Source of the DNA: Microcaldota archaeon
Lineage (GTDB): Archaea > Micrarchaeota > Micrarchaeia > Micrarchaeales > Micrarchaeaceae
Assembly: GCA_021811435.1 (NCBI GenBank)
Contig: JAJZOR010000001.1
Location: 62,001-126,000 of the forward strand
Reading direction: 5' to 3'
Length of the DNA: 64,000 bases
Shown here: piece by piece, positions 1 to 64,000 of the stretch
Numbering within the stretch: position 1 is the stretch's first letter
How the letters are laid out: every line of letters begins with the position of its first letter
The notes under the pieces: generated by a model
What the model was told of the DNA's origin: nothing
Seen by the model: the letters and a program-made list of their open reading frames with translations, nothing else
Database searches by the model: none
Made by a program: the position numbers and the translations under genes

Positions 1-235
1 AGCCCCTTATGCTTTGCCTGCCTTTGAAGCCGCTGAAAAGCTCCCGCAGCTCTGTTTCGGTGAACGAATAGTCGTAGCCGCTGACGTCCGGAAGCCTTAT
101 AACTAGGCTTTTGCCCTCCGTTTCGTTTACGGACGCCTTTGCATACACGCTTATGGCGACTGCGACAGCTAGTTTGCCGTAAACTACAGCGTGCTCGCCG
201 AGGAGCTTCACTACACCAGGCGCCCTTACCTCCAT
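1..235 (-). CDS. mvk: Mevalonate kinase, N-terminal part (runs off left edge)
   Basis: The reverse strand from an ATG at 235 opens MEVRAPGVVKLLGEHAVVYG and continues to the window edge. This is the GHMP-kinase N-terminus, with the GEHAVVYG signature of mevalonate kinases. The enzyme phosphorylates mevalonate in the isoprenoid pathway, which archaea need for ether lipids. About 78 residues are visible. The ATP-binding glycine-rich loop lies outside the window, so activity cannot be judged. Family assignment is firm; other GHMP kinases are less likely because of the GEHAVVYG context. Confidence 0.85.
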   Translation of the reverse strand, partial: MEVRAPGVVKLLGEHAVVYGKLAVAVAISVYAKASVNETEGKSLVIRLPDVSGYDYSFTETELRELFSGFKGRQSIRG

Positions 236-318
236 GCTTACCAATTTGCAGTCAAAATATTATTATTTCCTGGCGGAATTCGCCCATCAACGAATCGCAT
301 TGAACGCTGAGCCAGGAT

Positions 319-573
319 TCACCTATATTTAAATTTCAATATAAGCAGCCAGATTGTTATAATGATGAGTATCACGTTGAAGAATATTACGGGGAACGAC
401 GAGATGAAGTATCCGTACGCTATCCAGAAGACCAAGCCCAAAGTCAGGGCAGCGAGCCAGTATACAGAAAGATCCCGAGTGGACTTCGTCTTTAGCGCCT
501 TTAGCAATTGTGGCAGGTAAGAAAAGGTAGTCAGTGACCCTGCTATGAGCCCTGATATTATCACGTAATCCAT
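319..573 (-). CDS. SemiSWEET / PQ-loop (MtN3-like) small membrane protein
   Basis: An 84-residue protein with three predicted membrane segments (roughly residues 3-22, 37-57 and 60-80) and a SYLPQL motif in the first helix, which is the PQ-loop signature. SemiSWEETs are half-size sugar transporters that work as dimers. Length and motif fit that family; the substrate cannot be read from sequence. It stands alone between mevalonate kinase (same strand) and an unknown small gene on the opposite strand. Confidence 0.75.
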   Translation of the reverse strand: MDYVIISGLIAGSLTTFSYLPQLLKALKTKSTRDLSVYWLAALTLGLVFWIAYGYFISSFPVIFFNVILIIITIWLLILKFKYR

Positions 574-664
574 TTTGTCACCTGAAAGCCTCCCATCCGG
601 CTGGACCAGACAAACAGCTTAATATTACTTGAGATGCTAATATTTAAGTTTAGGGCGATTCCGG

Positions 665-898
665 ATGGCGAAGGGCGGCAAGGACGTCATAATACAGGTA
701 TTCGGACAGGACTCGCAGCCCAAGAGGGTCCACGAGTGCTACCTCTGCAAGATATACAAGTACGAGATGCGGAAGGGCAATAAGGACGCCTATGGTTGCT
801 ACCTCAAGCACCTGAATTATCTGGTAAAGAGGCAGGGAGGGCTCTCGATAAAAGTCAACTCGATGGACAATGCAGTAGCGCTGCAGGGTGGCTTATAA
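665..898 (+). CDS. Hypothetical small basic protein with a CxxC motif
   Basis: A 77-residue protein that I do not recognise. It has HECYLCKIY (CxxC) near residue 24 and a further Cys at about 45 (YGCYLKH), and many Lys and Tyr residues in the middle third, which could be a small metal- or nucleic-acid-binding unit. A GGCGATT sequence lies just before the ATG, supporting translation, and codon use resembles its neighbours. The stop overlaps the end of the convergent tpiA gene by six bases. Function unknown. Confidence 0.6.
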   Translation: MAKGGKDVIIQVFGQDSQPKRVHECYLCKIYKYEMRKGNKDAYGCYLKHLNYLVKRQGGLSIKVNSMDNAVALQGGL

Positions 899-1681
899 TT
901 TGCCCAGCATCTCGATTATCTTCGCCTTGTTGGTGCTCATGCCGCCTATGAGAACGCCGTCTATGCTGCTTTGGCCAGTGTAGCCCGATACGTTTGAGCA
1001 GTCTACGCTCCCTCCGTAAAGGAACTTGACGCAGCGCGCCGCCGGGGCGCCGAACTCTGAGAACAACAGCTTTTTGAGCTTGGCTACTGTCTCGTTGATT
1101 TCTCTTGGATCCGGTATGCGGGATGGGCCATTAGAGCTTATCGCCCATACTGGCTCATAAGCTATAAGTACGTTGCCGGCCTTGGCATTGGTGCCGCGCA
1201 TCGCATCCAAACCGGTAAGCATTTGACGCCTTAGAACGTCCAATGCGAGTCCCGAATCCCTTTCCTTAGAAGTTTCGCCTATGCAGAGGATCGGGTTGAT
1301 ATTCGCATTGATGCACATCCTGAATTTATCCGATATCAATTGGTCGGTCTCTGCAATGCCGAGCGATTTGCCGGACCTCACCTCTGAATGGCCCAGTATG
1401 GCGTTTTTGCACCCTATTTCTTTCATTGCTTCCAGCGACAGAGCCCCGGTAAACGGGCCGTTCGCCTCGACGTTTACATTTTGGGCGCACAGCTCGACCT
1501 GCGTGCCCTCGAGCTGCCTCCCGACCTGATAAAGCGCCGCATGGGACGGCGCTACTATGACGCGCTGCTTCAATTCTGCTTTCCCTGCGTATTCGGATAG
1601 CGCCCTGGCGAGCGAGATTGACTCGGCTATGCCGAGATACGCCTTCCAATTGCACGCCACTACTATTTTGTCCCGCTGCAA
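893..1681 (-). CDS. tpiA: Triosephosphate isomerase
   Basis: Interconverts dihydroxyacetone phosphate and glyceraldehyde 3-phosphate. The catalytic Lys is in ACNWK (residue 13), the catalytic His in LGHSEVR (about 98), the catalytic Glu in AYEPVWAIS (about 176), and the phosphate-binding YGGSV is near the C-terminus. At 262 residues it is longer than most archaeal TIMs (about 220-230) and closer to the bacterial/eukaryotic length, which may indicate transfer or an ancestral long form. The start is TTG, eight bases beyond the folE stop, with a TGAT-containing site two bases upstream. It is probably co-transcribed with folE. Confidence 0.93.
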   Translation of the reverse strand: MQRDKIVVACNWKAYLGIAESISLARALSEYAGKAELKQRVIVAPSHAALYQVGRQLEGTQVELCAQNVNVEANGPFTGALSLEAMKEIGCKNAILGHSEVRSGKSLGIAETDQLISDKFRMCINANINPILCIGETSKERDSGLALDVLRRQMLTGLDAMRGTNAKAGNVLIAYEPVWAISSNGPSRIPDPREINETVAKLKKLLFSEFGAPAARCVKFLYGGSVDCSNVSGYTGQSSIDGVLIGGMSTNKAKIIEMLGKL

Positions 1682-1688
1682 GGCATCA

Positions 1689-2264
1689 TTATTGTTGGTT
1701 TAGTATTATTTTCAGCGCTTCGTCCTTAGTGTTGGGGTTGGTCTCGAATAATCCCCGTATGGCGCTGGTTACAGTCTCGACGCCGTGTGATTTGGCGCCG
1801 CGCATCTCCATGCACATGTGCCTGGCCTTTATCATTACAAGGACGCCCTTCGCCTCAAGCTTATCATTGAAGTAGTCTGCGATGTCTTTGGTGAATTCCT
1901 CCTGCACCTGCGGCCTGGACGCGAAATGCTTGACTATGCGCGGTATTTTTGACAGGCCGACTATCTTCTTGTCCGGTATGTAAGCTACGGATACGTATCC
2001 GAACATAGGGAGGAAATGGTGTATGCACATTGAATAGAATGGGATGTTTTTAAGGCAGAGTATGTCGCGGTAGCCGGGATTTTTGAAAAGCGTGATTTTT
2101 GATACGTCGTCGTTCCTGTAAAGGCCGGAGAATATTTCGATGTACATCCTGGCTATTCTGCGCGGAGTATTCTTGTAGGCCTCTGTATTTTTGCTTATTT
2201 CTAGGGCGTCAAGCAGTTCGTGGATCGCCCGCTCTATTTTTTGTTCTCTTTGTTCCTCCTCCAT
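1689..2264 (-). CDS. folE: GTP cyclohydrolase I (FolE type)
   Basis: Converts GTP to 7,8-dihydroneopterin triphosphate, the first step of folate/pterin synthesis. Zinc ligands are visible in MCIHHFLP (Cys and His) and in HMCMEMRGAKSHG (Cys); the latter also forms the active-site loop. The usual CEHH reads CIHH here. The ATG at 2264 is preceded by GGTGCTGGGC, so I prefer it to the upstream GTG. Most archaea use the unrelated MptA (type IV) enzyme, so the type I form is notable. It is followed by tpiA and preceded by a DHFR-superfamily reductase, suggesting a small pterin unit. Confidence 0.93.
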   Translation of the reverse strand: MEEEQREQKIERAIHELLDALEISKNTEAYKNTPRRIARMYIEIFSGLYRNDDVSKITLFKNPGYRDILCLKNIPFYSMCIHHFLPMFGYVSVAYIPDKKIVGLSKIPRIVKHFASRPQVQEEFTKDIADYFNDKLEAKGVLVMIKARHMCMEMRGAKSHGVETVTSAIRGLFETNPNTKDEALKIILNQQ

Positions 2265-2297
2265 GCCCAGCACCACTTGATATTAAGCATTTGGAAG

Positions 2298-2828
2298 CTA
2301 TTTTAAGCTTTTGGACCTGCGCCTGATAACCTTGTAATGCAATTGCACCTCGTCCTTTGATAAACGCTTCACATCGAGCAGTTTTAGCCTGGCTTCAAAG
2401 TCGACACCGTCAAAAAGTTTTATGCCATTTGTGAATATCGTTGGCTCTATGGTAAGGTATATCTCGTCCACCAGATCCGCTTTCATGAAGCTTGAGTTTA
2501 TCTTCCCGCCACCGACTAGCACTGTACTTGCATTTGCCATCTTAAATAGGTCGATCGCTTTTATAGGCGACCTGTCCGTGAATATTACGTTTCCCCATTT
2601 GCTCTTAATCCTGCTTGTTGTCATTACTACATTCAGTCCCTTGTATGGGAAATTTCCGTGCCTTAGGGTTTCCCTGTAAGTCCCACTGCCGACAAGATTC
2701 GCCTTCGCCGCGCTCATTTTGCGCATGAAATCCCGGCTGGCTTTCTTGGAGATGAAACTCGTGTCACCTTTTTTGCCCCTCGCTATCATTCCGTTAGGGG
2801 TTATTATCATGTGTATTATTACTTTCAT
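2298..2828 (-). CDS. RibD C-terminal / DHFR-superfamily reductase
   Basis: A 176-residue protein with the RibD-C (DHFR-like) fold: an N-terminal strand MKVIIHMIITPNGMIA, a central NLVGSGTYRE, LVGGGKINSSFM (the NADPH-binding glycine motif) and a C-terminal DEIYLTIEPTIF. Members reduce pteridine or diaminopyrimidine substrates with NADPH. It lies directly upstream of folE on the same strand, so it may supply dihydrofolate reductase activity. Riboflavin-pathway reductase is the main alternative. The ATG at 2828 is the first possible start. Confidence 0.75.
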   Translation of the reverse strand: MKVIIHMIITPNGMIARGKKGDTSFISKKASRDFMRKMSAAKANLVGSGTYRETLRHGNFPYKGLNVVMTTSRIKSKWGNVIFTDRSPIKAIDLFKMANASTVLVGGGKINSSFMKADLVDEIYLTIEPTIFTNGIKLFDGVDFEARLKLLDVKRLSKDEVQLHYKVIRRRSKSLK

Positions 2829-2953
2829 GCTATGATGTTGGTAAAACCCGTATAAATATCTTGATAAATCGAATTATAGGTAGACTATCAGGTGCAGAGT
2901 GCATAAAAACGCGGATTGGGCTTGATAGCTAGGGCCTAATTGCAAGGTCGGCT

Positions 2954-4138
2954 GTGCTGGACATGGATATAATAATAACGCTGATGGTGCTGCTCTCCTC
3001 CGCCTTGATATTGGGCAGCATAGCAGATAAGTTCGGGATACCGAAAGTGGTGGCGTATATAATCGCCGGGATGCTACTGGGGCATATCGCTTCGGGTTTA
3101 TTGAGCTACGGGAGCGAGCTGTCGGGAATCTCCGAAGTGTCTCTCTTCTTCATAATGTTGATGGTCGGCATAGAAGCCACGACGGAACTGCTTACAAAGC
3201 ACATTAGGAGCGCGGTCATGTTCACCATATCAAGCTTCATCATCCCAGTAGCTATCATGATAGCCGTTTCCGTTTTTGCTTTCGGGTTGGACCCTACGCA
3301 GGCGCTAGTAACTTCCATGGCCATAGGTGTGCCATCCATATCAATCATATCTGTACTGGTGATGCGATACGACCTTCTGAGGATTGATGACGGCGCGAGG
3401 ATGGTTTCCAGCGTTGTGCTTACTGATGTGATAGCGTTCGCCGCGCTGGCCGCGATAGGCGCTTCTACGGTGCCCGTTTATGTGGTGGTGCTTTCAATCC
3501 TGGCGTTCGTGCTGGCGCTGCTCTTTTTCGACGGGGTACTAAGACACAATGCGGCTTCTATTAGGAGGTTGTTCATCAAGGAGTATAATGAGAGGCACGG
3601 GGAGGAGCTAATCTTCGCCGGAGTCATATTGATCGGCTTAGTTGGCGCTGCGCTCCTGCAGCTGGCCGGCATAACATACGTGCTTGGTGCGTTCTTCGCC
3701 GGCCTCCTTATACACGACGCAGTGGTGGGCAAGAGGGTGTACGGAATCCTGCAAAGGACCTTCAGGAGAATCACCAACAGCTTTTTCATACCGGTGTTTT
3801 TCAGCATAGCAGGCCTTCAGGTGGCCATGCCGTCTGATTACCTTGAGCTAATGATAGTGCTTGTAGCGATAAGCGGCGCGGTTGGAGGGGCGCTCGACTA
3901 TATTGTTGGACTGAATCGCCTGAAGGAGCTCGGACCTATGACCGCAGTCGCCCTGCTCGGAAGCAGGGGCGCGGTAGGCATCATAATAGCCGACATAGCG
4001 CTGCTTGGGGGCGTTATAAGCATCAATTTATACTCGATAATAATACTCGGCACTGTAGTGCTTTCTCTAATCCTGCCTGTCATGCTTGGAGGCGAAGGCA
4101 GGCTCGCTGATGCGCAGCATGAGAAGAACAAAAATTGA
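2954..4138 (+). CDS. Kef/CPA2-type cation:proton antiporter
   Basis: About 394 residues with 10-12 hydrophobic segments, typical of the Na+/H+ exchanger domain. It opens LGSIADKFGIPKVVAYIIAG, which matches CPA2 antiporters (LGxPxVxGYIIAGxxLG). It should exchange Na+ or K+ for protons across the cytoplasmic membrane. No TrkA-N or USP regulatory domain follows; the chain ends with a short charged tail. The start may be GTG 2954 or ATG 2963. It is convergent with a second antiporter at 4220-5557. Confidence 0.82.
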   Translation: MLDMDIIITLMVLLSSALILGSIADKFGIPKVVAYIIAGMLLGHIASGLLSYGSELSGISEVSLFFIMLMVGIEATTELLTKHIRSAVMFTISSFIIPVAIMIAVSVFAFGLDPTQALVTSMAIGVPSISIISVLVMRYDLLRIDDGARMVSSVVLTDVIAFAALAAIGASTVPVYVVVLSILAFVLALLFFDGVLRHNAASIRRLFIKEYNERHGEELIFAGVILIGLVGAALLQLAGITYVLGAFFAGLLIHDAVVGKRVYGILQRTFRRITNSFFIPVFFSIAGLQVAMPSDYLELMIVLVAISGAVGGALDYIVGLNRLKELGPMTAVALLGSRGAVGIIIADIALLGGVISINLYSIIILGTVVLSLILPVMLGGEGRLADAQHEKNKN

Positions 4139-4219
4139 AGCCCGACCGGATTTAGCTGGGCGGATAAGGCTAGGCGCTGGCGTCTCCAGTATTCTGCGGC
4201 TCATGCCTGATGGCGTTCT

Positions 4220-5557
4220 TTACGCATGCCCCGCTGCAGCCTGCTGGGCTCGCGCAGCGGCATTAGGTTTCTGGGATTCATGATCGCCGTTGTCCTGCGG
4301 CTTCTCAAGTATGAATATGCCTATTGTAGCTATTATGTTTGTTAGAAGTATGAGTATGAATACCGCATCGAGGAAATTCGGTATCACTATGCCATAGCTT
4401 AGTGGCAGGGTAGCAACCACAGCGGGGGACAAGCCGCGGCCTATGTTGATAGACGCGAGCAACCGCTCTTTCTTTGCAGAGACCTTCTCGCTGGACATGA
4501 AATCGCGCAGCATCGGGATGAATATGGGGCGGATAAGCAGTATTACCATGCTTATGAGCACTGCGCCTAGCGCAGTAACAATCATGGAAGCGCTTGAAGC
4601 CTGAAACAGAAGTCCTATGTAGACGAAAAAGAAGGTGCTGGTGAAGAACGCTATTTCCTTCTGGTAGCTCTTTATGTAGTCGATCTGCGGCCCGATGAAT
4701 AGGTACCGGTCTATGACCGCGTCGACCAGGGCCGTTATCGACCCGACTGGAGCTGATTTATCTGCCTTGTGCGCCCCTATTGCGCTGAATATCAGGGCAA
4801 AAGCGAATACTGTGAAAAGTCCGCTGAACCCTAGCGAATCTGCAAGCCCGTAAGTGGCGATTATCATTGTCACCGTAAGCATCCAGCCGTATTCTTTGCT
4901 GTACTCGCTGAATCTACGCATCAACCACATCCAGAACACGGCGGATAAACCGCCGAATACTATCGCCCCGAAGATTTGAACGACGACCAACTGCGTTATC
5001 GCGACCGCCGTTATGTCTCCGCTTACCAGCACCGTCAGTATGAGCGTTGGGACGACCAACTGGTACGCGTCGGATGTCACACTTTCGTAGACAAGGGCTA
5101 TCTTTAGCCGCTCTGGTATCTTTATCAGGCGCGTTATTGTAGGCATCGCTATCATGCTTGTGCCGCATATCGCGAACCCGAATATCAGTGCATATGTGAT
5201 GGGCCAGCTGAAAACTAGCGCGGCCAGCATTGCGGAAACCAGTGCCGTAACAATGCATAGCGACAACGTGAACATGGTGGCCCTTGATATCACATCTCCT
5301 AGCTTGTTTAGATTTATATTTAGGCCGACATCGAACAGTATGAATGCAACTGTAATCGCGGTTATGAAAGGCGTCAGGGACGCGATAACGCTCCCTGGAC
5401 CTGTGCTCACGAAGTTGAAAATCGGGCCTATCAACACGCCGATTATCATTAGTGGCATTAGGTGTACTATCCTTAGCTTATCGAAGAGGGCATTTAGTAT
5501 GAAACCCAGAAATGACACTCCAGCCAAGAACAGGAAGACCAGGTCAACGCTTATCAT
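4220..5557 (-). CDS. Cation:proton antiporter (CPA family), divergent
   Basis: A 445-residue polytopic protein with about 12 membrane segments. The N-terminal FLGFILNALFDKLRIVHLMPLMIIGVLIGP resembles the CPA1/CPA2 exchanger entry helices (written here only as a description of the first 30 residues; key parts are LMIIGVLIGP). FILFDVGLNINLNKL matches the exchanger consensus F..GL..... The C-terminal tail (residues about 425-445) is polar and Ala/Gln-rich. It is clearly different in sequence from the antiporter at 2954. Ion specificity is not readable. Confidence 0.75.
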   Translation of the reverse strand: MISVDLVFLFLAGVSFLGFILNALFDKLRIVHLMPLMIIGVLIGPIFNFVSTGPGSVIASLTPFITAITVAFILFDVGLNINLNKLGDVISRATMFTLSLCIVTALVSAMLAALVFSWPITYALIFGFAICGTSMIAMPTITRLIKIPERLKIALVYESVTSDAYQLVVPTLILTVLVSGDITAVAITQLVVVQIFGAIVFGGLSAVFWMWLMRRFSEYSKEYGWMLTVTMIIATYGLADSLGFSGLFTVFAFALIFSAIGAHKADKSAPVGSITALVDAVIDRYLFIGPQIDYIKSYQKEIAFFTSTFFFVYIGLLFQASSASMIVTALGAVLISMVILLIRPIFIPMLRDFMSSEKVSAKKERLLASINIGRGLSPAVVATLPLSYGIVIPNFLDAVFILILLTNIIATIGIFILEKPQDNGDHESQKPNAAARAQQAAAGHA

Positions 5558-5847
5558 TATATCGTCCGGCGGAAACCGCAGGATTCATCCTGCTGGGGCA
5601 TCCCGATGCGCCAACCGTGCAGAACGGGCACCTTACGCATCTATCAGTATATGACGGTATGCCATAAATATGTTTATGCTGACCGATGCATGGAGCGCAG
5701 AGTCGCGCGGATTTGTTATGCGGTACCCAAAACGCGTATTTGGCTTTGGGCAGCCATTTTGTGGGTGGCCATATGAGGCAGGATGCTGGACTTTGAGCGT
5801 CAGGCACGATTTTGCTGTCGACCGATTTTATTGTATGGGATTGGCGC
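5558..5847. other. Intergenic stretch, nothing recognised
   Basis: About 290 bases between the antiporter start and the DUF1634 stop. A small minus-strand reading frame exists (5544-5807) but its composition and Cys/Pro content look like chance. No tRNA, clear box C/D pattern or inverted repeat was seen. It must hold the promoter of the antiporter at 5557. Confidence 0.4.
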
Positions 5848-6249
5848 TCATTGCGGTATTACTACCTTTGTACTCACCATGCCGGGTACGATGAAGATGG
5901 CAAGCAGTAGGTTAAACAGCACTATCATTGTTATTGCGACGTATATCCAGTTTTTCTCCTCGGCGAAAAGGAACACTGACAAAACGACCCGCACTACAGG
6001 CGTCGCTATAAGGGCTATTAGGCCGATGAATATGAAGCCCAGGCCTTGGAAGTTCTCCGCTGAATTCACTATGGCGGGTATCCCGAACCCTGCCGAATTT
6101 ACCAGCGAATTGCCCGAGGCTATTGCAGCCAGTGACATGCCGTCGCTGCCTCCGTCAAGGAACAAAAATATGACGCCTATGCTTATCAGGGCCGCGCTTA
6201 TAAGGACGCCTGCCATTAGCTCAATGCTTATGATATTATCCATCTTCAT
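5848..6249 (-). CDS. DUF1634 membrane protein
   Basis: A 133-residue protein with about four membrane helices and short loops. DUF1634 proteins are regularly encoded next to TauE/SafE permeases, and that is the arrangement here: its ATG at 6249 overlaps the TauE stop as TGATG, implying translational coupling. A role as accessory subunit of the anion exporter is an inference from this linkage; biochemistry for the family is lacking. The start could also be the ATG six bases downstream. Confidence 0.75.
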   Translation of the reverse strand: MKMDNIISIELMAGVLISAALISIGVIFLFLDGGSDGMSLAAIASGNSLVNSAGFGIPAIVNSAENFQGLGFIFIGLIALIATPVVRVVLSVFLFAEEKNWIYVAITMIVLFNLLLAIFIVPGMVSTKVVIPQ

Positions 6250-7118
6250 CAGGCAACACCTAACCCTCTGAGCACCATTTCTATGCCTGCTACGCTAAGC
6301 ACTACCATGAACACCATTCGTATCCTGCTGCTATGCATCTTTACGAGCACCTTTGCCCCCAGGTACGAACCAGCGAGGACGCCTATGGCGGCGGCGGCAG
6401 CGGTGAATGGCTGGATGTAGCCCAGAGCCCAGTAGATGGCGCTGCCTGTGGCCGCGGTGACGCCGATCATGAAATTGCTCGTAGTCGTCGTTACCTTAAT
6501 CGGCAGCTTCATGGCCCAGTCCATCCCGAGCACCTTGAGGACGCCGGATCCTATCCCCAAAAGGCCAGATATTATACCTGCGGACAGCATTATAATTTCG
6601 CCAAGCCACCACCTTACGCCCATGTACTTTATCTTTACGCCAAGGTTCCTGTCGTAGTATTCGCCGCGCAGCTGGAAAAGGTCTGTCGACCAGTCAGGCT
6701 TGGATGCTACGCGCTCGTACATCTCGGTAGACATTTTGCTCATATTGGGCAGTATCGTGAGCAGCAGCACTATGCCGAATATTATGAATATCAGGTATGT
6801 GAGATGATTTGAATAGAGGAATGCTGAGATGAGCGCGCCGATTATGGCCCCGGCCGTGGTTGCTATTTCCAGCGACATGCCTACCTTTATGTTGGACACC
6901 TTTTGCTTCACATATGCGCTGGCAGAGCTGCTGGACGTGGCTATTGTAGACACCAGGCTAGTACCAGTGGCGTATATTATCGGTACGCCGAAGAACAGGG
7001 TTAGCACTGGTACAATTACGACACCGCCACCAAGGCCGGCGATGGCACCGACGAAGCCTGCACCTATGCTGGCAATAAGTATCTCTATGAATACCAATAT
7101 GAAACTCAAATGAGCCAC
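6249..7118 (-). CDS. TauE/SafE family sulfite/organoanion exporter
   Basis: A 289-residue membrane protein with two homologous halves. The first begins GFVGAIAGLGGGVVIVPVLT and the second has ISGLLGIGSGVLKV followed by a small-residue helix, both typical TauE/SafE glycine motifs. The family exports sulfite or sulfonates or imports organic anions. The start is GTG 7118. It is first in a two-gene unit with DUF1634. The substrate cannot be told from sequence. Confidence 0.88.
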   Translation of the reverse strand: MAHLSFILVFIEILIASIGAGFVGAIAGLGGGVVIVPVLTLFFGVPIIYATGTSLVSTIATSSSSASAYVKQKVSNIKVGMSLEIATTAGAIIGALISAFLYSNHLTYLIFIIFGIVLLLTILPNMSKMSTEMYERVASKPDWSTDLFQLRGEYYDRNLGVKIKYMGVRWWLGEIIMLSAGIISGLLGIGSGVLKVLGMDWAMKLPIKVTTTTSNFMIGVTAATGSAIYWALGYIQPFTAAAAAIGVLAGSYLGAKVLVKMHSSRIRMVFMVVLSVAGIEMVLRGLGVA

Positions 7119-7241
7119 TCCGAACTTTTATCACAGACTTATGGTGATGACTGTGGAGTTAGTTGAACCACATAACTGATAGCATATTTCAGCTTTATAT
7201 AGTGTGTGCTCGCTTGCGTTTACATTTGTTTTGCGCGCAGT

Positions 7242-8147
7242 TTAATACATGTGCTCTAGCTTCTGTATCCTGTCTTCTATTGGCGGATGCGTTGAGAAGA
7301 GGTTGGATACGCTTCGCATGTTGAGTGGATTCGAAAAGTACAACGGCGCAGTAATTTCGTTAGCGCTCTTCACCGGCTTTGCTGCAGGCCGGGCGGTGTA
7401 TTTTTGTATGTTGCGCAGTGCGCTGGCGAGTGCGGCCGGGTCTCGGGTTATCCTGGCACCATTGGCGTCGGCCATGTACTCCCTCCTTCTGGATATGGCG
7501 AGGCGTATGAGCATCGCGAACAGGGGGGCGAGCAGGCCCAGCACCAGGGCCACTAGAAGAAGCAAGCCGCCATTGTTGCGGTTGTTACCACCCCCTATCC
7601 CTCCGAAAAAGAGCATGCTCCTTACAAAGACTGCTATAAGGCCTATGACCCCTGCGAATACGATTGCGACCATCATGAACTGGATGTCGTTGTTGCCAAC
7701 GTGCGAAGCCTCATGCGCCAGCACGCCCTCAAGCTCGCGCTTGTCCATCATGCCGAGCAGGCCTGTGGTCACCGCTATGGAGGCATGCTTCTTGTTCCGG
7801 CCCGTTGCGAATGCATTAGGGTTAGGGTCGTCTATAATGTACACCGCGGGCATTGGTATCTGCTCTGCGGCCGCAAGGCCTTCGACTATATCGTAAAGGT
7901 CGTGGTACTGGCTCTTGTCAGCCGCCTTGGCGCGCGACATCTTAAGCACTAGCTTGTCTCCGGTGAAGTAGGTGAAGGCTGCGTATGCTATGACAAGGAT
8001 CCCTGCCACGAACAGGCCGAACGCCACGCTTCCGGTCAGGATCACGCCGAAAAGCAGTATTACCAAGAAAAAGAACGCGCCGAACAGCGCCATTAGTAGC
8101 ACGGACCTGATTTTATTCCGCCCTATCTCATCAAAGAAACTCGCCAT
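7242..8147 (-). CDS. htpX: HtpX-type membrane zinc metalloprotease
   Basis: A protease for membrane-protein quality control. Two N-terminal membrane helices (about residues 15-60) precede the zinc-binding HEASHVGNND (HExxH) near residue 138; two more helices follow, then RREYMADANGA, whose Glu is the third zinc ligand. The C-terminus FSTHPPIEDRIQKLEHM is the family's usual ending. The ATG at 8147 is preceded by TTGATC. It lies five bases beyond lemA, and this pairing is common in archaea and bacteria. Confidence 0.95.
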   Translation of the reverse strand: MASFFDEIGRNKIRSVLLMALFGAFFFLVILLFGVILTGSVAFGLFVAGILVIAYAAFTYFTGDKLVLKMSRAKAADKSQYHDLYDIVEGLAAAEQIPMPAVYIIDDPNPNAFATGRNKKHASIAVTTGLLGMMDKRELEGVLAHEASHVGNNDIQFMMVAIVFAGVIGLIAVFVRSMLFFGGIGGGNNRNNGGLLLLVALVLGLLAPLFAMLIRLAISRRREYMADANGARITRDPAALASALRNIQKYTARPAAKPVKSANEITAPLYFSNPLNMRSVSNLFSTHPPIEDRIQKLEHMY

Positions 8148-8161
8148 GTCGATCAATCCGC

Positions 8162-8809
8162 TCAGTCACTGCCGCCTTTGGACCTCTTCGGACTCTTCGG
8201 CTTGGGCGGCGACTGCTGTGGGGCGCTAGGCGCCTGTGCAGGTGCGTTGTCCATGTCGCTGAAGTCCACTTTGACAGGCTGCTTCTCCGCATCTGGGGCC
8301 TGGAAGTAGTCGGATTTAGAGAAACCGAACGGCCCTGCGAATAAGGCGCCGGGCAGCTGCTGTATCGCGGTGTTGAATTCCATCACGTAGTCGTTATACG
8401 ACGTCCTGACGAACGCTATCTTGTCCTCGGTGTCCTCGAGCTGCTCCTGTAGGTTCTTGAAGTTCTCCGATGCCTTGAGGTCCGGATAGTTCTCCGCCAC
8501 AGCGAATATGCTCTTTAGCGTCTGGCTTAGCATGTTGTTTGCAGTCGCCTTATCCTGGACCGAGCCCGACACTATGGAACTCCTCAGCGCGGTGACCTGG
8601 GTGAAGACGCTCTTCTCGTACTTCATGTAGCCCTTCACCGCTTCGAGCAAGTTTGGTATGAGGTCGTATCTCCTCTTCAGCTGCACGTCTATCTGAGCCC
8701 AGGCGTCCTGCACCCTGTTCCTCTTTGATACCAGACCGTTGAATACCAGCACCACGGCCAGCACTATTATGACTATTACTGCTCCTGCTATAAGCTCAAG
8801 CGTTGACAT
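8162..8809 (-). CDS. lemA: LemA family protein
   Basis: One N-terminal membrane helix (residues 3-25) is followed by the LemA helical domain: NRVQDAWAQIDVQLKRRYDLIPNL-type sequence (key residues QLKRR-DLIPNL), then YVMEFNTAIQQLPG. A Pro/Lys/Ser-rich cytoplasmic tail of about 35 residues ends the protein. LemA proteins often accompany HtpX; their molecular role is not settled. ATG 8809 (MSTLEL) is chosen over the TTG nine bases upstream. Confidence 0.92.
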   Translation of the reverse strand: MSTLELIAGAVIVIIVLAVVLVFNGLVSKRNRVQDAWAQIDVQLKRRYDLIPNLLEAVKGYMKYEKSVFTQVTALRSSIVSGSVQDKATANNMLSQTLKSIFAVAENYPDLKASENFKNLQEQLEDTEDKIAFVRTSYNDYVMEFNTAIQQLPGALFAGPFGFSKSDYFQAPDAEKQPVKVDFSDMDNAPAQAPSAPQQSPPKPKSPKRSKGGSD

Positions 8810-9039
8810 ATAGACCAATTATTTTACTTCGTATAAAAATAAAAGGTTTTCTGATATCGCGGTGCCATTTTATCTTAGGCCGGAGGGATTTAGGCTGCAA
8901 TTTGTTACCATGCGCAATGCCGGTTGGGCCTCGTGGGCAATGGATTGTCACATTGCGCCCCTTCACTAGTGGCTTTGGCGCGTATGTTGCCGAATGCGTT
9001 TATCTTGTGGGATTATTAGGTCTTGGCTGAAGCTAGGTT

Positions 9040-9178
9040 TGGGGTTGCAGGGATTTGAACCCTGACTAGCAGGTTACTTCCATGGATTTTTGCATTCCAG
9101 ATTTTCATCATCGCGCTAGGCTCAAATAATCAATAAACATCTGGAGCCTGCTGCGCTGCCAAATTACGCCACAACCCC
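9040..9178 (-). tRNA. tRNA-Trp (CCA) with 66-nt intron
   Basis: The acceptor stem GGGGTTG pairs perfectly with CAACCCC, with discriminator A at 9040. The T arm is CAGGG-TTCAAAT-CCCTG. The anticodon stem GCAGG/CCTGC encloses a CTCCAG...A loop, giving anticodon CCA. The intron is at the canonical 37/38 site and occupies 9075-9140. CCA is not encoded. Within the intron an ATGATGA box-C-like sequence (9105-9111) is followed by ATCTGGA, complementary to the anticodon-loop TCCAGAT. No convincing box D was found, so an intronic box C/D guide RNA, as in haloarchaeal tRNA-Trp, is only a possibility. Confidence 0.93.
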
Positions 9179-9237
9179 TAAATGCTTTCACTATTTAATT
9201 ACAGCTATATAAACTTATTTGTGCCAGCGGTGGTGAG

Positions 9238-9744
9238 ATGAGGGAGATAGCATACGTTGGTCCTGCCTTCAGCGTGGTAAAGGAGTACGCCAGGAGTAGG
9301 GCCGGGAAGTTCCAGTACGACATGATATTGCACCCTAATTCGGCCGTAATAATACCGCTATTGGACAAGAACACGATCGTAATGGAGATGGAATACAGAA
9401 TCCCTATCAAGAAGTACGTCTACGAATTGCCTGCCGGCAAGATGAACCGCGGGGAGAGGCCCGAAGAAGGCGCAATGCGGGAACTGCTTGAGGAGACTGG
9501 GTATAAAGCCGGGAGCCTGAAACTGCTCTTCAAGGCGTATACCGCACCAGGTCTCGAAACCGAGGTGCTTTACTTCTATATAGCTACAAATCTGTCAAAA
9601 GGCGCACGAAAGCTCGATCCGGATGAGATGATAGATGTAAAGAAGGTAAAGATTAGAGATGCAATTAAGATGGTGAAGAACAACAAAATAGAGGACACGA
9701 AAACTGTGGCGGGATTGCTCTTCTATAAAACGTTCGCCCATTAA
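9238..9744 (+). CDS. Nudix hydrolase, ADP-ribose pyrophosphatase-like
   Basis: A 168-residue hydrolase of nucleoside diphosphate derivatives. The Nudix box is perfect: G-x5-E-x7-RE-L-x-EE-x-G-Y, at residues about 65-87. The upstream EMEYRIPIKKYVYELPAGK is typical of ADP-ribose pyrophosphatases, which is the most likely activity. GGTGGTG stands two bases before the ATG, a strong ribosome site. A TATATAAA element lies about 30 bases upstream, so it has its own promoter. Confidence 0.9.
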   Translation: MREIAYVGPAFSVVKEYARSRAGKFQYDMILHPNSAVIIPLLDKNTIVMEMEYRIPIKKYVYELPAGKMNRGERPEEGAMRELLEETGYKAGSLKLLFKAYTAPGLETEVLYFYIATNLSKGARKLDPDEMIDVKKVKIRDAIKMVKNNKIEDTKTVAGLLFYKTFAH

Positions 9745-9758
9745 TATGTGGTATTATC

Positions 9759-10382
9759 ATGGTTCTAGATTTTATATTGACAACTGGGTATGCGAATACA
9801 TACAATATAGGTACGTTTAGCAGGAATTTCAGCCTGAACACATGGGCGTTTCAGTTCGCGGGGCAAGTAGCTAGTGCACCGCTCACGAGCATGATGTCGA
9901 CGCTGGCAGGGAGCTTCCTTATAATAATCCCGCTATTGGTGTTGTATTTATACTTCAAAAGGGACATGAATGTTTATTCGTTGGTAATCATTGGAGTGCT
10001 GCTTTATGTTATAGCAGAGATTATAAAACTGGTCATGCAAGAACCACGGCCCTGTTCAATCCAGGGAGAAATCAGTTGGCTGGCCAATCCAGTATCTTGC
10101 GAATCCGGGTTTTCGTTCCCGAGTGCTCACGCGTCGGTCCTAACAGGATTGGCGCTGTTCACTAAGGGATACAAGTATATAAGGGTGGCGTACATAGCAT
10201 GGCTTTTCCTGGTGCTTTTTGGTAGGGTTTATCTAGGCGCGCACTACTTTACGGATGTCATAGCCGGAGTGGTGCTTAGCGTCGTAGTGACATATGTAGT
10301 ATCGCGCTACTCTTCCGTAATCAACAGGACCGCAAACAATATAATAAGGGCCATAATCCCGAGAGCGGCGATTACTAAATGA
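9759..10382 (+). CDS. PAP2-family membrane phosphatase
   Basis: A 207-residue membrane enzyme with about six helices and the full PAP2 signature: KLVMQEPRP (motif 1), FPSAHAS (motif 2) and GRVYLGAHYFTD (motif 3, with catalytic His). Members dephosphorylate lipid pyrophosphates such as undecaprenyl or dolichyl pyrophosphate. With glycosyltransferase genes nearby, recycling of dolichyl pyrophosphate is a reasonable inference. It starts 14 bases after the Nudix gene. Confidence 0.88.
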   Translation: MVLDFILTTGYANTYNIGTFSRNFSLNTWAFQFAGQVASAPLTSMMSTLAGSFLIIIPLLVLYLYFKRDMNVYSLVIIGVLLYVIAEIIKLVMQEPRPCSIQGEISWLANPVSCESGFSFPSAHASVLTGLALFTKGYKYIRVAYIAWLFLVLFGRVYLGAHYFTDVIAGVVLSVVVTYVVSRYSSVINRTANNIIRAIIPRAAITK

Positions 10383-10525
10383 CTTGCCCTGCAAACTATC
10401 TGAATGGGGAGGTGTAAGACTTCGGCAGTGGGCGTAAGTGCTTGAAGGACTTGGAGCGTACCATGCAAACGTAGGGGAAGCCAACGGCCCTTAACCCGTT
10501 GGGGTGTGCCACAAATAGTTCACAT
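10383..10525 (+). mobile_element. Possible IS200/IS605 right end or omega-RNA-like remnant
   Basis: A non-coding stretch containing GGGGAAGCCAACGG, a short loop, then CCCGTTGGGG (perfect 7-bp stem 10481-10487 with 10496-10502). This AAGCC..CGG hairpin resembles the 3' hairpin that ends IS200/IS605-family elements and their omega (guide) RNAs. The 90 bases before it can form further short stems. No tnpB or tnpA frame is present: the upstream gene is a complete PAP2 phosphatase. It could be a solo end, a MITE-like derivative or an unrelated structured RNA. Confidence 0.4.
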
Positions 10526-10612
10526 GCATATAAAAACATTGGCTCATAAATTTTGTTGCAAACATTGTCTTAAGCGGTTTATCAGTACAATCATGTTGAA
10601 CAGTTGATTTTT

Positions 10613-11530
10613 ATGGAAATCTCTAAAAGTGATGTAAGGGCGGATGTTTTAAACGCCGAAGCTAAGATGAAGGGTGCAAAGGATGACGCGAAGCCCGAAG
10701 ACAGGAAAGCCCATGCGCACAAGCGCAGAGAGATTTATATCGGGATAGTGGCAGTCATAATTATTGCCGGAGTGGCTTTGGCGCTTATAAGCACGCCGAG
10801 CCCCGTCGTGGCTGACATATCTATGGATGGCGTGCAAGTTAACGTCACTACGCTTTCGCAGCTCAAAAATATAGCGATGAACGAGACCCTAGCTAATGAA
10901 GTAGGCATTGGAGTGGTGAGCAATCCACCGGTTAACTCAGACACGTCCACACCACTCATTGTAAACGGCACCCCAGAGATAATTTATCTAGGGGCCAACT
11001 ACTGCCCATTCTGTGCAGTCACTAGGTGGGGCCTCATACTGGCGCTTATGAGGTTTGGCAACTTCAGCGTACTGCGCTACATGACGTCAGGAACTGCCGT
11101 TGGGGAGGTCTACCCTGGGTCTCCGACATTTACGTTCTACAACTCTAACTACTCGAGTACGATGATAAAGTTTGTACCTGTTGAAGAAGAGACCAACAAT
11201 TACACGCAATTGCAGACACCGACAGTCTTTGAGGACCGATTGGTCAATATAACAGATTATAATAACCCTAATGTACAGGCGCTGTACAAAGGCGGTATTC
11301 CATTCATAGACTTCGGCAATATATCTATACAGGCTGCTGCTCCGGTTAGCCCTGCGGCAATCTATCGAAACACATGGAATAGGGTTATAGCGAACCTCAG
11401 CAACGTCGGTACTGCGCAGTCACAGGCGATAATAGGCACCGCCGACGTCTTTACTGCCCGCATATGCAAGATGACCGGTGGCCAGCCCATTGATGTCTGT
11501 AGCGCAGCTTATGTGAGAAAGCTGTCATGA
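10613..11530 (+). CDS. DUF929 thioredoxin-like membrane-anchored protein
   Basis: About 305 residues. A charged cytoplasmic N-terminus (about 45 residues, rich in Lys, Asp and Ala) is followed by one membrane helix (about 45-65) and an outside domain. That domain carries IIYLGANYCPFCAVTRW, a CxxC thioredoxin-type site characteristic of DUF929 proteins of archaea. Several NxS/T sequons suggest N-glycosylation. A role in extracytoplasmic thiol-disulfide chemistry is inferred. The ATG at 10613 is used; a TATAAAAA box lies near 10529. Confidence 0.8.
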   Translation: MEISKSDVRADVLNAEAKMKGAKDDAKPEDRKAHAHKRREIYIGIVAVIIIAGVALALISTPSPVVADISMDGVQVNVTTLSQLKNIAMNETLANEVGIGVVSNPPVNSDTSTPLIVNGTPEIIYLGANYCPFCAVTRWGLILALMRFGNFSVLRYMTSGTAVGEVYPGSPTFTFYNSNYSSTMIKFVPVEEETNNYTQLQTPTVFEDRLVNITDYNNPNVQALYKGGIPFIDFGNISIQAAAPVSPAAIYRNTWNRVIANLSNVGTAQSQAIIGTADVFTARICKMTGGQPIDVCSAAYVRKLS

Positions 11531-11545
11531 TAAAAGCAGTAGATT

Positions 11546-12244
11546 TTATCTAACGTAGCCGTAATCGCTCTTGGCCTTCTTTGTGAACATATATCTTAGA
11601 GCATTGCCTAGGTGGTATGCAAAGTATTTGGCAATGCCCCATGCCGCTACCCTCCTGATGCTCGCGTATACGTACGCCTCATTTATGAATTTCACCTTCC
11701 CATGCCCTTTAATCCGACTTGAAAGGTCCCAGTCTTCATACGTCATGAGGTTGGGATTGAAGCCGTGCACGCTTTCGAATGCGCTCCTCAAAATCGCAAA
11801 ATTTGAGCCTATAATTGTAGGGATGCCAATCGCTATTGATAATTTGACAACGACCCGGGACACAAGCTTGTAGCCCAGCGAAATCCCGACTGATGTCTTC
11901 TCCAGCGGATAAATCGGACCGGTTGCCGCTATGAAGCCATCGGAGAATGCTGAAGAGTATGCTTTCAGCAGGCCTTTTGACGGTTTTGTATCGCTGTCTA
12001 AGAAGACCAGTATATCGCCGCCTGCCGCCCTTGCACCTGCGTTCCTGGCGCGCCCTATGCCTGGCTTCTTCTCTATTATTACCCTTGCGTATCTCTTCGC
12101 TATGTTCCTAGTACGGTCCTTGCTCCCTCCATCAACCACGATCGTCTCGAAATCCCTGAACGACTGGCGCTTCAGGCCATCCAGTGGGTAACGTATGTAT
12201 TTCTCCTCGTTGAATGCAGGTATTATAACGCTTATTTTCGGCAT
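11546..12244 (-). CDS. Glycosyltransferase family 2
   Basis: A 232-residue GT-A enzyme: ISVIIPAFNEEKYI at the N-terminus, VVDGGSKDRT for nucleotide-sugar binding, and FLDSDTKP as the DxD metal site near residue 95. MTYEDWDLSSRI supplies the acceptor-site ED. The C-terminus is amphipathic rather than clearly membrane-spanning. It is divergent from a UPF0104 flippase-like gene, so it probably acts in lipid-linked glycan assembly for surface proteins. Confidence 0.9.
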   Translation of the reverse strand: MPKISVIIPAFNEEKYIRYPLDGLKRQSFRDFETIVVDGGSKDRTRNIAKRYARVIIEKKPGIGRARNAGARAAGGDILVFLDSDTKPSKGLLKAYSSAFSDGFIAATGPIYPLEKTSVGISLGYKLVSRVVVKLSIAIGIPTIIGSNFAILRSAFESVHGFNPNLMTYEDWDLSSRIKGHGKVKFINEAYVYASIRRVAAWGIAKYFAYHLGNALRYMFTKKAKSDYGYVR

Positions 12245-12386
12245 AATAGCTCACGAAGAAATAGACCGCAGGCGCACTGAGGGCGCATGAATTGTGTGAG
12301 TGAATTGGTTTATTAAGGTATTTATTCCTTAACTCATACGGGCCAGGGCAGGCTTTTGAAAACGGTTCTATGGAGGTGTTGGTGGC

Positions 12387-13475
12387 ATGGGCAGGAAGAG
12401 GAGCTTCTGGTTTACCATAACGCACACCAAGAGCATGACCGCGGAGGAGTATAAGGGCACGATAAACAAGGTAGTGACAACTGTAGGCATCGTCTTCCTG
12501 ATCAGCCTGCTCGTTTTCCTTGCCATAGCATTCCTTGGCGGGATAGGCAAGGTAGTCGGCACGATATTGAGCTCCAACTTATACCTCTACTCGCTCGCGT
12601 TCCTCTCCGTATTCATAGGCTATCTCGTGAGCTTCGGGAAATGGACCTATTTCATGAAGAAGCTGGGTGTTAGAGTATCGCTCAAGAAGAACCTCGCGGT
12701 ATACCTGTCGCTCTACTCGATGGATCTCACGCCTGGGAAGATAGGCAGGGTGGTGACCGCATACACAATGAGCAGGATAGCGAAGATAAGGGTGTTCAAT
12801 GTGCTGCCCATAGTCGCCATGGACACTGTCACTGATTTCTTGGGTGCCGCAGTAGTGGCGCTGGCCGCTGCAGTTTACTTCAATCAGTTCCTCCTTATAG
12901 TAATTGTAGGGGACTTGATATCCATATTCCCGGCGTTTTTCGTGCTCAACGACTGGTTTTTCAATTTCATAAAGAAGGCGTTTAGGGACAGCAGCTACCT
13001 GGACATGATAACACTGTACGGGGAGGAGTACTTTACCTCCCAAAGCAAGCTGAACAAGCCAAAAATCTACCTTGTCTCGATGCTGTTCACCATACCATCC
13101 GCGTTGCTTTACTCTCTGGCGCTTTACTTCGTGATACTTGCTGTCACGCAGACTCCGTCGGCCGTAGCCGTAGCTGCGCCGTCGCTGGGACATACGGTGC
13201 TGATATATTACACGGCCCAGATACTTGGGGCGATGACGTCGCTGCCAGGCAACATAGGCGTAACTGACGGGGCTCTTGTAGCGATGCTCAACAATGTGAT
13301 GAACTTCAATATCTACGTCAGCTCGGCAATCACGATAATGACAAGGATAGCGACTCTGTGGTTCGGCGTGCTGCTGGGTGGCGTATTCCTGCTTTACACG
13401 CTGCGTTATTGGAACCCGACAAAGCAGGAGCTAAGGCGCCTTGAAAAAAGGAAAAACAGAAAGCGGAAGGATTAG
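12387..13475 (+). CDS. UPF0104 / LPG-synthase-TM family membrane protein
   Basis: A 362-residue protein with about eight membrane segments. The motifs LTPGKIGRVVTAY near residue 112 and LPGNIGVTDGALVAM near 292 are the signature of the UPF0104 (lysylphosphatidylglycerol-synthase transmembrane) family. Archaeal members are linked to N-glycosylation, possibly as lipid-linked-glycan flippases. The C-terminus is strongly basic. It shares a divergent promoter region with the GT2 gene, which supports that role. Confidence 0.8.
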   Translation: MGRKRSFWFTITHTKSMTAEEYKGTINKVVTTVGIVFLISLLVFLAIAFLGGIGKVVGTILSSNLYLYSLAFLSVFIGYLVSFGKWTYFMKKLGVRVSLKKNLAVYLSLYSMDLTPGKIGRVVTAYTMSRIAKIRVFNVLPIVAMDTVTDFLGAAVVALAAAVYFNQFLLIVIVGDLISIFPAFFVLNDWFFNFIKKAFRDSSYLDMITLYGEEYFTSQSKLNKPKIYLVSMLFTIPSALLYSLALYFVILAVTQTPSAVAVAAPSLGHTVLIYYTAQILGAMTSLPGNIGVTDGALVAMLNNVMNFNIYVSSAITIMTRIATLWFGVLLGGVFLLYTLRYWNPTKQELRRLEKRKNRKRKD

Positions 13476-13849
13476 GCTTCTTCCTCTTCCGAGCCAGCGG
13501 AGTCCGGGCCTGCGTCCATGTCCTCGTCTGGGGCATTGCCAGAGTCTTCGCCTGCGCCCTTTTCGACGACCTTTATCTTGCCGAACTTCCCAGTTGAAAG
13601 CTGCGGAGTCCCCCTGAATTCTCCCACGTAGCCGTTCGTTATCTCTACCGTGTCCCCCACGTTGACGTCGTTGATATCGCTGCCCCAGAGTGACATGGCG
13701 ATCGTTCCGGAATCGTCCTGCAGCGTAATGTTGGCCACGCTCAGCCTCTTGCCGTACTTTGACATCACTTCCCTGGGATCGCTCTTCTCCGTTACTTTGG
13801 CCTGGATGGTGACGTTGCTAGCTCCTGCCTTTAATTCGTTTATTTTCAT
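13472..13849 (-). CDS. ssb: OB-fold single-stranded DNA-binding protein
   Basis: A 125-residue protein with one OB fold (about residues 1-95: INELKAG..NVTIQAKV, LQDDSGTIAMSLWG, VGDTVEITNGYVGEFRG) and an acidic tail ending DSAGSEEEEA. This layout matches the simple crenarchaeal-type SSB with an acidic C-terminus that recruits partners. It binds single-stranded DNA in replication and repair. It is convergent with the UPF0104 gene, overlapping by four bases. Confidence 0.88.
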   Translation of the reverse strand: MKINELKAGASNVTIQAKVTEKSDPREVMSKYGKRLSVANITLQDDSGTIAMSLWGSDINDVNVGDTVEITNGYVGEFRGTPQLSTGKFGKIKVVEKGAGEDSGNAPDEDMDAGPDSAGSEEEEA

Positions 13850-14021
13850 TTTATACCCCCAATTTCCTTACAATAAGTAGGTTTAAGTTATCTTATGAGG
13901 GCAAATTATTTTAAGCTTTGGCTTTTCGTGGCGCTGGTTCTGTCCTGAAAAGTTGATTCGCATCCATGCGCTGGGAGGTGCACTGTCTTTTAATATTTGA
14001 TGGCAAATATTTAGCGGTAAG

Positions 14022-14861
14022 ATGGCCGGAGATAAGGAGAATGATGCGTCCGGGGGGAGCGGGACGCCGCCTGGCATGCACCCTTCGTTCATGAACGTAC
14101 TTAAGACCAAGGAGCGGATAAAGCAGAAGCTGTCCGCGGTCAAGCACAAGATAGGGATATACAGCGCCAAGGGGGGAGTCGGCAAGACCACAGTATCCGT
14201 CAACATTGCTTATGCGCTAAGCGCGAGGGGATTCAAAGTGGGGCTGCTGGACGCGGACATAGACTGCCCTAACCTATCCATCTTCCTGGGGATTGACAAC
14301 ATGATGGACATCTCCAGCTTCCCGCTGAAGCCGATAGAGAAATACGGGATAAAGGTGGCCAGCACTGCCATGATAGTCGACGACGCTAAGAGGCCCATTA
14401 TATGGAGGGGCCCGATAATAGTCAAGATGCTTTACGACTTCTTTGAGAACACAGACTGGGGGGATTTGGATTACCTTATAATGGACCTTCCGCCCGGAAC
14501 TTCTGATGCACCGCTTACTATAATGCAGGTGCTGGATATGGACGGGTTCGTCATAGTCACTACGCCGCAGCGCGTCGCAGGCATAAATTCCATACGATCC
14601 GGGCTCATGGCGAAAAGGCTGAACGCCGCCGTCTTAGGCGTAGTTGAGAACATGTCTTCGGGGGAGCCCAGCAAGAGCACGGGTGTCGTAGTATCCACGC
14701 TTGGCACGCGCCTCCTAGGCACGGTCAAGATGAACCCTGTGTTCGGCGCTGCCAGCGACGAGGGCAGGGTGCCGGCAAGCGAGAACGATGACATACTGAG
14801 GATGTTCGATACGATAGTAGACTCGCTCGTGCTGCAGGACAAGAAGGAAGGCAGCCCTTAG
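14022..14861 (+). CDS. Mrp/NBP35-type P-loop ATPase (iron-sulfur carrier)
   Basis: 279 residues. The deviant Walker A SAKGGVGKTTVSVNIA lies near residue 49, with DADIDCPNL (A') and MDLPPGTSDAPLT (Walker B/switch II). Mrp/ApbC proteins carry and deliver 4Fe-4S clusters. This one lacks the usual C-terminal CxxC that binds a bridging cluster (the tail has no Cys pair), so cluster transfer is less certain. The N-terminal 30 residues are a polar Gly/Ser/Pro extension. Confidence 0.88.
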   Translation: MAGDKENDASGGSGTPPGMHPSFMNVLKTKERIKQKLSAVKHKIGIYSAKGGVGKTTVSVNIAYALSARGFKVGLLDADIDCPNLSIFLGIDNMMDISSFPLKPIEKYGIKVASTAMIVDDAKRPIIWRGPIIVKMLYDFFENTDWGDLDYLIMDLPPGTSDAPLTIMQVLDMDGFVIVTTPQRVAGINSIRSGLMAKRLNAAVLGVVENMSSGEPSKSTGVVVSTLGTRLLGTVKMNPVFGAASDEGRVPASENDDILRMFDTIVDSLVLQDKKEGSP

Positions 14862-14918
14862 GTGCAATCTTGCACACTTCGGAGGTTCTGATTTTAGTAC
14901 AGGCTATGTCATAGCAAA

Positions 14919-14930
14919 GTATATATATTT
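14919..14930 (+). promoter_or_regulatory. TATA box of the thermosome gene
   Basis: GCAAAGTATATATATTT forms a strong BRE/TATA element. A second AT-rich candidate lies near 14952-14972. The start codon at 15047 would leave a leader of roughly 60-95 bases, unusually long for this genome. Confidence 0.6.
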
Positions 14931-15046
14931 TTATATGATATTCTATCTTGTATGCATATATGTATATGAAAAATACATTGCCTGCTCATAGTAATTTCAA
15001 TTTCATTTGTGGTTCTCAATATTTCCTGCTTAAAAAGGTGAAATGT

Positions 15047-16714
15047 ATGGCTGAAAATCAACTAGGTGGACAACAGGTGCTGCTGCTCCCTGACGGATCG
15101 TCAAGGATTCTCGGAAGGGACGCGCAGAGGACTAACATAGCAGTAGCGGTCGCGGTAGCAAACGCCGTTAAGACCACGCTCGGACCTAAGGGCATGGACA
15201 AGATGCTGGTCAGCGAACTGGGCGACATAGTAATAACCAACGACGGCGCGACGATACTAGAAGAGATGAACGTCGAGCACCCGATAGCAAAGATAATGGT
15301 AGACATAGCGAAGACGCAGGACAAGCAGGTCGGCGACGGCACTACCAGCGTGGTAATACTCGCAGGCGAGTTGCTCAAGAACGCAGGTGAACTGCTTGAG
15401 CAGGGGATACATGCGACTACGGTAGTTAGGGGCTACAAGATGGCTGCGGAGAAGGTCTCAGAGGTGTTGAACCAGGAGTCCAAGGCGCTTGACCCGGAGG
15501 ACGATGCGACGCTGCAGAAGATAGCGCTTGTCTCGCTCGGTTCCAAGAACGTAGGCAACGAAGCGACCAAGACGCAGATAGCCAAGCTGGCGATAAGGGC
15601 GATAAAGCAGGTCATGGACAAGGACTCGACCGGCAAGAAGTACGTGATAGACCACGACTTCATAAAGGTCGAGAAGAAGGTGGGCAGCAGCATAGAGGAG
15701 ACCCAGTTCATAAACGGGGTGCTCATAGACAAGGAGATCGCCCACCCCGGGATGCCGAAGACGGTATCCAACGCCAAGATAGCGCTGCTGGACGTGGCGC
15801 TCGAGATCGAGAAGACCGAGACCGACGCCAGGATAGAGATAACCTCGCCGGAGCAGATGCAGGCCTTCCTCCAGCAAGAGGAGACAATGCTCAAGGATAT
15901 GGTTGGCAAGATAAAGAAGAGCGGCGCCACGGCGCTGTTCACGCAGAAGGGCATCGACGACGTCGCACAGCACTACCTCGCGAAGGAGGGCATAATGGCC
16001 GTCAGGCGCGTCAAGAAGAGCGACATAGAGAAGCTCGCTAGGGCTACCGGCGCCAAGATGGTGACCAGCCTTGATGACCTTACATCCGGCGACCTCGGCT
16101 TCGCTGGCCTCGTAGAGGAGCGCAAGATAAGCGGGGAGCAGATGGTCTTCGTTGAGAAGTGCAAGGACCCGAAGAGCGTCACTATATTCATAAGGGCCGG
16201 ATCCACACAGGTGCTGGACGAGCTTGAGAGGGCCCTGACCGACGTGATAGGCGCCATATCGAGCGTGATAGAGAACGCCAAGTACGTGATAGGCGGGGGC
16301 AGCATAGAGATAGACCTGGCCAATGAACTCAGGGCGTATGCGGGGGACGTAGGCGGCAGGGAGCAGCTGGCCATCCAGAAGTTCGCCGACGCTATCGAGA
16401 TAATACCGAAGACGCTTTCTGAGAGCGCAGGCATGGACGCCATAGACACGCTGGTGCAGCTGAGGAGCAGGCACAAGAGCAAGGACGGCGGCGTATACGG
16501 CGTAGACCTTTCGAGGAACGCCATAGGGGACATGAGCAAGCAGGGAATCTTCGAGCCGACGATAGTCAAGCAGCAGGCGGTGTTCAGCGCAAGCGAGGCC
16601 GCTGAGATAATACTCAGGATAGACGACATGATAAGCTCGAAGGGCAAGGGCCCCGCAGGCGGCCCGGGAGGGCCTGGAGGCATGGGCGGCATGGGCGGCG
16701 GGGACATGGAATGA
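15047..16714 (+). CDS. thsA: Thermosome (group II chaperonin) subunit
   Basis: A 555-residue ATP-driven folding chaperonin subunit. Key motifs are [12 protein letters not shown] near residue 43, [22 protein letters not shown] (ATP-binding GDGTT), and [14 protein letters not shown] in the C-terminal equatorial domain. The tail is Gly/Met-rich ([12 protein letters not shown]), as in CCT/thermosomes. ATG 15047 (MAENQLGG) follows GGTGAAA and fits the family; a longer frame upstream is leader. Only one subunit gene is visible here. Confidence 0.97.
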
Positions 16715-16727
16715 CGGATTAGCCGCC

Positions 16728-16776
16728 ATTCCTTTTTCTTATCTTTCTTCTTTTAGTTTTACTGCACTTTTTCTTT
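16728..16776 (+). terminator. T-rich terminator after the thermosome
   Basis: Several T runs (CTTTTTCTTATCTTTCTTC, then TTTTAGTTTT and CTTTTTC) follow the thermosome stop, matching archaeal oligo-T termination without a required hairpin. Confidence 0.55.
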
Positions 16777-16887
16777 ATGTTTTGTATTGATATGTGAGAC
16801 TTGCTTTTCCACAGCCGCACGGATTCATGCCCGGCCTCTTGGCAACGTAACGCTATTAGGCTTTTGCTAACAGATGGATTTGATTAC

Positions 16888-17400
16888 ATGGCTGCACCTT
16901 ATACAATTGTTGCTGCGCTGCTGGTGATAATTATAATAGCGGTAGCGGGTTTGTTTGCGGCTGGGGTATTCAAGCAAAGCGGCCCTTCTGCGCAGCAGAC
17001 CACCGCATTAAACGCGCAGAATCACACGCAAACCAGCATACAAACGACAACGGTGGAGCAAGCCGCGGAAGCAGGGTTCGTTGCAAGCGCTAACGGCACC
17101 TCTTGCGGAGGCTTCACTATAAACGCGACCGCGCCGAATGTGAGTTTGAAGAGGAGCTGCGTCTGGGCGGGCGGGGCGCTGAATATTTCTATCATAGGCG
17201 GCGACTGGAACTCCTCTCTTACGCTCTCTAATGCGGGCGGATACAGCGCCACCTTCTATGGAGCGCCTTGCGCAACAATGTACAGCGGGGGCAATTACAG
17301 CGCGGGAACGTACGGCTTACGGTACAATGCCTCTGTTACGCGGCAGCGGCCAAGTTGCGGCAACTACACCATGGCATCGATAGTTGCACTGAAACCGTAG
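16888..17400 (+). CDS. Membrane-anchored surface protein, unknown family
   Basis: 170 residues from ATG 16888. One N-terminal membrane anchor (YTIVAALLVIIIIAVAGLFAAG, 22 residues, key feature the Ile/Val run) is followed by a Thr/Gln-rich linker and a small outside domain with four Cys and many N-x-S/T sequons (for example NGTS, NATA, NVSL, NISI, NSSL). This suggests a glycosylated, disulfide-bonded surface protein. I do not recognise the family. Confidence 0.65.
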   Translation: MAAPYTIVAALLVIIIIAVAGLFAAGVFKQSGPSAQQTTALNAQNHTQTSIQTTTVEQAAEAGFVASANGTSCGGFTINATAPNVSLKRSCVWAGGALNISIIGGDWNSSLTLSNAGGYSATFYGAPCATMYSGGNYSAGTYGLRYNASVTRQRPSCGNYTMASIVALKP

Positions 17401-17601
17401 GATTCGGTTGGGGGAGCGGGCCGAGGTTACACGTGCTAGGCATGCTTTGGCACGCTATGTCGAGTTCTCCTTACTTTCTTTTTGTATGATAGGCGTTGTG
17501 GCCGTTCTGCCCTATCGGCATAAAGGTTTTTATCCTTTGTACAACAATTGTAGTATCGCTGCTTAACCATCAGCTAAGTTGAGGCACTAATAGGGGATTA
17601 G

Positions 17602-18201
17602 ACGCTAATAGCATTCGAAGGCATAGACGGATCGGGCAAGTCGACGCAGGCCAAGCTGCTGGCGGAGCATCTGGCCAGGCTAGGGGTGAAGGTTGAACTC
17701 ACCAGGGAGCCCACGCGGGACGGCAATGCCGGAATACTGCTGAAGAGGGAGCTCGGCAGCGTGGAGCGCGCTCCGGACGCCAGGTACCTGCAGCTGCTCT
17801 TCGTCGCCGACAGGGCATGGCATGTGGCCAACTTCATAGCACCCAAGGCAAGCGACGGGTCGGTAATAATAACTGACAGGTACGTAGACTCTACCAGGGC
17901 TTACGGAGCCGCATCTGGCCTGGAGATGAGATGGCTCACGCAGATAAACAGCAGATTCCCTAAGGCGGATATGACATTCATACTGGACATAACGCCCGAG
18001 GAGGCCAGCAAAAGACTGGCAGCGAGGAGCGACAAGAGGGAGATTTTCGACAACATGAAGATGTTCCGCAAACTGCGCTCGGCCTACTTCAGGATAAGCA
18101 AGGGCAGGGATGGCTATCACGTAATAGACGCCAACAGGAGCCAGGATGCTGTGCACGGCGAGATAGCGGCCATAACGGATGCCGTGCTGCAGAGGAAATG
18201 A
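17602..18201 (+). CDS. tmk: Thymidylate kinase with apparent ACG start
   Basis: Phosphorylates dTMP to dTDP. The frame reads LIAFEGIDGSGKSTQAKLL: the P-loop GIDGSGKST is at residues 7-15, then the DR(x) motif TDRYVDSTRAYG, and 199 residues in all. An in-frame TAG stands at 17599 and the next standard start is GTG 17686, which would delete the P-loop. Upstream, GGGGATT is followed by two bases and ACG at 17602, the same spacing used by ATG starts in this window. I therefore place the start at ACG. A sequencing error changing ATG to ACG is the alternative. Confidence 0.85.
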   Translation, partial: TLIAFEGIDGSGKSTQAKLLAEHLARLGVKVELTREPTRDGNAGILLKRELGSVERAPDARYLQLLFVADRAWHVANFIAPKASDGSVIITDRYVDSTRAYGAASGLEMRWLTQINSRFPKADMTFILDITPEEASKRLAARSDKREIFDNMKMFRKLRSAYFRISKGRDGYHVIDANRSQDAVHGEIAAITDAVLQRK

Positions 18202-18284
18202 AGCGATAACGGCGTCTAGCTTCATGAAGTAGCTGGTATTGTTTAGGCAGGCGTTTGTACAGCTTGATGATTTGGGTGCCGCGA

Positions 18285-18866
18285 ATGGCGAACAAGATAA
18301 TTTTGGTCACCGGAACCCCGGGGGCGGGAAAGACTTCAGTGATAACGCAGAGCAAGAAGATTACAGGAGTAAAGTATGAAGACGTTATCGTGGGGACGCT
18401 GATGGAGCGCATAGCAAAGGAGAAGGGTTGGGCAAAGGACAGGGACGAGCTGCGGTACCTCTCCAACGATAGGATAGCAGAGCTCAGGGAGGCCACATTT
18501 TCGGCCATAGCTGGCATGGAAGGCAACATAGTGGTAGACACGCACGCGTCCATAGAGCAGAGGGGGAGGTATGTGCCCGGCCTGCCTGCGGGGGACACCA
18601 TGCTGCTGAAGGGCGGCCTGAAGGCCATAGTGTGCGTAGACTCCAGCACTGACGACATACTCATGAGGAGGGCAGGCGACAGCAACAGGAAGCGCGAGGT
18701 CGAGGACGCGAGGCTGATCGACATGCAGCGTATAATAAACCTTTCCTCTCTAACATACTACGCTTTGAAGCTCAACATCCCGCTCTATGTGATAGAAAAC
18801 AAGCAGGACATGCTCGAGACCACGGTAAAGAGGTTCGCCGAGGTCCTAAGCGAAGTATTCAAGTGA
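18285..18866 (+). CDS. adkA: Archaeal-type adenylate kinase
   Basis: A 193-residue AMP kinase of the archaeal AdkA family: P-loop VTGTPGAGKTSV at residues 9-20, then VVDTHASI and a C-terminal YVIENK. It is distinct from the bacterial Adk with its LID motif. ATG 18285 follows GGGTGCC at normal spacing. It lies in the archaeal adk-EMC3-L34e-cmk-L14e cluster; secY, the usual first member, is about 20 kb away. Confidence 0.92.
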   Translation: MANKIILVTGTPGAGKTSVITQSKKITGVKYEDVIVGTLMERIAKEKGWAKDRDELRYLSNDRIAELREATFSAIAGMEGNIVVDTHASIEQRGRYVPGLPAGDTMLLKGGLKAIVCVDSSTDDILMRRAGDSNRKREVEDARLIDMQRIINLSSLTYYALKLNIPLYVIENKQDMLETTVKRFAEVLSEVFK

Positions 18867-18879
18867 TATAGGCGATTAG

Positions 18880-19974
18880 TTGCAACTCCCTTTAGCACAG
18901 ATGCCCGCCGCTACGGAGGCCACCATATTGGCCATAGGACTCCTGTATCTCGGATTGACCTTGACGCTGCAGAGGAAGCTCGTCAACGTCAACAGGATGA
19001 GGGAGCTCAGGATGAAGATGAGCGACCTGAACAAGGAGCTCAAAGAGATGATGAAGAACAAGGCATCGCAGGAGGCGATAATGGCAAAGAACAAGGAGCT
19101 GATGCCGATAGCCGCGGAGCAGATGCGAAGCTCCCTCAAGCCAATGCTCATAATACCGCTTTTCTTCATACTGTACTATTATCTGCTGCCGCTGTACTTC
19201 GGCGGCGTGACCGTGACAATAAACGGCGTTGCCTATCCTACGCCATACGTGCTGGCGGTGAACAGATCGCTTTCCTATAATTATTCGTTCGGGCAGGCCC
19301 CCACGCAGACTATGTTCGGATTGAGCGTAGGTGATTACGAGTTCTCGCACGTGCACAATGGATGCGCACCAAATTCGAACGGGGCTAAAGGCGGGATAGC
19401 GAACGGCTCAATAACTTCCAATTGTACCATAGAGGGATTTTACGGCGTAAACGGCGTAACTTTCGGGACTAACATAAACGACAACTATGTCTCCAACGGC
19501 ATCGTGCTGAACGTTTCCTACGCAGGCACTGATTATTCGTATCTGAACAATGAGCTGCCGCTTACATTCGGATCCGGGTCCGGCGCTGTTCATTATTCTT
19601 ATGCCCAAAACGTCAGGACCGCAGAAGGCGCTTATGATTTCGCATACGCGGCCGGATGCGGTTACAACTCGACTGCGGCTTCAGGCGAGGTCAACCTGAC
19701 AGGCAGGGCCAGCCCATGTTCCGTTATAGGGTACTACGATCCAGTTGGAGGAAGCAGTGCGGCCGCGCAGCAGTCCACCTATTACGTGACTTTTATAGGG
19801 AACGTAGGCGAGAGTACAGGGGTGGCGGTGCTGCTGATCCCGCTCAACTACCAGAGCCTGTTCTTTTACCCGGTGTTCGTGCTCGGCCTCATAGCATCGC
19901 TCGTCATAATGAAGTATGACGGCAATAAGATAAAGCAGATGAAGGCGGCAAAGGACGCAGCGACGAAGCAGTAG
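18880..19974 (+). CDS. EMC3/DUF106-type membrane insertase with large insert
   Basis: 364 residues, TTG start preceded by AGGCGATT. The first helix (about 10-30) is followed by a charged coiled-coil (MRELRMKMSDLNKELKEMMK, about 43-75) and a helix at about 93-112, as in the DUF106/EMC3 members of the YidC/Oxa1 superfamily. The last helix is at about 322-345. Between the second and last helices lies an outside domain of about 200 residues with Cys and NxS/T sequons, absent from ordinary DUF106 proteins. An in-frame, coding-like 28-codon stretch follows the TAG stop (see findings). Confidence 0.82.
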   Translation: MQLPLAQMPAATEATILAIGLLYLGLTLTLQRKLVNVNRMRELRMKMSDLNKELKEMMKNKASQEAIMAKNKELMPIAAEQMRSSLKPMLIIPLFFILYYYLLPLYFGGVTVTINGVAYPTPYVLAVNRSLSYNYSFGQAPTQTMFGLSVGDYEFSHVHNGCAPNSNGAKGGIANGSITSNCTIEGFYGVNGVTFGTNINDNYVSNGIVLNVSYAGTDYSYLNNELPLTFGSGSGAVHYSYAQNVRTAEGAYDFAYAAGCGYNSTAASGEVNLTGRASPCSVIGYYDPVGGSSAAAQQSTYYVTFIGNVGESTGVAVLLIPLNYQSLFFYPVFVLGLIASLVIMKYDGNKIKQMKAAKDAATKQ

Positions 19975-20217
19975 GGCATTGGGCTGCTCGTATATGGAAA
20001 CGCCGCACAGGATCAGCTGACCAACTTCGTAGATACGCAGATGAATGAGCTGCAAGGCTGACGATACACTGGTTTACTTTGATTTTTCACGCGCTGGTCT
20101 TTGGTTACGACTGTATCTGCGAAGCCTGATTATTAATTTTGTAGGCAGGGATTTCGCTAATATCTAAATACGTTTCTCTTGTAATATAAGTACGCATTTT
20201 CGAATCTGGTGTTTAAC

Positions 20218-20535
20218 TTGCCGAAACCGATGCATAGGTCGCACAGCGTAAAGAAAGTCAACAGGATAACGTCTAAGAAGAGGAATGTCGTCCATTACAG
20301 GAGGGCCAGCCCTTCGCAGCCGCACTGCGCGATATGCAGCGCGGAGCTGAACGGGATAAGCGCAAGCGGCGGCAAATCGCGGAGGAGCAACAGCAGGCTC
20401 TTCGGCGGGGTCCTTTGCGCAGGCTGCACCTCTGAGATAATAACGCTTGGAAGCAGGGTCGAGCAGGGGGACATGAAGCTCAACGACATAGGCATGAAGC
20501 AGCGCAGGTACGTGCTGCAGCTTGTCGCTCACTGA
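20218..20535 (+). CDS. rpl34e: Ribosomal protein L34e
   Basis: 105 residues. PKPMHRSHSVKKVN and VVHYRRASPSQPHCAICSAELNG match L34e, including the zinc-ribbon CAIC and later CAGC. TTG 20218 is preferred because GGTG precedes it at normal spacing and because the family starts MPxPxxRSRS. It lies between the DUF106 gene and cmk, as is usual in archaea. Confidence 0.93.
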   Translation: MPKPMHRSHSVKKVNRITSKKRNVVHYRRASPSQPHCAICSAELNGISASGGKSRRSNSRLFGGVLCAGCTSEIITLGSRVEQGDMKLNDIGMKQRRYVLQLVAH

Positions 20536-20547
20536 GTGGGGAATTGG

Positions 20548-21072
20548 ATGATACGGATCTGTCTGGCCGGTTTGAGCGGGAGCGGGAAGACCACGCTTGG
20601 GGAGATGCTGGCGGAGGAGCTCAATATAGAGCACATACAGAAATCATACAAGGACGTGACCAGGGACGAGAAGGACCTGCTGCACATGCAGAAGACGGTA
20701 ACCAGGACTTACGAGAAGGACTTCGACAAGCAGGTGATCATGATGGCCAGGGGGAAGAACTGCGTCATAAGCACGTGGCTGTCCGCATGGTTCATAAAGG
20801 ACGCGACGCTGAGGGTGTGGCTGAATGCCAGCCACAAGGAGAGGGCCAAGCGGCTGATGAAGCTGAAGCAGAAGGGCAAGGCATTCATAGAGACTTACCT
20901 GCATGAGAAGGACCAGGGGAACGTGAAGCGCTGGCAGAGGGTCTACGGAGTCGACCTGAAGGACCACTCGATATTCGACATAGAGCTTAACACTGAGATG
21001 TTCACGCCGCAGGAGATGGTGGAGATAATATCGATGATCGCGCTCGCAAGGGACAAGAAGAGATTCGCTTAA
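20548..21072 (+). CDS. cmk: Archaeal cytidylate kinase
   Basis: 174 residues. P-loop CLAGLSGSGKTTLG at residues 5-18, then CVISTWLSAWFI and WLNASHKERAKRL; this is the short archaeal CMP kinase type. ATG 20548 (MIRICLAG) has GTGGGG upstream and fits the family better than the GTG at 20536. It follows L34e by 12 bases and precedes L14e. Confidence 0.9.
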   Translation: MIRICLAGLSGSGKTTLGEMLAEELNIEHIQKSYKDVTRDEKDLLHMQKTVTRTYEKDFDKQVIMMARGKNCVISTWLSAWFIKDATLRVWLNASHKERAKRLMKLKQKGKAFIETYLHEKDQGNVKRWQRVYGVDLKDHSIFDIELNTEMFTPQEMVEIISMIALARDKKRFA

Positions 21073-21081
21073 GGTGTTCAT

Positions 21082-21336
21082 ATGCTATTGGAAGTCGGAA
21101 GAGTTTGCATAAAGAAGTATGGCAGGGATGCTGGGAAGCGGGCCGTGATAACCAAGCTGCGCGGGGACGGCTTCGTGGACATAGTGACCTCTGCAAGGCC
21201 CAGGGGCAGGAGATGCAACCCCAGGCACTTGGAGTTCCTGAACGAGATGGTCGATGTTAAGGACAATGCCCTACTTGGCAAGGCGCTGGAACTCGAGGAG
21301 AAGGCGCCGCATCCGGCACCGAAGCAGCAGAAGTAG
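21082..21336 (+). CDS. rpl14e: Ribosomal protein L14e
   Basis: 84 residues with the KOW-type start LLEVGRVCIKKYGRDAGKRAV typical of L14e (key residues GRVC-K-GRDAG). RRCNPRHLEFL is the conserved middle. A GGTGTTC site is two bases before the ATG. It is last in the cluster; cbf5, often next, is absent. Confidence 0.93.
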   Translation: MLLEVGRVCIKKYGRDAGKRAVITKLRGDGFVDIVTSARPRGRRCNPRHLEFLNEMVDVKDNALLGKALELEEKAPHPAPKQQK

Positions 21337-21404
21337 GCCAAGGGATAGCTGCGTTGCTGCGGCTACTTATCCTTTAATCCGATAGGCATGTAGCCGATTC
21401 CGGG

Positions 21405-22517
21405 CTAGGCGATTTCCGCGCTCTTTGTCTTGTCTGCACCGCGCTTGGCCTTCACAGTGCTCTGCTGCGCCGCGGCATTGCGCTCGGCAAGGTAATGGGA
21501 GAGCTTATGCTCCTCGCTTGCGAGCTGGTCCTGGGCGATGTCTAGCTGGGAGCGCGACTTCGAGACATAGTCGTCCAATTCCTTGATCCCGACCTTGAGC
21601 GCAGCCTCGTCCTCCTTGCTCAGGCTTATCACGCCGTTCTTGGCGTCGTCCAGCTTCTTGAGCCTGCGCTTCTCCTCCTCGCCCGCCATCTTGACCTGCA
21701 GCTTCAGCGTCACTACCTCGAATGCGGCGTAAGCTACAGGAAGCAGGCTCTTTACATAATCGTTGGTCGCTTTATCCATGTCGGTAGGCCTGAGCGACTT
21801 GTGTAGCAGGGTAGGCGTCTTTTCCGTCCCGTTGACGTCCCATTCGTAGACCGGCCAGCCGACGCCCTTGTTCTTGTCTATGAATGTCTGTATGAGCGCG
21901 TAGTTGATTGCGACCGCGTCCTCCCTGGCCCTGCCCTTGTAGTCAGGATAGTTCTTGAGTATCTCATCGAGCACCATCTGCGAGCGCGGATCCGGCCCTA
22001 CGGCCACGCTCTCGCCATACCCCAGCCTTATGAAGTCTGCTATAGGCGACGCTACCAGTTCCACCGACTCCTCCATGTGGTCTGGGTCCTTTATCTTGAA
22101 GATGGGCTTGGGGACGTAGTCCATGCCGAGCTCTGTCTTGAAAGTCTTCACCGCGCCGTTGGAGTTCATTGAGACGAGCAGCGTGGCATACCGCCCCTCG
22201 GGCGGTTGGCCCAGAAGCGATGCCCCACGATTCGCATCGTCCTTGAGCTTCGCGGTGACCGCACGCAGACCAGAATTTACATCCGCTATATGAGCGTCAA
22301 GGTCATCGTTCGGGTACTTGGCTAGGACGTCGCGTATTACTTGGATGCCCATCATGGCAACGTCCAGGTCGCCTGCCATCTGTACTATCACGTTTGTGCC
22401 TGGTATCTGGACTATCTTCTTGAAGTCCTCGGCGTAATCGTCCAGCCATATCGATACCTTGCTGTCAGCAGCAATGACCCTGCCGTCCTTGTATGATACA
22501 TCAGAAATGGTAGTCAT
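21405..22517 (-). CDS. Proteasome/HslV-like Ntn hydrolase with coiled-coil C-terminus
   Basis: 370 residues. After Met1 the chain starts TTISDVSYKDGRVIAADSKV. Counting the first Thr as residue 1, Asp falls at 17 and Lys at 33 (DFKKI), the proteasome/HslV catalytic register, with no propeptide. Residues about 170-245 (RLGYGESVAVG; DAVAINYALIQTFIDKNKGVG) match the second half of the fold, with an Asp equivalent to D166. The last 100 residues (about 260-350) form a charged coiled coil. This layout is not a standard alpha or beta subunit. Substrate and oligomeric state are unknown. Confidence 0.7.
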   Translation of the reverse strand: MTTISDVSYKDGRVIAADSKVSIWLDDYAEDFKKIVQIPGTNVIVQMAGDLDVAMMGIQVIRDVLAKYPNDDLDAHIADVNSGLRAVTAKLKDDANRGASLLGQPPEGRYATLLVSMNSNGAVKTFKTELGMDYVPKPIFKIKDPDHMEESVELVASPIADFIRLGYGESVAVGPDPRSQMVLDEILKNYPDYKGRAREDAVAINYALIQTFIDKNKGVGWPVYEWDVNGTEKTPTLLHKSLRPTDMDKATNDYVKSLLPVAYAAFEVVTLKLQVKMAGEEEKRRLKKLDDAKNGVISLSKEDEAALKVGIKELDDYVSKSRSQLDIAQDQLASEEHKLSHYLAERNAAAQQSTVKAKRGADKTKSAEIA

Positions 22518-22623
22518 GCGATTCTACCCTGAGTTATCTATCCTGCTTTAAGTATTTAAAAGGCTTCTATGCAGCGATCTGGCGCATTAAGCGCTTATAT
22601 TGCTGCCAATCGTTACGGATAGC

Positions 22624-23799
22624 TCATCTCCTCTGCCCGGAAAGCCCGGATATGAGGCGCGCTGCGCTAGGGAAGTTGCGCTTGCCGATCAGGCCTCCAT
22701 ATGCAGAATTCGCGTCTGCACCTTTTCGGATCAGGAGCCTTGCCATTTCCTTGTGGCCCATTAAAGCAGCCCACATTAGCGCGCTTTGGCCCTTTTTGTC
22801 CTTCCAGTTGATGTCTGCGCCCATGTCGATTAGCAGCTTGGCGCTGGAGGTGTTGCCGTACGCCACTGAGGAGAGAAACGCAACGTTTAGCAGATTCGCT
22901 ATGTGCCAGCGGATTCCTATGCTCGGGCTTATCTTCGCCGAGGTGCTGAATCCCTCTTTAGCCCTGGCGAAACTGCCCGTAAGCTCGTAATGCTCCTCGT
23001 GCTTCAGCCTTGTGTCGCTTATGCCTATATCGCACGAAAACTTAAGCTCGCCGAATTTAACGAGCAACAGTTCCGCCTTGGCGTATGGGACGGCTTCCAT
23101 GTCCGAATAGTCGGACGGGGAGAAAGGCGGCGATGCAACGGCCGGCTGCGACGCGCCGCCTCGGAATGATAGGCCGCTGCACAGGATACGCCATTCTACC
23201 ATGCGCGTCATGCAGGAATTCACGAATACGTTGAAAACGCGCTCCATTGCCGATTCTATGCCGGCGCTGTTCGAGAAACTTATCGAGTCTATCCTATAGG
23301 CGCTGAAGTCGTTGTATGACTGCATAGGGCTGAAAACCGCGCCTGACTTCAATAGCAGCTTGGCAAACTCAGCATGGCCATTTGACGTTGCTATGCACAA
23401 TGAGGTCCATCCCTTGCGGTCCCTCGCGTTAACCTTGGCGCCATGGCGCAGCAGGAGCCGGCCCATATCTGCGTCGCCCTCATATGCCGCCCTCATCAGT
23501 GCCGTGCCGCCGCCTATGTCTTCGGCATTCGGGTCTGCGCCGTTATCTAGTAACGTCTTTGCGATTTCGGCATAGCCGCCTTTCGCCGCTTTCATCAATG
23601 CGGTTTCGCCTATGAAATTCCCGTCGTTGACGTTTGCGCCCTGCGCTATCTCCAAGTTCGCCTCTGAGAGATTGCCGCTTATTATGGCGTTTATGAGCGG
23701 GGTATTGCCATCTGCATTCCGGTATTCCGATACGGATCCCACGCGCTTAAGGGACGGGAACCCTTTCTGGCCAGTACTTCCACTTGGCAGCATGTACAC
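22624..23799 (-). CDS. Ankyrin-repeat protein
   Basis: 391 residues. Four N-terminal ankyrin repeats (about residues 32-160; GNTPLINAIISGN, GETALMKAAKGGYAEIAKTLL, GTALMRAAYEGDADM, GWTSLCIATSNGHAEFAKLLL) and two C-terminal ones (about 300-370; GQSALMWAALMGHKEMARLL). A non-repeat segment of about 130 residues lies between them. Ankyrin repeats mediate protein binding. No signal peptide is visible, so it is probably cytoplasmic. Ankyrin proteins are not common in archaea, and a role in host contact would be speculation. Confidence 0.88.
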   Translation of the reverse strand: MYMLPSGSTGQKGFPSLKRVGSVSEYRNADGNTPLINAIISGNLSEANLEIAQGANVNDGNFIGETALMKAAKGGYAEIAKTLLDNGADPNAEDIGGGTALMRAAYEGDADMGRLLLRHGAKVNARDRKGWTSLCIATSNGHAEFAKLLLKSGAVFSPMQSYNDFSAYRIDSISFSNSAGIESAMERVFNVFVNSCMTRMVEWRILCSGLSFRGGASQPAVASPPFSPSDYSDMEAVPYAKAELLLVKFGELKFSCDIGISDTRLKHEEHYELTGSFARAKEGFSTSAKISPSIGIRWHIANLLNVAFLSSVAYGNTSSAKLLIDMGADINWKDKKGQSALMWAALMGHKEMARLLIRKGADANSAYGGLIGKRNFPSAARLISGLSGQRR

Positions 23800-23825
23800 A
23801 CTGTGGATATTGATATCTTGGAGTA

Positions 23826-24020
23826 TCAGGCTATGGCAATAGCGTCGACCGCCCTTTCATTCTGTTGCACCGCGGAATATTCGGGCTTGCTGCACAGGCA
23901 GCCCTCGTGCTGGCAGAGGTCCGAGTATGTAGGGTTGGTGTCGAAGTGCCATAGAGCATTCCCATGCTCAGCAACTGCATGTCCACAATTTTTGCATTGG
24001 TTTCGTTCTATGCCGGTCAT
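23826..24020 (-). CDS. Small Cys/His-rich (zinc-finger-like) protein
   Basis: 64 residues from ATG 24020, which is preceded by GGCGATC. The core is CKNCGHAVAEHG near residue 9, then LCQHEGCLCSKPE, giving two Cys pairs plus His. This is the pattern of small archaeal zinc-binding proteins of unknown function. It may be co-oriented with the ankyrin gene. The function is not known to me. Confidence 0.6.
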   Translation of the reverse strand: MTGIERNQCKNCGHAVAEHGNALWHFDTNPTYSDLCQHEGCLCSKPEYSAVQQNERAVDAIAIA

Positions 24021-24170
24021 CTCGATCGCCTGAAGCCATAAACGCAACAACAGTATTAGATTGCACTCTCATTAAAGGTTTTTATCGCTATCTATTGGAA
24101 ACGGTTTCTTGGATAAATGGGTTGGGCGCCTTTCGCCTGTTTCTGCAACTGCGTATGCTCCGGAATGCGG

Positions 24171-25391
24171 CTACGGCGCCTTCTGCGACAGGTACTCGAG
24201 GGCGTCCTTCAGCACCTTCTCCTTGGCCGAGGTTTCGGAGAGTATGTTGAAGAGTTCGTGGAAATCAAGCTTGCCATCGAACTTGGCATCCTTCAGCTTC
24301 GCGGCGAGCATGCTCATGCCCAGCTCCCTTATTGACAGTTCGCCCATCCTGCCCTCCCTTAGTTCCTCTATGCCTCTCTCGGCCTCCGGATTCTTCAGAC
24401 CGGATGAGTCCATTTCAAGGAAGGCGCTCTGGGCGTATTTCATGCTAAGCGTATGGAATGGCATATCGCTGGACGAGAAACCGTCGCGGACCGAGCCCTC
24501 GAAGTATATCTTGATTATCGGCTTCGTGCCCACCGAACGCAATGCCTTGTCTATCTCGGCCTCCGCCGCGGCAAGGAGATCCTTTGGAGTCGCGCCGTCG
24601 GCCCTTATGCGCCTTACCATGAAAGGCCTTGAATGTATACGCTCGAACGTATAGCTCCCGTCCTTCGTATCGAACACTATGAACCCCTTGCTCCCCTGCT
24701 CGCCCTCCTTCAGCTGGGTCAGCACTGTGCTGCCAGGTATGAGCAGCTTCTTTGAGTGGACATGCGCCTCGACCATGTTGTGGATGTGGCCGTTAACGTA
24801 CAGGTCGAAACCGTCCGGCAGATCGCTGTAATGTATGAACTCCTGGCTGAATGGCAGTAACTCGTAGGTAGACTGGTGGAACATGAATATGTTGAACGCG
24901 CCGGATACGGGCTTTGGGGCCAACTGGGCGAGCCGCTCCTTTACCCTCTCCTCTGACAGGCCGCCTAGACCGAACACGGCTACCTTCTCGTTGCCTTTCT
25001 GCAGTATAGTGATGGCCTCGCTGGTATCGACCAAGAGGCCCGCAAGGCCGAGTATCCCGAGCGCATTCTCCTTGCCTTCCGAGGTCCTTTCATGCGTACC
25101 TGGTATGGCCACTATGGGCACGTCGGTATAAGCCTTGCTTTCAGCGCCTGAACCGCTTATGAACCCCACAACCTTCGCGCCCCACTCCTTGTGGGAGAGC
25201 TCCCTGAATATGTTTATGGCCTGCGCTATAGTCTCCGGCTTGGGCGCGCGCTTGTCGAACACATCGCCCGGGATGAGCAGCGCGTCGGCCATGCCCGAAG
25301 CGGTCTCAAGCGCCTCCTTCGCCTGTGCGTAAGCGTCCTCCGAGAACCTCTCATATCCGATGTGCAGGTCCGATACTATTCCTATCTTCAT
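24171..25391 (-). CDS. mre11: Mre11/SbcD-type DNA double-strand-break nuclease
   Basis: About 406 residues. Metallophosphoesterase motifs: GIVSDLHIGYE (motif I), LIPGDVFDKRAP (motif II), IPGTHERTSEG (GNHE equivalent, with Thr for Asn), and YVNGHIHNMV (final metal His). Mre11 resects DNA ends with Rad50, which is not adjacent here; neither are HerA or NurA. The start is ATG 25391 by family alignment; ATG 25409 is possible. The C-terminal third is variable in this family. Confidence 0.88.
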   Translation of the reverse strand: MKIGIVSDLHIGYERFSEDAYAQAKEALETASGMADALLIPGDVFDKRAPKPETIAQAINIFRELSHKEWGAKVVGFISGSGAESKAYTDVPIVAIPGTHERTSEGKENALGILGLAGLLVDTSEAITILQKGNEKVAVFGLGGLSEERVKERLAQLAPKPVSGAFNIFMFHQSTYELLPFSQEFIHYSDLPDGFDLYVNGHIHNMVEAHVHSKKLLIPGSTVLTQLKEGEQGSKGFIVFDTKDGSYTFERIHSRPFMVRRIRADGATPKDLLAAAEAEIDKALRSVGTKPIIKIYFEGSVRDGFSSSDMPFHTLSMKYAQSAFLEMDSSGLKNPEAERGIEELREGRMGELSIRELGMSMLAAKLKDAKFDGKLDFHELFNILSETSAKEKVLKDALEYLSQKAP

Positions 25392-25577
25392 CCTATCAAC
25401 AATTTGCATTTTAGAGGTTTACACATGGATTAATGCCTGAATAAACATGTGACATGACTGCAAGCTCAGCACATTGATATTACCGTGCCGTTGGCCTCTG
25501 TCACGCCTATCGTCTTGCCGCGATATACGCCAGTTGCTGAACCGATAACGGTTGGCGCGTTCGCTGAAAGTGGGTAG

Positions 25578-26594
25578 TTACCTGTGATATATATGATTGA
25601 ATTGTCCCTTTACCTTACGTATTATCATTTCGTTGAACTCGTCAACGAACTCCTGCGCGTTATCTGCGTTGCCGCCGTAAGCGCCTGCGGCGCAGGGATG
25701 CCCGCCGCCCGAGCCGGATATTATAGGCGCCAGCTCCTGCAGCATCCTGCCCAGGTGGATTCCGTAGGTCTTGTCGAGCGGGGGCCTGAGCCTCGCAGAG
25801 AAGGACACCTCCTTCCCGCCGCCGGATTGGAAAAGGGCGACGTCCGCGCCTATCCTTATCGCGTTGTCCGCCGCTACATTAGCCCTCCCGCGCGATACGC
25901 CGAATACGAACAGCAGTCCGGCGCGCACAACCACGGTGCCGCTCATAAGGTCTTCTATCATATCGGCCCTGGTTTCGGGATCCGCTATGTGGCCCATGCT
26001 GTCAAGCATCTCCTGATAATCCACCTTCGCCGTGCGCAGCAGCTCGCCGATCTGTATGAAAGTTCGTGCATCTGCGTTCTTGAGCTCTGCCGAGTCCGAT
26101 ATTATGCCTGCGAGTATGAGCTTCGCAACGCGGGGCTCCACCCGCATGCCCAGCTTCTTCATCAGCTCGTAGACTATGCTTGCAGCCGAGTTGTATCCCT
26201 CGTCGTTGAAAACAGAAACGTTGTCCGAACTTATCTCTGTAGGAGCATGATGGTCTATTATTATGACAGGGCCGCGGAACGCCTCCAGCCTCTGCCTGAA
26301 CCCCCCGCACTCGGCAAAATTGTTCGCGTCAAGGAGTATGACTGCCTCTGCATCGGATGGGAACTCGCTGCCTATCGCCACAGACCCGTATCCCTCCCTC
26401 TTCATCACGCGCGCAGCCGTGGACGAGATAGGATCGGAGGTCGCTATGGCGGGGTGATCAAAAAAATTGGATAGAGCCATGGCAGATGCCGCTGAATCGA
26501 TGTCCGCCCTTGAATGGAAAGTGAGTGTGACTATGCTGTGCTTGTACCTCCACAGCACCGCGGCGAGCTCCTCAATGCTATTTATGGCTATCAT
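25578..26594 (-). CDS. DHH/DHHA1 phosphoesterase
   Basis: 338 residues. HSRADIDSAASAMAL (motif I), ILLDANNF, IIIDHHAPTE (DHH motif), DSAELKNADARTF, and the C-terminal DHHA1 nucleotide-binding SGGGHPCAAGAYGG. These are NrnA/RecJ-like enzymes that degrade short oligonucleotides or cyclic dinucleotides, or act as exonucleases. In archaea they also join replication complexes, but no such link is visible here. It is downstream of prefoldin beta, separated by ten bases. Confidence 0.88.
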   Translation of the reverse strand: MIAINSIEELAAVLWRYKHSIVTLTFHSRADIDSAASAMALSNFFDHPAIATSDPISSTAARVMKREGYGSVAIGSEFPSDAEAVILLDANNFAECGGFRQRLEAFRGPVIIIDHHAPTEISSDNVSVFNDEGYNSAASIVYELMKKLGMRVEPRVAKLILAGIISDSAELKNADARTFIQIGELLRTAKVDYQEMLDSMGHIADPETRADMIEDLMSGTVVVRAGLLFVFGVSRGRANVAADNAIRIGADVALFQSGGGKEVSFSARLRPPLDKTYGIHLGRMLQELAPIISGSGGGHPCAAGAYGGNADNAQEFVDEFNEMIIRKVKGQFNHIYHR

Positions 26595-26604
26595 GCGACA
26601 CAGC

Positions 26605-26943
26605 TTACTGACCCGCTGCCTTCAGTTCATTGGTTATATCGGCCCTGAGCGACTGCTCCCTCTTCGATAGCTCATCATACTGCTTGCTCAGTATGGAGAG
26701 CCGCATCTCCGTGGAGTCCTGCTTCTCCTTTATGTCCTTGATCGCGGCCTCCTTTGTCAACTCGACTATAGCGCCGCCCACTGCATAGAAGACCTTGCCG
26801 GTTGATTTTTCCAGCGACTCCATCGCATCCTTGAGCTCGGCCTTCTGGCCGGCGAACTGCTCCCTCTGCATGGTAAGCGCCTGCAGCTGCTCCTGTATCA
26901 TCTGGTAGTCCCTCGTGATTTTTTCTAGCTGCTCTTTTTCCAT
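26605..26943 (-). CDS. pfdB: Prefoldin beta subunit
   Basis: 112 residues of two long coiled-coil helices around a short beta region (KVFYAVGGAIVELTKEAAI), the prefoldin beta pattern. Prefoldin passes unfolded proteins to the thermosome. ATG 26943 is decided by GTGATC immediately upstream, a direct match to the 16S 3' end; the longer frame is rejected. It follows nuoD in the same direction. Confidence 0.93.
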   Translation of the reverse strand: MEKEQLEKITRDYQMIQEQLQALTMQREQFAGQKAELKDAMESLEKSTGKVFYAVGGAIVELTKEAAIKDIKEKQDSTEMRLSILSKQYDELSKREQSLRADITNELKAAGQ

Positions 26944-26969
26944 AGGATCACTTGATAATCGCGAATCGT

Positions 26970-28067
26970 TCATCTGTCTATCTCGGCGAGCACTAGGTCG
27001 AGGCTCCCCATTATCGCGAAGATGTCAGCGAACTTGACGCCGTCGCACAGCTTTGAAAGCACAGAGAGGTTTATGAAAGTGGGCGACCTGAGCGATATCC
27101 TGTAAGGCCTCTGCTTGTCTGGTATCATGTATATGAGTCCCTCGCCCCTCGGCAGCTCCCTCCTGGCTATCACGGTGTCAGGCTTCGCTGCCGGCCCTAT
27201 GAGCTTGACAGGGGCGCCCAGCACGTCGGCGTTCTCAGGCATCATAGAGAGGCACTGCCGTATTATCCTTGTGCTCTGGAGTATCTCCTCGTATCTGACC
27301 CTGTACCTGTCGAAGGAGTCGCCGTTGCGCATGACCGGGATGTCGAACTTCAGCTTGTCGTAAACGTAGTACGGCTGCGACTTCCTGACGTCCTCCCTAA
27401 CGCCGGAGGCCCTGAGGACCGGCCCGGAAACGCCGTAGTTGATTGCGTCATCCCTGCTCAGCGCGCCGACGCCCTTGGTCCTGTCCAGGAAGACCTCGTT
27501 CTTGTCCAGAATCTCTAGGTATTCCGGCATCGTCTTGTCTATATAGTCTATGAGAGCAGTCGCCCTCTCCTTGAAGTCCTTGGGCAGCGGCTGGTATAGC
27601 CCTCCAAGCCTCATGTTCACATAGAACATCCTGCTGCCTGAGACGTCCTCCAGCAGCTTTATTACCTTGGACCTGTCGCGGAACGCCCACATGAAAGTAG
27701 TGAACATCTGGCCAAGGTCGCTCGCCAGCGTGCCCATCCAGAGCAGGTGGCTGGCTATCCTCTGGAACTCCAGAAGCATGACGCGCGCGTATTGGGCGCC
27801 CTCCTTTACCGGAACGCCCATCGCCTGCTCGACCGCGGCCACGTACAGCTCGTCCCATGCCAGCGGGGCTATGTAATCGAGCTTCTCCATGTATGACGGG
27901 CTCTGCATGTACATCCTGGTCTCGCACAGCTTCTCCACTCCCCTGTGCAGGAAACCTATGTGGGGCTCGACCAGCTTCACGGTATCGCCATCGACATCCA
28001 CGACTAGGCGCAGCACGCCGTGAGTGCTCGGATGCACCGGCCCTACGTTTATCCTTACGACAGCCAT
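26970..28067 (-). CDS. nuoD: Complex I subunit D (49 kDa)
   Basis: 365 residues. It starts MAVVRINVGPVHPSTHGVLR, with the quinone-site HPSTHG motif, and has HIGFLHRGVEKLCE and, at the end, FADIFAIMGSLDLVLAEIDR. It is the quinone-binding arm subunit, related to the large subunit of NiFe hydrogenases but without the nickel cysteines. Its ATG overlaps the nuoC stop (TGATG), implying coupled translation. Confidence 0.96.
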   Translation of the reverse strand: MAVVRINVGPVHPSTHGVLRLVVDVDGDTVKLVEPHIGFLHRGVEKLCETRMYMQSPSYMEKLDYIAPLAWDELYVAAVEQAMGVPVKEGAQYARVMLLEFQRIASHLLWMGTLASDLGQMFTTFMWAFRDRSKVIKLLEDVSGSRMFYVNMRLGGLYQPLPKDFKERATALIDYIDKTMPEYLEILDKNEVFLDRTKGVGALSRDDAINYGVSGPVLRASGVREDVRKSQPYYVYDKLKFDIPVMRNGDSFDRYRVRYEEILQSTRIIRQCLSMMPENADVLGAPVKLIGPAAKPDTVIARRELPRGEGLIYMIPDKQRPYRISLRSPTFINLSVLSKLCDGVKFADIFAIMGSLDLVLAEIDR

Positions 28068-28447
28068 CAAATAGCCTTCTTGTAGTCCTTGCCCCATGCG
28101 AAGCTCTTCCTCAGCGGGAACTCGGTGCCGTTCCACTCTTCGAGCAGCAGCCGCTTTATCTCCCTCCCGTTTATCCTTATGCCGAACATCTCGCAGAGTT
28201 CGCGCTCGTACCAGTCCGCAGCCTTGTACAGGTGTATAAGCGTGTCTATCGAAGGGTCGCTCGGGTCGAGCTTCACCTTTAGGACTTCCATCTGCTTGTT
28301 GGCGGTGTTGTAAAGCACGTACACTACCTCCAAGTGCGTGACATAGTCGACTGCGGTTATCTTGTTCAGATAGTCAAACCCGCTCGCCTTCATGTCTCTG
28401 CATGTTTTCACTAACGCTTCTTTCGTTATTTCCTGCAACCCTACCAC
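28067..28447 (-). CDS. nuoC: Complex I subunit C (30 kDa)
   Basis: 126 residues, containing the NuoC core DPSIDTLIHLYKAADWYERE, MFGIRINGREIKRLLLEEW and FPLRKSF. It bridges subunits B and D. It overlaps the nuoB end by about 70 bases if GTG 28447 is the start; TTG 28438, with AGGTGG just upstream, is an alternative that shortens the overlap slightly. Confidence 0.93.
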   Translation of the reverse strand: MVGLQEITKEALVKTCRDMKASGFDYLNKITAVDYVTHLEVVYVLYNTANKQMEVLKVKLDPSDPSIDTLIHLYKAADWYERELCEMFGIRINGREIKRLLLEEWNGTEFPLRKSFAWGKDYKKAI

Positions 28448-29051
28448 CTATCTTATCCTGCAGCTTCATGAGCGCGCCGAAGAGGTTCTCCGGCTTCGGC
28501 GGGCATCCGCATGCGTAAACGTCAACCGGCAGCACCTGGTCTATGCCCTGCACTATGTTGTAGCTCTCCCACCAGGGGCCGCCCGATGTCGCGCATTCCC
28601 CGTATGCCACCACGTACTTTGGGGATGCCATCTGCTCGTAGAGCCTCTTTATCCTGGGAACCATCGACTTGGTCACCCAGCCAGCAACTATCATCACGTC
28701 GCACTGCCTTGGGGTGCCACGGAAAAGCAGGTAGCCCTTGCGCTCCGCGTCTATCCTTGACGCGCCGAAGTCCATCAGCTCTATCGCGCAGCAGGCCAGG
28801 CCGAACTGAAGCGGCCACAGCGAGTTGGTGCGGCTCCACTGCACCACATCCTTGGCCAGCGGGGTCAGCTTGGACAGGTCGCTGAGCTTGGCGAACACAG
28901 CATTCACTGGCGTCTTGGAATCTGTCTGCTTCGCCGAGTCGACAAGGAGCTTGGTCATCTCCTTCTCGGCGTTCATGAACTGCTCCACAGTGTACGGGGC
29001 ATTGGGCACCTTGCGCGACAGGCCCTGCATGGCCTCTGCATCGTCAGACAT
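28374..29051 (-). CDS. nuoB: Complex I subunit B (carries cluster N2)
   Basis: 225 residues. LQFGLACCAIELM gives the Cys pair and AYGECATSGGPWW and ACGCPPKPENL give the other two ligands of the terminal 4Fe-4S cluster N2. The N-terminal 65 residues are an extension compared with typical NuoB (about 160-180 residues). ATG 29051 follows GTGATA and overlaps the nuoA stop by eight bases. The C-terminal tail is also charged and extended. Confidence 0.96.
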   Translation of the reverse strand: MSDDAEAMQGLSRKVPNAPYTVEQFMNAEKEMTKLLVDSAKQTDSKTPVNAVFAKLSDLSKLTPLAKDVVQWSRTNSLWPLQFGLACCAIELMDFGASRIDAERKGYLLFRGTPRQCDVMIVAGWVTKSMVPRIKRLYEQMASPKYVVAYGECATSGGPWWESYNIVQGIDQVLPVDVYACGCPPKPENLFGALMKLQDKIGGRVAGNNERSVSENMQRHEGERV

Positions 29052-29400
29052 CGCTATCACTTATGAATTTGTAGGATATAAGGCCAAAGACCATGGCCAC
29101 GACCATTAGTCCCATCATTTCAAGCCCGGAGTAGTAGCTGACGTACCTGGCCACAGATGCCCAGAGCAGCACGACCACGGAGATTATCTCGAAGGGTAGG
29201 AACATGGCGAATATCGGCAGGTACTCTATCTGCACGATTAGACTGCTGCCTATGGTATCCTCTGCGCTCTCGTACGGCGCGTTCTTCACTGCGTTTTCGG
29301 GCAGCTTCTTCCTCATCAGAACCGAGGTTAGCAGGAGCGAGTAGGGAATGAAAAGCGCCATCACTATGAATATGATCAATGCCAGGTAGTTATATAGCAT
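29044..29400 (-). CDS. nuoA: Complex I subunit A
   Basis: 118 residues with three membrane helices. LPENAVKNAPYESAEDTIG is a variant of the NuoA loop motif (KxxPYECG), with Ser in place of the Cys. FDVEIVLL-like sequence reads FEIISVVLL here. It is first gene of the unit; GGTGCAC stands two bases before the ATG. Confidence 0.93.
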   Translation of the reverse strand: MLYNYLALIIFIVMALFIPYSLLLTSVLMRKKLPENAVKNAPYESAEDTIGSSLIVQIEYLPIFAMFLPFEIISVVVLLWASVARYVSYYSGLEMMGLMVVAMVFGLISYKFISDSDV

Positions 29401-29430
29401 CTGTGCACCGCCTAGATATGTCGTTGAATC

Positions 29431-29440
29431 TTTATATTAG
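29431..29440 (-). promoter_or_regulatory. TATA box of nuoABCD
   Basis: On the reverse strand CTAATATAAA lies about 31 bases before nuoA. It is the only good TATA element in the 117-base gap shared with the divergent dtdA gene. Confidence 0.5.
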
Positions 29441-29517
29441 TTGCCGTTCTAATTTAGTCTTCGGCTTCAAACCGCGCCAAAATGCGGTCATTGCGCGGCG
29501 CAGCACCAGTGTGTCGG

Positions 29518-30327
29518 ATGCTTTTCGTTTATTCGAGCGAGGATGCGGTATCTATAGGGGTAGCGGACGAGCTGAAGAGCATGCTTGGCATGGAGCATGA
29601 CATGGAGATAGACGGGAACATGCATTTCAGACAGGGCGAGGGCATTGAGATGCTCGAGGTGGGCACCAGCCTTGTGGAGGCCGATTACGTAGAAAGGCTT
29701 GTGAATGCTGATTTCATAGTGTTCCTCAGCAAGCACAGAAGCGCCAAGGGGATTCCTGCATTCACCGTGCATTCCGAAGGCAACTGGGGCGACGCTGCGG
29801 AACTCGGAGGGCGGCCAAATGAGCTCGGCATGGCCGCGCCCTTACAGATGGCGCGCTTCCTGGGAGCGCTGCGCGATGCCGCGGCGGAGGCGGGGAGCGA
29901 TGTGCCGGTAGTATACGAGGCGACGCACCACGGACCGCTGCTGAAGACGCCGTCGTTCTTCGCCGAGCTCGGAGGCAACGACGAGGCGATGGGCAGCACA
30001 GCGCTGAGAAGCGTGCTGGCGGACGCTGCCGAGCGGTTCGTGCACGACAAGGGCGGTCCCAAGCCGAACGGCAAGATAGCCATATATATAGGCGGCATGC
30101 ACTATGCAAGACGCGCGACAGAGTTGGCTATGGGCAAGGGATACGCATTCGCGCACATAATGCCCAAGTATTACGTGGACAGGACAGGTATGCTGGCGCA
30201 GGCCGCATCCAGGTCCGACGGCAAACCGGAAATCGCGTTGATAGAGTGGAAAAGCATAAATGCTGATAAGAGGAATAAGGTAACGAGTAAGCTCGAAGAG
30301 CTCGGTCTTGATTATGAGAGGGTATAA
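29518..30327 (+). CDS. dtdA: D-aminoacyl-tRNA deacylase, archaeal DtdA (DTD2) type
   Basis: 269 residues. FLSKHRSAKGIPAFTVHSEGNWG is the family signature (key residues SKHRS, TVH, GN), followed by YEATHHGP and IYIGGMHYARR. It hydrolyses D-aminoacyl-tRNAs, including chirally damaged ones, as a translation quality control. ATG 29518 (MLFVYSSED) fits the family. It is divergent from nuoA, and its last 14 bases overlap the next gene. Confidence 0.93.
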   Translation: MLFVYSSEDAVSIGVADELKSMLGMEHDMEIDGNMHFRQGEGIEMLEVGTSLVEADYVERLVNADFIVFLSKHRSAKGIPAFTVHSEGNWGDAAELGGRPNELGMAAPLQMARFLGALRDAAAEAGSDVPVVYEATHHGPLLKTPSFFAELGGNDEAMGSTALRSVLADAAERFVHDKGGPKPNGKIAIYIGGMHYARRATELAMGKGYAFAHIMPKYYVDRTGMLAQAASRSDGKPEIALIEWKSINADKRNKVTSKLEELGLDYERV

Positions 30328-32347
30328 TCCTGCTGCTGTGCTGGTCGCGCTAATCGCGCTGGCCGCGCTGGCCGCGCAGTCAGGGGCCACTTACTGGTTC
30401 CAGAGCGGGGCTAGGGGATCTACCAATGCCTATTACAACACCGGGGCGAGCGTGCAGATACAGACCATAGCGCCGCAGAACGTCAGCTCCGGCTCGTTCG
30501 GCTATTGGATAGGCGAAACCATCTCGAACGGCGCGTTCATACAGGCGGGCTACGTCGTGCCGAACGAGAGCGGCTACTACCCCACCAACTGCACTGTCGG
30601 ATCCGGCGCGAACGCAACATGCTCGAAGGGCATCTACCTTTCAAAGGGCGAGCCAGCCTGGTTCTGGGAATATTTCCCTAGCACGGGCAACAGGAGCGCA
30701 TTCTACGGCAGCTACGGCCCCACCGGTTCTGCAGGAAGCAACGGGACTTTCAACACCTACTCATTCAAGGCGAACGGGAACGTGTGGGACGTCTATTTTG
30801 ACCAGCAGCTGATAGGCAGCGTCGACCTTGGGGCCCCTGGATCCGGCGCGAACGCGCCTGAGGCCATAGCCGAGTACGCCGACACTGAAACCAACTCTAC
30901 GTTAATGAAGACCGTGCAATTCAAGGATGCGGCATACTACAGCAGCACAGGGCAGCTCAGGCTCATGCCTACAGGCTATGCTTACGTCAGCTACGGGAGG
31001 GGGAGCGAGACATCGCTGAAGAACCTGTACGGTGTGGCAGAAGTTGGGCAGTACGTCGATTATTTCGAGGTCGGTTCTGCTGTCAGCGTGCCGCCTGATT
31101 CCGCGCAGCTGTGGAGCCTCGGATATGAGCTCAGGGTATCATCCAGCGTGGGCAACACAAGCAGCACGGCCAACTATAGCGCCTACTCCAATGTGAAGAT
31201 AAGCATGCCTGCGGTCGTCAATGTGTTGCCCGGAGTCAGGGAGACGTTCGAGGGATGGAAGGGATCCGGGCTGGGCTCGTACACAGGCAACATGACAAGC
31301 GCAGTCATAAGCATGTACGGCAACATAACCGAGACGGCCGTCTGGCAGGAGCAGTACGGCCTCAATGTAAGCTCGCAGTACCCAGGCGTATTGGACGTGC
31401 CAGGCGGCGTGTGGTACGACGCCGGATCTGTGGCGCGCTTTTACGTCAACCAGAGCCTGCTGCCGATAAGCTATGGCGAGCGGGCGGTTTTCGAGGGATG
31501 GAGCACCAAAAGCAATTCCACACTTGGCGAGGTTACTATGCATGGCCCGACTAACGTGACGGCTTACTGGACGACGCAGTATCTTGTGAACGCCACGAGC
31601 GTTTACGGCAACACCATAGGATCCGGATGGTATGGCTACAACAGCCTGGTCGCCATCAGCGTGGATACCGTCACGGTCCCGATAAGCCAGTACAGCAGGA
31701 TGGAATTCAGCGGATGGAGCAACGGGAACCAGAGCACGCTCTTCAACACAAAGGTGACAGCGCCCATATTGGTGCACACCACTTATCAAGAGCAGTACCT
31801 GGTGAATTTCACGGCGACAGACTCATACGGCAACAGGATAAGCCCTGACTATTTCGTGCTGTCGAACCAGATTGTCGATGGTTCTGCGTTCATTTACGCC
31901 AATAGGCAGTATGAGCTGCAGTACGCAGTGTTCAAAGGCGCAAGGATCGGTATAAACAGCACCGTGAGGGCGTATGCGCCAGAGTCCATTAACTCGCAAC
32001 TGCCCGTCTACAACGTCACCATATCGGCAGAAAGCTGGCTGGGGCAGCCCGTCAATGCGAGCATAAACGTCACGTTCGCTAACGGCACCAGGCGGATATC
32101 TTACCTCGGACCTACGGGCGAGACGAAGTTCGCCGACGTCCCCTACGGGACTGTCAGCGGCAGCATAAACTACTTCTTTGTGACCGAGAAGGTCGGGCTC
32201 ATAGGCGGCGAGAACGAGAAGCTCAATTTCATAACGCCTGGGGCCATCGGCGCTATAGTGCTGACGATAATCGCGATAGCGCTTACGGTCAGGGCGCTGC
32301 TCAAGATCGAGCGGGAGCACAACAAGTGGCGCGCTAGGAAGACGTGA
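30314..32347 (+). CDS. Large membrane-anchored surface protein with InlB-like repeats
   Basis: 677 residues. A signal peptide or anchor at about 7-27 (Ala/Leu-rich) precedes a globular region (about 30-260) with WFWEYFPSTG and DVYFDQQLIG. Then come three or more tandem units of about 75 residues (about 270-500) with F.GW / N.T / VTAYW..QY motifs, like bacterial InlB-type B-repeats. One C-terminal membrane helix (about 645-662) and a basic tail anchor it. Many NxS/T sequons suggest glycosylation. Adhesion is a plausible role by analogy only. ATG 30314 lies inside dtdA. Confidence 0.75.
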   Translation: MRGYNPAAVLVALIALAALAAQSGATYWFQSGARGSTNAYYNTGASVQIQTIAPQNVSSGSFGYWIGETISNGAFIQAGYVVPNESGYYPTNCTVGSGANATCSKGIYLSKGEPAWFWEYFPSTGNRSAFYGSYGPTGSAGSNGTFNTYSFKANGNVWDVYFDQQLIGSVDLGAPGSGANAPEAIAEYADTETNSTLMKTVQFKDAAYYSSTGQLRLMPTGYAYVSYGRGSETSLKNLYGVAEVGQYVDYFEVGSAVSVPPDSAQLWSLGYELRVSSSVGNTSSTANYSAYSNVKISMPAVVNVLPGVRETFEGWKGSGLGSYTGNMTSAVISMYGNITETAVWQEQYGLNVSSQYPGVLDVPGGVWYDAGSVARFYVNQSLLPISYGERAVFEGWSTKSNSTLGEVTMHGPTNVTAYWTTQYLVNATSVYGNTIGSGWYGYNSLVAISVDTVTVPISQYSRMEFSGWSNGNQSTLFNTKVTAPILVHTTYQEQYLVNFTATDSYGNRISPDYFVLSNQIVDGSAFIYANRQYELQYAVFKGARIGINSTVRAYAPESINSQLPVYNVTISAESWLGQPVNASINVTFANGTRRISYLGPTGETKFADVPYGTVSGSINYFFVTEKVGLIGGENEKLNFITPGAIGAIVLTIIAIALTVRALLKIEREHNKWRARKT

Positions 32348-32351
32348 TAGC

Positions 32352-35138
32352 ATAGACGCCTATGGCCTTTTCCTTGAGAGGTACAAGGAGTTCACCGAGA
32401 TACAGAAGTCCGCAATTCCTGTGATCGAAAGCGGAAGCAATGCCGTACTTATAGCCCCTACGGGCGCAGGGAAGACGGAGGCTGCGGTTCTGCCGCTGCT
32501 CAAAGCGCTATCCGAATCTGGGGAAAACGGCGAGAGGCCGGCAGGCATATGCATGCTGTACATAACCCCGCTGAGGGCGCTCAACAGGGACATGATAAGC
32601 AGGCTGGAGAGCACGTGCAAGGCGCTCGGCATAAGCATAGCGGTCAGGCACGGCGACACGAGCCAGAGCGAGCGGAGCCGCCAGGCCAGGACAGCGCCGC
32701 AGTTCCTGATAACGACCCCGGAGACGCTGCAGAGCATACTCCCTACCAAGCACCTTGGCCTGGCGCTAAAGAACGTCAGGGCGGTGGTGATAGACGAGGT
32801 GCACGAGCTGTACCACAACAAGAGGGGGGCGCAGCTGTCCCTGGCGCTGGAGAGGCTGGAGGGGTTCTCCCCCGGATTCCAGAGGATAGGGATAAGCGCT
32901 ACGGTAAGCGATGCGGAAACGATAGGGAGGTTCCTGTGCGGGAAGCGGCCGTGCAAGGTCGTGGTTTCATCGGCGCGAAAGAGCATGAAGATAAAAGTGG
33001 TGCTGCCGAAGCACCATGAAGCGCAGCTGGATGCGATCGCGGAGAGGTTCGGGCTGGACAGCGAGGCGCTAGCCAGGCTGGATGCGATCGCGGACCACGT
33101 ATCGAGGTCGAGCTCGGTGCTCATCTTCGCCAATACAAGGCAGATAGTGGAGGCGCTGGGCAGCAGGCTGCTATACCTCGACTCGGTCAGGCCTTTCGGC
33201 GGGATCGGGGTGCACCACAGCTCGCTCGACAGGGAGGAGCGCGTCAAGATAGAGAACGCTTTCAAGAGGGGCGAACTCAGGAGCATAATAGCCACCAGCT
33301 CGCTTGAGCTCGGGATAGACATAGGCAGCATAGACCTTGTAGTGCAGTACGGTTCGCCAAGGCAGGCGCTCAGGCTCGTCCAGAGGGTAGGCAGGAGCGG
33401 GCACTCGGAGAGGCGGACTGCTGACGGCGTCATAATAAGCACAAACACGATGGACGCCATAGAGGCGATAGCGGTGGCGACAAACGCCATTTCCGGGAAG
33501 CTGGAGGGATTCGACTCGCAGAGGAACGCGCTCGACGTGCTGGCCGATCAGATATGCGGGATAGCGCTTGACAGCGCCATGCTAGGCTACGAGTGCACGC
33601 GCACTAGGGTGGCCGAGATCATAAGGAGCTCCTACGTTTACGAAACTTTGAAGGACGACGACCTGGCAGGGCTGCTCGAGTTCATGTCGCAGCAGCACAT
33701 GGTGAGGTTCGACGGCGATCGCATAATCGGCAGCCCGAGGACGCGCATGTTTTATTATGACCACCTTAGCATGATACCGGACACCAAGCGGTTCACTGTG
33801 AGGAACATGCTAGACAACAGGGTGATATCATCGCTAGACGACAAATTCGTGTCCGGTTCAATAGACGAGGGCAGCGTGTTCATAACGAAGGGGCTCCCGT
33901 GGCGCGTAGTCAGCATAGAGGATGATGTCGTAAGGGTGGAGCCGAGCGGGGATTTCGAAGCCGCCATACCCGACTGGAGCGGGGAGGACATACCGGTGAG
34001 CAGGCAGGTGGCGCAGGAGGTCGCCAGCATAATCGACGGCGCGGCGCTTCAGCGGACTGATGGCCTGGCCGACGCAGGAACGGAGTCAGTGATCAGGGAG
34101 TTCATCGCAGGGCAGCACAAGTTCTGGCGGCCGGACGATTCCGTCATAATAGAACGCAGCGGAAGCTATACCGCGGTCTACACGTGGCTCGGCACACTGG
34201 CCAACGACGCGCTCTCGAAACTTATATCGCACCACATAACTTTGCTGCTGGGCCACAGCATAAACACGAAGACCTCGCCGTATGTCATATTCCTGGAGCT
34301 GGGCGAGGAGCCCAAGATTGACGTAGGGAGCATGATTGCATCGCTGACGCCTGGCAACATAGAGCATGTGCTGAGCGCTGCAGCGCAGGAGGCAGAGCTT
34401 TTCAGGTACAAGTTCCTGGCGGTGGCCAAGCTTTTTGGGGTGGTGGACAGAACCGCAGTGGTGTCCAAATCCCTGGTCAAAAAGATGATGAGGCTGCTCA
34501 AGGACTCCCCCGTGTACAAGGAAACCGAGAGGGAGCTCATGAACAACTACTTCGACATCCAGAGCCTGAGGGAATTCCTGGGCGAAGTTGCCGACGGCAG
34601 GAGGCGGGTGCGCGTGATGGAGCTGCCCAGGATGTCTACGCTGACAGAGGCGATAATAAGCTCGGCATACTACACGAAGGAGCTCGTGCTGCCGCTCACG
34701 CCGGACAGCGAGATCATAGGCTCATTCGCGAATTCGATATTATCAAGGAGCATAAAGCTTGAGTGCACATACTGCGGCTTCTCTTTCACCAGGAAGGTCG
34801 CTAACGTAAAGGACGAGGCGAAACTGCTCTGCCCGTCGTGCAGGAGCCCGATGATATCAAGGTACGACGACGCGTACGACGCTGCGATAAAGAGAAGGAA
34901 GTCCGGCAAGAGGCTGACATCCGGTGAGAGCTCAGCGCTGCGCTCTGCACTGAAGGAGGCCAGCCTGTTCGAGTCGTATGGGGGGAAGGCCGCAGTGGCG
35001 CTGTCCACATACGGGGTCGGGGCCAAGAGCGCCGCGCGCGCATTGATGATGCTCAGGAGGGATGAGCGGCTTTTCTACATAGACCTGCTAGAGCTGCAGC
35101 GCAACTTCATACGCACCAAGAAGTACTGGTCGGTCTAG
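32352..35138 (+). CDS. lhr: Lhr-type superfamily 2 helicase with apparent ATA start
   Basis: 928 residues. APTGAGKTEAA (Walker A, about 35-45), ITPLRALNRD (Ia), IDEVHELYHN (DEVH), ISATVSD (III), SSLELGIDIG (V) and QRVGRSGHSERR (VI). A CTYCGF...CPSCRSP zinc finger sits near 785-815. Lhr helicases act on forked and R-loop DNA in repair. The Q-motif region FTEIQKSAIPVI lies before the first GTG (32421), and no ATG, GTG or TTG precedes it in frame. CGTGATA, two bases and ATA (32352) match the usual ribosome-site geometry, so ATA is taken as the start. Confidence 0.9.
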   Translation: MDAYGLFLERYKEFTEIQKSAIPVIESGSNAVLIAPTGAGKTEAAVLPLLKALSESGENGERPAGICMLYITPLRALNRDMISRLESTCKALGISIAVRHGDTSQSERSRQARTAPQFLITTPETLQSILPTKHLGLALKNVRAVVIDEVHELYHNKRGAQLSLALERLEGFSPGFQRIGISATVSDAETIGRFLCGKRPCKVVVSSARKSMKIKVVLPKHHEAQLDAIAERFGLDSEALARLDAIADHVSRSSSVLIFANTRQIVEALGSRLLYLDSVRPFGGIGVHHSSLDREERVKIENAFKRGELRSIIATSSLELGIDIGSIDLVVQYGSPRQALRLVQRVGRSGHSERRTADGVIISTNTMDAIEAIAVATNAISGKLEGFDSQRNALDVLADQICGIALDSAMLGYECTRTRVAEIIRSSYVYETLKDDDLAGLLEFMSQQHMVRFDGDRIIGSPRTRMFYYDHLSMIPDTKRFTVRNMLDNRVISSLDDKFVSGSIDEGSVFITKGLPWRVVSIEDDVVRVEPSGDFEAAIPDWSGEDIPVSRQVAQEVASIIDGAALQRTDGLADAGTESVIREFIAGQHKFWRPDDSVIIERSGSYTAVYTWLGTLANDALSKLISHHITLLLGHSINTKTSPYVIFLELGEEPKIDVGSMIASLTPGNIEHVLSAAAQEAELFRYKFLAVAKLFGVVDRTAVVSKSLVKKMMRLLKDSPVYKETERELMNNYFDIQSLREFLGEVADGRRRVRVMELPRMSTLTEAIISSAYYTKELVLPLTPDSEIIGSFANSILSRSIKLECTYCGFSFTRKVANVKDEAKLLCPSCRSPMISRYDDAYDAAIKRRKSGKRLTSGESSALRSALKEASLFESYGGKAAVALSTYGVGAKSAARALMMLRRDERLFYIDLLELQRNFIRTKKYWSV

Positions 35139-35232
35139 CGGCGTGATAAGCGTAAAGGCGACCGCACGCGGTAAACTATTTATATTCTGCCCAACCATCT
35201 ATTTGCAAATTAATTTCCTGTGAGTGTTTTTG

Positions 35233-35433
35233 ATGTACGTATCAAGCGCAGTAGTTAGGAAGATACTCAAGGAGGCAGGCGCCGGCAGGATAAGCAACGA
35301 CGCGGTGGCCGAACTGCAGAAATACGTGAATACGATAGCGTTCGAAACGGCCGCCAAGGCGGTCAAGCTGTCCAAGCACGCGAAAAGGAAGACGATAGAG
35401 GTTTCTGATATAAAGCTTGCCATGCGCGAATGA
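35233..35433 (+). CDS. Archaeal histone
   Basis: 66 residues, one histone fold: VRKILKEAGAGRISNDAVAEL and AKRKTIEVSDIKLAM (key residues RIS, K-TI-DI). It dimerises and wraps DNA. A TATTTATATT box (35177-35186) lies about 50 bases upstream. A nine-base longer start (TTG 35224) is possible but less likely. Confidence 0.95.
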   Translation: MYVSSAVVRKILKEAGAGRISNDAVAELQKYVNTIAFETAAKAVKLSKHAKRKTIEVSDIKLAMRE

Positions 35434-35444
35434 CTACCATCCTT

Positions 35445-35723
35445 TCACATCGCGCCGAATAGCTTCAATATTACTATAGTGCCTACGCCAGGTAGCCCGA
35501 ATATCGCCGTGGAAAGCAGCGTGGCGAGGCCGATTGGTATGCCCATCTGGAATATGTAGTTCAGGGCGAATATAGCGATCAGGCCGGCTATGCTGTTAAC
35601 GACTACGCCTACGGCCAGCTTCAGTATCAGGCTGCTCATCTTGAACACCACAAAGAGCACTGCCGCTATCAGTGCTATTATTATTATCTCGCCAAATATC
35701 CCTCCAGCAAGCCCAAAAGCCAT
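35445..35723 (-). CDS. BofA-like (pro-sigma-K processing inhibitor family) membrane protein
   Basis: 92 residues with three hydrophobic segments. The second half, IPIGLATLLSTAIFGLPGVG, is the BofA-family signature. The name comes from Bacillus sporulation, but archaeal members are common and their role is unknown. It shares a divergent promoter region with the RNase P RNA and is convergent with the histone. Confidence 0.7.
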   Translation of the reverse strand: MAFGLAGGIFGEIIIIALIAAVLFVVFKMSSLILKLAVGVVVNSIAGLIAIFALNYIFQMGIPIGLATLLSTAIFGLPGVGTIVILKLFGAM

Positions 35724-35773
35724 ATTACCACGCTTAATCTTAACGTCTAAATATTTAATAGCCTTATTGATAT

Positions 35774-36008
35774 GCGGTGGCAGGCGGGCAGCCTACCGAA
35801 AGGAGGAAGCTCCCCTCATACGGAGTGCTAGGGGTTCAAGGCCCTATTCGGAACAGAAACGACACCAGAACTGCACATGAAGCTATGACGCGACGAGCGT
35901 GCAGCCATGGATTAAACGCGCCGATGCAAGCACAGTGAGTATGCAAGGCTTTAAGCCGCTCAGTCTAATGCTGCCTAAAACAGAAAGGGGGCTACGGCCT
36001 GCCACTGC
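35774..36008 (+). ncRNA. rnpB: RNase P RNA
   Basis: The ends form a 12-bp P1 helix (GTGGCAGGC near 35777 with GCCTGCCAC ending near 36005). The conserved CR-I GGAGGAAGCTCCCC and CR-V ACAGAAAGGGGGCTAC pair as P4, with the universal bulged U visible (AGC-U-CCCC against GGGGGCT). The length of about 235 nt is short for an archaeal RNase P RNA (about 300), so some peripheral helices are reduced. The AAATATTTAA TATA box at 35749-35758 is correctly spaced. It cleaves 5' leaders from pre-tRNAs. Confidence 0.88.
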
Positions 36009-36625
36009 TATTTAATGTAAGGGGCGGCCCTCTCCAATATCTCGCGCGGTATCCTTGGCAGCCCTGTGGCTATCACCCTGTAGCAGTCGGCCTCGTAGCC
36101 GAACAAGTTCATCGAGGCGAATGGGGCCACGAGGGCGTAAACGCTGAGCTCGTCCGCGTTTATGCCGAAAGACTCGACGGCAAGCGCGGCTATCGGGTCC
36201 ACGTGGCTGACTCCTATGACAACGCCGCGCTCATTCGCGACGTCGTTAGCGAACGATGTGACGCGCTTCTTTATGGAATCCCATGTCTCGACGCTCTTTG
36301 CCTCCTCCGCCGACATGTTGAAGCGCCATGCACCCAGCAGCGCGGGCTTTCCCTCTATTAGGCCCCAGCCGCGCTCCTTCAGGCGACTGTCCAGGATCAC
36401 CTCCGCGCCGAGCTCCTTTGCCAGTATGCCTGCGGTCTGCTTCGCCCTGAAAGTCGTGCTGGAGTATATCCTGGAAACCGCGAAGTGCTTTTTAAGCTCC
36501 TTCGCGGTGGTCTCCGCCTGCGAGACGCCCAGCTCGGTCAGAGGGTATTTGCTCTCGGAGTCGCTGAGGAAGCCGTCCTTGTTGGTCATGCTCTGGCCAT
36601 GCCTTATTAGTATCAGTAGAGTGAT
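36008..36625 (-). CDS. Histidine phosphatase (phosphoglycerate-mutase-like) with apparent ATC start
   Basis: 205 residues. The catalytic LIRHGQS at about residues 6-12 (nucleophile His) is followed by RAKQTAGILAKEL, LKERGWGLIEG and the second catalytic His in IGVSHVDP. Substrate is unknown; cofactor-dependent PGM, CobC and general phosphatases share this fold. The first ATG in frame (36589) would cut off RHG. GGTGTTC, two bases and ATC at 36625 supply the likely start, a geometry seen elsewhere in the window. It follows thrS on the same strand. Confidence 0.85.
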   Translation of the reverse strand: MTLLILIRHGQSMTNKDGFLSDSESKYPLTELGVSQAETTAKELKKHFAVSRIYSSTTFRAKQTAGILAKELGAEVILDSRLKERGWGLIEGKPALLGAWRFNMSAEEAKSVETWDSIKKRVTSFANDVANERGVVIGVSHVDPIAALAVESFGINADELSVYALVAPFASMNLFGYEADCYRVIATGLPRIPREILERAAPYIK

Positions 36626-36644
36626 GCGAACACCGGTTCTATCC

Positions 36645-38336
36645 CTATTCCAGGAGCGATGCGCTCCTGCTGGCTATCTGCCCCTTTATCATGGCGAGGA
36701 AGTCGTCCTGCTTCACGTCGTGCCTCTGCTTTCCGGCCCTGTCCCTTATTGTGAGCGTGCCGGCATCGACCTCCTTTTTGCCTATTACTATCATGTAGGG
36801 GGCCTTCTGCATCTGCGCGTCCCTTATCTTGTATTCGAGCGTGCGGTCGCTCACGTCCATCTCCACGCGCAGCCCGGCCTCCTTGAGCTTCCCGCACACG
36901 CTTTCCGCGTACTTGTTGGCCTGCTCCGATATCGATATTATTATGGCGTGCGTAGGGGATAGCCAGAGGGGGAACTTGCCCTGGTAGTGCTCTATCATCA
37001 CCCCTATGAACCTCTCCAGGCTGCCGAGCACGGCCCTGTGTATCATGACCGGCATATGCTCCTTGCCGTCCTCGCCTATGTACGACAGGCCGAACTTTAT
37101 CGGCATCTGGTAGTCCAGCTGTATCGTAGCGCACTGCCAGGACCTGCCTTGGGAATCGAAGATGTCGAAGTCTATCTTGGGCGCGTAGAACGACCCCTCC
37201 TTTTCCTTGATGTCGTACTTCATGCCATGCGAATCCAGGGCGCGCCTCAGTTGCATCGTGGCCTTATCCCATGTGCTGGCGTCCCCGGCGTGGTCGTCCG
37301 GCATTGTCGACAGCTTCGCTGCGAAGCTCAGCCCGAACGTTTCGTAGACCTCCTTTATCATGCGCAGCACTGAGTCCAGCTCCTGGTCTATCTGGTCCTC
37401 CCTGAGGAATATGTGGCCGTCGTCCTGCGTGAGCTCCTTGACCCTGAACAGGCCGGTGACCGCGCCGCTCAGCTCGCTCCTGTAGAGCCTGTCGAATATG
37501 GCCGTGCGGAACGGCAGCTCCCTGTAGCTCCACTTCCTGGACTTGTATATCAGTATGGTTGACGGGCAGTTCATCGGCTTGAGCCCTATGTCGCCGAACT
37601 GGGACTCGAACGTGAACATGTTGTCCTTGTAGTGCTCGTCGTGGCCGCTCATGTGCCACAACGCCACGTTGGCCAGGCCGGGCGTGCTGATCTCGTCGTA
37701 GCCGTACTCCCGCTCCTTCTCCCTTATGAACTCGACAAGCTGCTTGTAGATGGTGTAGCCGCGGGGATGCCAGTACACCATTGCGGGCGATACGGCTTGG
37801 AAGCTGAAAAGATTCAGCTTCTCCCCTATGGTCCTGTGATCGGTGTCCGGCAGGCCGGACCAGTCGCTCTTGGCCACTATCGACATGTCGATTTTTTGGT
37901 GCTGGACCTTCCTGGCAGCCGGAGAGCCGGCGACTCCGTACGACCTGGACATCTCCGCGAGGGGATGGCCCTTTATGGCTATGCTGAGCTTCTTGTTCCA
38001 TCCGAACGGGGCCTCCTTGGCCGAGACCTTCTTGGATGCGGCATCATACATGCGCGCTATGAGCCGCATGGCCTCTTTAGGCTCTGATAGATCATTGCTA
38101 AGGTGGGCGAATGGGTATATCACGAGCCTGGCCCTCTTGTTCTTTTCCATGAACCCCAGCGCATCGTTTATCGCCTGGTCCGCTGTTGCATCGCCGTCCC
38201 CGCTCTCCACGCTCACGAGCAGGGCCACCGCGTCGTCGACCGAGACCCTCTTCTCATCGCTCCGCTCGTAAACCTTTGCTTCGGGCTTCACGAGTTCGTA
38301 GGTTATGTTGTCAACATCAAGCTGCAGGACCTTCAT
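36645..38336 (-). CDS. thrS: Threonyl-tRNA synthetase, archaeal type
   Basis: 563 residues. The N-terminal DTD-like editing domain (about 1-140; MKVLQLDVDNITYE, YPFAHLSNDLS) removes Ser from tRNA-Thr. The class II core has motif 2 FRTAIFDRLYRSELSGA..GLFRVKELTQDD (key residues FR-E and RVKELTQDD), zinc residues within MNCPST and IHRAVLGSLERF (motif 3). The C-terminal anticodon-binding domain starts near 465. It is the standard archaeal form. Confidence 0.96.
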   Translation of the reverse strand: MKVLQLDVDNITYELVKPEAKVYERSDEKRVSVDDAVALLVSVESGDGDATADQAINDALGFMEKNKRARLVIYPFAHLSNDLSEPKEAMRLIARMYDAASKKVSAKEAPFGWNKKLSIAIKGHPLAEMSRSYGVAGSPAARKVQHQKIDMSIVAKSDWSGLPDTDHRTIGEKLNLFSFQAVSPAMVYWHPRGYTIYKQLVEFIREKEREYGYDEISTPGLANVALWHMSGHDEHYKDNMFTFESQFGDIGLKPMNCPSTILIYKSRKWSYRELPFRTAIFDRLYRSELSGAVTGLFRVKELTQDDGHIFLREDQIDQELDSVLRMIKEVYETFGLSFAAKLSTMPDDHAGDASTWDKATMQLRRALDSHGMKYDIKEKEGSFYAPKIDFDIFDSQGRSWQCATIQLDYQMPIKFGLSYIGEDGKEHMPVMIHRAVLGSLERFIGVMIEHYQGKFPLWLSPTHAIIISISEQANKYAESVCGKLKEAGLRVEMDVSDRTLEYKIRDAQMQKAPYMIVIGKKEVDAGTLTIRDRAGKQRHDVKQDDFLAMIKGQIASRSASLLE

Positions 38337-38421
38337 TAAATCAACTCCGTCAATACATGGGCATAATCAAGGATTTATACGTTGTGTATAATGCGCAATG
38401 CCTGATTCGTGCATCACGAAT

Positions 38422-38733
38422 TTAAGGCGTTATAGGTGGTGTCGCACCGTAGTTGAGAGTCGCGACCTGCCCTGCACCGCCGGTGCCACCTACGCCGCCT
38501 AAGCCGTTGTTACCGCCTATGCCGCCATTTTTGGCGTATGTGACTGCGGTGTAGCCGCCGATGCCATATGCCAACATTATGGTGCCGCCGCCCGCGAATG
38601 TTCCACCGGTCTCCTTGACGCTTATCGCGCCGACCTTCGTGAAGTTTGTCGGACTGTTGCAATTTATCACTGTGCAGTATCCTATCCACACGTATCCGCT
38701 GAATTGGCTACCTATGAGTACGTTAGCGGGCAT
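38422..38733 (-). pseudogene. Remnant of a Gly-rich surface protein (C-terminal fragment)
   Basis: 103 codons open from an ATG that is immediately preceded by TGA. No signal peptide, and the fold appears cut: IGYCTVINCNSPTNFTKV is followed by a very Gly-rich tail (GGIGGNNGLGGVGGTGGAG). This looks like the end of a larger exported protein whose 5' part has been lost. It could still be a short expressed protein, but no ribosome site at normal spacing was found. Confidence 0.45.
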
Positions 38734-38812
38734 TCACCGTCTGTCCGTGGAATTAATGGCACACGTTGCTCATGGAAGTGTCAGGCTGGCGATTTTGCTT
38801 GGCAAAAAGCAA

Positions 38813-39060
38813 ACATTTATTAAGCACCTCATGAAAATCGTATCTGAATATTTCAGAAGGTGTGTTGTTGGGAAGCATCCCACGAAAGTGGAAGAAAAAG
38901 GGAAGAATGCGCTGGAAGTGGAAGAAAAAGCGCCGCAAAAGGCTGAAAAGGGCGCAGAAGAGGAGAGTCGGAGAACTCTGATTCCCCATCCGCTGTTTTG
39001 CTGAGAATGGATCGCTTGACTAGGGCGACCGATGTGAAACGGAGTGAGCACGCATAGTGG
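38813..39060 (+). other. Gap with TATA box and dense hairpins: ncRNA or small ORF
   Basis: The roughly 360-base gap between the surface remnant and secY contains ACATTTATTA (38813-38822). At the predicted start, TCTGAA-tat-TTCAGA forms a hairpin (38843-38857), then TGGGA/TCCCA, CCAC-GAAA-GTGG and AGAGT/ACTCT stems. The same stretch contains a 57-codon frame (38831-39004) with a 13-bp direct repeat, GTGGAAGAAAAAG, spaced 30 bases (38888 and 38918), coding KVEEK/EVEEK. Codon use (AAA, GAA) differs from neighbours. I cannot decide between RNA and protein. Confidence 0.35.
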
Positions 39061-39091
39061 CATTGCGCCATGCATCAAAACATGACGCGGA

Positions 39092-40564
39092 TCACTTCGC
39101 TATCTTGTTAAGGATAGGATATGCATCGTAAATGCGCTCCTGCTCCAGCTGCTGGTACACCATGTAGATTATGCCGACTGTCAGCAGTATTCCCATGCCT
39201 GAGCCAACGGCTCCGGTGAGGGTGGCAAGCGCTGCAAGGAGCCCGACGAATACGCTGCCCAGGACCGTTATGGTCGGTATGTACTTGTTAAGCACGCTCT
39301 CCACGATCCTGGGGTCGCGCCTGAACCCTGGTATCTGCCACCCCATCTCTGCGAGCTGCTGCGCCATGTTCTTAGGGCTCTGGCCCGTCATCTCTATCCA
39401 GAACTTGCCAAATACCACGCATAGCACGACCAGCACCAAAACGTATACGATGACGTGCACCCATTCTGGTACGAAAACGAACCCACCCCATGGTAGGACC
39501 AACTTTGCCGTATCGGTAGTAATCAAATAGTTGAAGTATGCAGCGTAACCTCCGACGCCGCCGTATTGGGACGAGTACGGAAGCGGGAACGATGGCGAGA
39601 TCAGGTATGCGAGGCCGCCAGTCAGCTGAAGGCTTGTGCCGCCTGTGCTGCTGCTCACTGGGCTGTATAGCGCTATGAATTTTGCTATGTTCCCGAGGCT
39701 GCCGCCTATCCCGTTGAGGAACCTGAACCATACGGTGAGGCTGAGCTCCAGCGACGATGCCAGGATGACCGGCAGGACGCTGACGTAAAGGAACGGTATG
39801 GGCAGCCTGCCGCCTATCCCCCTGAGCTGCTCGAACGCAAGCGGCAGCTCCACCTTGGTCTCGTACGCGTATATGCTCACCAGGAAAACGACTATCGCGA
39901 AGAATAGCGGGCCGAAGGCAAGCAGTGCGTTAGAGAATGACGCAGTGGTGCCGGCCTGTATCGCATACGCCGCTTCCGGCAGTATTATGCCTGCGGTGCC
40001 TGCCACTATGGCGTAAGAGACGCCGCTTGCTATGAATAGGTTTATGCCGGAGGTTATGCCGTACTTGGTCATCATCTCGTCCAGGCTTATGATTATGAGT
40101 GCGCCGATTATCAACTGCAATATGACGACGATCTCGTACGACGGGGCCGTGACCGACACGTATTGCGTGGTTACGTATATGGTGGCCTCTATTATGGCAA
40201 TGACAACTGCGGCGAGCTTCTGCAGCGTCTGGAAGCGCGCCTTCTGGGCCGCATCCGTCATGTCTATCTTTATTATGTCCGAGCCCGAAAGCAGCTGCAG
40301 CACTATGCTGGAAAGCACTATTGGGCTTATGCCGACGGTTATCAGGCTGCCTATCCTGGCCGCGAATATTATGCTTATCAGCTGCTCAAGCGGCTGGCTT
40401 ATCTGGGCCGGGCTAACGCCTATCGCATAGGTGTTGTACAGGAGGAAGTATACCGCCAGGATGCTGACGGTCCACATCATCTTCTCCCTGAGCGAGAGCG
40501 GCTTCGCTGGGGATTTTATCGAGGGTAGGAACTTGGACACGCTGTCCATTATCTCTAGTACCAT
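39092..40564 (-). CDS. secY: Preprotein translocase SecY
   Basis: 490 residues with ten membrane segments. The N-terminal plug region and LSGSDIIKIDMTDAAQKARFQ-type loop (key part DMTDAAQKARFQ) match archaeal SecY. FWIEMTGQSPKNMAQQLAEMG and the C-terminal loop are conserved. It forms the protein-conducting channel and receives ribosomes from SRP. It stands alone here, away from the ribosomal-protein operon and from adk. Confidence 0.95.
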   Translation of the reverse strand: MVLEIMDSVSKFLPSIKSPAKPLSLREKMMWTVSILAVYFLLYNTYAIGVSPAQISQPLEQLISIIFAARIGSLITVGISPIVLSSIVLQLLSGSDIIKIDMTDAAQKARFQTLQKLAAVVIAIIEATIYVTTQYVSVTAPSYEIVVILQLIIGALIIISLDEMMTKYGITSGINLFIASGVSYAIVAGTAGIILPEAAYAIQAGTTASFSNALLAFGPLFFAIVVFLVSIYAYETKVELPLAFEQLRGIGGRLPIPFLYVSVLPVILASSLELSLTVWFRFLNGIGGSLGNIAKFIALYSPVSSSTGGTSLQLTGGLAYLISPSFPLPYSSQYGGVGGYAAYFNYLITTDTAKLVLPWGGFVFVPEWVHVIVYVLVLVVLCVVFGKFWIEMTGQSPKNMAQQLAEMGWQIPGFRRDPRIVESVLNKYIPTITVLGSVFVGLLAALATLTGAVGSGMGILLTVGIIYMVYQQLEQERIYDAYPILNKIAK

Positions 40565-40650
40565 CTAAACCGCACCTAAACCGACAGAGATAAGTTTTGA
40601 AGCTAAGATTTAATACCTTTTGTGGGCAACTCGATAACATTGGATGTCAT

Positions 40651-41166
40651 CTAGATTTTGCGCTTTGCGCGTGCCGTGGCATGCGGGCGCGCCCTGCATG
40701 CAGGCGTGGAGAACTTCCGCAGATAATAAGATATCACAACAACGTTTAGCAGTATCATCGTGGCGAATATCTGTATGGAGTAGTCCACAAAGAACACATA
40801 TAGTAGTATCGCCGTGCTGGTGGCGCCGAAAAGCGATGATATGGAGAAGAGCACAGGCGCTGCGCAGCCGCACCCCTCGACTACGCCACCCACCAGCGTC
40901 GTAGTGACGCTGACCCCGGATGCGGTCAATCTTGCATAGTTATGCCTCGTGTTGCTAACAGAGTATATGGAGAGCGTCAAAGCGATTGACGCGGTCAGGA
41001 GCAGCGCGTAAACCGCGTATTGAGGTATGTAAAGGAGCGGCATCAGGCCCTCCTGCAGGTAAACCAGCAAGCTGAAAACTGCGTAGTATATGGCAAGTAT
41101 CGAGGCATTTAACAAGAGGTATTTGGGACTGTATATCTGCCGCACTGTCTGGCATATCCTGTTCAT
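40651..41166 (-). CDS. Membrane protein with a GCGCAAP motif, unknown
   Basis: About 171 residues from ATG 41166, which follows TTGATTA; a TTG 66 bases upstream lies too close to the TATA element (TATAAATATT) to be used. Four to five helices. VVEGCGCAAPVLFSISSLFG in the third helix region has a conserved-looking CxC. I do not recognise the family. The tail is basic. Confidence 0.6.
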   Translation of the reverse strand: MNRICQTVRQIYSPKYLLLNASILAIYYAVFSLLVYLQEGLMPLLYIPQYAVYALLLTASIALTLSIYSVSNTRHNYARLTASGVSVTTTLVGGVVEGCGCAAPVLFSISSLFGATSTAILLYVFFVDYSIQIFATMILLNVVVISYYLRKFSTPACRARPHATARAKRKI

Positions 41167-41279
41167 GCTAATCAAATGGCGCGTATCCGCTAGGCTTTTT
41201 ATATTCTGTCTTAGTGAATCATTTAAATCCAACTAAATATTTATACTTGCTATAAATTCAGTAATCACTGGGTGCGGCA

Positions 41280-42077
41280 GTGCAGGCAACGATGGTGAAG
41301 GAGTTAGGCATGCTTCAAAAGACCAAGGTGGAGCTAGCCGACGCACATTCCCATCTCGACCTCATGGACGGCATGCACCTTATAAACGAAGCGATAGAAT
41401 ACGGAGTGTCGACGATAATAACGGACGGGGTCGACACCAAATCCAACCTCAAAGCACTTGAGATAAGCGACTACGAGCGTATCTTCCCAGCGCTTGGCGT
41501 AGACCCGCATAACGCGATATCCATAAGCGAAGGGGAGCTGGAATTCAACTTCAGGCTCATAAAGGAGAATGCCGAGCGCATAGTGGCGATAGGCGAGATA
41601 GGCCTGGATTACATGATAGCGGAAGACGCAAGAAAGAGGGCCAAGCAGAAGAGGGTCTTCAACCAGTTCCTAGACCTGGCCGAGCAACTAGACCTTCCAG
41701 TGAGCGTGCACGCGAGGAAGGCCATAGACGATGTCCTGTCCGTCTTGGACGGGAGGAGAGGACTTAAGGTGCAGCTTCACTATTTTGACGGCGATGTGAA
41801 AGAGGCCAAAATCGCAACGGGAAGAGGTTATATGATATCCATACCTCCGGTCGAGTCCGGGAAGAGGAAGCGCGTGATAAAGGAAACCGACATAGGGATG
41901 CTGCTGACAGAGGCCGATTCTCCGGTGGTGGGGGCCAGCCCGAAGGACGTCGAGCGGGCGGTAAGGATGATAGGGGGCATAAAGGGCATAGACTATGAGA
42001 GGGCCGCGCAGGTGCTTACGGCCAATGCGAAGAAGTTCTTTAATATTAACAAGGAAAAAGGGTTTATGCGCTATTAG
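41280..42077 (+). CDS. TatD-family metal-dependent hydrolase
   Basis: 265 residues. ADAHSHLDL (HxH metal site), IGEIGLDYM (Glu ligand), LPVSVHAR (His), QLHYFDG (His) and LLTEADSP (Asp) are the TatD metal residues in order. The family includes 3'-5' exonucleases and deoxyribonucleases. The TAG stop shares its last G (42077) with the first base of tRNA-Arg. The start is uncertain within the first five residues. Confidence 0.88.
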   Translation: MQATMVKELGMLQKTKVELADAHSHLDLMDGMHLINEAIEYGVSTIITDGVDTKSNLKALEISDYERIFPALGVDPHNAISISEGELEFNFRLIKENAERIVAIGEIGLDYMIAEDARKRAKQKRVFNQFLDLAEQLDLPVSVHARKAIDDVLSVLDGRRGLKVQLHYFDGDVKEAKIATGRGYMISIPPVESGKRKRVIKETDIGMLLTEADSPVVGASPKDVERAVRMIGGIKGIDYERAAQVLTANAKKFFNINKEKGFMRY

Positions 42078-42178
42078 GGCCCGTAGCTCAGGTTGGATAG
42101 AGCGGCAGACTTCTAATCTGATGGTCGCGGGTTCAAAATGAACTTCTTTGGTGGAGCATGAAAATCCCGCCGGGCCCG
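42077..42178 (+). tRNA. tRNA-Arg (UCU) with 27-nt intron in the T loop
   Basis: Acceptor stem GGGCCCG/CGGGCCC, discriminator G; anticodon loop CTTCTAA gives UCU. The T stem GCGGG/CCCGC encloses 34 bases rather than 7. Removing 42138-42164 restores TTCAAAT, so the intron lies at 59/60. The junction forms a strict bulge-helix-bulge: exon TTCA pairs with intron TGAA, with three-base bulges on each side. CCA is not encoded. A non-canonical intron needs a broad-specificity splicing endonuclease, known from ARMAN archaea (epsilon-2 type). Confidence 0.93.
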
Positions 42179-42203
42179 ATTATTGCGCGCCGCATCCCGC
42201 AGG

Positions 42204-42674
42204 TCAAGCAGGCGTCTGCTGGCTTTGCGGCACCGCAGGCATCTCTGCCTTCTGCTCAAGATTCTTTGGTATCTGCTTGCCGCCGCGTTTTCTCTGCTTG
42301 TCGGTTCTGGCATTCGGGAATTCTATCGTGAGATCCTCCTCTGCCGTGCTGTCCATCCACGCCTTTATGTAAATCGCTATGTTCCTGAACGGCTTTGAGA
42401 ACCTGTCCGTCAGCGAATATGCGCTGTCCTCATGCTTGAGCAGTCCGACTTGGACCGCGAAATCGAGATACCTTTTGGCAGTGGCTATAGGGATGGATTG
42501 CGGGACGTCCTTGAGCCTCATCTTTCCGTCCTTCTTTACCTGCAGCAGCAGCGCGGCCAGCCGGTACGCCTCTGTCTCGTTGTCAAAGAACACCTTCGCG
42601 ATTTCCCTGGCATTTGCGTTCTTCAGCTTCTCCTTCAGTGGCGCGTCCTCGAATTCCCAGTATTTGATCGCCAT
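42204..42674 (-). CDS. Hypothetical protein, winged-helix-like
   Basis: 156 residues. KMRLKDVPQSIPIATAKRYLDFAVQVGLLKHED at about 51-83 resembles a winged helix (key part IATAKRYLDFAVQVGLL as recognition region). The N-terminal 50 residues are helical and charged; the C-terminus is Lys/Gln-rich and probably disordered. It may be a transcription regulator. I do not recognise a specific family. Confidence 0.55.
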   Translation of the reverse strand: MAIKYWEFEDAPLKEKLKNANAREIAKVFFDNETEAYRLAALLLQVKKDGKMRLKDVPQSIPIATAKRYLDFAVQVGLLKHEDSAYSLTDRFSKPFRNIAIYIKAWMDSTAEEDLTIEFPNARTDKQRKRGGKQIPKNLEQKAEMPAVPQSQQTPA

Positions 42675-42869
42675 GAATCCAATATCCCCGTCAAAGCATT
42701 TATTACTTTCTGATGGCAGGACCTGCTCGCAGACTATCTATGTTACTAGGTGAGACCCTCTTACGGATAAATCTAGCGGCTTCCTCGATTAGAATCAAAT
42801 ATGCGGTTTGCAGGATAATGATGCCACCATGTTGTGTTTCTTTACCGGAGCGCCGATGCGTTACGTATT

Positions 42870-44585
42870 TCAAATCACTCCGCTACGGTCTCCAGTATCC
42901 TGCCCTGCGCGGTTCCTGTCATATTCGATTATGTCTTTGACCAGTTCTGGGTATAGGTCGTACATCCCCGCAATTGAGGCTTTTGTCGCTTCGTACCAGT
43001 CGGGTAGCGAGCGCTTAACCTTTGATATGGAGTATTCTATGTCCTGCATGTTGACGTTCCTTTTAGTGGACGTTTTTATCGCTTCCTTCCATGGTATCTT
43101 GGAAGCCGCCTCGCAAATCGCTGCTATCTCGGCAGACGAGTAATACCGTGTTATAGCGCCGAGTTTTCCGAAGTCTATGCCCGGATCGAGAGGCTTGCCC
43201 TTCAGGTAGTACCTGAACAGGGCTATGCGCGCCTCTTCGTCGGGCGGCGGGATGTATATCAACTGGTCGAATCTGCCGCTGCGCTTTAAGGCAGGGTCTA
43301 GAAGCCAGGGCGCATTGGTAGCGCCTATGACCAGAACGTTCTCGTTATAGGATGACAGCCCATTCAGCTCGGTCAGGAAGACGTTTACCTCCTGCCTGTA
43401 AACATTGGATGACGCGTCCGATCTGGTGCCGCCAAGCGCATCAATTTCGTCTATGAAAAGTATCGATGGAGCGCTATGCCGTGCCAGTTCGAAAAGGTTG
43501 TGTATGTTCCTCTCGCTGGTGCCGACCCAGACGCCGCGCACTTCGGAGATGTTGCCCACGATTAAGTTTGCTTTCGATTCGCCCGCGATGGCCTTCGCAA
43601 TGTAAGTCTTGCCGCAGCCAGGTGGACCGTAAAGGAGAACTCCGCCGCCCGCCCTTACGCCGTACTCTTCCGTGATGCTTGGGTTCGTAAACGGGTATAC
43701 TATAAGCTCCTTGAGCGTGTCTTTCAGCTCGTCCATCCCGGCAACGTCGGCAAATGTGGTCTTGGGCACCGCGGCTAACTGGAATTTTGTCAGACCCTCC
43801 TTCACATCCTGATCCGTAATCCCTACGCCGGTAAGCTCTTTGAGCAGCTGCTTTGCGGCCGCATTGTCCGGATCTACCGCCAGAGCCTTTTGGATCTCTT
43901 CGGAAGCCTCCCTTTTCCTGTTCAGCGACTGGAGCGCGGCGGCCTTCGCCACCAGCGCATCCGGATATTTGGGGTTTACGGCCAGCGCTTTTTCTGAATT
44001 GGAAAGCGCCTCGTTATACATCTTCATTGAGTTAAGCAGCTCGGCCAGGTCAGCAAACACGGCGGGGCTCTGGCTTTCTTTTGGCATTAGTTCTATGGCC
44101 TTTGCATACAGCCCCAAAGCCTTGTCGTAGTCTTTCTCCGCGCCGGAGCCGTAGTGATAGCATCCGGCTAGTGCATTGTAGGCCTCGTAGTTCTCCGGGT
44201 CTATCTTTAGTATCTTGTTCAGGTACTCTATTGCCTTGTTGAAAGCCCGTAGCCTGATGTAGCATATGGACATCTGGCGCATTACACCTATGTTATCCTG
44301 GAGGATTATGTTCGCTTTTATTAGATAATCGAGCGCGCCGTTAATGTTCTTTTCGTTGTAAAGCGCATCTATACCTTTCATGTAGTCAAGGAGACCTTCT
44401 AGCAGGTGGAGGACCCGTTTGTCGCCCGGGGAGAGCGCGGCGGCCTCCCTCATGTCGTAGAATGCCTTTTCTAATGCGCCCTTTTTAATAAAGAAGCTAG
44501 CTCTTCTAAAAAGCGCTTTGAAGTGATGGGGATTCTTCTCCAGCGTTTTATTGTAATTTTCCAATTCTTTCTGATCATTCGACAT
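42870..44585 (-). CDS. TPR-repeat AAA ATPase fusion
   Basis: 571 residues. About 245 residues of TPR-like helices (for example YEAYNALAGCYHYGSGAEKDY, PDALVAKAAALQSLNRKREA) precede one AAA module: FADVAGMDELK, LLYGPPGCGKTYIAKA (Walker A, about 318), ILFIDEIDALGG (Walker B), IGATNAPWLLDPALKRSGRFD (sensor 1 and Arg finger). The AAA part is closest in style to CDC48/Vps4/FtsH-type enzymes. No protease motif is present. TPRs may recruit substrates. The combination is uncommon. Confidence 0.85.
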   Translation of the reverse strand: MSNDQKELENYNKTLEKNPHHFKALFRRASFFIKKGALEKAFYDMREAAALSPGDKRVLHLLEGLLDYMKGIDALYNEKNINGALDYLIKANIILQDNIGVMRQMSICYIRLRAFNKAIEYLNKILKIDPENYEAYNALAGCYHYGSGAEKDYDKALGLYAKAIELMPKESQSPAVFADLAELLNSMKMYNEALSNSEKALAVNPKYPDALVAKAAALQSLNRKREASEEIQKALAVDPDNAAAKQLLKELTGVGITDQDVKEGLTKFQLAAVPKTTFADVAGMDELKDTLKELIVYPFTNPSITEEYGVRAGGGVLLYGPPGCGKTYIAKAIAGESKANLIVGNISEVRGVWVGTSERNIHNLFELARHSAPSILFIDEIDALGGTRSDASSNVYRQEVNVFLTELNGLSSYNENVLVIGATNAPWLLDPALKRSGRFDQLIYIPPPDEEARIALFRYYLKGKPLDPGIDFGKLGAITRYYSSAEIAAICEAASKIPWKEAIKTSTKRNVNMQDIEYSISKVKRSLPDWYEATKASIAGMYDLYPELVKDIIEYDRNRAGQDTGDRSGVI

Positions 44586-44742
44586 GTAAAGCTGCCTTTT
44601 ACGTTTTCCGTAAAACCCTGAATTTTAGCGTTAGGGCGTTGGACTTTTAGGGCGCGACATTCCTTTTTGTGCGCTTACGTTTATATGTGTTATTGCAATT
44701 GGCATGCCGCACCAGACCGCTTCGAATCTATCCCTGGTGTGT

Positions 44743-45846
44743 TCACTTTATGAACGTGACGGTGTCGCCGTCCTGGAGCACGTGCTCCGCACTTACCCTC
44801 TGATTCGGGAACTTGACGCTGGGGCCCGTCACCCATGCCGCCTTTATTTCGTCCGCTATTTCGGTATGTATCTTGCCGGCTGCGTCCCTTACGGTTGAAC
44901 GGCCCTTAAGTATCATCGGCGTTACAGGCTCCTGGGGGGATTTCGGCTTGAGGCGTATCGTTATAAGGTCTAGATGCCCGTATATAGCGTCGCGCACCTC
45001 GCTTAAGTTAGTCATGTTAGTTGCGCTTATCGGTATCACCCTTATCCCGTATTTTGAGGCCATGTAATCGGACACCTCGCTGTACCTCGGATTTAGGTCT
45101 ATCTTGTTGAGCAGCACTATCGCATCCATGTAGAAAGACCTGCCAGCTACCAACGATATCAGCTCGTCCTCGCCTAGGTCGTCCTCTATCTTGACGTGCG
45201 CTTGATAGATTCCGAAACCATTGCATATCGTCTCCACGTCCTTATTGTTGATCCTCGACCTGTTTATTTCGACTACGACCTTCGGATACGATATGGACTG
45301 CTTTATGTAAACCCTTGGCTTGATTTTGTTCACGAACACATTTAGGGCGCGTAGCTCGTTGAGGAGTATCCCGAGCTGATCTGGGGCCCTGACGTCTATA
45401 ACGAAAACTATAAGGTCTGTGGACTTCATCGCAGATATCACGGTCCTGCCGCCGCCAAGGCCCTTATGCGCGTTCTCTATTATGCCCGGAAGGTCGAATA
45501 CCTGTATGTGCGCCTCCTTGTAAATCATAGTGCCTGGCACAACGGTCAGCGTAGTGAATGCGTGCGTCGAGGTCTTTGACTTTGCATTTGATATGGCGTT
45601 TAGGAGGGATGACTTCCCGACATTCGGGAACCCCATGAGCGCCACGGTTGCGTCGCCGCTCCTTTTGACAAAGAAGCCGGAACCCGCGGCCCTCTTGCCT
45701 GATTCGATTATCTCGTGCTTTACCTTTGCGATTTTTGCGCGCAGCGCGCCGACATGCTTGTTAGTCGCCTTGTTGATTTTAGTTTTTGAGTATTCCTCCT
45801 GCAGTTCATCTAGTTTATTCGACAGCGCCTCGCTTTTTACGTTCAT
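44743..45846 (-). CDS. DRG/Rbg-type GTPase with TGS domain
   Basis: 367 residues. An N-terminal coiled-coil precedes the Obg-like G domain: GFPNVGKSSLLN (G1, about 72-83), FDLPGI (G3, for DxPG), VLLNKIDL (G4), and a C-terminal TGS domain from about 290 (VTGPSVKFPNQRVSAEHVL). DRG proteins associate with translating ribosomes. Archaeal DRGs are about this length. Confidence 0.93.
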   Translation of the reverse strand: MNVKSEALSNKLDELQEEYSKTKINKATNKHVGALRAKIAKVKHEIIESGKRAAGSGFFVKRSGDATVALMGFPNVGKSSLLNAISNAKSKTSTHAFTTLTVVPGTMIYKEAHIQVFDLPGIIENAHKGLGGGRTVISAMKSTDLIVFVIDVRAPDQLGILLNELRALNVFVNKIKPRVYIKQSISYPKVVVEINRSRINNKDVETICNGFGIYQAHVKIEDDLGEDELISLVAGRSFYMDAIVLLNKIDLNPRYSEVSDYMASKYGIRVIPISATNMTNLSEVRDAIYGHLDLITIRLKPKSPQEPVTPMILKGRSTVRDAAGKIHTEIADEIKAAWVTGPSVKFPNQRVSAEHVLQDGDTVTFIK

Positions 45847-45993
45847 GAAAATCAGGACTGGCTCGTATTATGCCGCATTCTAAGGTTCTTTGCCGCAATG
45901 GCTATTGGCATGCGCATACTTGGTACGCGTGCTCTACCTTAAATATGTAGTATGACAAATTAAAAATGTTTATAAATGATGTTTGGTGAGAAA

Positions 45994-46047
45994 ATGCCAA
46001 AGAAGAACACAAAGAAAATCAAGAAGGCCAAACCTAGAAAGCGTTAG
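45994..46047 (+). CDS. 17-residue strongly basic peptide
   Basis: The frame MPKKNTKKIKKAKPRKR ends with TAG. GGTGAGA stands two bases before the ATG, the normal site for this genome; ATTTATAAATG-like promoter sequence lies just upstream and a strong T-rich terminator follows. Eleven of 17 residues are Lys or Arg. It could be a tiny ribosomal protein (L41e-like in size) or an RNA-binding peptide. An upstream in-frame ATG (45979) would add five residues. Confidence 0.6.
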   Translation: MPKKNTKKIKKAKPRKR

Positions 46048-46055
46048 GCTTTTAC

Positions 46056-46087
46056 CCGTCTTTTTTTAAATTATTTTATTTTTTTTG
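46056..46087 (+). terminator. T-rich terminator after the basic peptide
   Basis: CTTTTTTTAAATTATTTTATTTTTTTT follows the small gene by about ten bases; (runs of 7, 4 and 8 T). It is among the strongest T-run terminators in the window. Confidence 0.6.
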
Positions 46088-46158
46088 CGAACTGCTGCAC
46101 TGCAGCGCTAATGGGATTTGGATCTCCCGGCCCTGGCATTTCTGGACGCGAACCGGGA

Positions 46159-47454
46159 TTACATCATATTGGAGAACTTTTTCTTGAAGTTGCGGTCGTT
46201 TTTCAGTGCCCCGAACATCTTCTTCATTTTGCTGAAATCAGATATCAGTTCATGGACGTCCCTCTCGGTGGTGCCGCTGCCTGCAGCTATGCGCCTTATC
46301 CTGCCCTGGTCGCGGAGCTCCTTCTCGTTTACGCGCTCCTCCTTTGTCATGGAAGCGATTATGACCTTGTATTTCTTGAGTTTCTCCTCGCCCTTTTCGG
46401 CTATTTCCTTTGGCACGTCCGGCGCGCCCATCATCCCGAACACGTTTTTGAGCGGGCCCATCTTGTTCATTGCCTTAAGCTGGGTGTAGAAGGTCTCGAA
46501 ATTAAGCTCTTCCGCCTGCATCTCTTCAGTGCTCAAGCCGGCCTCCTTGACCGCGTCCTGTACGCGCTCGATGAGCGACCCTATGTCCGGTATGCCGAGC
46601 AGGCCGCCTATGAACCTGTCTGCATCGTATGGTTCCATGTTGCCTAGCTTCTCGCCCACGCCTATGAACATTATCTTGGTATGCGCAGCGTTCGCGGCGC
46701 TCAGCGCGCCGCCTCCCTTGCCTGAGCCGTCCATCTTCGTGACCACTACGCCGGATATCCTGACCGCGCTGTCGAATTCGCGCGCCTGCTTGCCGGCCAC
46801 CTGGCCGGTGTCCGCGCTTATCACCAGGACCTTTTCGTCCGGATTGAAGGCGGCCGCCACTCTCTTCAATTCGCCTATGAGATTCCCGTCGAGCGCGTTC
46901 CTGCCGCTCGTATCGCATATTATGACCTGCTTGTCACGGAACCTCGCCATGCCTTCCTTGACTATCCTTGACGCGTCACCCTCGCCCTTCATCCCGAAGA
47001 ACCCGACGTTTGCCTGCTTGGCCAGGGTCTCCAGCTGCTCGTATGCGGCCGGCCTTGTGACGTCACAGCATATCACTGCGGCGCTGAGGCCGCGGTCCTG
47101 GTAGAATTTGGCCAGCTTGGCGGTCGATGTCGTCTTGCCGGAGCCGTAAAGGCCCATCATCAGTATCCTCTGCTTCTTGAGCTGCGGCTGGTATGTGGGG
47201 CCCATGAGGTCCACTAGCTCGTCGTATACGATGTTGGTTATGTAGTCGGTGGGGGCCACGCCTGCTGGGGGCTTCACCTTGAGCGCCTTCTCCTCTATGT
47301 CCTTGGTGAAGCGCAGCACCAGCTCCACCTCGACGTCCGCGCTAAGCAGGGTCTTCTGGAGCTCCTTGTTGAACTCCCTTATCGTCTTCGCGTCTATGAC
47401 AGCGGATCGCGTAAGTTTGGCAATGGCCTGCCTCAACCCTTCCCCCAAGTCCAT
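46159..47454 (-). CDS. ffh: Signal recognition particle protein SRP54
   Basis: 431 residues. N domain (1-90), G domain with GLYGSGKTTSTAKLA (G1, about 105), DTSGR (G3), VTKMDGSGKGG (G4), then the Met-rich M domain (about 300-431) that binds SRP RNA and signal peptides. It delivers nascent membrane proteins to SecY, encoded about 6 kb away. The SRP RNA is not found in this window. Confidence 0.96.
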   Translation of the reverse strand: MDLGEGLRQAIAKLTRSAVIDAKTIREFNKELQKTLLSADVEVELVLRFTKDIEEKALKVKPPAGVAPTDYITNIVYDELVDLMGPTYQPQLKKQRILMMGLYGSGKTTSTAKLAKFYQDRGLSAAVICCDVTRPAAYEQLETLAKQANVGFFGMKGEGDASRIVKEGMARFRDKQVIICDTSGRNALDGNLIGELKRVAAAFNPDEKVLVISADTGQVAGKQAREFDSAVRISGVVVTKMDGSGKGGGALSAANAAHTKIMFIGVGEKLGNMEPYDADRFIGGLLGIPDIGSLIERVQDAVKEAGLSTEEMQAEELNFETFYTQLKAMNKMGPLKNVFGMMGAPDVPKEIAEKGEEKLKKYKVIIASMTKEERVNEKELRDQGRIRRIAAGSGTTERDVHELISDFSKMKKMFGALKNDRNFKKKFSNMM

Positions 47455-47551
47455 ATGAATCAGTCAGTAGGTTATATTGCTAGGCAACCTTTATATTTGG
47501 TGTTGCATCAAATTAACTGACGTCTTAGTTTCGCGTTTCGGGTGACGCTGG

Positions 47552-48685
47552 ATGAAAGTTATCATGGCACAGTCCAATCTGACGCTTAAGGGCGGGGCTG
47601 AGCGCGTGGTGCTGAAGATAGCGCAGCATTACAAAGCCAGAATCTATACTGCCGAATACAACAAGGAAACCACATTCAGCGAGTTCTCGGACATGGACGT
47701 GCAGGTGGTCGGGAGGGGCAGGATGCAGCGCCTCATGCCGTATGGGAGGGTGGCGCAGGGGCTGAGCTACGGGCTGGGATTCTACGGCTTGAAGCTTGAC
47801 GACGATTATGACGTGATAAACGCCCACATAGCGCCTAGCCACTGGATAAGGAACAGGAATGAGCGTGTGCTCTGGTACTGCCACACGCCCTTGAGGGACG
47901 TGTACGACCTGTACAAGTACAGGCTGAGAATGAAAAAAATCTACCAGAAGCCCGTGTACGTACTTGGAGCGGCTGCCGTGCGCAGCATAGACGGCAGGAT
48001 CGCCAAAAGGCTGGAGATGATAGTTGCCAACAGCGAAAACGTGCGGTCCAGGATAGCTAAATACCTCGGCAGGGACGACGCCAAGGTGCTGGGCGGGGGT
48101 GTCGAATACGAGAGATATGACGATAAGGGCGATGGCAAGTACTTCCTTTACCCTTCTAGGATGTCGCCAAACAAGAGACAGGACTATGCTATAAGGGCCT
48201 TCGAGCTTTTCAAGAGGAGGCTCAAGGGCTACAAGCTAGTGCTCATTGGACCCGTCTCGAAGGACGGGTTCTACTACGACTTTTACAGGAAGGTGCTGGA
48301 GATGTCGAAGCGCGTCGGGGACGTGGACATTGTAGAGGATGTCAGCGAAGGCGCGCTCAGGGACTACTATGCCAGGGCGACTGCAGTGCTCTACACGCCC
48401 ATTGACGAAGATTACGGACTGGTGCCGTTGGAGGCCATGGCCAGCTACAAGCCGATAATATCAGTGAACGAGGGCGGGCCCAGGACCACTGTACACGATG
48501 GCGAGACCGGCTTCCTTGTAAACAGCGAGGACGAGATGGCGAACAGGATGGCAGAAGTGGCGGAAAACCCGGCGCTGGCCGAACGAATAGGCAAGACGGG
48601 GAGGCGCTACGTCGAAAAGGAGTACTCGTGGGATAGGTTCTTCAGAGAATTCGACAGGTACCTGACCAGTGTATCGAGGATGTGA
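47552..48685 (+). CDS. Glycosyltransferase family 4
   Basis: 377 residues, GT-B fold. The N-terminal half has LTLKGGAERVVLKIA; the C-terminal half has YPSRMSPNKRQDYAIRAF, VEDVSEGALRDYYARATAVLYTPIDEDYGLVPLEAMA (the EX7E motif, key residues EDYGL-P-EAMA) and VSVNEGGPRTTV-like ISVNEGGPRTTV. It probably acts in glycan synthesis. It is convergent with the tbp gene with no gap. Confidence 0.9.
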   Translation: MKVIMAQSNLTLKGGAERVVLKIAQHYKARIYTAEYNKETTFSEFSDMDVQVVGRGRMQRLMPYGRVAQGLSYGLGFYGLKLDDDYDVINAHIAPSHWIRNRNERVLWYCHTPLRDVYDLYKYRLRMKKIYQKPVYVLGAAAVRSIDGRIAKRLEMIVANSENVRSRIAKYLGRDDAKVLGGGVEYERYDDKGDGKYFLYPSRMSPNKRQDYAIRAFELFKRRLKGYKLVLIGPVSKDGFYYDFYRKVLEMSKRVGDVDIVEDVSEGALRDYYARATAVLYTPIDEDYGLVPLEAMASYKPIISVNEGGPRTTVHDGETGFLVNSEDEMANRMAEVAENPALAERIGKTGRRYVEKEYSWDRFFREFDRYLTSVSRM

Positions 48686-49066
48686 CTACTTCGCTTCAGG
48701 CGGCTTCTTTGATTCCGGCGGCTTCTTTACTTCGCCGGGCTTCACCGCAGGCATTACCTCGATGACATACTTGGATATTATCTTGGACGCGTATTCAAGC
48801 ACCTTCTTTATGTTGGACTCGGTATTTGCGCCGGTGCATATCATCTTGCCGTTCTTGAAGAGTATTATGACGGCCTTCGGCTCTGCTATCTTGAATATGG
48901 CGCCGGGGAACTGCTCTGGCTCGTAATCCACGGCCTTAACGTCCCTTGACAGGGAGTAGAGGTCTATCACTGCATGCAGGTCAGCGCTGACGACGATATT
49001 CTGTATCTTTATCGTGGGCTTTATTATATCGTTGTTTGGACGCGCTGGAGGATTCTTTGCTGGCGT
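48686..49066 (-). CDS. tbp: Single-repeat TATA-binding protein with apparent ACG start
   Basis: 126 residues. After a polar N-terminus comes one TBP repeat: IKIQNIVVSADLHAVIDL, VDYEPEQFPGAIFKI and KAVIILFKNGKMICTGA, with both DNA-inserting Phe positions (QFPG and ILFKNGK). A second repeat is absent: after about residue 100 only a Pro/Lys tail follows and the stop abuts the next gene. Standard TBP is about 180 residues with two repeats. No ATG/GTG/TTG gives the whole repeat; GGTGATT, two bases and ACG (49066) fit a start, and TAA precedes it in frame. It would have to dimerise to make a saddle. Confidence 0.88.
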   Translation of the reverse strand, partial: TPAKNPPARPNNDIIKPTIKIQNIVVSADLHAVIDLYSLSRDVKAVDYEPEQFPGAIFKIAEPKAVIILFKNGKMICTGANTESNIKKVLEYASKIISKYVIEVMPAVKPGEVKKPPESKKPPEAK

Positions 49067-49273
49067 TTAATCACCTTTATAGTTAAGGATGAAAAGGTTT
49101 AAATATATGGAACAGCAAATCGCCGAGGCTCGGACCTTTTCCTGGCCGTGCGACGAGCCAAAACATTAATCGCTGGTATGGTCTGCCATTGGCTGGCTCT
49201 GGCGCAGTTTGTCGTCTCGCAACATTATTATATTGGTTGGGTTTATATTTCCTGAAAGAGGGCCGGTGCGACA

Positions 49274-50383
49274 ATGAAGAAAGTGGTCATAATAGGCGCC
49301 GGAGTCGTTGGCCTGATACTCGCCAAGGAGCTTGGCAAGCTCGGACATGATGTCACTGTTTATGACGCGAAAAGGGATGTCAAGGAGGGCTCGGCCAAGG
49401 CATCTGGCATCCTGTCAAAGGAGGGATTGGCCAGCATAGGCGTGGCTTATGGGAAAGCCGTAGTCAACACGCTAGACGGGGCCGTGCTGCATGCAGGAAG
49501 GGAGATGCTCAGGATAAAGTCTCCGCAGACCAAAGCTTACGTTCTGGACAGGGGAAAACTGGCGGAGGAGTGCTTAGGCGAAGCCCGGGGGGCCGGGGCC
49601 GAGGTCGTATTTGGCAGGAAGATCGGCAAGGAGGCCATCACGGCAATGAAGCATGACGGCGGCACAGTGCTAGTCGGGGCGGACGGGTCGGTATCCAACG
49701 TGGCGAGCGCATGCGGCTTCCCGCCGATAAAGGAGTACATACTCACTTACAAGGCAGAATACGAAGGCGCGCATGTTAGAGACCCGCACTCGGTGGACCT
49801 GTTCTTCTCCAACAAGGTGTCCAGCAGGTTCTTCGGATGGACGGCCCCGTACTCGCCCGCCGTGCTGGAGGCTGGTATAGGCATAAGCAGCTTCGCCCGA
49901 AGCAGCAGCCTGCGCGCCTTCAGGCAGTTCATCAGGAATGACACGATGGTAGCAATGCTGGACGGGGCCAAGTTCATTTCAGGCCACGCCAGCATGATAC
50001 CCGTGTCCACTAGAAAACATACGGTCATCGGAAACGTGCTGCTCGTTGGCGACGCCGCAGGCCAGGTGAAGGCGACTACAGGAGGCGGCATAATCTTCGG
50101 TGCATCATGCGCAAAGATAGCTGCTAAGGCGATAGACGAGCATGTCAGGCGCGGCAGGCCGCTGGGAAGCTACGAAAAAGCGTGGAGGAGGAGGTACGGG
50201 CTGGACCTGACCATGCACAAGATGTTGCACAGCTACTACGCGTCGATGGGCAGCAGGAGCCTGGACACGCTGTTCGTGTTCTCGAGGATATTCGGAGCCG
50301 AGGGCTTCTTCAGCAGATACGGCGACATGGACAGGCCCACGGTCATGATAAAGAGGTTCTTCCTGCGCGGCATGTCCAGATGA
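49274..50383 (+). CDS. Geranylgeranyl-reductase-family flavoprotein
   Basis: 369 residues. The FAD-binding GAGVVGLILAKELGKLGHDV (Rossmann, residues 8-27) and the C-terminal VLLVGDAAGQVKATTGGGIIFG are characteristic of digeranylgeranylglycerophospholipid reductases, which saturate archaeal lipid chains. The middle is divergent. With mevalonate kinase in the window a lipid role is reasonable, but other FAD monooxygenase-like enzymes share the motifs. Confidence 0.82.
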   Translation: MKKVVIIGAGVVGLILAKELGKLGHDVTVYDAKRDVKEGSAKASGILSKEGLASIGVAYGKAVVNTLDGAVLHAGREMLRIKSPQTKAYVLDRGKLAEECLGEARGAGAEVVFGRKIGKEAITAMKHDGGTVLVGADGSVSNVASACGFPPIKEYILTYKAEYEGAHVRDPHSVDLFFSNKVSSRFFGWTAPYSPAVLEAGIGISSFARSSSLRAFRQFIRNDTMVAMLDGAKFISGHASMIPVSTRKHTVIGNVLLVGDAAGQVKATTGGGIIFGASCAKIAAKAIDEHVRRGRPLGSYEKAWRRRYGLDLTMHKMLHSYYASMGSRSLDTLFVFSRIFGAEGFFSRYGDMDRPTVMIKRFFLRGMSR

Positions 50384-50472
50384 AACCAGTGTTTTGGACC
50401 TTGTAGAAATCATTTCATGAAATTTTCGGTGCGTATGGAACGTTGCTTGTGGAGCGATAGGCCTCGCACGCC

Positions 50473-51897
50473 TCAGAGCGCTAGCAGCGCCTTGCTCGCT
50501 GCCGATGCCGCGCTTATCAGAAAGTTAGGGTATACGCCCAGCAATATCGTAGCCGCCAGGGCGACGGCCACCACTGCGTACGTGTACCTGCCCATCGGGA
50601 GCAGCTCCTTGGACCTGCCGCTGTACATGTGGTCTATCACCTTGGCATAATAGTATATCGATATGAAGCTGTTGACTATGCCGAAGACCGCTAGGTATAG
50701 CAGCGCCCGAGTGTCTATCGCGCTGGAGAAGACGAGGAACTTGCCTATGAAGCCGAGCAGCGGCGGCACTCCGGCCATCGAAAGCATCAGTATTGCAAGC
50801 GAGGCTGCCGCGAACCTGTTCCTGTAGCCCAGCGAGTTGTAGTCGTCCAGCGTCCTGAGGTTCTTGGACTCCAGCCAGAGCACTATCGCGAACGCCCCGA
50901 TTATCATGAACAGATGGGCCACTATCTGCACTATGCTGGCCTCGATGCCGAACTGCGTGGCTACGGCCAGGCCGATCAGGATGTAGCCGGCCTGCGAGAT
51001 GGACGAGTATGCCAGTAGCCTCTTCACGTTTGTCTGCACCAGCGCCACTATGTTGCCGTAGAACATTGTGGCTATGGACAGCAGTATGAGCACTGGGCTG
51101 AATATAGGCTGGAACTGCACGAACAGCACGAAGAATATCTCCATGAGCGCTACGAACGCGACCTTCTTGTTTATGCCTGCCAGGAGCGCCGTGACGTTGC
51201 CCGGAGCCCCCTGGTATACGTCTGGCACCCACAGGTTGAAAGGGAATGCAGCCACCTCGAAACCCATCGCGGCCGCCACGAGTATTATCGACAGTATGAG
51301 CAGGTAGTTGCCCGCATTTGGCGTTATGCCTGTGAAGAGAGCGCTGCTCGACACCGGGGAGAGCGCCAGCTGCAGGTCGTACGGGAACACTAGGGCTATC
51401 GCGAACGACAGCGCGCCTATCGCTATTGCGCTCAGTATGAAGAGCTTCACCGCGGCCTCTATGTGGTACTTGCCGCTTGTCATTATCATGAAGGCGGTGG
51501 GCAGGGTCATGAGCTCCAGCCCCAGCAGTATGGTTATCAGCGAATTCGCCATGGCGACCACGAACATGCCGACTATGGCGAAGCTCAGGAACATGGAGAA
51601 GCGCGTGAAGTCCTGGTAGTGCTCATAGGACAGCGCATTGACCAGGAGGAGCGCGAAGGCGAACAGGCCGAGGAAGAACGCCGAGAACTGGTAAAGGTGG
51701 AATATTATGAATACTGTGACGTCGACGCCGGAGAGGAATGCGTACGCCGACAGCAGGAATATCAGGGCAAGCAGCGCGCTGCTCGCCAGGAACGCTGCAT
51801 GCGACTGCCTGCGCGGTATGGCGGCGAGCGGCACGACTATCAGGGCAAGCATCAGGGCGATTATCGCATGAGCAACGTAAAACGGGCCTATCAACAT
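50473..51897 (-). CDS. nuoN: Complex I subunit N
   Basis: 474 residues, 13-14 helices. An antiporter-like proton-pumping subunit: LGLELMTLPTAFM (Glu in helix 5) and KLFILSAIAIGALSFAI (Lys in helix 7 region), with AYSSISQAGYILIGLA. ATG 51897 follows GGTGTGATA at standard spacing, better than the GTG at 51903. Last gene of the nuoHIJKLMN unit. Confidence 0.95.
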   Translation of the reverse strand: MLIGPFYVAHAIIALMLALIVVPLAAIPRRQSHAAFLASSALLALIFLLSAYAFLSGVDVTVFIIFHLYQFSAFFLGLFAFALLLVNALSYEHYQDFTRFSMFLSFAIVGMFVVAMANSLITILLGLELMTLPTAFMIMTSGKYHIEAAVKLFILSAIAIGALSFAIALVFPYDLQLALSPVSSSALFTGITPNAGNYLLILSIILVAAAMGFEVAAFPFNLWVPDVYQGAPGNVTALLAGINKKVAFVALMEIFFVLFVQFQPIFSPVLILLSIATMFYGNIVALVQTNVKRLLAYSSISQAGYILIGLAVATQFGIEASIVQIVAHLFMIIGAFAIVLWLESKNLRTLDDYNSLGYRNRFAAASLAILMLSMAGVPPLLGFIGKFLVFSSAIDTRALLYLAVFGIVNSFISIYYYAKVIDHMYSGRSKELLPMGRYTYAVVAVALAATILLGVYPNFLISAASAASKALLAL

Positions 51898-51905
51898 TAT
51901 CACAC

Positions 51906-53318
51906 CTATAGATTAGCGAAACCGAGCAGCAGGAACGGGAATATGCCGAACAGCAGCATGGAACCCATCAGGAACGCGTAGCCTAGCTGCTGCTCTATCC
52001 CTATGTACTCCACAGGCTGCGACGGTTCCTTTGTCATCATGAAGGAGCGGTTTATTACCAGGTACATGAACGCGCCTATCATCAGCAGGCCGATGAGCGG
52101 GAGCGCGCCCGCCAGGCCGAAGGCCTGTATCGCGCCTATGAATATGAGCACGTCGGCCACGAACCCTGCGGTCAGCGGCACCCCAGTGACGCCGAATACG
52201 CCCATTATGAATGAGTAGCCTGTCGATGCGGCCCTGCTGACCACGCCCTTGACCACGCGCATGTCCCTGGACCCGAATATGTGGTGCATGCACCCTACCG
52301 TCAGGAACAGAAGAGCTATGGTGATGCCGTGCGCGAACATCGCGTAGGCCGCGCCGTACGTGCCGAAGGAGTTCATGGCCGCTATCGCCACCAGTATTAT
52401 GCCCATGTCTATTATGGTGGTGTACGCTATGACGCGCTTTATGTCGTGCTGCATCATGGTCACGAACGCCGAGTATATGGTAGAGAAGCCGGCCAGCAGC
52501 GCTATGGGTATAGCAAGGCTGCTGGCTATCGGGAACATCGTGAATATCAGCAGCATGCCGTACGCGCCGAACTTTGTCAGTACGCCGGAAAGCAGCATCG
52601 ATCCTTGCGTAGAGGCCTCGGTGTGGGCGTCTGGCAGCCAGAAGTGGAGCGGGAACAGCGGCATGTTGACCATGAAAGCTATGAACATTAATATGAATAT
52701 CATCTGCTGCGTGGCCTGCGGTATGGTCGAGGCAGCTGATGTTATGGCGCCGATATCGAACGAGTGCACCGGCGTGTAGAAGTATATCATCATTATGCCG
52801 AGCAGCAGCAGCGAGCTCGCGAATATCTCGTATATTATGAACTTTATCGAAGCATACCTCCTGTTGGCCGAGCCGAGGATGTTTATCATGAAGAACAGGG
52901 CTATGACCCCTATATCCCAGAATATGAAGAATATGAACAGGTTGGCGGAAGCGAAAAGCCCTATTGCGGAGAACTCGAACAGCAGTATGAGCGCATTGGC
53001 GGCCTTCTCGCGGACGCGCTCGGGATTGCCAGCCATCACAGCTCCGAACGCCACTATGGCAGTCATCAGCACCAGTATGAAGCTGATCGGGGTCAACTGC
53101 AGCTGTAGGCTTATGTCGAACGCGCTTATGTAGGGGTACTGCTCACCCATGCTCAGCGATCCCTGCAGCAGAGAGGTGACCAGTATCCATATGGTTATTG
53201 CAAGCACTATGCCAGAGCCGGCCAGCGCTATGCGCTTGCTTAGCTCCTGGTCTAGCGCTAATATGAGTATCGAAGCGAGGGCGGAGAACAGGAGCATGAG
53301 ACCTATTAGTATAGTCAT
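51906..53318 (-). CDS. nuoM: Complex I subunit M
   Basis: 470 residues, about 14 helices. FIFWDIGVIALFFMINI (helix 5 region; the usual Glu-Leu pair reads WDIGVI, Asp in place of the conserved Glu), MPLFPLHFWLPDAHTEASTQGSMLLSGVLTKFGAYG (helix 7-8 broken region; key residues FPLHFWLPDAH and K). AYTTIIDMGIILVAIA is conserved. It pumps protons in the membrane arm. Confidence 0.95.
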   Translation of the reverse strand: MTILIGLMLLFSALASILILALDQELSKRIALAGSGIVLAITIWILVTSLLQGSLSMGEQYPYISAFDISLQLQLTPISFILVLMTAIVAFGAVMAGNPERVREKAANALILLFEFSAIGLFASANLFIFFIFWDIGVIALFFMINILGSANRRYASIKFIIYEIFASSLLLLGIMMIYFYTPVHSFDIGAITSAASTIPQATQQMIFILMFIAFMVNMPLFPLHFWLPDAHTEASTQGSMLLSGVLTKFGAYGMLLIFTMFPIASSLAIPIALLAGFSTIYSAFVTMMQHDIKRVIAYTTIIDMGIILVAIAAMNSFGTYGAAYAMFAHGITIALLFLTVGCMHHIFGSRDMRVVKGVVSRAASTGYSFIMGVFGVTGVPLTAGFVADVLIFIGAIQAFGLAGALPLIGLLMIGAFMYLVINRSFMMTKEPSQPVEYIGIEQQLGYAFLMGSMLLFGIFPFLLLGFANL

Positions 53319-53322
53319 GGTA

Positions 53323-55116
53323 TCACAGGGCGAAAAGCAATATCAGGGCGAGCAGGCCGAGCATGAATGCGGCGACATACAGGTTAGTCTGGCCGTTCTG
53401 CAGCCGCCTCAGCCGGTTGCCTATCTCAACAAGGCCCATGCCGGAGTAATACAGCAGCCGGTCGATGTAGTGGTCGAAGCGCCACACTACGTTGGCCGAG
53501 AGCATTACGAAAGCGGCGAAGTAGTTGTAGAGGACGTTTATCTCAGCTCCGCTGTTGAACGCGCCGCGCAGCACCTCGTGTTTCTCGGTGAAGCCGCTCA
53601 ACCTCATCTTGACGTAGAGCAGGTATGCGATGGCCAGGCCCGCTAGCACGAGTATGGTCTCTACAACAGTGTCGGATACGCCTATAGATACGGGAAGCCC
53701 GCCAAGCGGCAGGAGGTTGGTGAGCGTGACGTAGAACACCGAGCCTATTATCACGAAAGCCGCGAGTATGGTTGGCGGTATGAGCATAGACTTTGGCAGC
53801 GTCCTGTAGTTTATGTTGAGCGTGAACGCCTTCTCGAGCGGCGCCTTCCTCATCGGCACGAAGAGCCACCTGAATATGTATATGCTGCTAAGCAGGTCGA
53901 CCACCGATAGCAGCACATAGAGTATTATGTTGGGCAGCGATGAGAAGTTGGCTGCCACGGAGTCTATCGCAGCCTTGCCGAAGAACCCGCTCATAGGGAA
54001 TATGCCTGCGAGCGACAGCGTCCCTATGACCATGGTTATAAAGAGACCCCTGTTCTTGGTGGAATTGAAGCTCTCGAAGAGGTCCTCCTCATCGTCGCCT
54101 GCGGTCATTATCGAGCCCGCGCTCATGAACAGCAGCGCCTTGTAGAATGCCTGGACTATGAACAGCAGCACGGCGGCGTAGAGCGCGTTGAACCCTATCG
54201 CTATGAACATCAGGGCAAGGTCCTCTATGGTTGAGTACGCCAGTATCCTCTTTATGTGGTGCTCAGCGAGAGCGTTCATGGCACCGACGAGCGCGCTCAC
54301 TATGCCGAATATCACGAAGAGGTTGAGTATGTGCAGATTTGTGTATATAGGCGCAAGGATCAGTATCAGGAACACTCCGGCCTTGACCATTGTAGATGAG
54401 TGGAGGAATGCCGATACCGGAGTCGGGCCCTCCATCGCGTCGGCGAGCCACTCCGTGAACGGGAACTGTGCGGACTTTGTGAATGCGGCGACTGCTATGA
54501 GTAGCATTGCTGCGTAGAGCGCAGGGGTGGCGGCCGCCGAATAGAGCGCCAGGAACTCGAACGTATGGTAGGTGCTCCATATCAGCAGCATAGCGATGAG
54601 CATGGCGACGTCGCCTATTATTATCGTGGTTATCGCCTTCCTCGCTGCGAGCTGGGCCTTGGGCTTGTACTGCCAGAATCCTATGAGCAGGTAGCTTGTT
54701 ATGCCGAGCATCTCCCAAGCTATGAACAGTGATATAAAGTTGGCCGATATTGAGAACAGCATCATGGACGCCGCGAATATGCACATCTCGAAGTAGTATC
54801 TCCCCTGCTCTGACGGGGTCTTCAAGTAGCCTATCGAGTACGCGAATATCAGCGGGGTTATGCCTGCGACTATAAGCAGGAGCATGAGGTTGATAGGCGC
54901 GGTGGTGGTGGAGATGTGCACGGCGTACTGGCCGACGTTGAACCAGATGAACTGCTGCACCATGTTGGAACTCGTGAGCAGCAGGGCCACAGCTATCAGC
55001 AACGAGATCACGCTGGCGCCAAGCGCAACATAGCGCACCAGCGTGGTCCTCGACCGGAGGATCACTGCCAGGAACGCCGCGACGACTAATGGCACTATTA
55101 CTAGTAGGGCGAGCAT
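53323..55116 (-). CDS. nuoL: Complex I subunit L
   Basis: 597 residues. FIAWEMLGITSYLLIGFW (Glu), KAITTIIIGD (Lys region), FPFTEWLADAMEGPTPVSAFLHSSTMVKAG (helix broken region; key residues TEWL-DAMEGPTPVSA) and ILAYSTIEDLALMFIAIG. The C-terminus includes extra helices and a piston-helix-like region (about 470-590). ATG starts one base after the nuoK stop region (TGACATG). Confidence 0.96.
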   Translation of the reverse strand: MLALLVIVPLVVAAFLAVILRSRTTLVRYVALGASVISLLIAVALLLTSSNMVQQFIWFNVGQYAVHISTTTAPINLMLLLIVAGITPLIFAYSIGYLKTPSEQGRYYFEMCIFAASMMLFSISANFISLFIAWEMLGITSYLLIGFWQYKPKAQLAARKAITTIIIGDVAMLIAMLLIWSTYHTFEFLALYSAAATPALYAAMLLIAVAAFTKSAQFPFTEWLADAMEGPTPVSAFLHSSTMVKAGVFLILILAPIYTNLHILNLFVIFGIVSALVGAMNALAEHHIKRILAYSTIEDLALMFIAIGFNALYAAVLLFIVQAFYKALLFMSAGSIMTAGDDEEDLFESFNSTKNRGLFITMVIGTLSLAGIFPMSGFFGKAAIDSVAANFSSLPNIILYVLLSVVDLLSSIYIFRWLFVPMRKAPLEKAFTLNINYRTLPKSMLIPPTILAAFVIIGSVFYVTLTNLLPLGGLPVSIGVSDTVVETILVLAGLAIAYLLYVKMRLSGFTEKHEVLRGAFNSGAEINVLYNYFAAFVMLSANVVWRFDHYIDRLLYYSGMGLVEIGNRLRRLQNGQTNLYVAAFMLGLLALILLFAL

Positions 55117-55117
55117 G

Positions 55118-55417
55118 TCAATCCCTCAACCCAGAAAGTTTTGTAACGTCCATTGTCGACTCCTCCTTAAGCATGTACTGGTAGAACGCTATCAGCGCGA
55201 TAGCCTCCACCGCAGCGATGGCCCATATGGAGAAGAGCAGCAGCACTATCTGCCCGTCCGCATAGTAGTAGAAGAAGCCCACCGCGAGAAGCGTGGCGGC
55301 CACGAGCATGACCTCCATGGCCAGTATTATCATCACGAAGTGCCTGCTTGCGACGATGCCGGCTGCGCCTATCGCGAACACGAGGACTGAGAGCAGTATT
55401 ATGAACAGAGGGATCAT
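55118..55417 (-). CDS. nuoK: Complex I subunit K
   Basis: 99 residues, three helices. HFVMIILAMEVMLVAATLL (Glu of the central proton channel) and IWAIAAVEAIALIAF (second Glu) are the conserved acidic positions. Its start overlaps nuoJ's end by four bases. Confidence 0.95.
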   Translation of the reverse strand: MIPLFIILLSVLVFAIGAAGIVASRHFVMIILAMEVMLVAATLLAVGFFYYYADGQIVLLLFSIWAIAAVEAIALIAFYQYMLKEESTMDVTKLSGLRD

Positions 55418-55905
55418 TTCTTAGCACCGTGCGCCCTTGCCATCTTTATCAGCAGTATCGCGCCCAGCGAAACCGCGAAAAGAAGCAGCATGATAAGGTA
55501 GAACAGCGGCAGCCAAGACGAGAACGTGCCCGCTATGCCGCCGGGCTGGACCGTGTTGTCGGACTGCGGCCCGAAAGCAATGGAAAGCAACGGGTAGGAG
55601 AGCACCGCGAATATCAATATGGACAGAGGCACGAGCACGCCCACCCTGGCGTGCTTGAAGCGCGCCAGTCCCGGAGCTGCGACTCCCACGAATATGTAAA
55701 CTGATATGCCACCGACCATTATGAACAGCTGGAACACCGCGAGCAGCGGCTGGTTTAGGAATGCAAACACCAGGGAGGTTATGCCGAACACTGTTGAGAG
55801 CGCTATCGCGGAATGCATTAGGTTCCTGAAGAGGAATATCGAGTATGCTGCCAATATCTCAATCGCCGCTATGGCAATGAACAACAAGGTATCAAGGCTA
55901 ACCAT
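55414..55905 (-). CDS. nuoJ: Complex I subunit J
   Basis: 163 residues from ATG 55905 (MVSLDTLLFIAIAAIEILAA). Five helices; the third contains FQLFIMVGGISVYIFVGVAA, equivalent to the pi-bulge helix of NuoJ with Gly-Gly-Ile. It overlaps nuoK by four bases. A longer upstream frame is rejected because it lies inside nuoI in another frame. Confidence 0.9.
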   Translation of the reverse strand: MVSLDTLLFIAIAAIEILAAYSIFLFRNLMHSAIALSTVFGITSLVFAFLNQPLLAVFQLFIMVGGISVYIFVGVAAPGLARFKHARVGVLVPLSILIFAVLSYPLLSIAFGPQSDNTVQPGGIAGTFSSWLPLFYLIMLLLFAVSLGAILLIKMARAHGAKK

Positions 55906-55916
55906 TTGAACACTGT

Positions 55917-56279
55917 TCACTCCAGGTCTTCGGGCCTCTTCACGTATTCCCTCCTGTCGTACTTGACGAAATCGTAGTCCTTGGTCAGGGTGAGGCACCT
56001 AGTCGGGCAGACCTCCTCGCAAAGTGCGCAGTAGAGGCACCGCTCGAGGTTTATCTCGGGCATTTTCTTGACGCCCTTCTCGGTGTCCACTTCCACCATC
56101 GTTATCGTGTTGTTCGGGCATATCCTCTCGCAGGCGGCGCAGCTTATGCAGGTCTTCATGTCGAGCTTGTGCACGCCCCTGTAGTTGTCCGTCAGGTCCT
56201 CCTTCTCCTCCGGGTACTCCAGCGTGGTGGGTTTCTTGACTACTTCCTTAACGACGCTGCCGATGGATTCTATTATCAT
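55917..56279 (-). CDS. nuoI: Complex I subunit I (two 4Fe-4S clusters)
   Basis: 120 residues. CISCAACERICP and CLYCALCEEVCP are two ferredoxin-type cluster sites (N6a/N6b). It passes electrons to NuoB. With EFG absent, the electron donor must dock here or on BCD, for example a ferredoxin or F420H2-type module; none is visible in the window. Confidence 0.96.
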   Translation of the reverse strand: MIIESIGSVVKEVVKKPTTLEYPEEKEDLTDNYRGVHKLDMKTCISCAACERICPNNTITMVEVDTEKGVKKMPEINLERCLYCALCEEVCPTRCLTLTKDYDFVKYDRREYVKRPEDLE

Positions 56280-56288
56280 GCGATCACT

Positions 56289-57338
56289 TTACTTTATAAA
56301 CAGGACGAACGTGAGCATAAGGTTGAGCACCGCGAGTGGCATCATGTAGACCCAGCCGAACTTTATCAGCCTGTCCAGACGCATCCTGACTGTGGTGGCC
56401 CTTACCACTATTATGAACACGGTAAATATAACAACCTTTATTAGCAGCCATGCGAATGGCGGGAGGAAGCTCGGCCCGATCCATCCGCCGAAGAACAGCA
56501 CCACGATGAGCAGAACGCCGGCCAGCATCCTTATGTAGTCCAGCAGCAGCACTAGGCTGTAGTACGGCGCGCTGACATCGGTAAGCCACCCCGCTATGAG
56601 TTCGCTGTCAGCCTCCCTTATATCGAAAGGTGGCCTCTCTGTCTCCGCCAGCATCACTATGAAGAACAGCACCGCGCCTATAGGCATCAGTATTACGTAC
56701 CAGGTGCTGCTTTGCTGCGCCGCGACGATTGACGCCAGGCTGAATCCGCCTGCCAGCATGGCGGCAGTGGCAACGACCAGTATGAGCGGAATCTCGTAAC
56801 TAAGCAGCATCACGACCGATCTCTGCGCTGCTATCGAGCCGAACTTGTTGCCGCTGGTCCATCCGGCAAGGAACACGAGGAGGGGCACCAAAGCTACTAG
56901 GAGGAACACGACCACTAGGCTGAGGCTTGAGTTTATGGCTACGAAATTCGATGTAAACGGTATGAAGGCCAACATCACGACGAACGTGGCCACCATCATC
57001 GGAATTGTCATCTGGAACAGGGGCTTGTCCGCCTCCGCAGGTATTATGTTCTCCTTGGTGACCAGCTTTATCAGGTCGGCCAGGTTCTGCAATATGCCCC
57101 ATGTGCCTACGTATGTAGGACCGTGCCTCGACTGCGCCCGCGCTATCATCTTCCTCTCTAGCCATCCGAATATATAGGCAAAAAGGCTGAAGAATATGGA
57201 AAGCGCAATCGCGAATACGACTACGCCTATGATCATTGATATTATTGATGAAGCCGTGGGGTTCGGAAGGAGATTGGATACCAGCGGCTGGATCAGATTG
57301 TACAGGCCGTTCACCGTGCCGGAGCTTATCTGTGCCAT
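56289..57338 (-). CDS. nuoH: Complex I subunit H
   Basis: 349 residues, eight to nine helices. RKMIARAQSRHGPTYVGTWGILQNLADLIKLVTKE (quinone-site loop; key residues R-RxGP-GILQ-AD-KL--KE) and ETERPPFDIREADSELIAG (acidic loop) are the diagnostic regions. It anchors the membrane end of the quinone tunnel. First gene of the second nuo unit; GGCGGTC precedes the ATG. Confidence 0.96.
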   Translation of the reverse strand: MAQISSGTVNGLYNLIQPLVSNLLPNPTASSIISMIIGVVVFAIALSIFFSLFAYIFGWLERKMIARAQSRHGPTYVGTWGILQNLADLIKLVTKENIIPAEADKPLFQMTIPMMVATFVVMLAFIPFTSNFVAINSSLSLVVVFLLVALVPLLVFLAGWTSGNKFGSIAAQRSVVMLLSYEIPLILVVATAAMLAGGFSLASIVAAQQSSTWYVILMPIGAVLFFIVMLAETERPPFDIREADSELIAGWLTDVSAPYYSLVLLLDYIRMLAGVLLIVVLFFGGWIGPSFLPPFAWLLIKVVIFTVFIIVVRATTVRMRLDRLIKFGWVYMMPLAVLNLMLTFVLFIK

Positions 57339-57467
57339 ATGACCGCCTTGCTTCTAACTTATTACGTTCATCTTTTTATTATTTTGCGATATTAGTTATA
57401 CCTCTGTCACAGTCCCTATGCCGCACTGTACATGTGGAAGCAGCACCTTGGCGCTTTATATGGTTAT

Positions 57468-58367
57468 ATGATATCGAAACTGCGCTTAGGTTACGCCATT
57501 GGGTTGATGGTAACGCTATCGTACAGCCTGTGGTATCTCGGGCTCAACGTCCTAGTCTCGCTCTCGACAGGTTCGTATGCGCCGCTGTTCCCGCTCTTGG
57601 CGATAGAACTGATATCTGCGCTGATAGCGCTCGCTGTGATGGCGGCGAAGGGTGCAGTTTCTGAACTAAGGTTCAATCCTATATATTCTGTGCTGTCTGG
57701 TATCTTCCTGGCATGCGGCAACTACATGTTCTTCACCACGATAAACTCTAACGGCATACCATTCGCCGGATCATTCGCAGCCGCAGAGATAGTCGTATTT
57801 TCCCTCCTGCTTTGGGCTTCTACAAGGACCCGGAAGTCGGTCGGGTTCTACGTCATCGGCTCCGCGCTGGTCGCTGCAGGGCTCATAGTGGAATCGTTCA
57901 GGCTGAGCGGCTCATCCGTCATGCTTAATGCACCTCTGGTGGAATATGGCGTCGCGCTGGCCGTGCTTTACGGGATAGGGACTTTCTTTTATTACATATC
58001 ACTGGAGAGAACCAAGAGGCAGATGGCCACCATGTTCGCGGTGCAGCTGAGCGAGGCAGCGTTCTTTGCCGTGCTTCTTGCGGCCTATTCTGCCAGCATA
58101 ACACTGCCGCATTTCAGCGCTTACTACGTGATCGTGGTGTTCGCCGTGGCGATGGCGCTGTTCCTGTCGTTCTTCGGCGAGACCGCCATGGTGAACATGC
58201 TCATACCGTTCGGGAAGGGCGCGGTCTCCACAGGTTATACGCTTTCTGACCTGCAGCTTATACCTGTGCTAATGTATTCACTTGCAATAAACCCGACGTA
58301 TTGGGCATCTTACACCCCCGGGATAGCCTTGATAGTTATAGGGTCGGTGTTCCTGCAACGGGGATGA
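57468..58367 (+). CDS. EamA/DMT-superfamily-like transporter
   Basis: 299 residues with ten hydrophobic segments arranged as two five-helix halves, no large domains. The topology fits the drug/metabolite transporter superfamily: the first half has IFLACGNYMFFTTINSNGIPFAGSFAA (key part MFFTTINSNG-PFA) and the second YGIGTFFYYISLERT. Substrate unknown. It is divergent from nuoH. ATG 57468 is chosen. Confidence 0.65.
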   Translation: MISKLRLGYAIGLMVTLSYSLWYLGLNVLVSLSTGSYAPLFPLLAIELISALIALAVMAAKGAVSELRFNPIYSVLSGIFLACGNYMFFTTINSNGIPFAGSFAAAEIVVFSLLLWASTRTRKSVGFYVIGSALVAAGLIVESFRLSGSSVMLNAPLVEYGVALAVLYGIGTFFYYISLERTKRQMATMFAVQLSEAAFFAVLLAAYSASITLPHFSAYYVIVVFAVAMALFLSFFGETAMVNMLIPFGKGAVSTGYTLSDLQLIPVLMYSLAINPTYWASYTPGIALIVIGSVFLQRG

Positions 58368-58369
58368 GC

Positions 58370-59032
58370 ATTCCAATCCTTGCGCCTGCCTTTAATAGCA
58401 ATTTTATTAAAACAACTGCCACAGACCATAAGTAGTTATGGCGGTACTTTGATCTGATATTTATGACCTTCAGAAAATGCGCAATGAAATCGACGCCAAG
58501 TAGGGCCCAGCCATCTATGGAGTACCTGATGACTTATCAGTAGTTCCAAAACAGCTAGGCTTTACCGTTACGAACTGCCGCTCGGCGCCGAAATAACGCG
58601 GTGCAGCATGAACTTTAACGCAGATTCGCAGTGTGGCACAGTGTTTTGACGATATTCTGCGTCGTTTTCGCGCATATCCTCTGAGCGGAAGTAAGGTGTA
58701 AGGGCGGGTATGTTGCACTAACCCCTGCTAATGAAACTTTTCACCCTTATCCTCCTCTCGACCCGCATTATAGGCCCCAACAAAACGAGTTTCACCTCGC
58801 CCAATCGAAGCACCGCCTGCGCCGATTGCGAGGCTAGGAGGCTATAAAGTTCGTTTCCCTTTAACGTATCGCGCATTTCTCCATAGAAGATGAATTTCTT
58901 TTCTGAATTATACTTTTACGTATTTGCATACAACGCAGTGTTGTAGAGGCCGTTGGAAATTTTCGCAAGATTGGTCAGGGCTGCGTCTGCCCTTTCATTC
59001 GGATTTATCCCTGCGACTTGTGTCAAGCGCAT
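58370..59032 (-). pseudogene. Decayed tnpB (IS200/IS605 OrfB) gene
   Basis: On the reverse strand the reading begins MRLTQVAGINPNERADAALT and NGLYNTALYANT, hits a stop, and continues in the same frame KKFIFYGEMRDTLKGNELYS and LLASQSAQAVLRLGEV: the TnpB N-terminal pattern (LYN.AL, Y..L...LK...ENY..L.SQ.AQ). A frameshift and stop follow; PRYFGAERQFVTV is visible at about 58600. Near 58390-58500 LLGVDFIAHFLKV and SKYRHNYLWSVAVVLIKLL recall the RuvC GVDLG and the R..R.NYL regions of TnpB, with the sequence between lost. No tnpA, hairpin end or guide RNA was found beside it. Confidence 0.65.
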
Positions 59033-59358
59033 GTTTATGCCTTATCCAATTGCCGTTCTATGCATTCTTGATTATCAATTAAAATGGATACGTTGCGTTG
59101 GTGCACCGGCATTCATCCCACCTTTAAAGAAGGTAGGCTTTCTGCTCTGCATTCGGTAAGTCCATAATGTAACAGGTGTTGATGGCGGCGACGGCCGAGT
59201 TATGACGCCCAACACATGATGTTGCACTGGAGCTCGCCATCCACAGCAAAACGCTAAAATGGGGTGCGGCTTTTTATATATTCTCGGATAAGCATATTGC
59301 TGGGATTGCAGATGAGCCGGATGCTTAGGCCCGTTTGAAATCCACTCAAGTGTTTCGA
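59033..59358. other. Gap before aCPSF2
   Basis: About 325 bases. TTTTTATATATTC at about 59270-59282 is a good TATA box for the aCPSF2 gene. A short frame on the reverse strand just beyond the tnpB start may be part of the same decayed element. Nothing else was recognised. Confidence 0.4.
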
Positions 59359-60615
59359 ATGCAGTTGCATTTTCTTGGAGGGGCGCGCGAAGTCGGGCGC
59401 TCCGCCATACTCCTCAAGGACCACAGGTCCTTCATGCTGGATTACGGCGTAAAGCTGGACCACAAGACTGAGTACCCTACAGGATTGCCCAACATAGACG
59501 CCTGCGTGATAAGCCATGCGCATCTCGACCACAGCGGCTTCCTGCCGGCCATATACAACGAGCAGTTCATCCCCACATTCGGCACAGCACCTACGCTGGA
59601 GCTCTCGAAGCTGCTGCTTGAGGACTCGATTAACATAGCCAAGAAGGAGCACATGCAGCCCAAGTTCCACAAGAGGCAGATACGTGCTCTCGAGAACAAG
59701 TTCGTAGGGCTTAACTACAACGCCACGCAGCACTTCGGCGACTACGACATAACGCTACATGATGCGGGCCACATAGCCGGCAGCGCGATAACGCTGATCG
59801 AAAGGCAGAAGGCCAAGGAGAACCGGAGGATAGTTTACACCGGTGACTTAAAGCTGCACGAGCAAATGCTGCATGGCGGCGCGGAGGTGGTAAAATCCGA
59901 CGTGCTGATAATAGAGTCCACATACGCGACCAGGCACCATCCGGACAGGGACGAACTCACAAGGAACTTCATAAACGAGATAAACAGCGTGCTGGAGAGC
60001 GGCGGCACCGCCCTGCTGCCCGTATTCGCTGTGGGCAGGAGCCAGGAGATACTCGCAGTGCTGCAGAAGCACGGGCTCGCCAGCTCCACTTACGTTGACG
60101 GTATGGCCAGGGCTGCGACCAAGATAGTCACCGGGCATCCGAAATTCGTAAGGAACCACAACCTGCTAAGCGGTGCGATAAAGGAGTCGATGTGGATAGA
60201 GGACATGAGCGCCAGGAAAGGGGCACTAGAGGGCCCTTCGATAATACTTACCACCGCAGGTATGCTTAACGGTGGGCCGGTGCTGCACTACATAACCAAG
60301 CTGAACGAGAACTCCAGGATATTCCTTACGGGATATCAGGTCGAGGGCACCAACGGCAGGAGGCTCCTGGATGGCAAGAGCATATTCGTAGACGATATGG
60401 AGGTAAATATACGCACACCAGTAAGCTTTTATGATTTCTCAGCGCATGCAGGGATGAACGAACTTTACGAGTACGTCAACAGGAGCGCGCCGCAGACGGT
60501 CGTCTGCGTGCATGGCGACAAGGAGAACGCCGAGTCGTTCGCCGAAACGCTTAGGGGCGAGGGCTTCGACGCGTACGCGCCGGCAGTAGGAGACACAATA
60601 AAGCTTGGTGATTGA
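59359..60615 (+). CDS. aCPSF2-type beta-CASP ribonuclease
   Basis: 418 residues. Metallo-beta-lactamase motifs: ISHAHLDHSGFLP (HxHxDH), HDAGHIAGSA, YTGDLKLHEQ, and beta-CASP motifs IESTYATRHH, FLTGYQ and VHGDKENA. There is no N-terminal KH domain, so it is aCPSF2 (KH-less) rather than aCPSF1. It should process RNA ends. ATG 59359 (MQLHFLGG) fits the family; it precedes pyrH by less than one base. Confidence 0.88.
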   Translation: MQLHFLGGAREVGRSAILLKDHRSFMLDYGVKLDHKTEYPTGLPNIDACVISHAHLDHSGFLPAIYNEQFIPTFGTAPTLELSKLLLEDSINIAKKEHMQPKFHKRQIRALENKFVGLNYNATQHFGDYDITLHDAGHIAGSAITLIERQKAKENRRIVYTGDLKLHEQMLHGGAEVVKSDVLIIESTYATRHHPDRDELTRNFINEINSVLESGGTALLPVFAVGRSQEILAVLQKHGLASSTYVDGMARAATKIVTGHPKFVRNHNLLSGAIKESMWIEDMSARKGALEGPSIILTTAGMLNGGPVLHYITKLNENSRIFLTGYQVEGTNGRRLLDGKSIFVDDMEVNIRTPVSFYDFSAHAGMNELYEYVNRSAPQTVVCVHGDKENAESFAETLRGEGFDAYAPAVGDTIKLGD

Positions 60616-61281
60616 ATGGGCATAATCGTTATATCGCTTGGCGGAAGTGTGATAAGCCAGGAGGACAAGATCGATGTGGCGTTCCTGCGCAACTTCTCGA
60701 AGCTCATAAAGTCGGAGACGAAGGGCAGCAGGTTCATAATAACGTGCGGCGGCGGCTACGTAAGCAAGCAGTACGTCAACGCCGTGGCGGAGTTCACCAA
60801 GTCCAATTACATCAAGGACCTCGTGGCGATAGCCACCACGAAGGCCAATGCGCTCCTCGTGCGCTCATCTTTCGGCGAGGACGCGGTAGTCGCGGATGGC
60901 GTAGGCGATGCTGCCGAATTGATAAAGCAGAACAGGATAGTGGTAATGGGCGGTATAGTTCCCGGCATAACCACGGATTCGGTGGCTGCGCTTTCTGCGG
61001 AGGCCGCTGACGCGAAGCTACTGATCAACGTGAGCAGGATAGGCGGGATCTACGAGGAGCATCACAAGGGCAAGGTGCTGCCCAAGCTCACTTACGACAC
61101 CCTGATAGAGTACGGGACGAAGCACGACCAGAGGGTGGCGAGGTCGAACTTCATATTCGACATAGTGGCATGCAAGCTGGCCAAGCGCGCCGGGATAAAG
61201 CTGCACTTCATAGGCACCAGCATGACGGACCTGAAAAAGGCGATAAGCGACACATCTCACAGCGGCACGATAGTTTCATGA
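60616..61281 (+). CDS. pyrH: UMP kinase, archaeal type
   Basis: 221 residues, amino-acid-kinase fold. IVISLGGSVIS, ITCGGGYVSKQYV, VVMGGIVPGITTDSVAALSA and the C-terminal TSHSGTIV are characteristic of archaeal UMP kinases. It makes UDP. GGTGATT stands two bases before the ATG and overlaps the end of the previous gene, so translation is probably coupled. Confidence 0.94.
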   Translation: MGIIVISLGGSVISQEDKIDVAFLRNFSKLIKSETKGSRFIITCGGGYVSKQYVNAVAEFTKSNYIKDLVAIATTKANALLVRSSFGEDAVVADGVGDAAELIKQNRIVVMGGIVPGITTDSVAALSAEAADAKLLINVSRIGGIYEEHHKGKVLPKLTYDTLIEYGTKHDQRVARSNFIFDIVACKLAKRAGIKLHFIGTSMTDLKKAISDTSHSGTIVS

Positions 61282-61308
61282 CTTAAGTGGTTCGCTGCGC
61301 GGCGTCCA

Positions 61309-62256
61309 TCATACCATGTCCAATGCAGAGAACATGATCGGCATTACTATCGTGGCGTCGCCGTCTATAGTGGTGTACTTGGCCTTCTCCTTGATCTTGC
61401 CCCACGAAACCGCTTCGCTAAGCCTCGCGCCTGAAAGGCTGCCGTCGAATTGTGATGCCGTGGTTATGTACACTGCGTAGTCCAGACCGCCCTTGAACTG
61501 GTTCCACCATATCACGTGGTGCTTGCTTATGCCACCGCCGACCATGAATGCGCCGGTCACCTTGTTGTCGAACGATATGTTGCTCAGGGCCAGTTCGTCC
61601 CTTATCAGGTTGAGCTTGAAATCATGGTTCTGCGAGAATATCGTGAGTTGCGTCCCGAAAGCGCCATCCAGTATGCCCGGATTGAATATTGGCACCTTGT
61701 TAAGGTACGCCTGCCTTATTATCGAGCCGTTGTCTACCATGCGCTTTCCGAACTCTGATATGAGCTCGCTGGCGCTGTACTCCTTCTTGTAGTCGCTCGA
61801 ATTGTATATGTCGGTCATTATCCTAGTGAACTCGTCCTCGACCTTAAGCCCGTACTCCTTGTTCTCTATGAACACGTTGCCCAGCCTGTAAACGCCCATC
61901 TTGTGAAGCCTCGCGTCATCTGCGTAGAAGCTGCCAAGGCTGTACTTGCCTCCGAAAGCCCTCGCCAGGTCATGGTCAAGCGTGCCTCCGGTCGTTATTA
62001 TGGCGTCGAAATACTTCACTGCGCTCGCAAGGACGCCGCGCAGCCCGGTAGAGACTATGTCCGCCGGGAATGAAAGGAAATTGAACGAATCCCTGTCCGC
62101 AAGCATGCCCCTCGTTATGTCTATCCCTTCTATCATGTGCTGCGCAGAGAAGCCCCCAATGGAACCCATCGAGCTTATCAGCTCGGAGACGCGCATCCCC
62201 CTCTTCAGCTTTATGTCTTTTACGCCCCGCTTCAGCAGCTGCTTGTTCGCGACCAT
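61309..62256 (-). CDS. dys: Deoxyhypusine synthase
   Basis: 315 residues. ITTGGTLDHDLARAFGG (NAD-binding), FMVGGGISKHHVIWWNQ and QFDGSLSGARLSEAVSWGKI, whose Lys is the covalent intermediate. It transfers the aminobutyl group of spermidine to aIF5A. ATG 62256 follows GGTGTTC; a nine-base longer GTG start is possible. No hydroxylase is expected in archaea. Confidence 0.95.
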   Translation of the reverse strand: MVANKQLLKRGVKDIKLKRGMRVSELISSMGSIGGFSAQHMIEGIDITRGMLADRDSFNFLSFPADIVSTGLRGVLASAVKYFDAIITTGGTLDHDLARAFGGKYSLGSFYADDARLHKMGVYRLGNVFIENKEYGLKVEDEFTRIMTDIYNSSDYKKEYSASELISEFGKRMVDNGSIIRQAYLNKVPIFNPGILDGAFGTQLTIFSQNHDFKLNLIRDELALSNISFDNKVTGAFMVGGGISKHHVIWWNQFKGGLDYAVYITTASQFDGSLSGARLSEAVSWGKIKEKAKYTTIDGDATIVMPIMFSALDMV

Positions 62257-62282
62257 TTTGAACACCTAATAAAACCGCGCAG

Positions 62283-63143
62283 TCATGATATCACAACCCT
62301 TACCCCGCCAATCCTGGACGCGAGCCAGTTGTAGAGCAACATTAGCACATATCCGAATATGAACGCTATTACCGCGTCCAGTATGGGCGATACGACAATG
62401 TCAACGATGCCCATTATCATGCCGATGCCGCCTAATAAAAGGAAATGCGGCATATTGAAAAGCGCACCGACTAAACCGAATATCGCGTTGATCGCAGCTG
62501 CGATTTTGGCGTAGGACATCGGGTCTATTGTATTAAGCACGCCTTTGCTGAGACCGAACTTTACGCCGCCCAACCTTGATGCCAGGAAGTTATACAGCAC
62601 TGCATATATTAAACCGAGAGCGAACCCGCCTATAACGCTTGCTATAGGCAGTAGCAGTATCATCAGCACGCCAAACGCCTGCAGGGTGCCGACAGCTATC
62701 GTAAGGAAATTGGATAGCAACAGGGCTATCGACGATGCAAAAGCTATAATGAAAATTGCCAGCATTATGCCGGCGAACAAGCCGAATGCGCCATAAATCA
62801 GCGCGTTGATTTTCGCATAGGAAACCGGCTCTATGCCGGACAGCGCATAGGGTTTGCCGCTGATATCTAACATTGCTCCTCCGATCCTATATGCTATTAA
62901 GTTGTACAGCGCGGCTGCGACATAGCATAGTATGAAGCCTGCAATCGCGCCGCACGTAGACGCGATGATAAGTAGCGCAATAAGAGTCACTGCGGAAAGG
63001 GCGTGGCCGCCGCGCAGTGCGACTGCAGCAACTACGATTAGCATGACGAGAATGACGTAAACGAAACATATCACAGCGGTTAATATTGCCCCTATCTTTG
63101 CCGCTGACATTGGGTCTATGCTTTTAAGTATCTTGGATTTCAT
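62283..63143 (-). CDS. Membrane protein built of three tandem units
   Basis: 286 residues, about six to eight helices. Three units of about 95 residues repeat: each starts I(D/E)P(M/V)S.AKI.A (SIDPMSAAKIGA, GIEPVSYAKINA, TIDPMSYAKIAA) and ends LYN.(I/L)A.R(I/L)GG. The repeats are clearly internal duplications. I do not recognise the family; a small-molecule channel or transporter is possible but unsupported. Confidence 0.7.
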   Translation of the reverse strand: MKSKILKSIDPMSAAKIGAILTAVICFVYVILVMLIVVAAVALRGGHALSAVTLIALLIIASTCGAIAGFILCYVAAALYNLIAYRIGGAMLDISGKPYALSGIEPVSYAKINALIYGAFGLFAGIMLAIFIIAFASSIALLLSNFLTIAVGTLQAFGVLMILLLPIASVIGGFALGLIYAVLYNFLASRLGGVKFGLSKGVLNTIDPMSYAKIAAAINAIFGLVGALFNMPHFLLLGGIGMIMGIVDIVVSPILDAVIAFIFGYVLMLLYNWLASRIGGVRVVIS

Positions 63144-63270
63144 GATTATCTATCAGTATAGTAAATTAAAAACTTTATGTGGCGCCTTGCGGAAGGCGGG
63201 CAAGCGCCAAGCCTGCGCGGGCGAATCCTGTCATCAGCGCAAGGCACAGCGATTGAATCCGGTGGATTGC

Positions 63271-63732
63271 TTACCCGAGCGCGGACTCGATTTCCTGGTA
63301 CTTCGGCTCGACTTTGGGATCGTTCGAGACCCATTTGTACTTGACAATGCCGTTATCGACTATGAATACAGACCGCTTTGCAGCAACATACCCCTTGAGC
63401 CCGGCGAAGTCGTTAAGCTCTATGCCGAAGGCCCTCACCGCATCCCTATTGTAGTCGCTGAGCAGGGTGAAGTTGAGCCCGTTCTTTTCCTTGAAGCCCT
63501 TTCCGGCGAATGGGCCGTCAACGCTTATGGCTATCACCCTTGCGTTAAGGGAGCCGAGCTTCGACAGGTCGTCCCTGAAGGTGCACATCTCCTTGGTGCA
63601 GACCGATGTGAATGCGCCCGGGAAGAATGCCAGCACCGTCTTCCCTTTCGCGACCGCATCGGCAAGCTTTACAGGCTTTAGTTCAGTGTCAACCAATGAT
63701 ACATCCGGTATCATTTCACCTACGTTAGGCAT
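63271..63732 (-). CDS. Peroxiredoxin (AhpC/TSA family)
   Basis: 153 residues. The thioredoxin fold contains FFPGAFTSVCTKEMCTFRD, with the peroxidatic Cys in TSVCTKE and a second Cys four residues later. It reduces peroxides using thiols. ATG 63732 follows GTGATTT; a longer start is unlikely. No partner reductase is adjacent. Confidence 0.9.
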   Translation of the reverse strand: MPNVGEMIPDVSLVDTELKPVKLADAVAKGKTVLAFFPGAFTSVCTKEMCTFRDDLSKLGSLNARVIAISVDGPFAGKGFKEKNGLNFTLLSDYNRDAVRAFGIELNDFAGLKGYVAAKRSVFIVDNGIVKYKWVSNDPKVEPKYQEIESALG

Positions 63733-63820
63733 TGAAATCACTCTAATGTATATGCTCCAATATTTATTATGCTTGTTGTCAGCCCGGCCATAGCGCTAAG
63801 ATGGCTGGATTAGGTTGGAA

Positions 63821-64000
63821 TCAGAAATCACGCGGCAAATCGCTCAGATTCCCATCGGCTTTGGCCTGCGCGGATCTGCTGTGCGGCATGGTCCATTCCC
63901 TGAATATCAGTATCGCTGCTGTCAGGACGATGGCTATTGCGCTGCCCATCTCGTGCAGGCGCGCGGATTCGTTATCTGTTATATAGAACGCGAAAAACAT
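63821..64000 (-). CDS. Membrane protein, C-terminal part (runs off right edge)
   Basis: The reverse-strand frame is open from the edge to a TGA at 63821-63823, giving 59 residues with one membrane helix (GSAIAIVLTAAILIF) and a polar tail ending NLSDLPRDF. It could start at the ATG at 64000 or extend further. The family is unknown. Confidence 0.5.
   Translation of the reverse strand: MFFAFYITDNESARLHEMGSAIAIVLTAAILIFREWTMPHSRSAQAKADGNLSDLPRDF

Follow-up and report, generated by a model that had tools for sequence, protein, structure and literature searches.

Terminal-only forms arise frequently from IS605-type elements in Haloquadratum by core deletions, and the resulting palindrome-associated transposable elements (PATEs), IS605-related elements of Haloquadratum walsbyi, include HqIRS71, which retains part of the C-terminal coding region with disrupted frames (sections of PMC3119063 used here). 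The guide of ISDra2 (omega-RNA or reRNA) comes from the tnpB 3' end, the right end and the flank, the TAM of this element being TTGAT (PMC8612924, excerpts), and TnpB is able to produce the guide from its own mRNA (PMC10278001, excerpts). Archaeal omega-RNAs occur also as circular forms, with no mention of MITE, solo or standalone forms in the parts of the source cited here (PMC12558985). A literature search on stand-alone or trans-acting TnpB/IscB guides gave no title on tnpB-less omega-RNAs among the matches listed, although these included PMC3119063 with its IS605-derived PATEs, and the only match for Micrarchaeota combined with transposon and TnpB concerned other nucleases. Stand-alone omega-RNA loci of the IscB type have reportedly been found in Ktedonobacter and proposed as functional.

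The locus described here lies within a 64,000-nucleotide stretch of a Micrarchaeota genome (the window) and carries a hairpin of the kind found at the right ends of TnpB elements. It is very probably a decayed, core-deleted (PATE/MITE-like) relic of an IS200/IS605-type element, and hardly a solo guide RNA still at work. The genome is small and encodes the TCP-1 chaperonin, in line with an archaeal origin.

Organization of the locus

The limits of the element were revised to approximately 10384 (directly after ATGAC at 10379-10383) and 10512, or about 130 bp, leaving bases 10513-10525 outside the element as flank. The locus consists of the following parts:

9759..10382, + strand: PAP2-superfamily phosphatase gene (ORF; Pfam PF01569, E 1.7e-19)
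10379..10383, + strand: TAM-like ATGAC at the left-end border (direct reading)
10380..10396, + strand: left-end motif TGACTTGCCCTGCAAAC (2 mismatches against TGAYTCGCCCCGCAAAC of related elements)
10397..10405, + strand: junction zone separating the left-end similarity from the omega-RNA similarity (ambiguous alignment; deletion point approximate)
10406..10512, + strand: omega-RNA/right-end similarity (R1 and R2 matches and alignments; collinear with the 3' stretch of copies that carry tnpB)
10461..10476, + strand: first family hairpin, CCATGC AAAC GTAGGG (5/6 pairs retained)
10481..10502, + strand: terminal right-end hairpin, CCAACGG / CCGTTGG (7 pairs, 8-nt loop; directly after GGGGAAGC)
10513..10530, + strand: flanking DNA past the right end, which would serve as the guide of a transcribed, working copy
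10604..11530, + strand: DUF929 gene, downstream partner in the conserved pair (Pfam PF06053, E 1.9e-22; synteny)

The ORF upstream of the hairpin encodes the PAP2 phosphatase, not TnpB, and its stop codon TGA (10380-10382) falls within the TAM-like target site. All three forward frames over 10383-10525 are interrupted by stops, and nine TnpB queries against the surrounding 3 kb produced no match at E 1e-4. An adjacent tnpB gene or remnant, as expected of an autonomous element, was thus lacking at this locus, and the sequence-only reading was right in stating that no tnpB is attached.

Relation of the hairpin to TnpB elements

Two covariance models were built, both excluding the window copy. 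The first (R1), made from six copies of the own genome situated downstream of TNB domains, matched 10408-10515 with 33.1 bits (E 7.1e-7 for the 64 kb window searched); it found 21 places in the own genome at E <= 10, of which 11, the window copy included, were below 0.01. The second (R2), covering the 3' 71 positions and made from 13 copies of seven genomes, matched 10441-10512 with 49.5 bits, at E 2e-11 for the window and 3.5e-10 for the genome. In 10 of the 13 R2 members the TnpB coding sequence extends past the omega-RNA overlap, two (L084 and L078) sit at contig edges where the presence of tnpB could not be judged, and one (L075 of genome G043) is itself tnpB-less, a caveat from which R1 is free. 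Searched at the DNA level, the own genome yielded a single further match, C1:68995-69037, with 82% identity; it lies about 90 bp past the TNB domain of a TnpB (C1:68701-68901), which ties the hairpin to TnpB elements.

The bare fold of 10383-10525 was ordinary (z -0.36, with 61 of 200 shuffles folding equally well), so that the reality of the hairpin is shown by its homology and not by its stability. A search of Rfam over the window reached the gathering cut-off for two tRNAs only, and the relaxed search of 10250-10700 gave a single match, whose 12.2 bits fall short of the cut-off of 34, with no omega-RNA or other family. One tRNA match, at 9040-9178 on the minus strand, took 139 bases for a model of 71 positions and is probably an intron-containing tRNA gene.

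By sequence comparison, the hairpin belongs to an IS200/IS605-type TnpB element, as its right end or omega-RNA 3' region. The IS605-type assignment made beforehand from the letters is thus borne out by two models built free of the window copy. The objections raised in advance, no transcript together with no further copies, or a better match to another RNA family, do not apply to the identity of the hairpin: copies exist, and Rfam offers nothing better.

Left end and target site

Full-length copies in related genomes start with TGA(T/C)TCGCCCCGCAAACCCA or a near variant (the copies of G002 and G004, identical there, were counted as one). Searching the own assembly (1.1 Mb) with a 17-nt motif, picked after the match had been seen, returned only the C1 copy (0 mismatches) and the window (2) at <=2 mismatches, while at <=3 mismatches there were five matches (three more at 3), equal to the five of the reversed-pattern control; in shuffled versions of the window at least one match at <=3 mismatches appeared in 31 of 100. 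A longer left-end alignment was not significant alone, its score of 13 being attained by 21 of 12,790 overlapping segments, and blastn against own-genome copies gave nothing convincing, the similarity being seen against full-length copies of related genomes. The window also shares a 9-nt stretch, GGGCGTAAG (10430-10438), with the left end, which was left unused as ambiguous.

The left-end match is convincing because of its position beside a right end. The motif is present, with the left-end palindrome degraded, and the element probably keeps a degenerate left end at the expected place, which would mean that it is no solo right end. Of the earlier description as "solo", the absence of tnpB stands, but the implied absence of a left end does not.

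The TAM-like sites read directly in other copies (L015, L122, L121 and L125) were ATGAC, TTGAT, ATGAT and ATGAT; WTGAY precedes the left-end motif in the copies read and is close to the TTGAT of ISDra2. The window has ATGAC at the left border, and the syntenic relatives without the insertion are too diverged to give an exact empty site.

Absence of the insertion in relatives

The own genome and 59 relatives were searched for the PAP2 gene, and 29 relatives' loci (L022-L050) were taken for comparison. A further PAP2 scan returned nothing but remote bacterial homologues (8 loci, 27-33% identity). DUF929 is located directly downstream of PAP2 in 11 of these, and the insertion is absent from between the two genes in all 11. 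Some 222 bp separate PAP2 from DUF929 here, against gaps of about 30 (G001), 99 (G003) and 85 bp (G002) within the same genus. Among the 29 loci the R1 model gave strong matches to L050 and L039 and a weak one to L048 (E 0.16), all three outside the syntenic 11.

Sequence divergence of the window copy

Divergence was scored over columns 61-139 of an alignment of 14 copies. The window copy is changed in 11 of the 44 conserved columns, the most of all 14, the others differing at 0-8 of 38-43, with the reference for each row formed by the other 13, so that the window copy counts in the reference of the others. With the window copy left out of the reference, it deviates at 5 of 25 strictly invariant columns, level with the worst other copy, C17b (5/30). 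It forms 14 of the 17 modelled pairs, including one A-U to G-C double change, while the other copies form from 11 (C17b) to 17; the retained pairs and the double change could also come from mild constraint. Against the G038 copy, 18 element positions differ in the 3' part, 15 of them by transitions, a nineteenth listed difference belonging to the flank.

TnpB elements of the same genome

A search of the own genome for the TNB domain (PF07282) gave ten places, six of which are followed by the same kind of 3' region. Contig C11 encodes an uninterrupted TnpB of 414 aa with PF07282, PF01385 and PF12323; the tnpB genes on C1, C4, C16 and C17 have internal deletions or frame breaks; TnpB on C2 is joined straight to the right-end hairpin; C20:66561 is a C-terminal TnpB remnant; and C6 has the right end alone. 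Together, these copies form a graded decay series that begins with an uninterrupted tnpB and ends in bare right ends. Of what the sequence-only reading had suggested looking for, further copies are present, and C11 holds an uninterrupted tnpB. The Y1 transposase gave four matches in this genome.

The window also contains, at 58676-59160 on the minus strand, a left-end hairpin with an N-terminal TnpB-like frame carrying in-frame stops, which shows 94% identity over 349 nt to an element at C17:24000-29000. The region is a second IS605-type relic, next to which the right-end model detected no right end.

Frequency of right ends without tnpB

The R2 set of the own genome comprised 20 loci (21 matches, one without a locus). 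TnpB was matched by tblastn in nine of the 20 and by Pfam in one more (C20:88567), a short C-terminal TnpB stretch was recognised by eye at C11:18750, and two loci, the window copy and C6:96907, had no TnpB match. Seven loci were set aside, six for their position at contig ends (L109, L110, L113, L115, L116 and L117) and one for its low score (L112). Five of those (L109, L110, L113, L115 and L116, on contigs C22, C25, C23, C20 and C6) share, close to contig ends, one right end of another IS605 subtype that is nearly identical among them, and this repeat likely caused the assembly breaks there.

In the relatives, 29 loci gave a TnpB match within the locus in 23 cases and none in six, a count biased to tnpB-bearing copies by the choice of the best-scoring locus per genome and one in which divergent TnpBs could escape the queries. 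Two of the 23 (L134 and L140) match only over approximately the last 20-40 residues, and among the six without TnpB one is located at a contig edge (L120) and another has only about 370 bp upstream (L135). By eye, the tnpB-less copies begin at differing 5' limits, which is what independent deletions would give. In the related genome G038, one and the same right end recurs in many nearly identical copies (13 matches in one search and 32 in another), several of them at contig ends, which suggests that its element was recently active.

In another genome, a right end of this family that lacks tnpB (L075, G043:C21:119259-119329, minus strand) follows directly after a host reading frame. It is well conserved, with 2 of 39 columns changed, which shows that the absence of tnpB alone does not imply old decay. 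It had no left-end match (best 9 of 13 letters). L075 is a better candidate than the window copy for a recent 5'-truncated insertion.

Origin of the element

For the core-deleted relic, the following course is proposed. A tnpB-bearing element, of the family of the contig C1 copy and the copies of related genomes, would have inserted 3' of a WTGAY-type motif, the insertion point being the PAP2 stop codon. The core with tnpB would then have been lost, which would have brought some 20 bp of the left end next to the omega-RNA/right end in an element of about 130 bp, and the remnant would now be drifting between PAP2 and DUF929. The deletion may have happened in place or an already short form may have inserted; the remnant presumably lacks a function, and any read-through transcription it receives would come from PAP2. 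The MITE-like element or leftover considered among the original options is supported by this arrangement, with both ends probably present and the core and tnpB missing. Such leftovers arise elsewhere too, as evident from L075, which has the right end without tnpB or a left end.

It is unlikely that the short form itself inserted here as a mobile PATE/MITE moved in trans by a Y1 TnpA of the genome. Both ends seem present, four Y1 transposase matches are at hand, and short IS605-derived elements are possibly mobilised in Haloquadratum (PMC3119063, the sections mentioned), but a PATE family would have multiple short-form copies, and none of full length was found elsewhere in the own genome and 59 relatives, all matches to the whole stretch beginning at query base 30 or later. 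Of the other features of PATEs, the right end is clear, there is no reading frame, and the left-end motif stands with its palindrome degraded. An origin unrelated to transposons, as a host 3' UTR or terminator hairpin of PAP2, is the least credible reading: the hairpin region does lie directly past the PAP2 stop codon, but it is missing after PAP2 in all 11 syntenic relatives, and the strong homology to right ends of TnpB elements contradicts such an origin.

That the locus is a functional stand-alone omega-RNA which works in trans through another TnpB, for instance the 414-aa protein of C11, is very improbable. The nearly complete 3' part with its 14 retained pairs and the existence of that uninterrupted TnpB, in which Pfam recognises three TnpB domains, speak for it; against it stand the highest number of conserved-position changes among the 14 copies, the different subtype of the C11 right end (an insert and a different hairpin) and the absence of the insertion from the relatives examined. 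A 16-nt guide pattern starting from 10512 had no second target at <=2 mismatches, and its 10 matches besides itself, all with 3 mismatches, compare with 9 for the reversed-pattern control. Equally improbable is that the remnant still undergoes co-transcription with PAP2 and processing to an omega-RNA which the C11 TnpB then uses in trans; were it so, the cell would have a guide independent of any transposon and directed at this very site in its empty form. The stand-alone trans-acting guide, put forward from the sequence as a potential novelty, accordingly found no backing in selection, a second target or amplification.

The core-deleted element is an ordinary relic of an already known kind and has little significance by itself. 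What it illustrates is that core deletion can account for a bare hairpin of the TnpB right-end type with no tnpB, that such leftovers are present in several of these small genomes, and that calls of solo omega-RNAs need checks of the left end, the syntenic empty site and conservation before a role in trans is claimed.

Comparison with known systems

The window element resembles the IscB loci of Ktedonobacter, reportedly proposed as functional, in being a guide-RNA-like locus without a nearby nuclease gene, in contrast to which it gives no sign of constraint. With the reRNA of ISDra2, as described in the excerpts of PMC8612924, it has in common the tnpB 3' end/right end followed by flanking DNA and the TAM-like motif at the left border, but it has no attached tnpB, is changed at conserved positions and is known here as a sequence only. 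From the PATEs of Haloquadratum, as far as presented in the sections of PMC3119063 used, it differs in being a single copy, in its degenerate left end, in giving no sign of movement and in belonging to another lineage, while sharing with them the near-terminal palindrome of the IS605 type, clear at the right end and degraded at the left, and the loss of the core with the transposase genes.

Follow-up and report, generated by a model that had tools for sequence, protein, structure and literature searches.

Prokaryotes usually encode one or a few proteasome-like proteins. A survey by Fuchs, Alva and Lupas (Fuchs et al. 2021, PMC8665760) covers 22 such homologues, which have Thr1, Asp17 and Lys33 in common together with Gly47. 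Within that set, propeptides are absent outside beta and HslV, C-terminal coiled coils are predicted in WPH, ACC and some PHI besides helix H5 of Anbu, and connectase, which is archaeal and monomeric and has the triad as well, works as a ligase (PMC8665760). Micrarchaeota, DPANN and a multi-copy expansion go unmentioned in that survey, and our literature searches found no description of a proteasome-like expansion in Micrarchaeota. What is new here is such a lineage-specific expansion, to which the gene studied below (P0001) belongs, while its type of tail is already known.

The P0001 gene and its predicted active site

P0001 lies in the window, the whole stretch of 64,000 nucleotides that was analysed, which comes from a genome of 1.1 Mb at 93% completeness. 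Its open reading frame, on the minus strand at 21405-22517, opens with ATG, and the 370-aa product begins MTTISDVSYKDGRVIAADSK. Numbered without the Met, the residues discussed here are T1, T2 and I3, D17, K33, and G48, the equivalent of Gly47. The features of the locus are as follows:

21405..22517, minus strand: P0001 coding sequence, stop codon included, 370 aa, propeptide-less proteasome-like Ntn hydrolase
22512..22514, minus strand: Thr1 codon (ORF residue 2), next to the ATG and predicted to encode the nucleophile; invariant in 32/32 members of the family
22464..22466, minus strand: Asp17 codon (ORF residue 18); invariant in 32/32
22416..22418, minus strand: Lys33 codon (ORF residue 34); invariant in 32/32
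22371..22373, minus strand: Gly48 codon (ORF residue 49), equivalent of the proteasome oxyanion Gly47; invariant in 32/32
21783..22517, minus strand: predicted catalytic core, residues 1-245, with strands, H1/H2, strands, H3/H4, strands (AlphaFold2 secondary structure; hhalign of the family against 20S beta)
21408..21782, minus strand: C-terminal tail, residues 246-370 (35% charged), two long helices predicted as coiled coil and a low-confidence basic end (AlphaFold2 model)
22624..23799, minus strand: ankyrin-repeat protein gene, 107 bp upstream of P0001 on the same strand (Pfam Ank_2, E 1.8e-37)

The Pfam proteasome family PF00227 matched P0001 at E 0.0074 (16.4-17.5 bits), under the 22.4-bit cut-off, and exceeded that cut-off in the orthologues from G001 (26.9 bits) and G003 (24.8 bits). 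Searched against the PDB, the family profile matched 20S beta subunits (E 1e-6), Thr1 falling on Thr1, and hhalign of the family against the canonical Micrarchaeota 20S beta gave E 1.2e-12 over 178 columns. The HslV profile match was weak (E 0.26-0.28), Anbu was not among the significant sequence matches (5lox, E 0.77 with a 4-sequence profile), and PHROGs and NCBIfam searches with P0001 gave nothing convincing. Ser129, Asp166 and Ser169 are not recognisable in the alignments, which are weak in the second half. The exact Thr1/Asp17/Lys33 pattern that the sequence-only reading had picked out was confirmed, being in register with PDB beta subunits and invariant across the family; the lack of a propeptide that it reported likewise stands, the initiator codon lying immediately before Thr1 in P0001 and its orthologues. 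On these alignments P0001 is a genuine proteasome-like relative with its predicted active site intact.

Orthologues of P0001 occur in 5/5 genomes of the genus. As G002 and G004 share one identical copy, the group comprises four distinct sequences: P0001 and three others, whose identities to it are 70, 43 and 31%. Thr1, Asp17, Lys33 and the oxyanion-hole Gly are kept in 4/4 of them, so the loss of Thr1 and Lys33 among orthologues, named beforehand as an outcome that would speak against a proteasome-like enzyme, was looked for and not observed. Because the triad and Gly are invariant both in the 4/4 orthogroup sequences and in the 32/32 of the family, the pattern exceeds chance. Purifying selection on P0001 is strong: against the G002 orthologue we obtained dN 0.22, dS 1.59 and dN/dS about 0.14, with dN lower in the core (0.14) than in the tail (0.39; tail dN/dS about 0.2).

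Predicted fold and C-terminal tail

The AlphaFold2 model of P0001, built on an 8-sequence alignment, has pLDDT 76 and pTM 0.59, and runs through a strand pair, strands, H1, H2, strands, H3, H4, strands and two long helices. Foldseek with this model returned Anbu and proteasome subunits as best matches (E about 1e-6) at an rmsd of 16-19 A, which indicates that core packing in the model is poor; with VIA-align, Z reached at most 9.4, over 91 residues. The AlphaFold2 model of a 262-aa paralogue (pTM 0.82) matched Anbu at Z 17.7 and rmsd 2.9 A over 200 residues, and 20S beta subunits at Z about 17, with Thr1 superposed on Thr1. Given a good paralogue model and poor packing in that of P0001, the proteasome-like fold is well supported by prediction for the family, and for P0001 we infer it. 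The Ntn fold proposed from sequence is thus supported through the paralogue, and a model lacking the Ntn sandwich did not arise in the monomer prediction that had been suggested as a check. In the P0001 model, helices span residues 51-67 and 73-102 and no helical insertion falls between strands 33-37 and 43-49; with H1-H2 present and the two-helix S3/S4 insertion absent, the model would place P0001 outside the connectase type.

The tail helices are predicted at residues 249-293 and 301-369; as far as residue 350, most pLDDT values lie in the range 82-95. A heptad signal is clear in the first helix only (period 3.45), the second having no 3.5-residue peak. The coiled-coil tail was correctly noticed in the sequence-only reading as far as its presence goes, but not in its supposed novelty, since Anbu, WPH, ACC and some PHI have such tails after the fold (PMC8665760). 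The tail architecture of P0001 has precedent and is not novel in kind. Elsewhere in the family, a basic motif ([K/R][S/T][K/R] or [S/T][K/R][S/T]) occurs within the last 20 residues of 13/32 members as against 19/188 neighbouring ORFs. This enrichment is suggestive, and the basic Ser/Lys-rich C-terminal tail of many paralogues is perhaps a targeting or binding signal.

A genus-specific expansion and its genomic setting

Profile searches of the window genome identified eight full-length proteasome-like proteins besides P0001 and the canonical alpha and beta. Across the genus, a genome of ~1.1 Mb can contain as many as nine full-length homologues that diverge from one another and have no propeptide, alongside ordinary 20S alpha and beta, and the five genomes together hold 32 distinct full-length members of 262-391 aa. 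Identity to P0001 is mostly 16-23% for members outside its orthogroup, and only T1, G11, D17, K33, G48 and G173 are invariant across the 32-member alignment; its first column carries a Met imposed by the script and has no evidential value. Checked codon by codon, 26/28 members have an ATG or GTG initiator directly 5′ of Thr. Both exceptions come from FK3.bin83: in one (L073:4494-5399, plus strand) GGG replaces ATG before Thr1 and the frame starts MAVRRFG|T, similar to the propeptide junction (Gly-Thr) of canonical beta, although its orthologues begin MT, and in the other the codon is ATA. As FK3.bin83 is a low-coverage bin, errors in the sequence could account for the two.

The loops between Asp17 and Lys33 vary among paralogues, and the family insertions fall there. 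A divergent sub-group (L092:2945-4844 and L090:2854-3786), present as two tandem copies in YP2.bin58, has a first hairpin five residues longer and keeps Thr1/Asp/Lys. On contig 6 of the window genome, a 152-aa remnant (L089:3816-4271, plus strand) has the family N-terminus followed by unrelated sequence; it is a decayed paralogue and shows turnover in the family.

In a maximum-likelihood tree, canonical alpha and beta stand apart from the expansion on a long branch with 100/100 support; being midpoint-rooted only and having long branches, the tree shows just non-orthology to 20S beta, plus the orthogroups. That of P0001 (100/100) is the only orthogroup found in all five genomes and is the most widely conserved of the genus-specific expansion. 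Outside the genus, the same searches in 164 genomes of the order gave at most two matches per genome, normally a single canonical beta, and a 295-genome sample of the phylum searched with an earlier profile agrees. Single-copy propeptide-less homologues occur in a few other Micrarchaeota genera (L035, L049, L052 and L065); they are the best profile match of the expansion (hhalign E 1.2e-16) and fall on its side of the tree, away from canonical alpha and beta. A 145-aa match in G031 (L005, G031:C20:1646-3580), 100% identical to the P0001 tail, was rejected as an orthologue from another genus and is most likely a misbinned short contig. We also rejected a phage or mobile origin, there being no tblastn match in phages or plasmids and none in viral contigs, and viral structure models giving only generic fold matches. 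A contig scan with the single motif MTVIAxIPY, a narrow test that leaves the P0001 group outside, found Micrarchaeota MAGs only; the MAGs matched by homology were 'Candidatus Micrarchaeota archaeon' FK3.bin83, clean615 and YP2.bin58.

The proposed genome search for standard proteasome subunits found both: an ordinary 20S alpha (L011) and an equally ordinary beta with a Gly-Thr junction (L010) are present in the window genome. HslU had no match at E 1e-3 in the five genomes (60-96% completeness), in which controls were recovered 14/14, and PAN had no match over cut-off in the genome search. Cdc48-type AAA proteins are encoded, and methionine aminopeptidase II scored over cut-off in 4/5 genomes.

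The four loci compared have a common neighbourhood, with a kinase gene, cytidylate-kinase-like by eye, close to P0001 or its orthologue. Comparison of neighbourhoods across orthologues gave no conserved operon partner, and the cytidylate-kinase-like and ribosomal neighbours were set aside as merely positional. The order of ankyrin gene and P0001 is the same in G002 and not in G001; the ankyrin-repeat protein is a possible but unproven partner. Ankyrin genes adjoin paralogues in L018 and L072 too. Paralogue genes are scattered over the genome, with no paralogue operon except tandem pairs. In one sub-clade (L067, L069, L074, L077, L080 and L081), 6/6 members have, within about 10-40 bp on the 3′ side of the paralogue, a gene whose product is a small conserved protein of ~150 aa:

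L067:12419-12886, small conserved protein gene
L069:5650-6111, small conserved protein gene
L074:3119-3580, small conserved protein gene
L077:3526-3990, small conserved protein gene
L080:5812-6519, small conserved protein gene (236 aa)
L081:5235-5684, small conserved protein gene

No Pfam match was obtained for this protein in the two scanned. Small protein and sub-clade paralogue probably form a two-gene operon, the former as a dedicated partner; P0001 lacks this neighbour gene. Elsewhere in the window, subunits of a complex I-type NADH dehydrogenase were recognised by eye in two separate minus-strand blocks at 26973-29400 (NuoD/C/B/A-like) and 50476-57338 (NuoN/M/L/J/I/H-like), which is notable for a reduced DPANN genome.

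Proposed activity and comparison with known systems

We consider it reasonably probable that P0001 is a competent threonine amidohydrolase, proteasome-like yet outside the canonical alpha and beta, independent of an ATPase and held together by its coil, with both activity and assembly putative. The encoded methionine aminopeptidase would strip the Met and expose Thr1, whose hydroxyl would be activated by Lys33 with support from Asp17, Gly48 contributing the oxyanion hole, as invariance and alignment register suggest. Since H1-H4 are present, unlike in connectase, oligomerisation is plausible, and the protein may form a small homo-oligomer through these core elements and the C-terminal coiled coil. 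The coil might connect layers that face each other, in the manner of H5 in Anbu, though it could mediate something else than layer-to-layer contact. With HslU absent and no PAN over cut-off, P0001 is likely to work without ATP or to rely on a shared ATPase. Its substrate would be either polypeptide that is unfolded or exposed or one particular peptide amide, cleaved with no dedicated ATPase, and each paralogue may have its separate preference.

Hydrolase and ligase cannot be distinguished from sequence. A rather unlikely reading is that P0001 is, like connectase, a protein ligase or processing enzyme of high specificity, monomeric or of low order, forming a Thr1 acyl-enzyme from one recognition motif and transferring it to another N-terminus or to water. 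A monomeric archaeal homologue with the same triad does act as a ligase (PMC8665760). The failure to find a dedicated unfoldase (no HslU, no PAN over cut-off) agrees with it, and divergent paralogues with variable Asp17-Lys33 loops would fit specialised recognition; those insertions, however, sit before S3/S4, where connectase has its two-helix insertion, P0001 has both helix pairs where connectase lacks H1-H2, and the long coil suggests assembly. P0001 might also be one of several subunit types in a hetero-oligomer composed of the paralogues, a prokaryotic counterpart of the diversified eukaryotic beta ring. Nine full-length paralogues in one small genome, their predicted active sites all intact and their genes scattered like those of eukaryotic subunits, would suit such a particle. 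Species repertoires differ, however, and the P0001 group alone is present in all five genomes, so that a fixed stoichiometry is unlikely; nor are the paralogues in an operon, tandem pairs excepted, and we regard this arrangement as improbable.

The proteasome of some archaea uses two beta subunits, and the genome that carries P0001 has genes for canonical alpha and beta too; P0001 might be an alternative catalytic beta subunit between the alpha rings of the ordinary 20S particle. We give this very little weight, as P0001 stands apart from canonical alpha and beta in the tree, has no propeptide, and would need a C-terminal tail of about 125 residues and a long insertion after residue 125 to be accommodated. 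Slighter still is the likelihood that P0001 is a catalytically retired scaffold or regulator that has kept only the fold. Ser129/Asp166/Ser169 are not recognisable and no partner is known, which would fit a retired protein, but T1, D17, K33 and the oxyanion Gly are invariant across paralogues at only about 20% identity, whereas a subunit that has been retired, 20S alpha for example, loses Thr1. On a wider and frankly speculative view, to which we attach a low probability, these ~1-Mb genomes would maintain a private set of about nine Thr-protease or ligase particles, self-standing or of mixed subunits and differing in specificity, analogous to eukaryotic beta diversification and possibly tied to a presumed symbiotic or acid-habitat life.

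About nine divergent copies with predicted intact active sites, next to a normal 20S proteasome in one reduced genome, would be a natural laboratory for the diversification of specificity and assembly within one Ntn fold. The paralogues are candidate new Thr-proteases or ligases, for which connectase, a useful protein ligase, is the precedent, and what sets them apart (absence of a propeptide, a coiled-coil tail of two helices, a conserved partner gene in one sub-clade) makes concrete tests possible.

Among described systems, connectase resembles P0001 as an archaeal, propeptide-less proteasome homologue with the same triad, and differs in lacking H1-H2, in carrying the two-helix S3/S4 insertion and in being known from methanogens. 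HslV shares Thr1, the two helix pairs and a weak profile match, but has no tail, and its HslU is absent from the genus of P0001. The 20S beta subunit (PF00227) has the same fold with catalytic residues in register; unlike P0001 it has a Gly-Thr junction propeptide and S129/D166/S169 and assembles with alpha, and L010 is the true beta of the genome. The single-copy homologues of other Micrarchaeota genera (L035, L049, L052 and L065) share the MT start, the triad and Gly with P0001, and differ in length (230-314 aa), in copy number, in a GSG/GNG-type motif instead of GxD and in lacking Tyr8. ACC (Archaeal homolog with Coiled Coil) and WPH (Widespread Proteasome Homolog) are alike by description only, being archaeal (ACC only in archaea) and propeptide-less, with a predicted C-terminal coiled coil and the triad conserved. 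Anbu (PDB 5nyw, 5lox) is bacterial and has one C-terminal helix, H5, where the predicted tail of P0001 comprises two helices and about 120 residues, and the S7-S8 region of P0001 is long. Anbu shares with P0001 the predicted fold, Thr1/Asp17/Lys33, the absence of a propeptide and a predicted C-terminal coiled-coil helix, and is among the best structural matches of both the P0001 model and that of the 262-aa paralogue.

Follow-up and report, generated by a model that had tools for sequence, protein, structure and literature searches.

A single-repeat TATA-binding protein gene in a Micrarchaeota genome and its half-length relatives across the phylum

In the known TATA-binding proteins (TBPs), two repeats are joined via their first strands into one saddle, and the two-fold pseudo-symmetry of this saddle has long been read as the fossil of an ancestral homodimer. 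The 64,000-nucleotide stretch of Micrarchaeota DNA analysed here (the window) contains a gene for a TBP with one repeat, raising the questions of whether this is an intact gene or the remnant of a two-repeat one, whether it is the only TBP gene of its genome, and whether the one-repeat state is ancient or derived. In what follows, f1 is the family to which the window belongs and f2 its sister family, both within Micrarchaeota, and half-TBPs of the two families are divided into types A and B.

The one-repeat gene and its probable ACG start

The window gene is a real one-repeat TBP gene of type B, with the following parts and surroundings:

48686..49066, minus strand: type-B TBP gene with a single repeat, 126 codons plus stop, from a probable ACG start (49066-49064) to TAG (48688-48686)
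48767..49012, minus strand: single TBP repeat, PF00352 positions 2-85, from the profile match (C17:110767-111012 on the contig)
48998..49000, minus strand: Asn23 codon (IQNIV), central minor-groove Asn position, invariant in alignments of relatives
48908..48910, minus strand: Phe53 codon (EQFPG), first intercalating Phe position, from the translation and alignment to solved archaeal TBPs
48857..48859, minus strand: Phe70 codon (IILFKNGK), second intercalating Phe position, from the same sources
48689..48757, minus strand: Pro/Lys-rich C-terminal tail, from the translation; it differs among relatives
47552..48685, plus strand: convergent glycosyltransferase gene, from the ORF listing, outside the TBP system
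49067..49069, minus strand: in-frame TAA immediately 5' of the ACG, from the sequence
49070..49075, minus strand: Shine-Dalgarno sequence GGTGAT, 7 nt from GG to ACG, a spacing conserved in relatives
49098..49107, minus strand: candidate TATA box TATATTTAAA (minus-strand letters), from the sequence, with a putative function

The initial annotation had described one complete repeat with EPEQFPG and both Phe positions, followed by a Pro/Lys tail and by no second repeat, the stop abutting a convergent glycosyltransferase gene, and this description holds throughout. The PF00352 profile matches the product over positions 2-85 of 85 (E=3.2e-25, 88 bits, with a cut-off of 22.9), and the stops of the TBP gene and of the glycosyltransferase ORF directly adjoin. 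Comparison with solved structures retrieved archaeal and eukaryotic TBPs, the archaeal ones down to E=4.9e-39; the repeat aligns to both repeats of these proteins and retains EPEQFPG, both Phe residues and the Asn of IQNIV, whose position corresponds to that of the central Asn at the minor groove in TBP structures. An AlphaFold model of the monomer was poor (mean pLDDT of 56.5) and recovered the middle strands and the last helix alone. The differences from the two nearest relatives at codon positions 1, 2 and 3 number 1/0/41 and 1/0/35, respectively, and this near-confinement to third positions indicates strong purifying selection on the core of the gene.

No ATG, GTG or TTG precedes the first strand of the window gene, the start region of which reads GGTGAT TAA ACG, and an upstream start is excluded by the in-frame TAA directly before the ACG. 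A standard start is mostly absent from the f1 type-B genes in general: the in-frame codon located 7 or 8 nt from GGTG is ACG in 29 genes and ATG in 5, and no other threonine codon was seen at this position among these genes; in five, a stop lies just before the ACG, and 16 contain no ATG, GTG or TTG between the ACG and the first strand. The arrangement GGTGAT, 7-8 nt, ACG GCx AAx is common to the window gene and loci L033, L058, L059, L061, L062, L066, L073 and others; the ACG start pattern was also sought in type A genes and in f2 type-B genes, and is absent there. The conserved ACG is likely the start codon of the type-B TBP, in which case low type-B expression would be expected. A one-base deletion in the start region of the window gene was considered and dropped, given that the GGTGAT...ACG pattern is conserved in relatives. 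TTTAAA elements resembling the candidate TATA box are also found upstream in L033, L035 and L037.

A second repeat dropped through misassembly, or a pseudogene, could be suspected from the state of the assembly (92.7% complete, in 25 contigs) and from the lack of a standard start codon in frame. However, the same architecture recurs in tens of other, independent assemblies, some of them one-contig genomes, the bias of differences towards third codon positions is that of a functional gene, and the ACG and Shine-Dalgarno sequence are conserved, which makes an artefact extremely improbable. The assembly error that the initial annotation had named as a possible refutation is ruled out by the one-contig genomes and the codon bias.

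Half-TBPs in Micrarchaeota and the missing type A gene

The window comes from a metagenome-assembled genome of Candidatus Micrarchaeota (G000; 1.095 Mb). A profile search of its contigs yielded the window gene as the sole PF00352 match, with neither a second TBP repeat nor a full-length TBP anywhere in the assembly. The initial annotation had raised the possibility of a lone half-TBP serving as the only TBP of the species and proposed to check related genomes for the same short gene. The gene is indeed present there, and in company: exactly two one-repeat matches, lying at distant loci, were detected in 48 of the 55 f1 genomes that are at least 80% complete. Every one of the 19 f1 genomes of at least 93% completeness, G000 aside, has two half-TBP genes, and the one-contig genomes G004, G058, G070 and G075 each carry two one-repeat loci that are far apart. 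The two types are about 50% identical within one genome and differ in their signatures, KPTYxVxNIVASADL..LDLYGLA in type A and KIKIQNIVVSADLHA.IDLYALS in type B.

Type A adjoins the gene for ribosomal protein eL21, as in the congener G051. Next to TBP-A in G051 (L032:1-4400) there are also genes for thiolase, enoyl-CoA hydratase and 3-hydroxyacyl-CoA dehydrogenase, which one would not expect in a DPANN genome of small size. In G000, the left flank of the TBP-A/eL21 locus breaks off 178 bases short of the C1 contig end and the right flank starts at C22:3866, the intervening C22:1-3865 holding a tyrosine recombinase. The gene for eL21, a normally essential protein, was not found in G000 either. 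The joint absence of TBP-A and eL21 indicates that both genes most likely fall in an assembly gap between C1 and C22, and the single PF00352 match is most likely in part an assembly effect. The window gene is therefore probably not the only TBP of its genome, and we reject a lone half-TBP in this species. Where the TBP-A/eL21 locus should continue, C22 (L196, positions 1-3900) encodes the tyrosine recombinase together with a RelE/ParE-like small protein, and this region is probably an integrated element.

The TFB of G000 is of the ordinary type, combining a Zn ribbon with a pair of cyclin repeats. Its gene is present as two contig-end pieces, with C2 ending in the Zn-ribbon part and an end of C9 carrying the cyclin part; a split of TFB into separate genes is ruled out, the same peptide at the C2/C9 junction identifying a contig break.

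Most loci related to the window gene carry the annotation Candidatus Micrarchaeota (DPANN), and some are labelled Marsarchaeota or bacterium. Some f2 genomes encode both A and B, and many encode A only, such as the one-contig genome G190. In G190, as well as in G185, G186 and G205, a single-repeat gene is the sole TBP match. The same holds for families f17-f20 and f22-f26, with one single-repeat gene each, and f15 has one to three such genes (up to three in L218, L219 and L174 of G161 and L139 and L220 of G165; in G165, two of them are about 1 kb apart). Families f3-f13 encode a two-repeat TBP in a single ORF of approximately 190-260 aa, except for G091, which has a single-repeat TBP inside a two-repeat family. 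The type A singles and the fused Micrarchaeota TBPs occupy the same eL21 locus, an arrangement found in 0 of 46 cases elsewhere, and owing to this shared locus they can be considered positional orthologs.

In a control set of 346 genomes of other archaea with a completeness of 93% or more, at least two repeat matches were found in 341, none in four and one in G317, with both matches seen to share an ORF in the listed cases. The exception, from family f61, encodes a lone 90-aa half-TBP near eL21 and rpo4-like genes (L357); the half-TBP state may extend to a lineage neighbouring Micrarchaeota. A search of viral contigs with a two-repeat TBP query retrieved no relative. Strongly diverged additional half-TBP-like matches (E about 1e-10 to 1e-11) were observed in L234 (G053:C3:8789-9031) and L217 (G167:C12:19300-19539), and a two-repeat TBP in an f1 assembly (L002, G067:C43), which falls outside the Micrarchaeota clade, is probably on a contaminant contig.

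The probable loss of B from many f2 genomes that retain A, and the probable ACG start that may limit the level of B, would fit a TBP-derived regulator, with A:A alone acting as the TBP and B serving a subset of promoters or sequestering A. Yet both genes are retained throughout the near-complete f1 genomes, B keeps its DNA-facing and TFB-facing residues, and it is under strong purifying selection; overall, a regulatory role for B is possible but appears rather doubtful.

History of the repeats

The accepted view is that one duplication event gave rise to the N and C repeats of TBP, which fall into two clades (PMC4910066). We constructed trees of individual repeats on 86 columns. In a FastTree phylogeny of 242 repeats, of which 156 are from Micrarchaeota (116 single, 20 N and 20 C), three clades were recovered, one uniting all Micrarchaeota repeats (SH support 0.991) and two that hold the N and the C repeats, respectively, of the remaining archaea; an IQ-TREE analysis of 78 repeats yielded the Micrarchaeota clade with UFBoot 100. 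Enforcing classical N/C orthology was rejected (AU p=0.0065-0.009), as was placing the singles with the C repeats (AU p about 0.002). For the origin of the half from the N or the C repeat, both placements are equal.

Under gene fission, A and B would be the old N and C repeats, respectively, of an ordinary TBP. Three columns are diagnostic of N versus C repeats; there, B has C-like residues (Q, V, E), and A has N-like residues at two of the three (E, A). Nevertheless, A and B both fall inside the Micrarchaeota clade, the fission topology is rejected (deltaL 38, AU p=0.025), and A by itself suffices in G190, so that fission is quite unlikely. The duplication that produced A and B is older than the f1/f2 split in the FastTree phylogeny.

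The fused Micrarchaeota TBPs have unusually similar halves, with repeat-to-repeat identity of 50-79% (mean 68, n=20) compared to 43-62% (mean 50, n=46) for two-repeat TBPs elsewhere, and in f9 and f12 the closest relative of each repeat is the other repeat of the same protein (UFBoot 100 and 99, respectively). The single-repeat lineages f21-f26, f20 and f1+f2 are basal in the phylum in the RpoB' tree, the support of which is weak at some deep nodes (33-84), and parsimony requires three changes with a single-repeat root and five with a double one. The f2 genome G187 (L235/L175, contig C39) contains a half-TBP duplicated in tandem and in frame, with a perfect repeat of 98 bases and a linker of its own; it is apparently a re-duplication caught early in a single-repeat family, or possibly an assembly effect at this contig end.

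As Micrarchaeota nest among two-repeat archaea, the one-repeat state looks derived, rather than a survival of the proposed TBP ancestor to which the initial annotation likened it. As for the direction of evolution, we infer that the ancestor of Micrarchaeota would have lost one TBP repeat, with the protein functioning as a dimer since then, that A and B would already have been present in the ancestor of the order to which the window belongs, and that several lineages would have regained a two-repeat TBP via fresh tandem duplication. Taken broadly, as the window gene being paralog B, half-TBPs pairing into a saddle, and an ancestral loss of a repeat being followed by later re-duplications, this reading is probably correct. 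In its full form, with the ancestor of the phylum swapping a two-repeat TBP for a half-TBP dimer, tandem duplication re-creating the two-repeat form, and the f1 pair being paralogs one of which begins with ACG, it has a slightly better than even chance.

The single Micrarchaeota clade and the high identity between repeats within a protein would also be accounted for if the ancestral two-repeat TBP had been homogenized by gene conversion, with about five independent losses of a repeat and no re-duplication. Five losses are enough on the RpoB' tree, and the G091 single within a two-repeat family is compatible with such a loss. Concerted evolution of this kind, however, is the costlier course under parsimony (five losses in the phylum against three changes from a single-repeat root), and it is at odds with the uniformly single state of the basal lineages f20-f26 and with the fresh in-frame duplication in G187; we regard it as an alternative of fairly low probability.

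Possible mode of action and comparison with other TBP-like proteins

A single repeat exposes the edge of its first strand, which makes pairing the simplest way for it to function. Half-TBPs are predicted to pair edge to edge, producing the ten-stranded saddle that is otherwise made from one two-repeat chain. In other Micrarchaeota, for example G190, no TBP besides a one-repeat protein was detected, so that two identical chains would most naturally build the saddle, and in A-only genomes the complex, if dimeric, would be A:A; the homodimer proposed in the initial annotation is plausible. In the family of the window, A:B is probable, or else A:A and B:B could form, an A:B heterodimer being as possible as a homodimer there. 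The C-like residues of B and the partly N-like residues of A at the diagnostic columns hint at an A:B heterodimer that would restore asymmetry; on the other side, the sufficiency of A in some f2 genomes implies that B may not pair with A.

In two-repeat TBPs, the stirrup docks TFB. The motif YEPEQFPG is present in 116/116 singles, 44/44 C repeats and 14/42 N repeats, and the second-Phe motif in 112/116 singles. A half-TBP dimer would be expected to bind the TATA box and to use its YEPEQFPG stirrup for recruiting the ordinary TFB. A symmetric dimer would offer two TFB docking sites, so that promoter polarity would depend on BRE and TFB. Promoter palindromicity was compared across A-only, A+B and fused-TBP genomes, for which motif finding was too noisy.

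Half-TBPs show homology over the whole repeat to two-repeat TBPs such as those of P. woesei (1PCZ/1AIS), S. acidocaldarius (1MP9) and M. jannaschii (2Z8U), with the central Asn, both Phe positions and EPEQFPG kept and the usual TFB in the genome. They differ in having one repeat per chain, so that the saddle would be intermolecular, and in belonging phylogenetically to neither the N nor the C repeats but to a Micrarchaeota clade of their own. Brindefalk et al. 2013 (cited in PMC8131849) reportedly described a TBP-like single domain in bacterial RNase HIII; both proteins would thus contain a single domain of the TBP fold, but that of RNase HIII is said to lie within a nuclease, whereas the half-TBP is free-standing and carries TBP-specific motifs. 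Judging from these alignments and trees, the half-TBP is a clear TBP homolog with a new architecture, spread through the phylum. To our knowledge, no living single-repeat TBP has been described previously, and no mention of one-repeat TBPs was found in the literature searched, the coverage of which left out most subscription papers and preprints. DPANN archaea are known to have TBP (PMC8407392, PMC8204110), and a prototype gene of TBP has been discussed by Adachi et al. 2016 (PMC4910066). The ancestor postulated there, preceding the duplication, shares with the half-TBP one repeat and putative homodimerization, but the phylogeny points to a secondary reduction among otherwise two-repeat archaea, which would make the half-TBP a functional analog rather than a survivor.

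Most families of one archaeal phylum use half-TBPs, and some Micrarchaeota are kept in co-culture, so that the ability of a homodimer to run transcription can be put to a direct test. Also open to test are promoter polarity with a symmetric TBP and the transition from a homodimer to a fused pseudo-dimer; if the proposed history is true, the re-evolution of a two-repeat TBP would repeat in nature how TBP once originated.

The best NCBIfam matches of the window protein are all TATA-box-binding protein models (PRK00394, E down to 2.7e-24), but at no more than 85.6 bits, against cut-offs of 181-347, it scores below the curated threshold. These cut-offs assume two repeats, so annotation with such models would miss half-TBP genes and leave them without the TBP name, which may explain why these proteins have been neglected.
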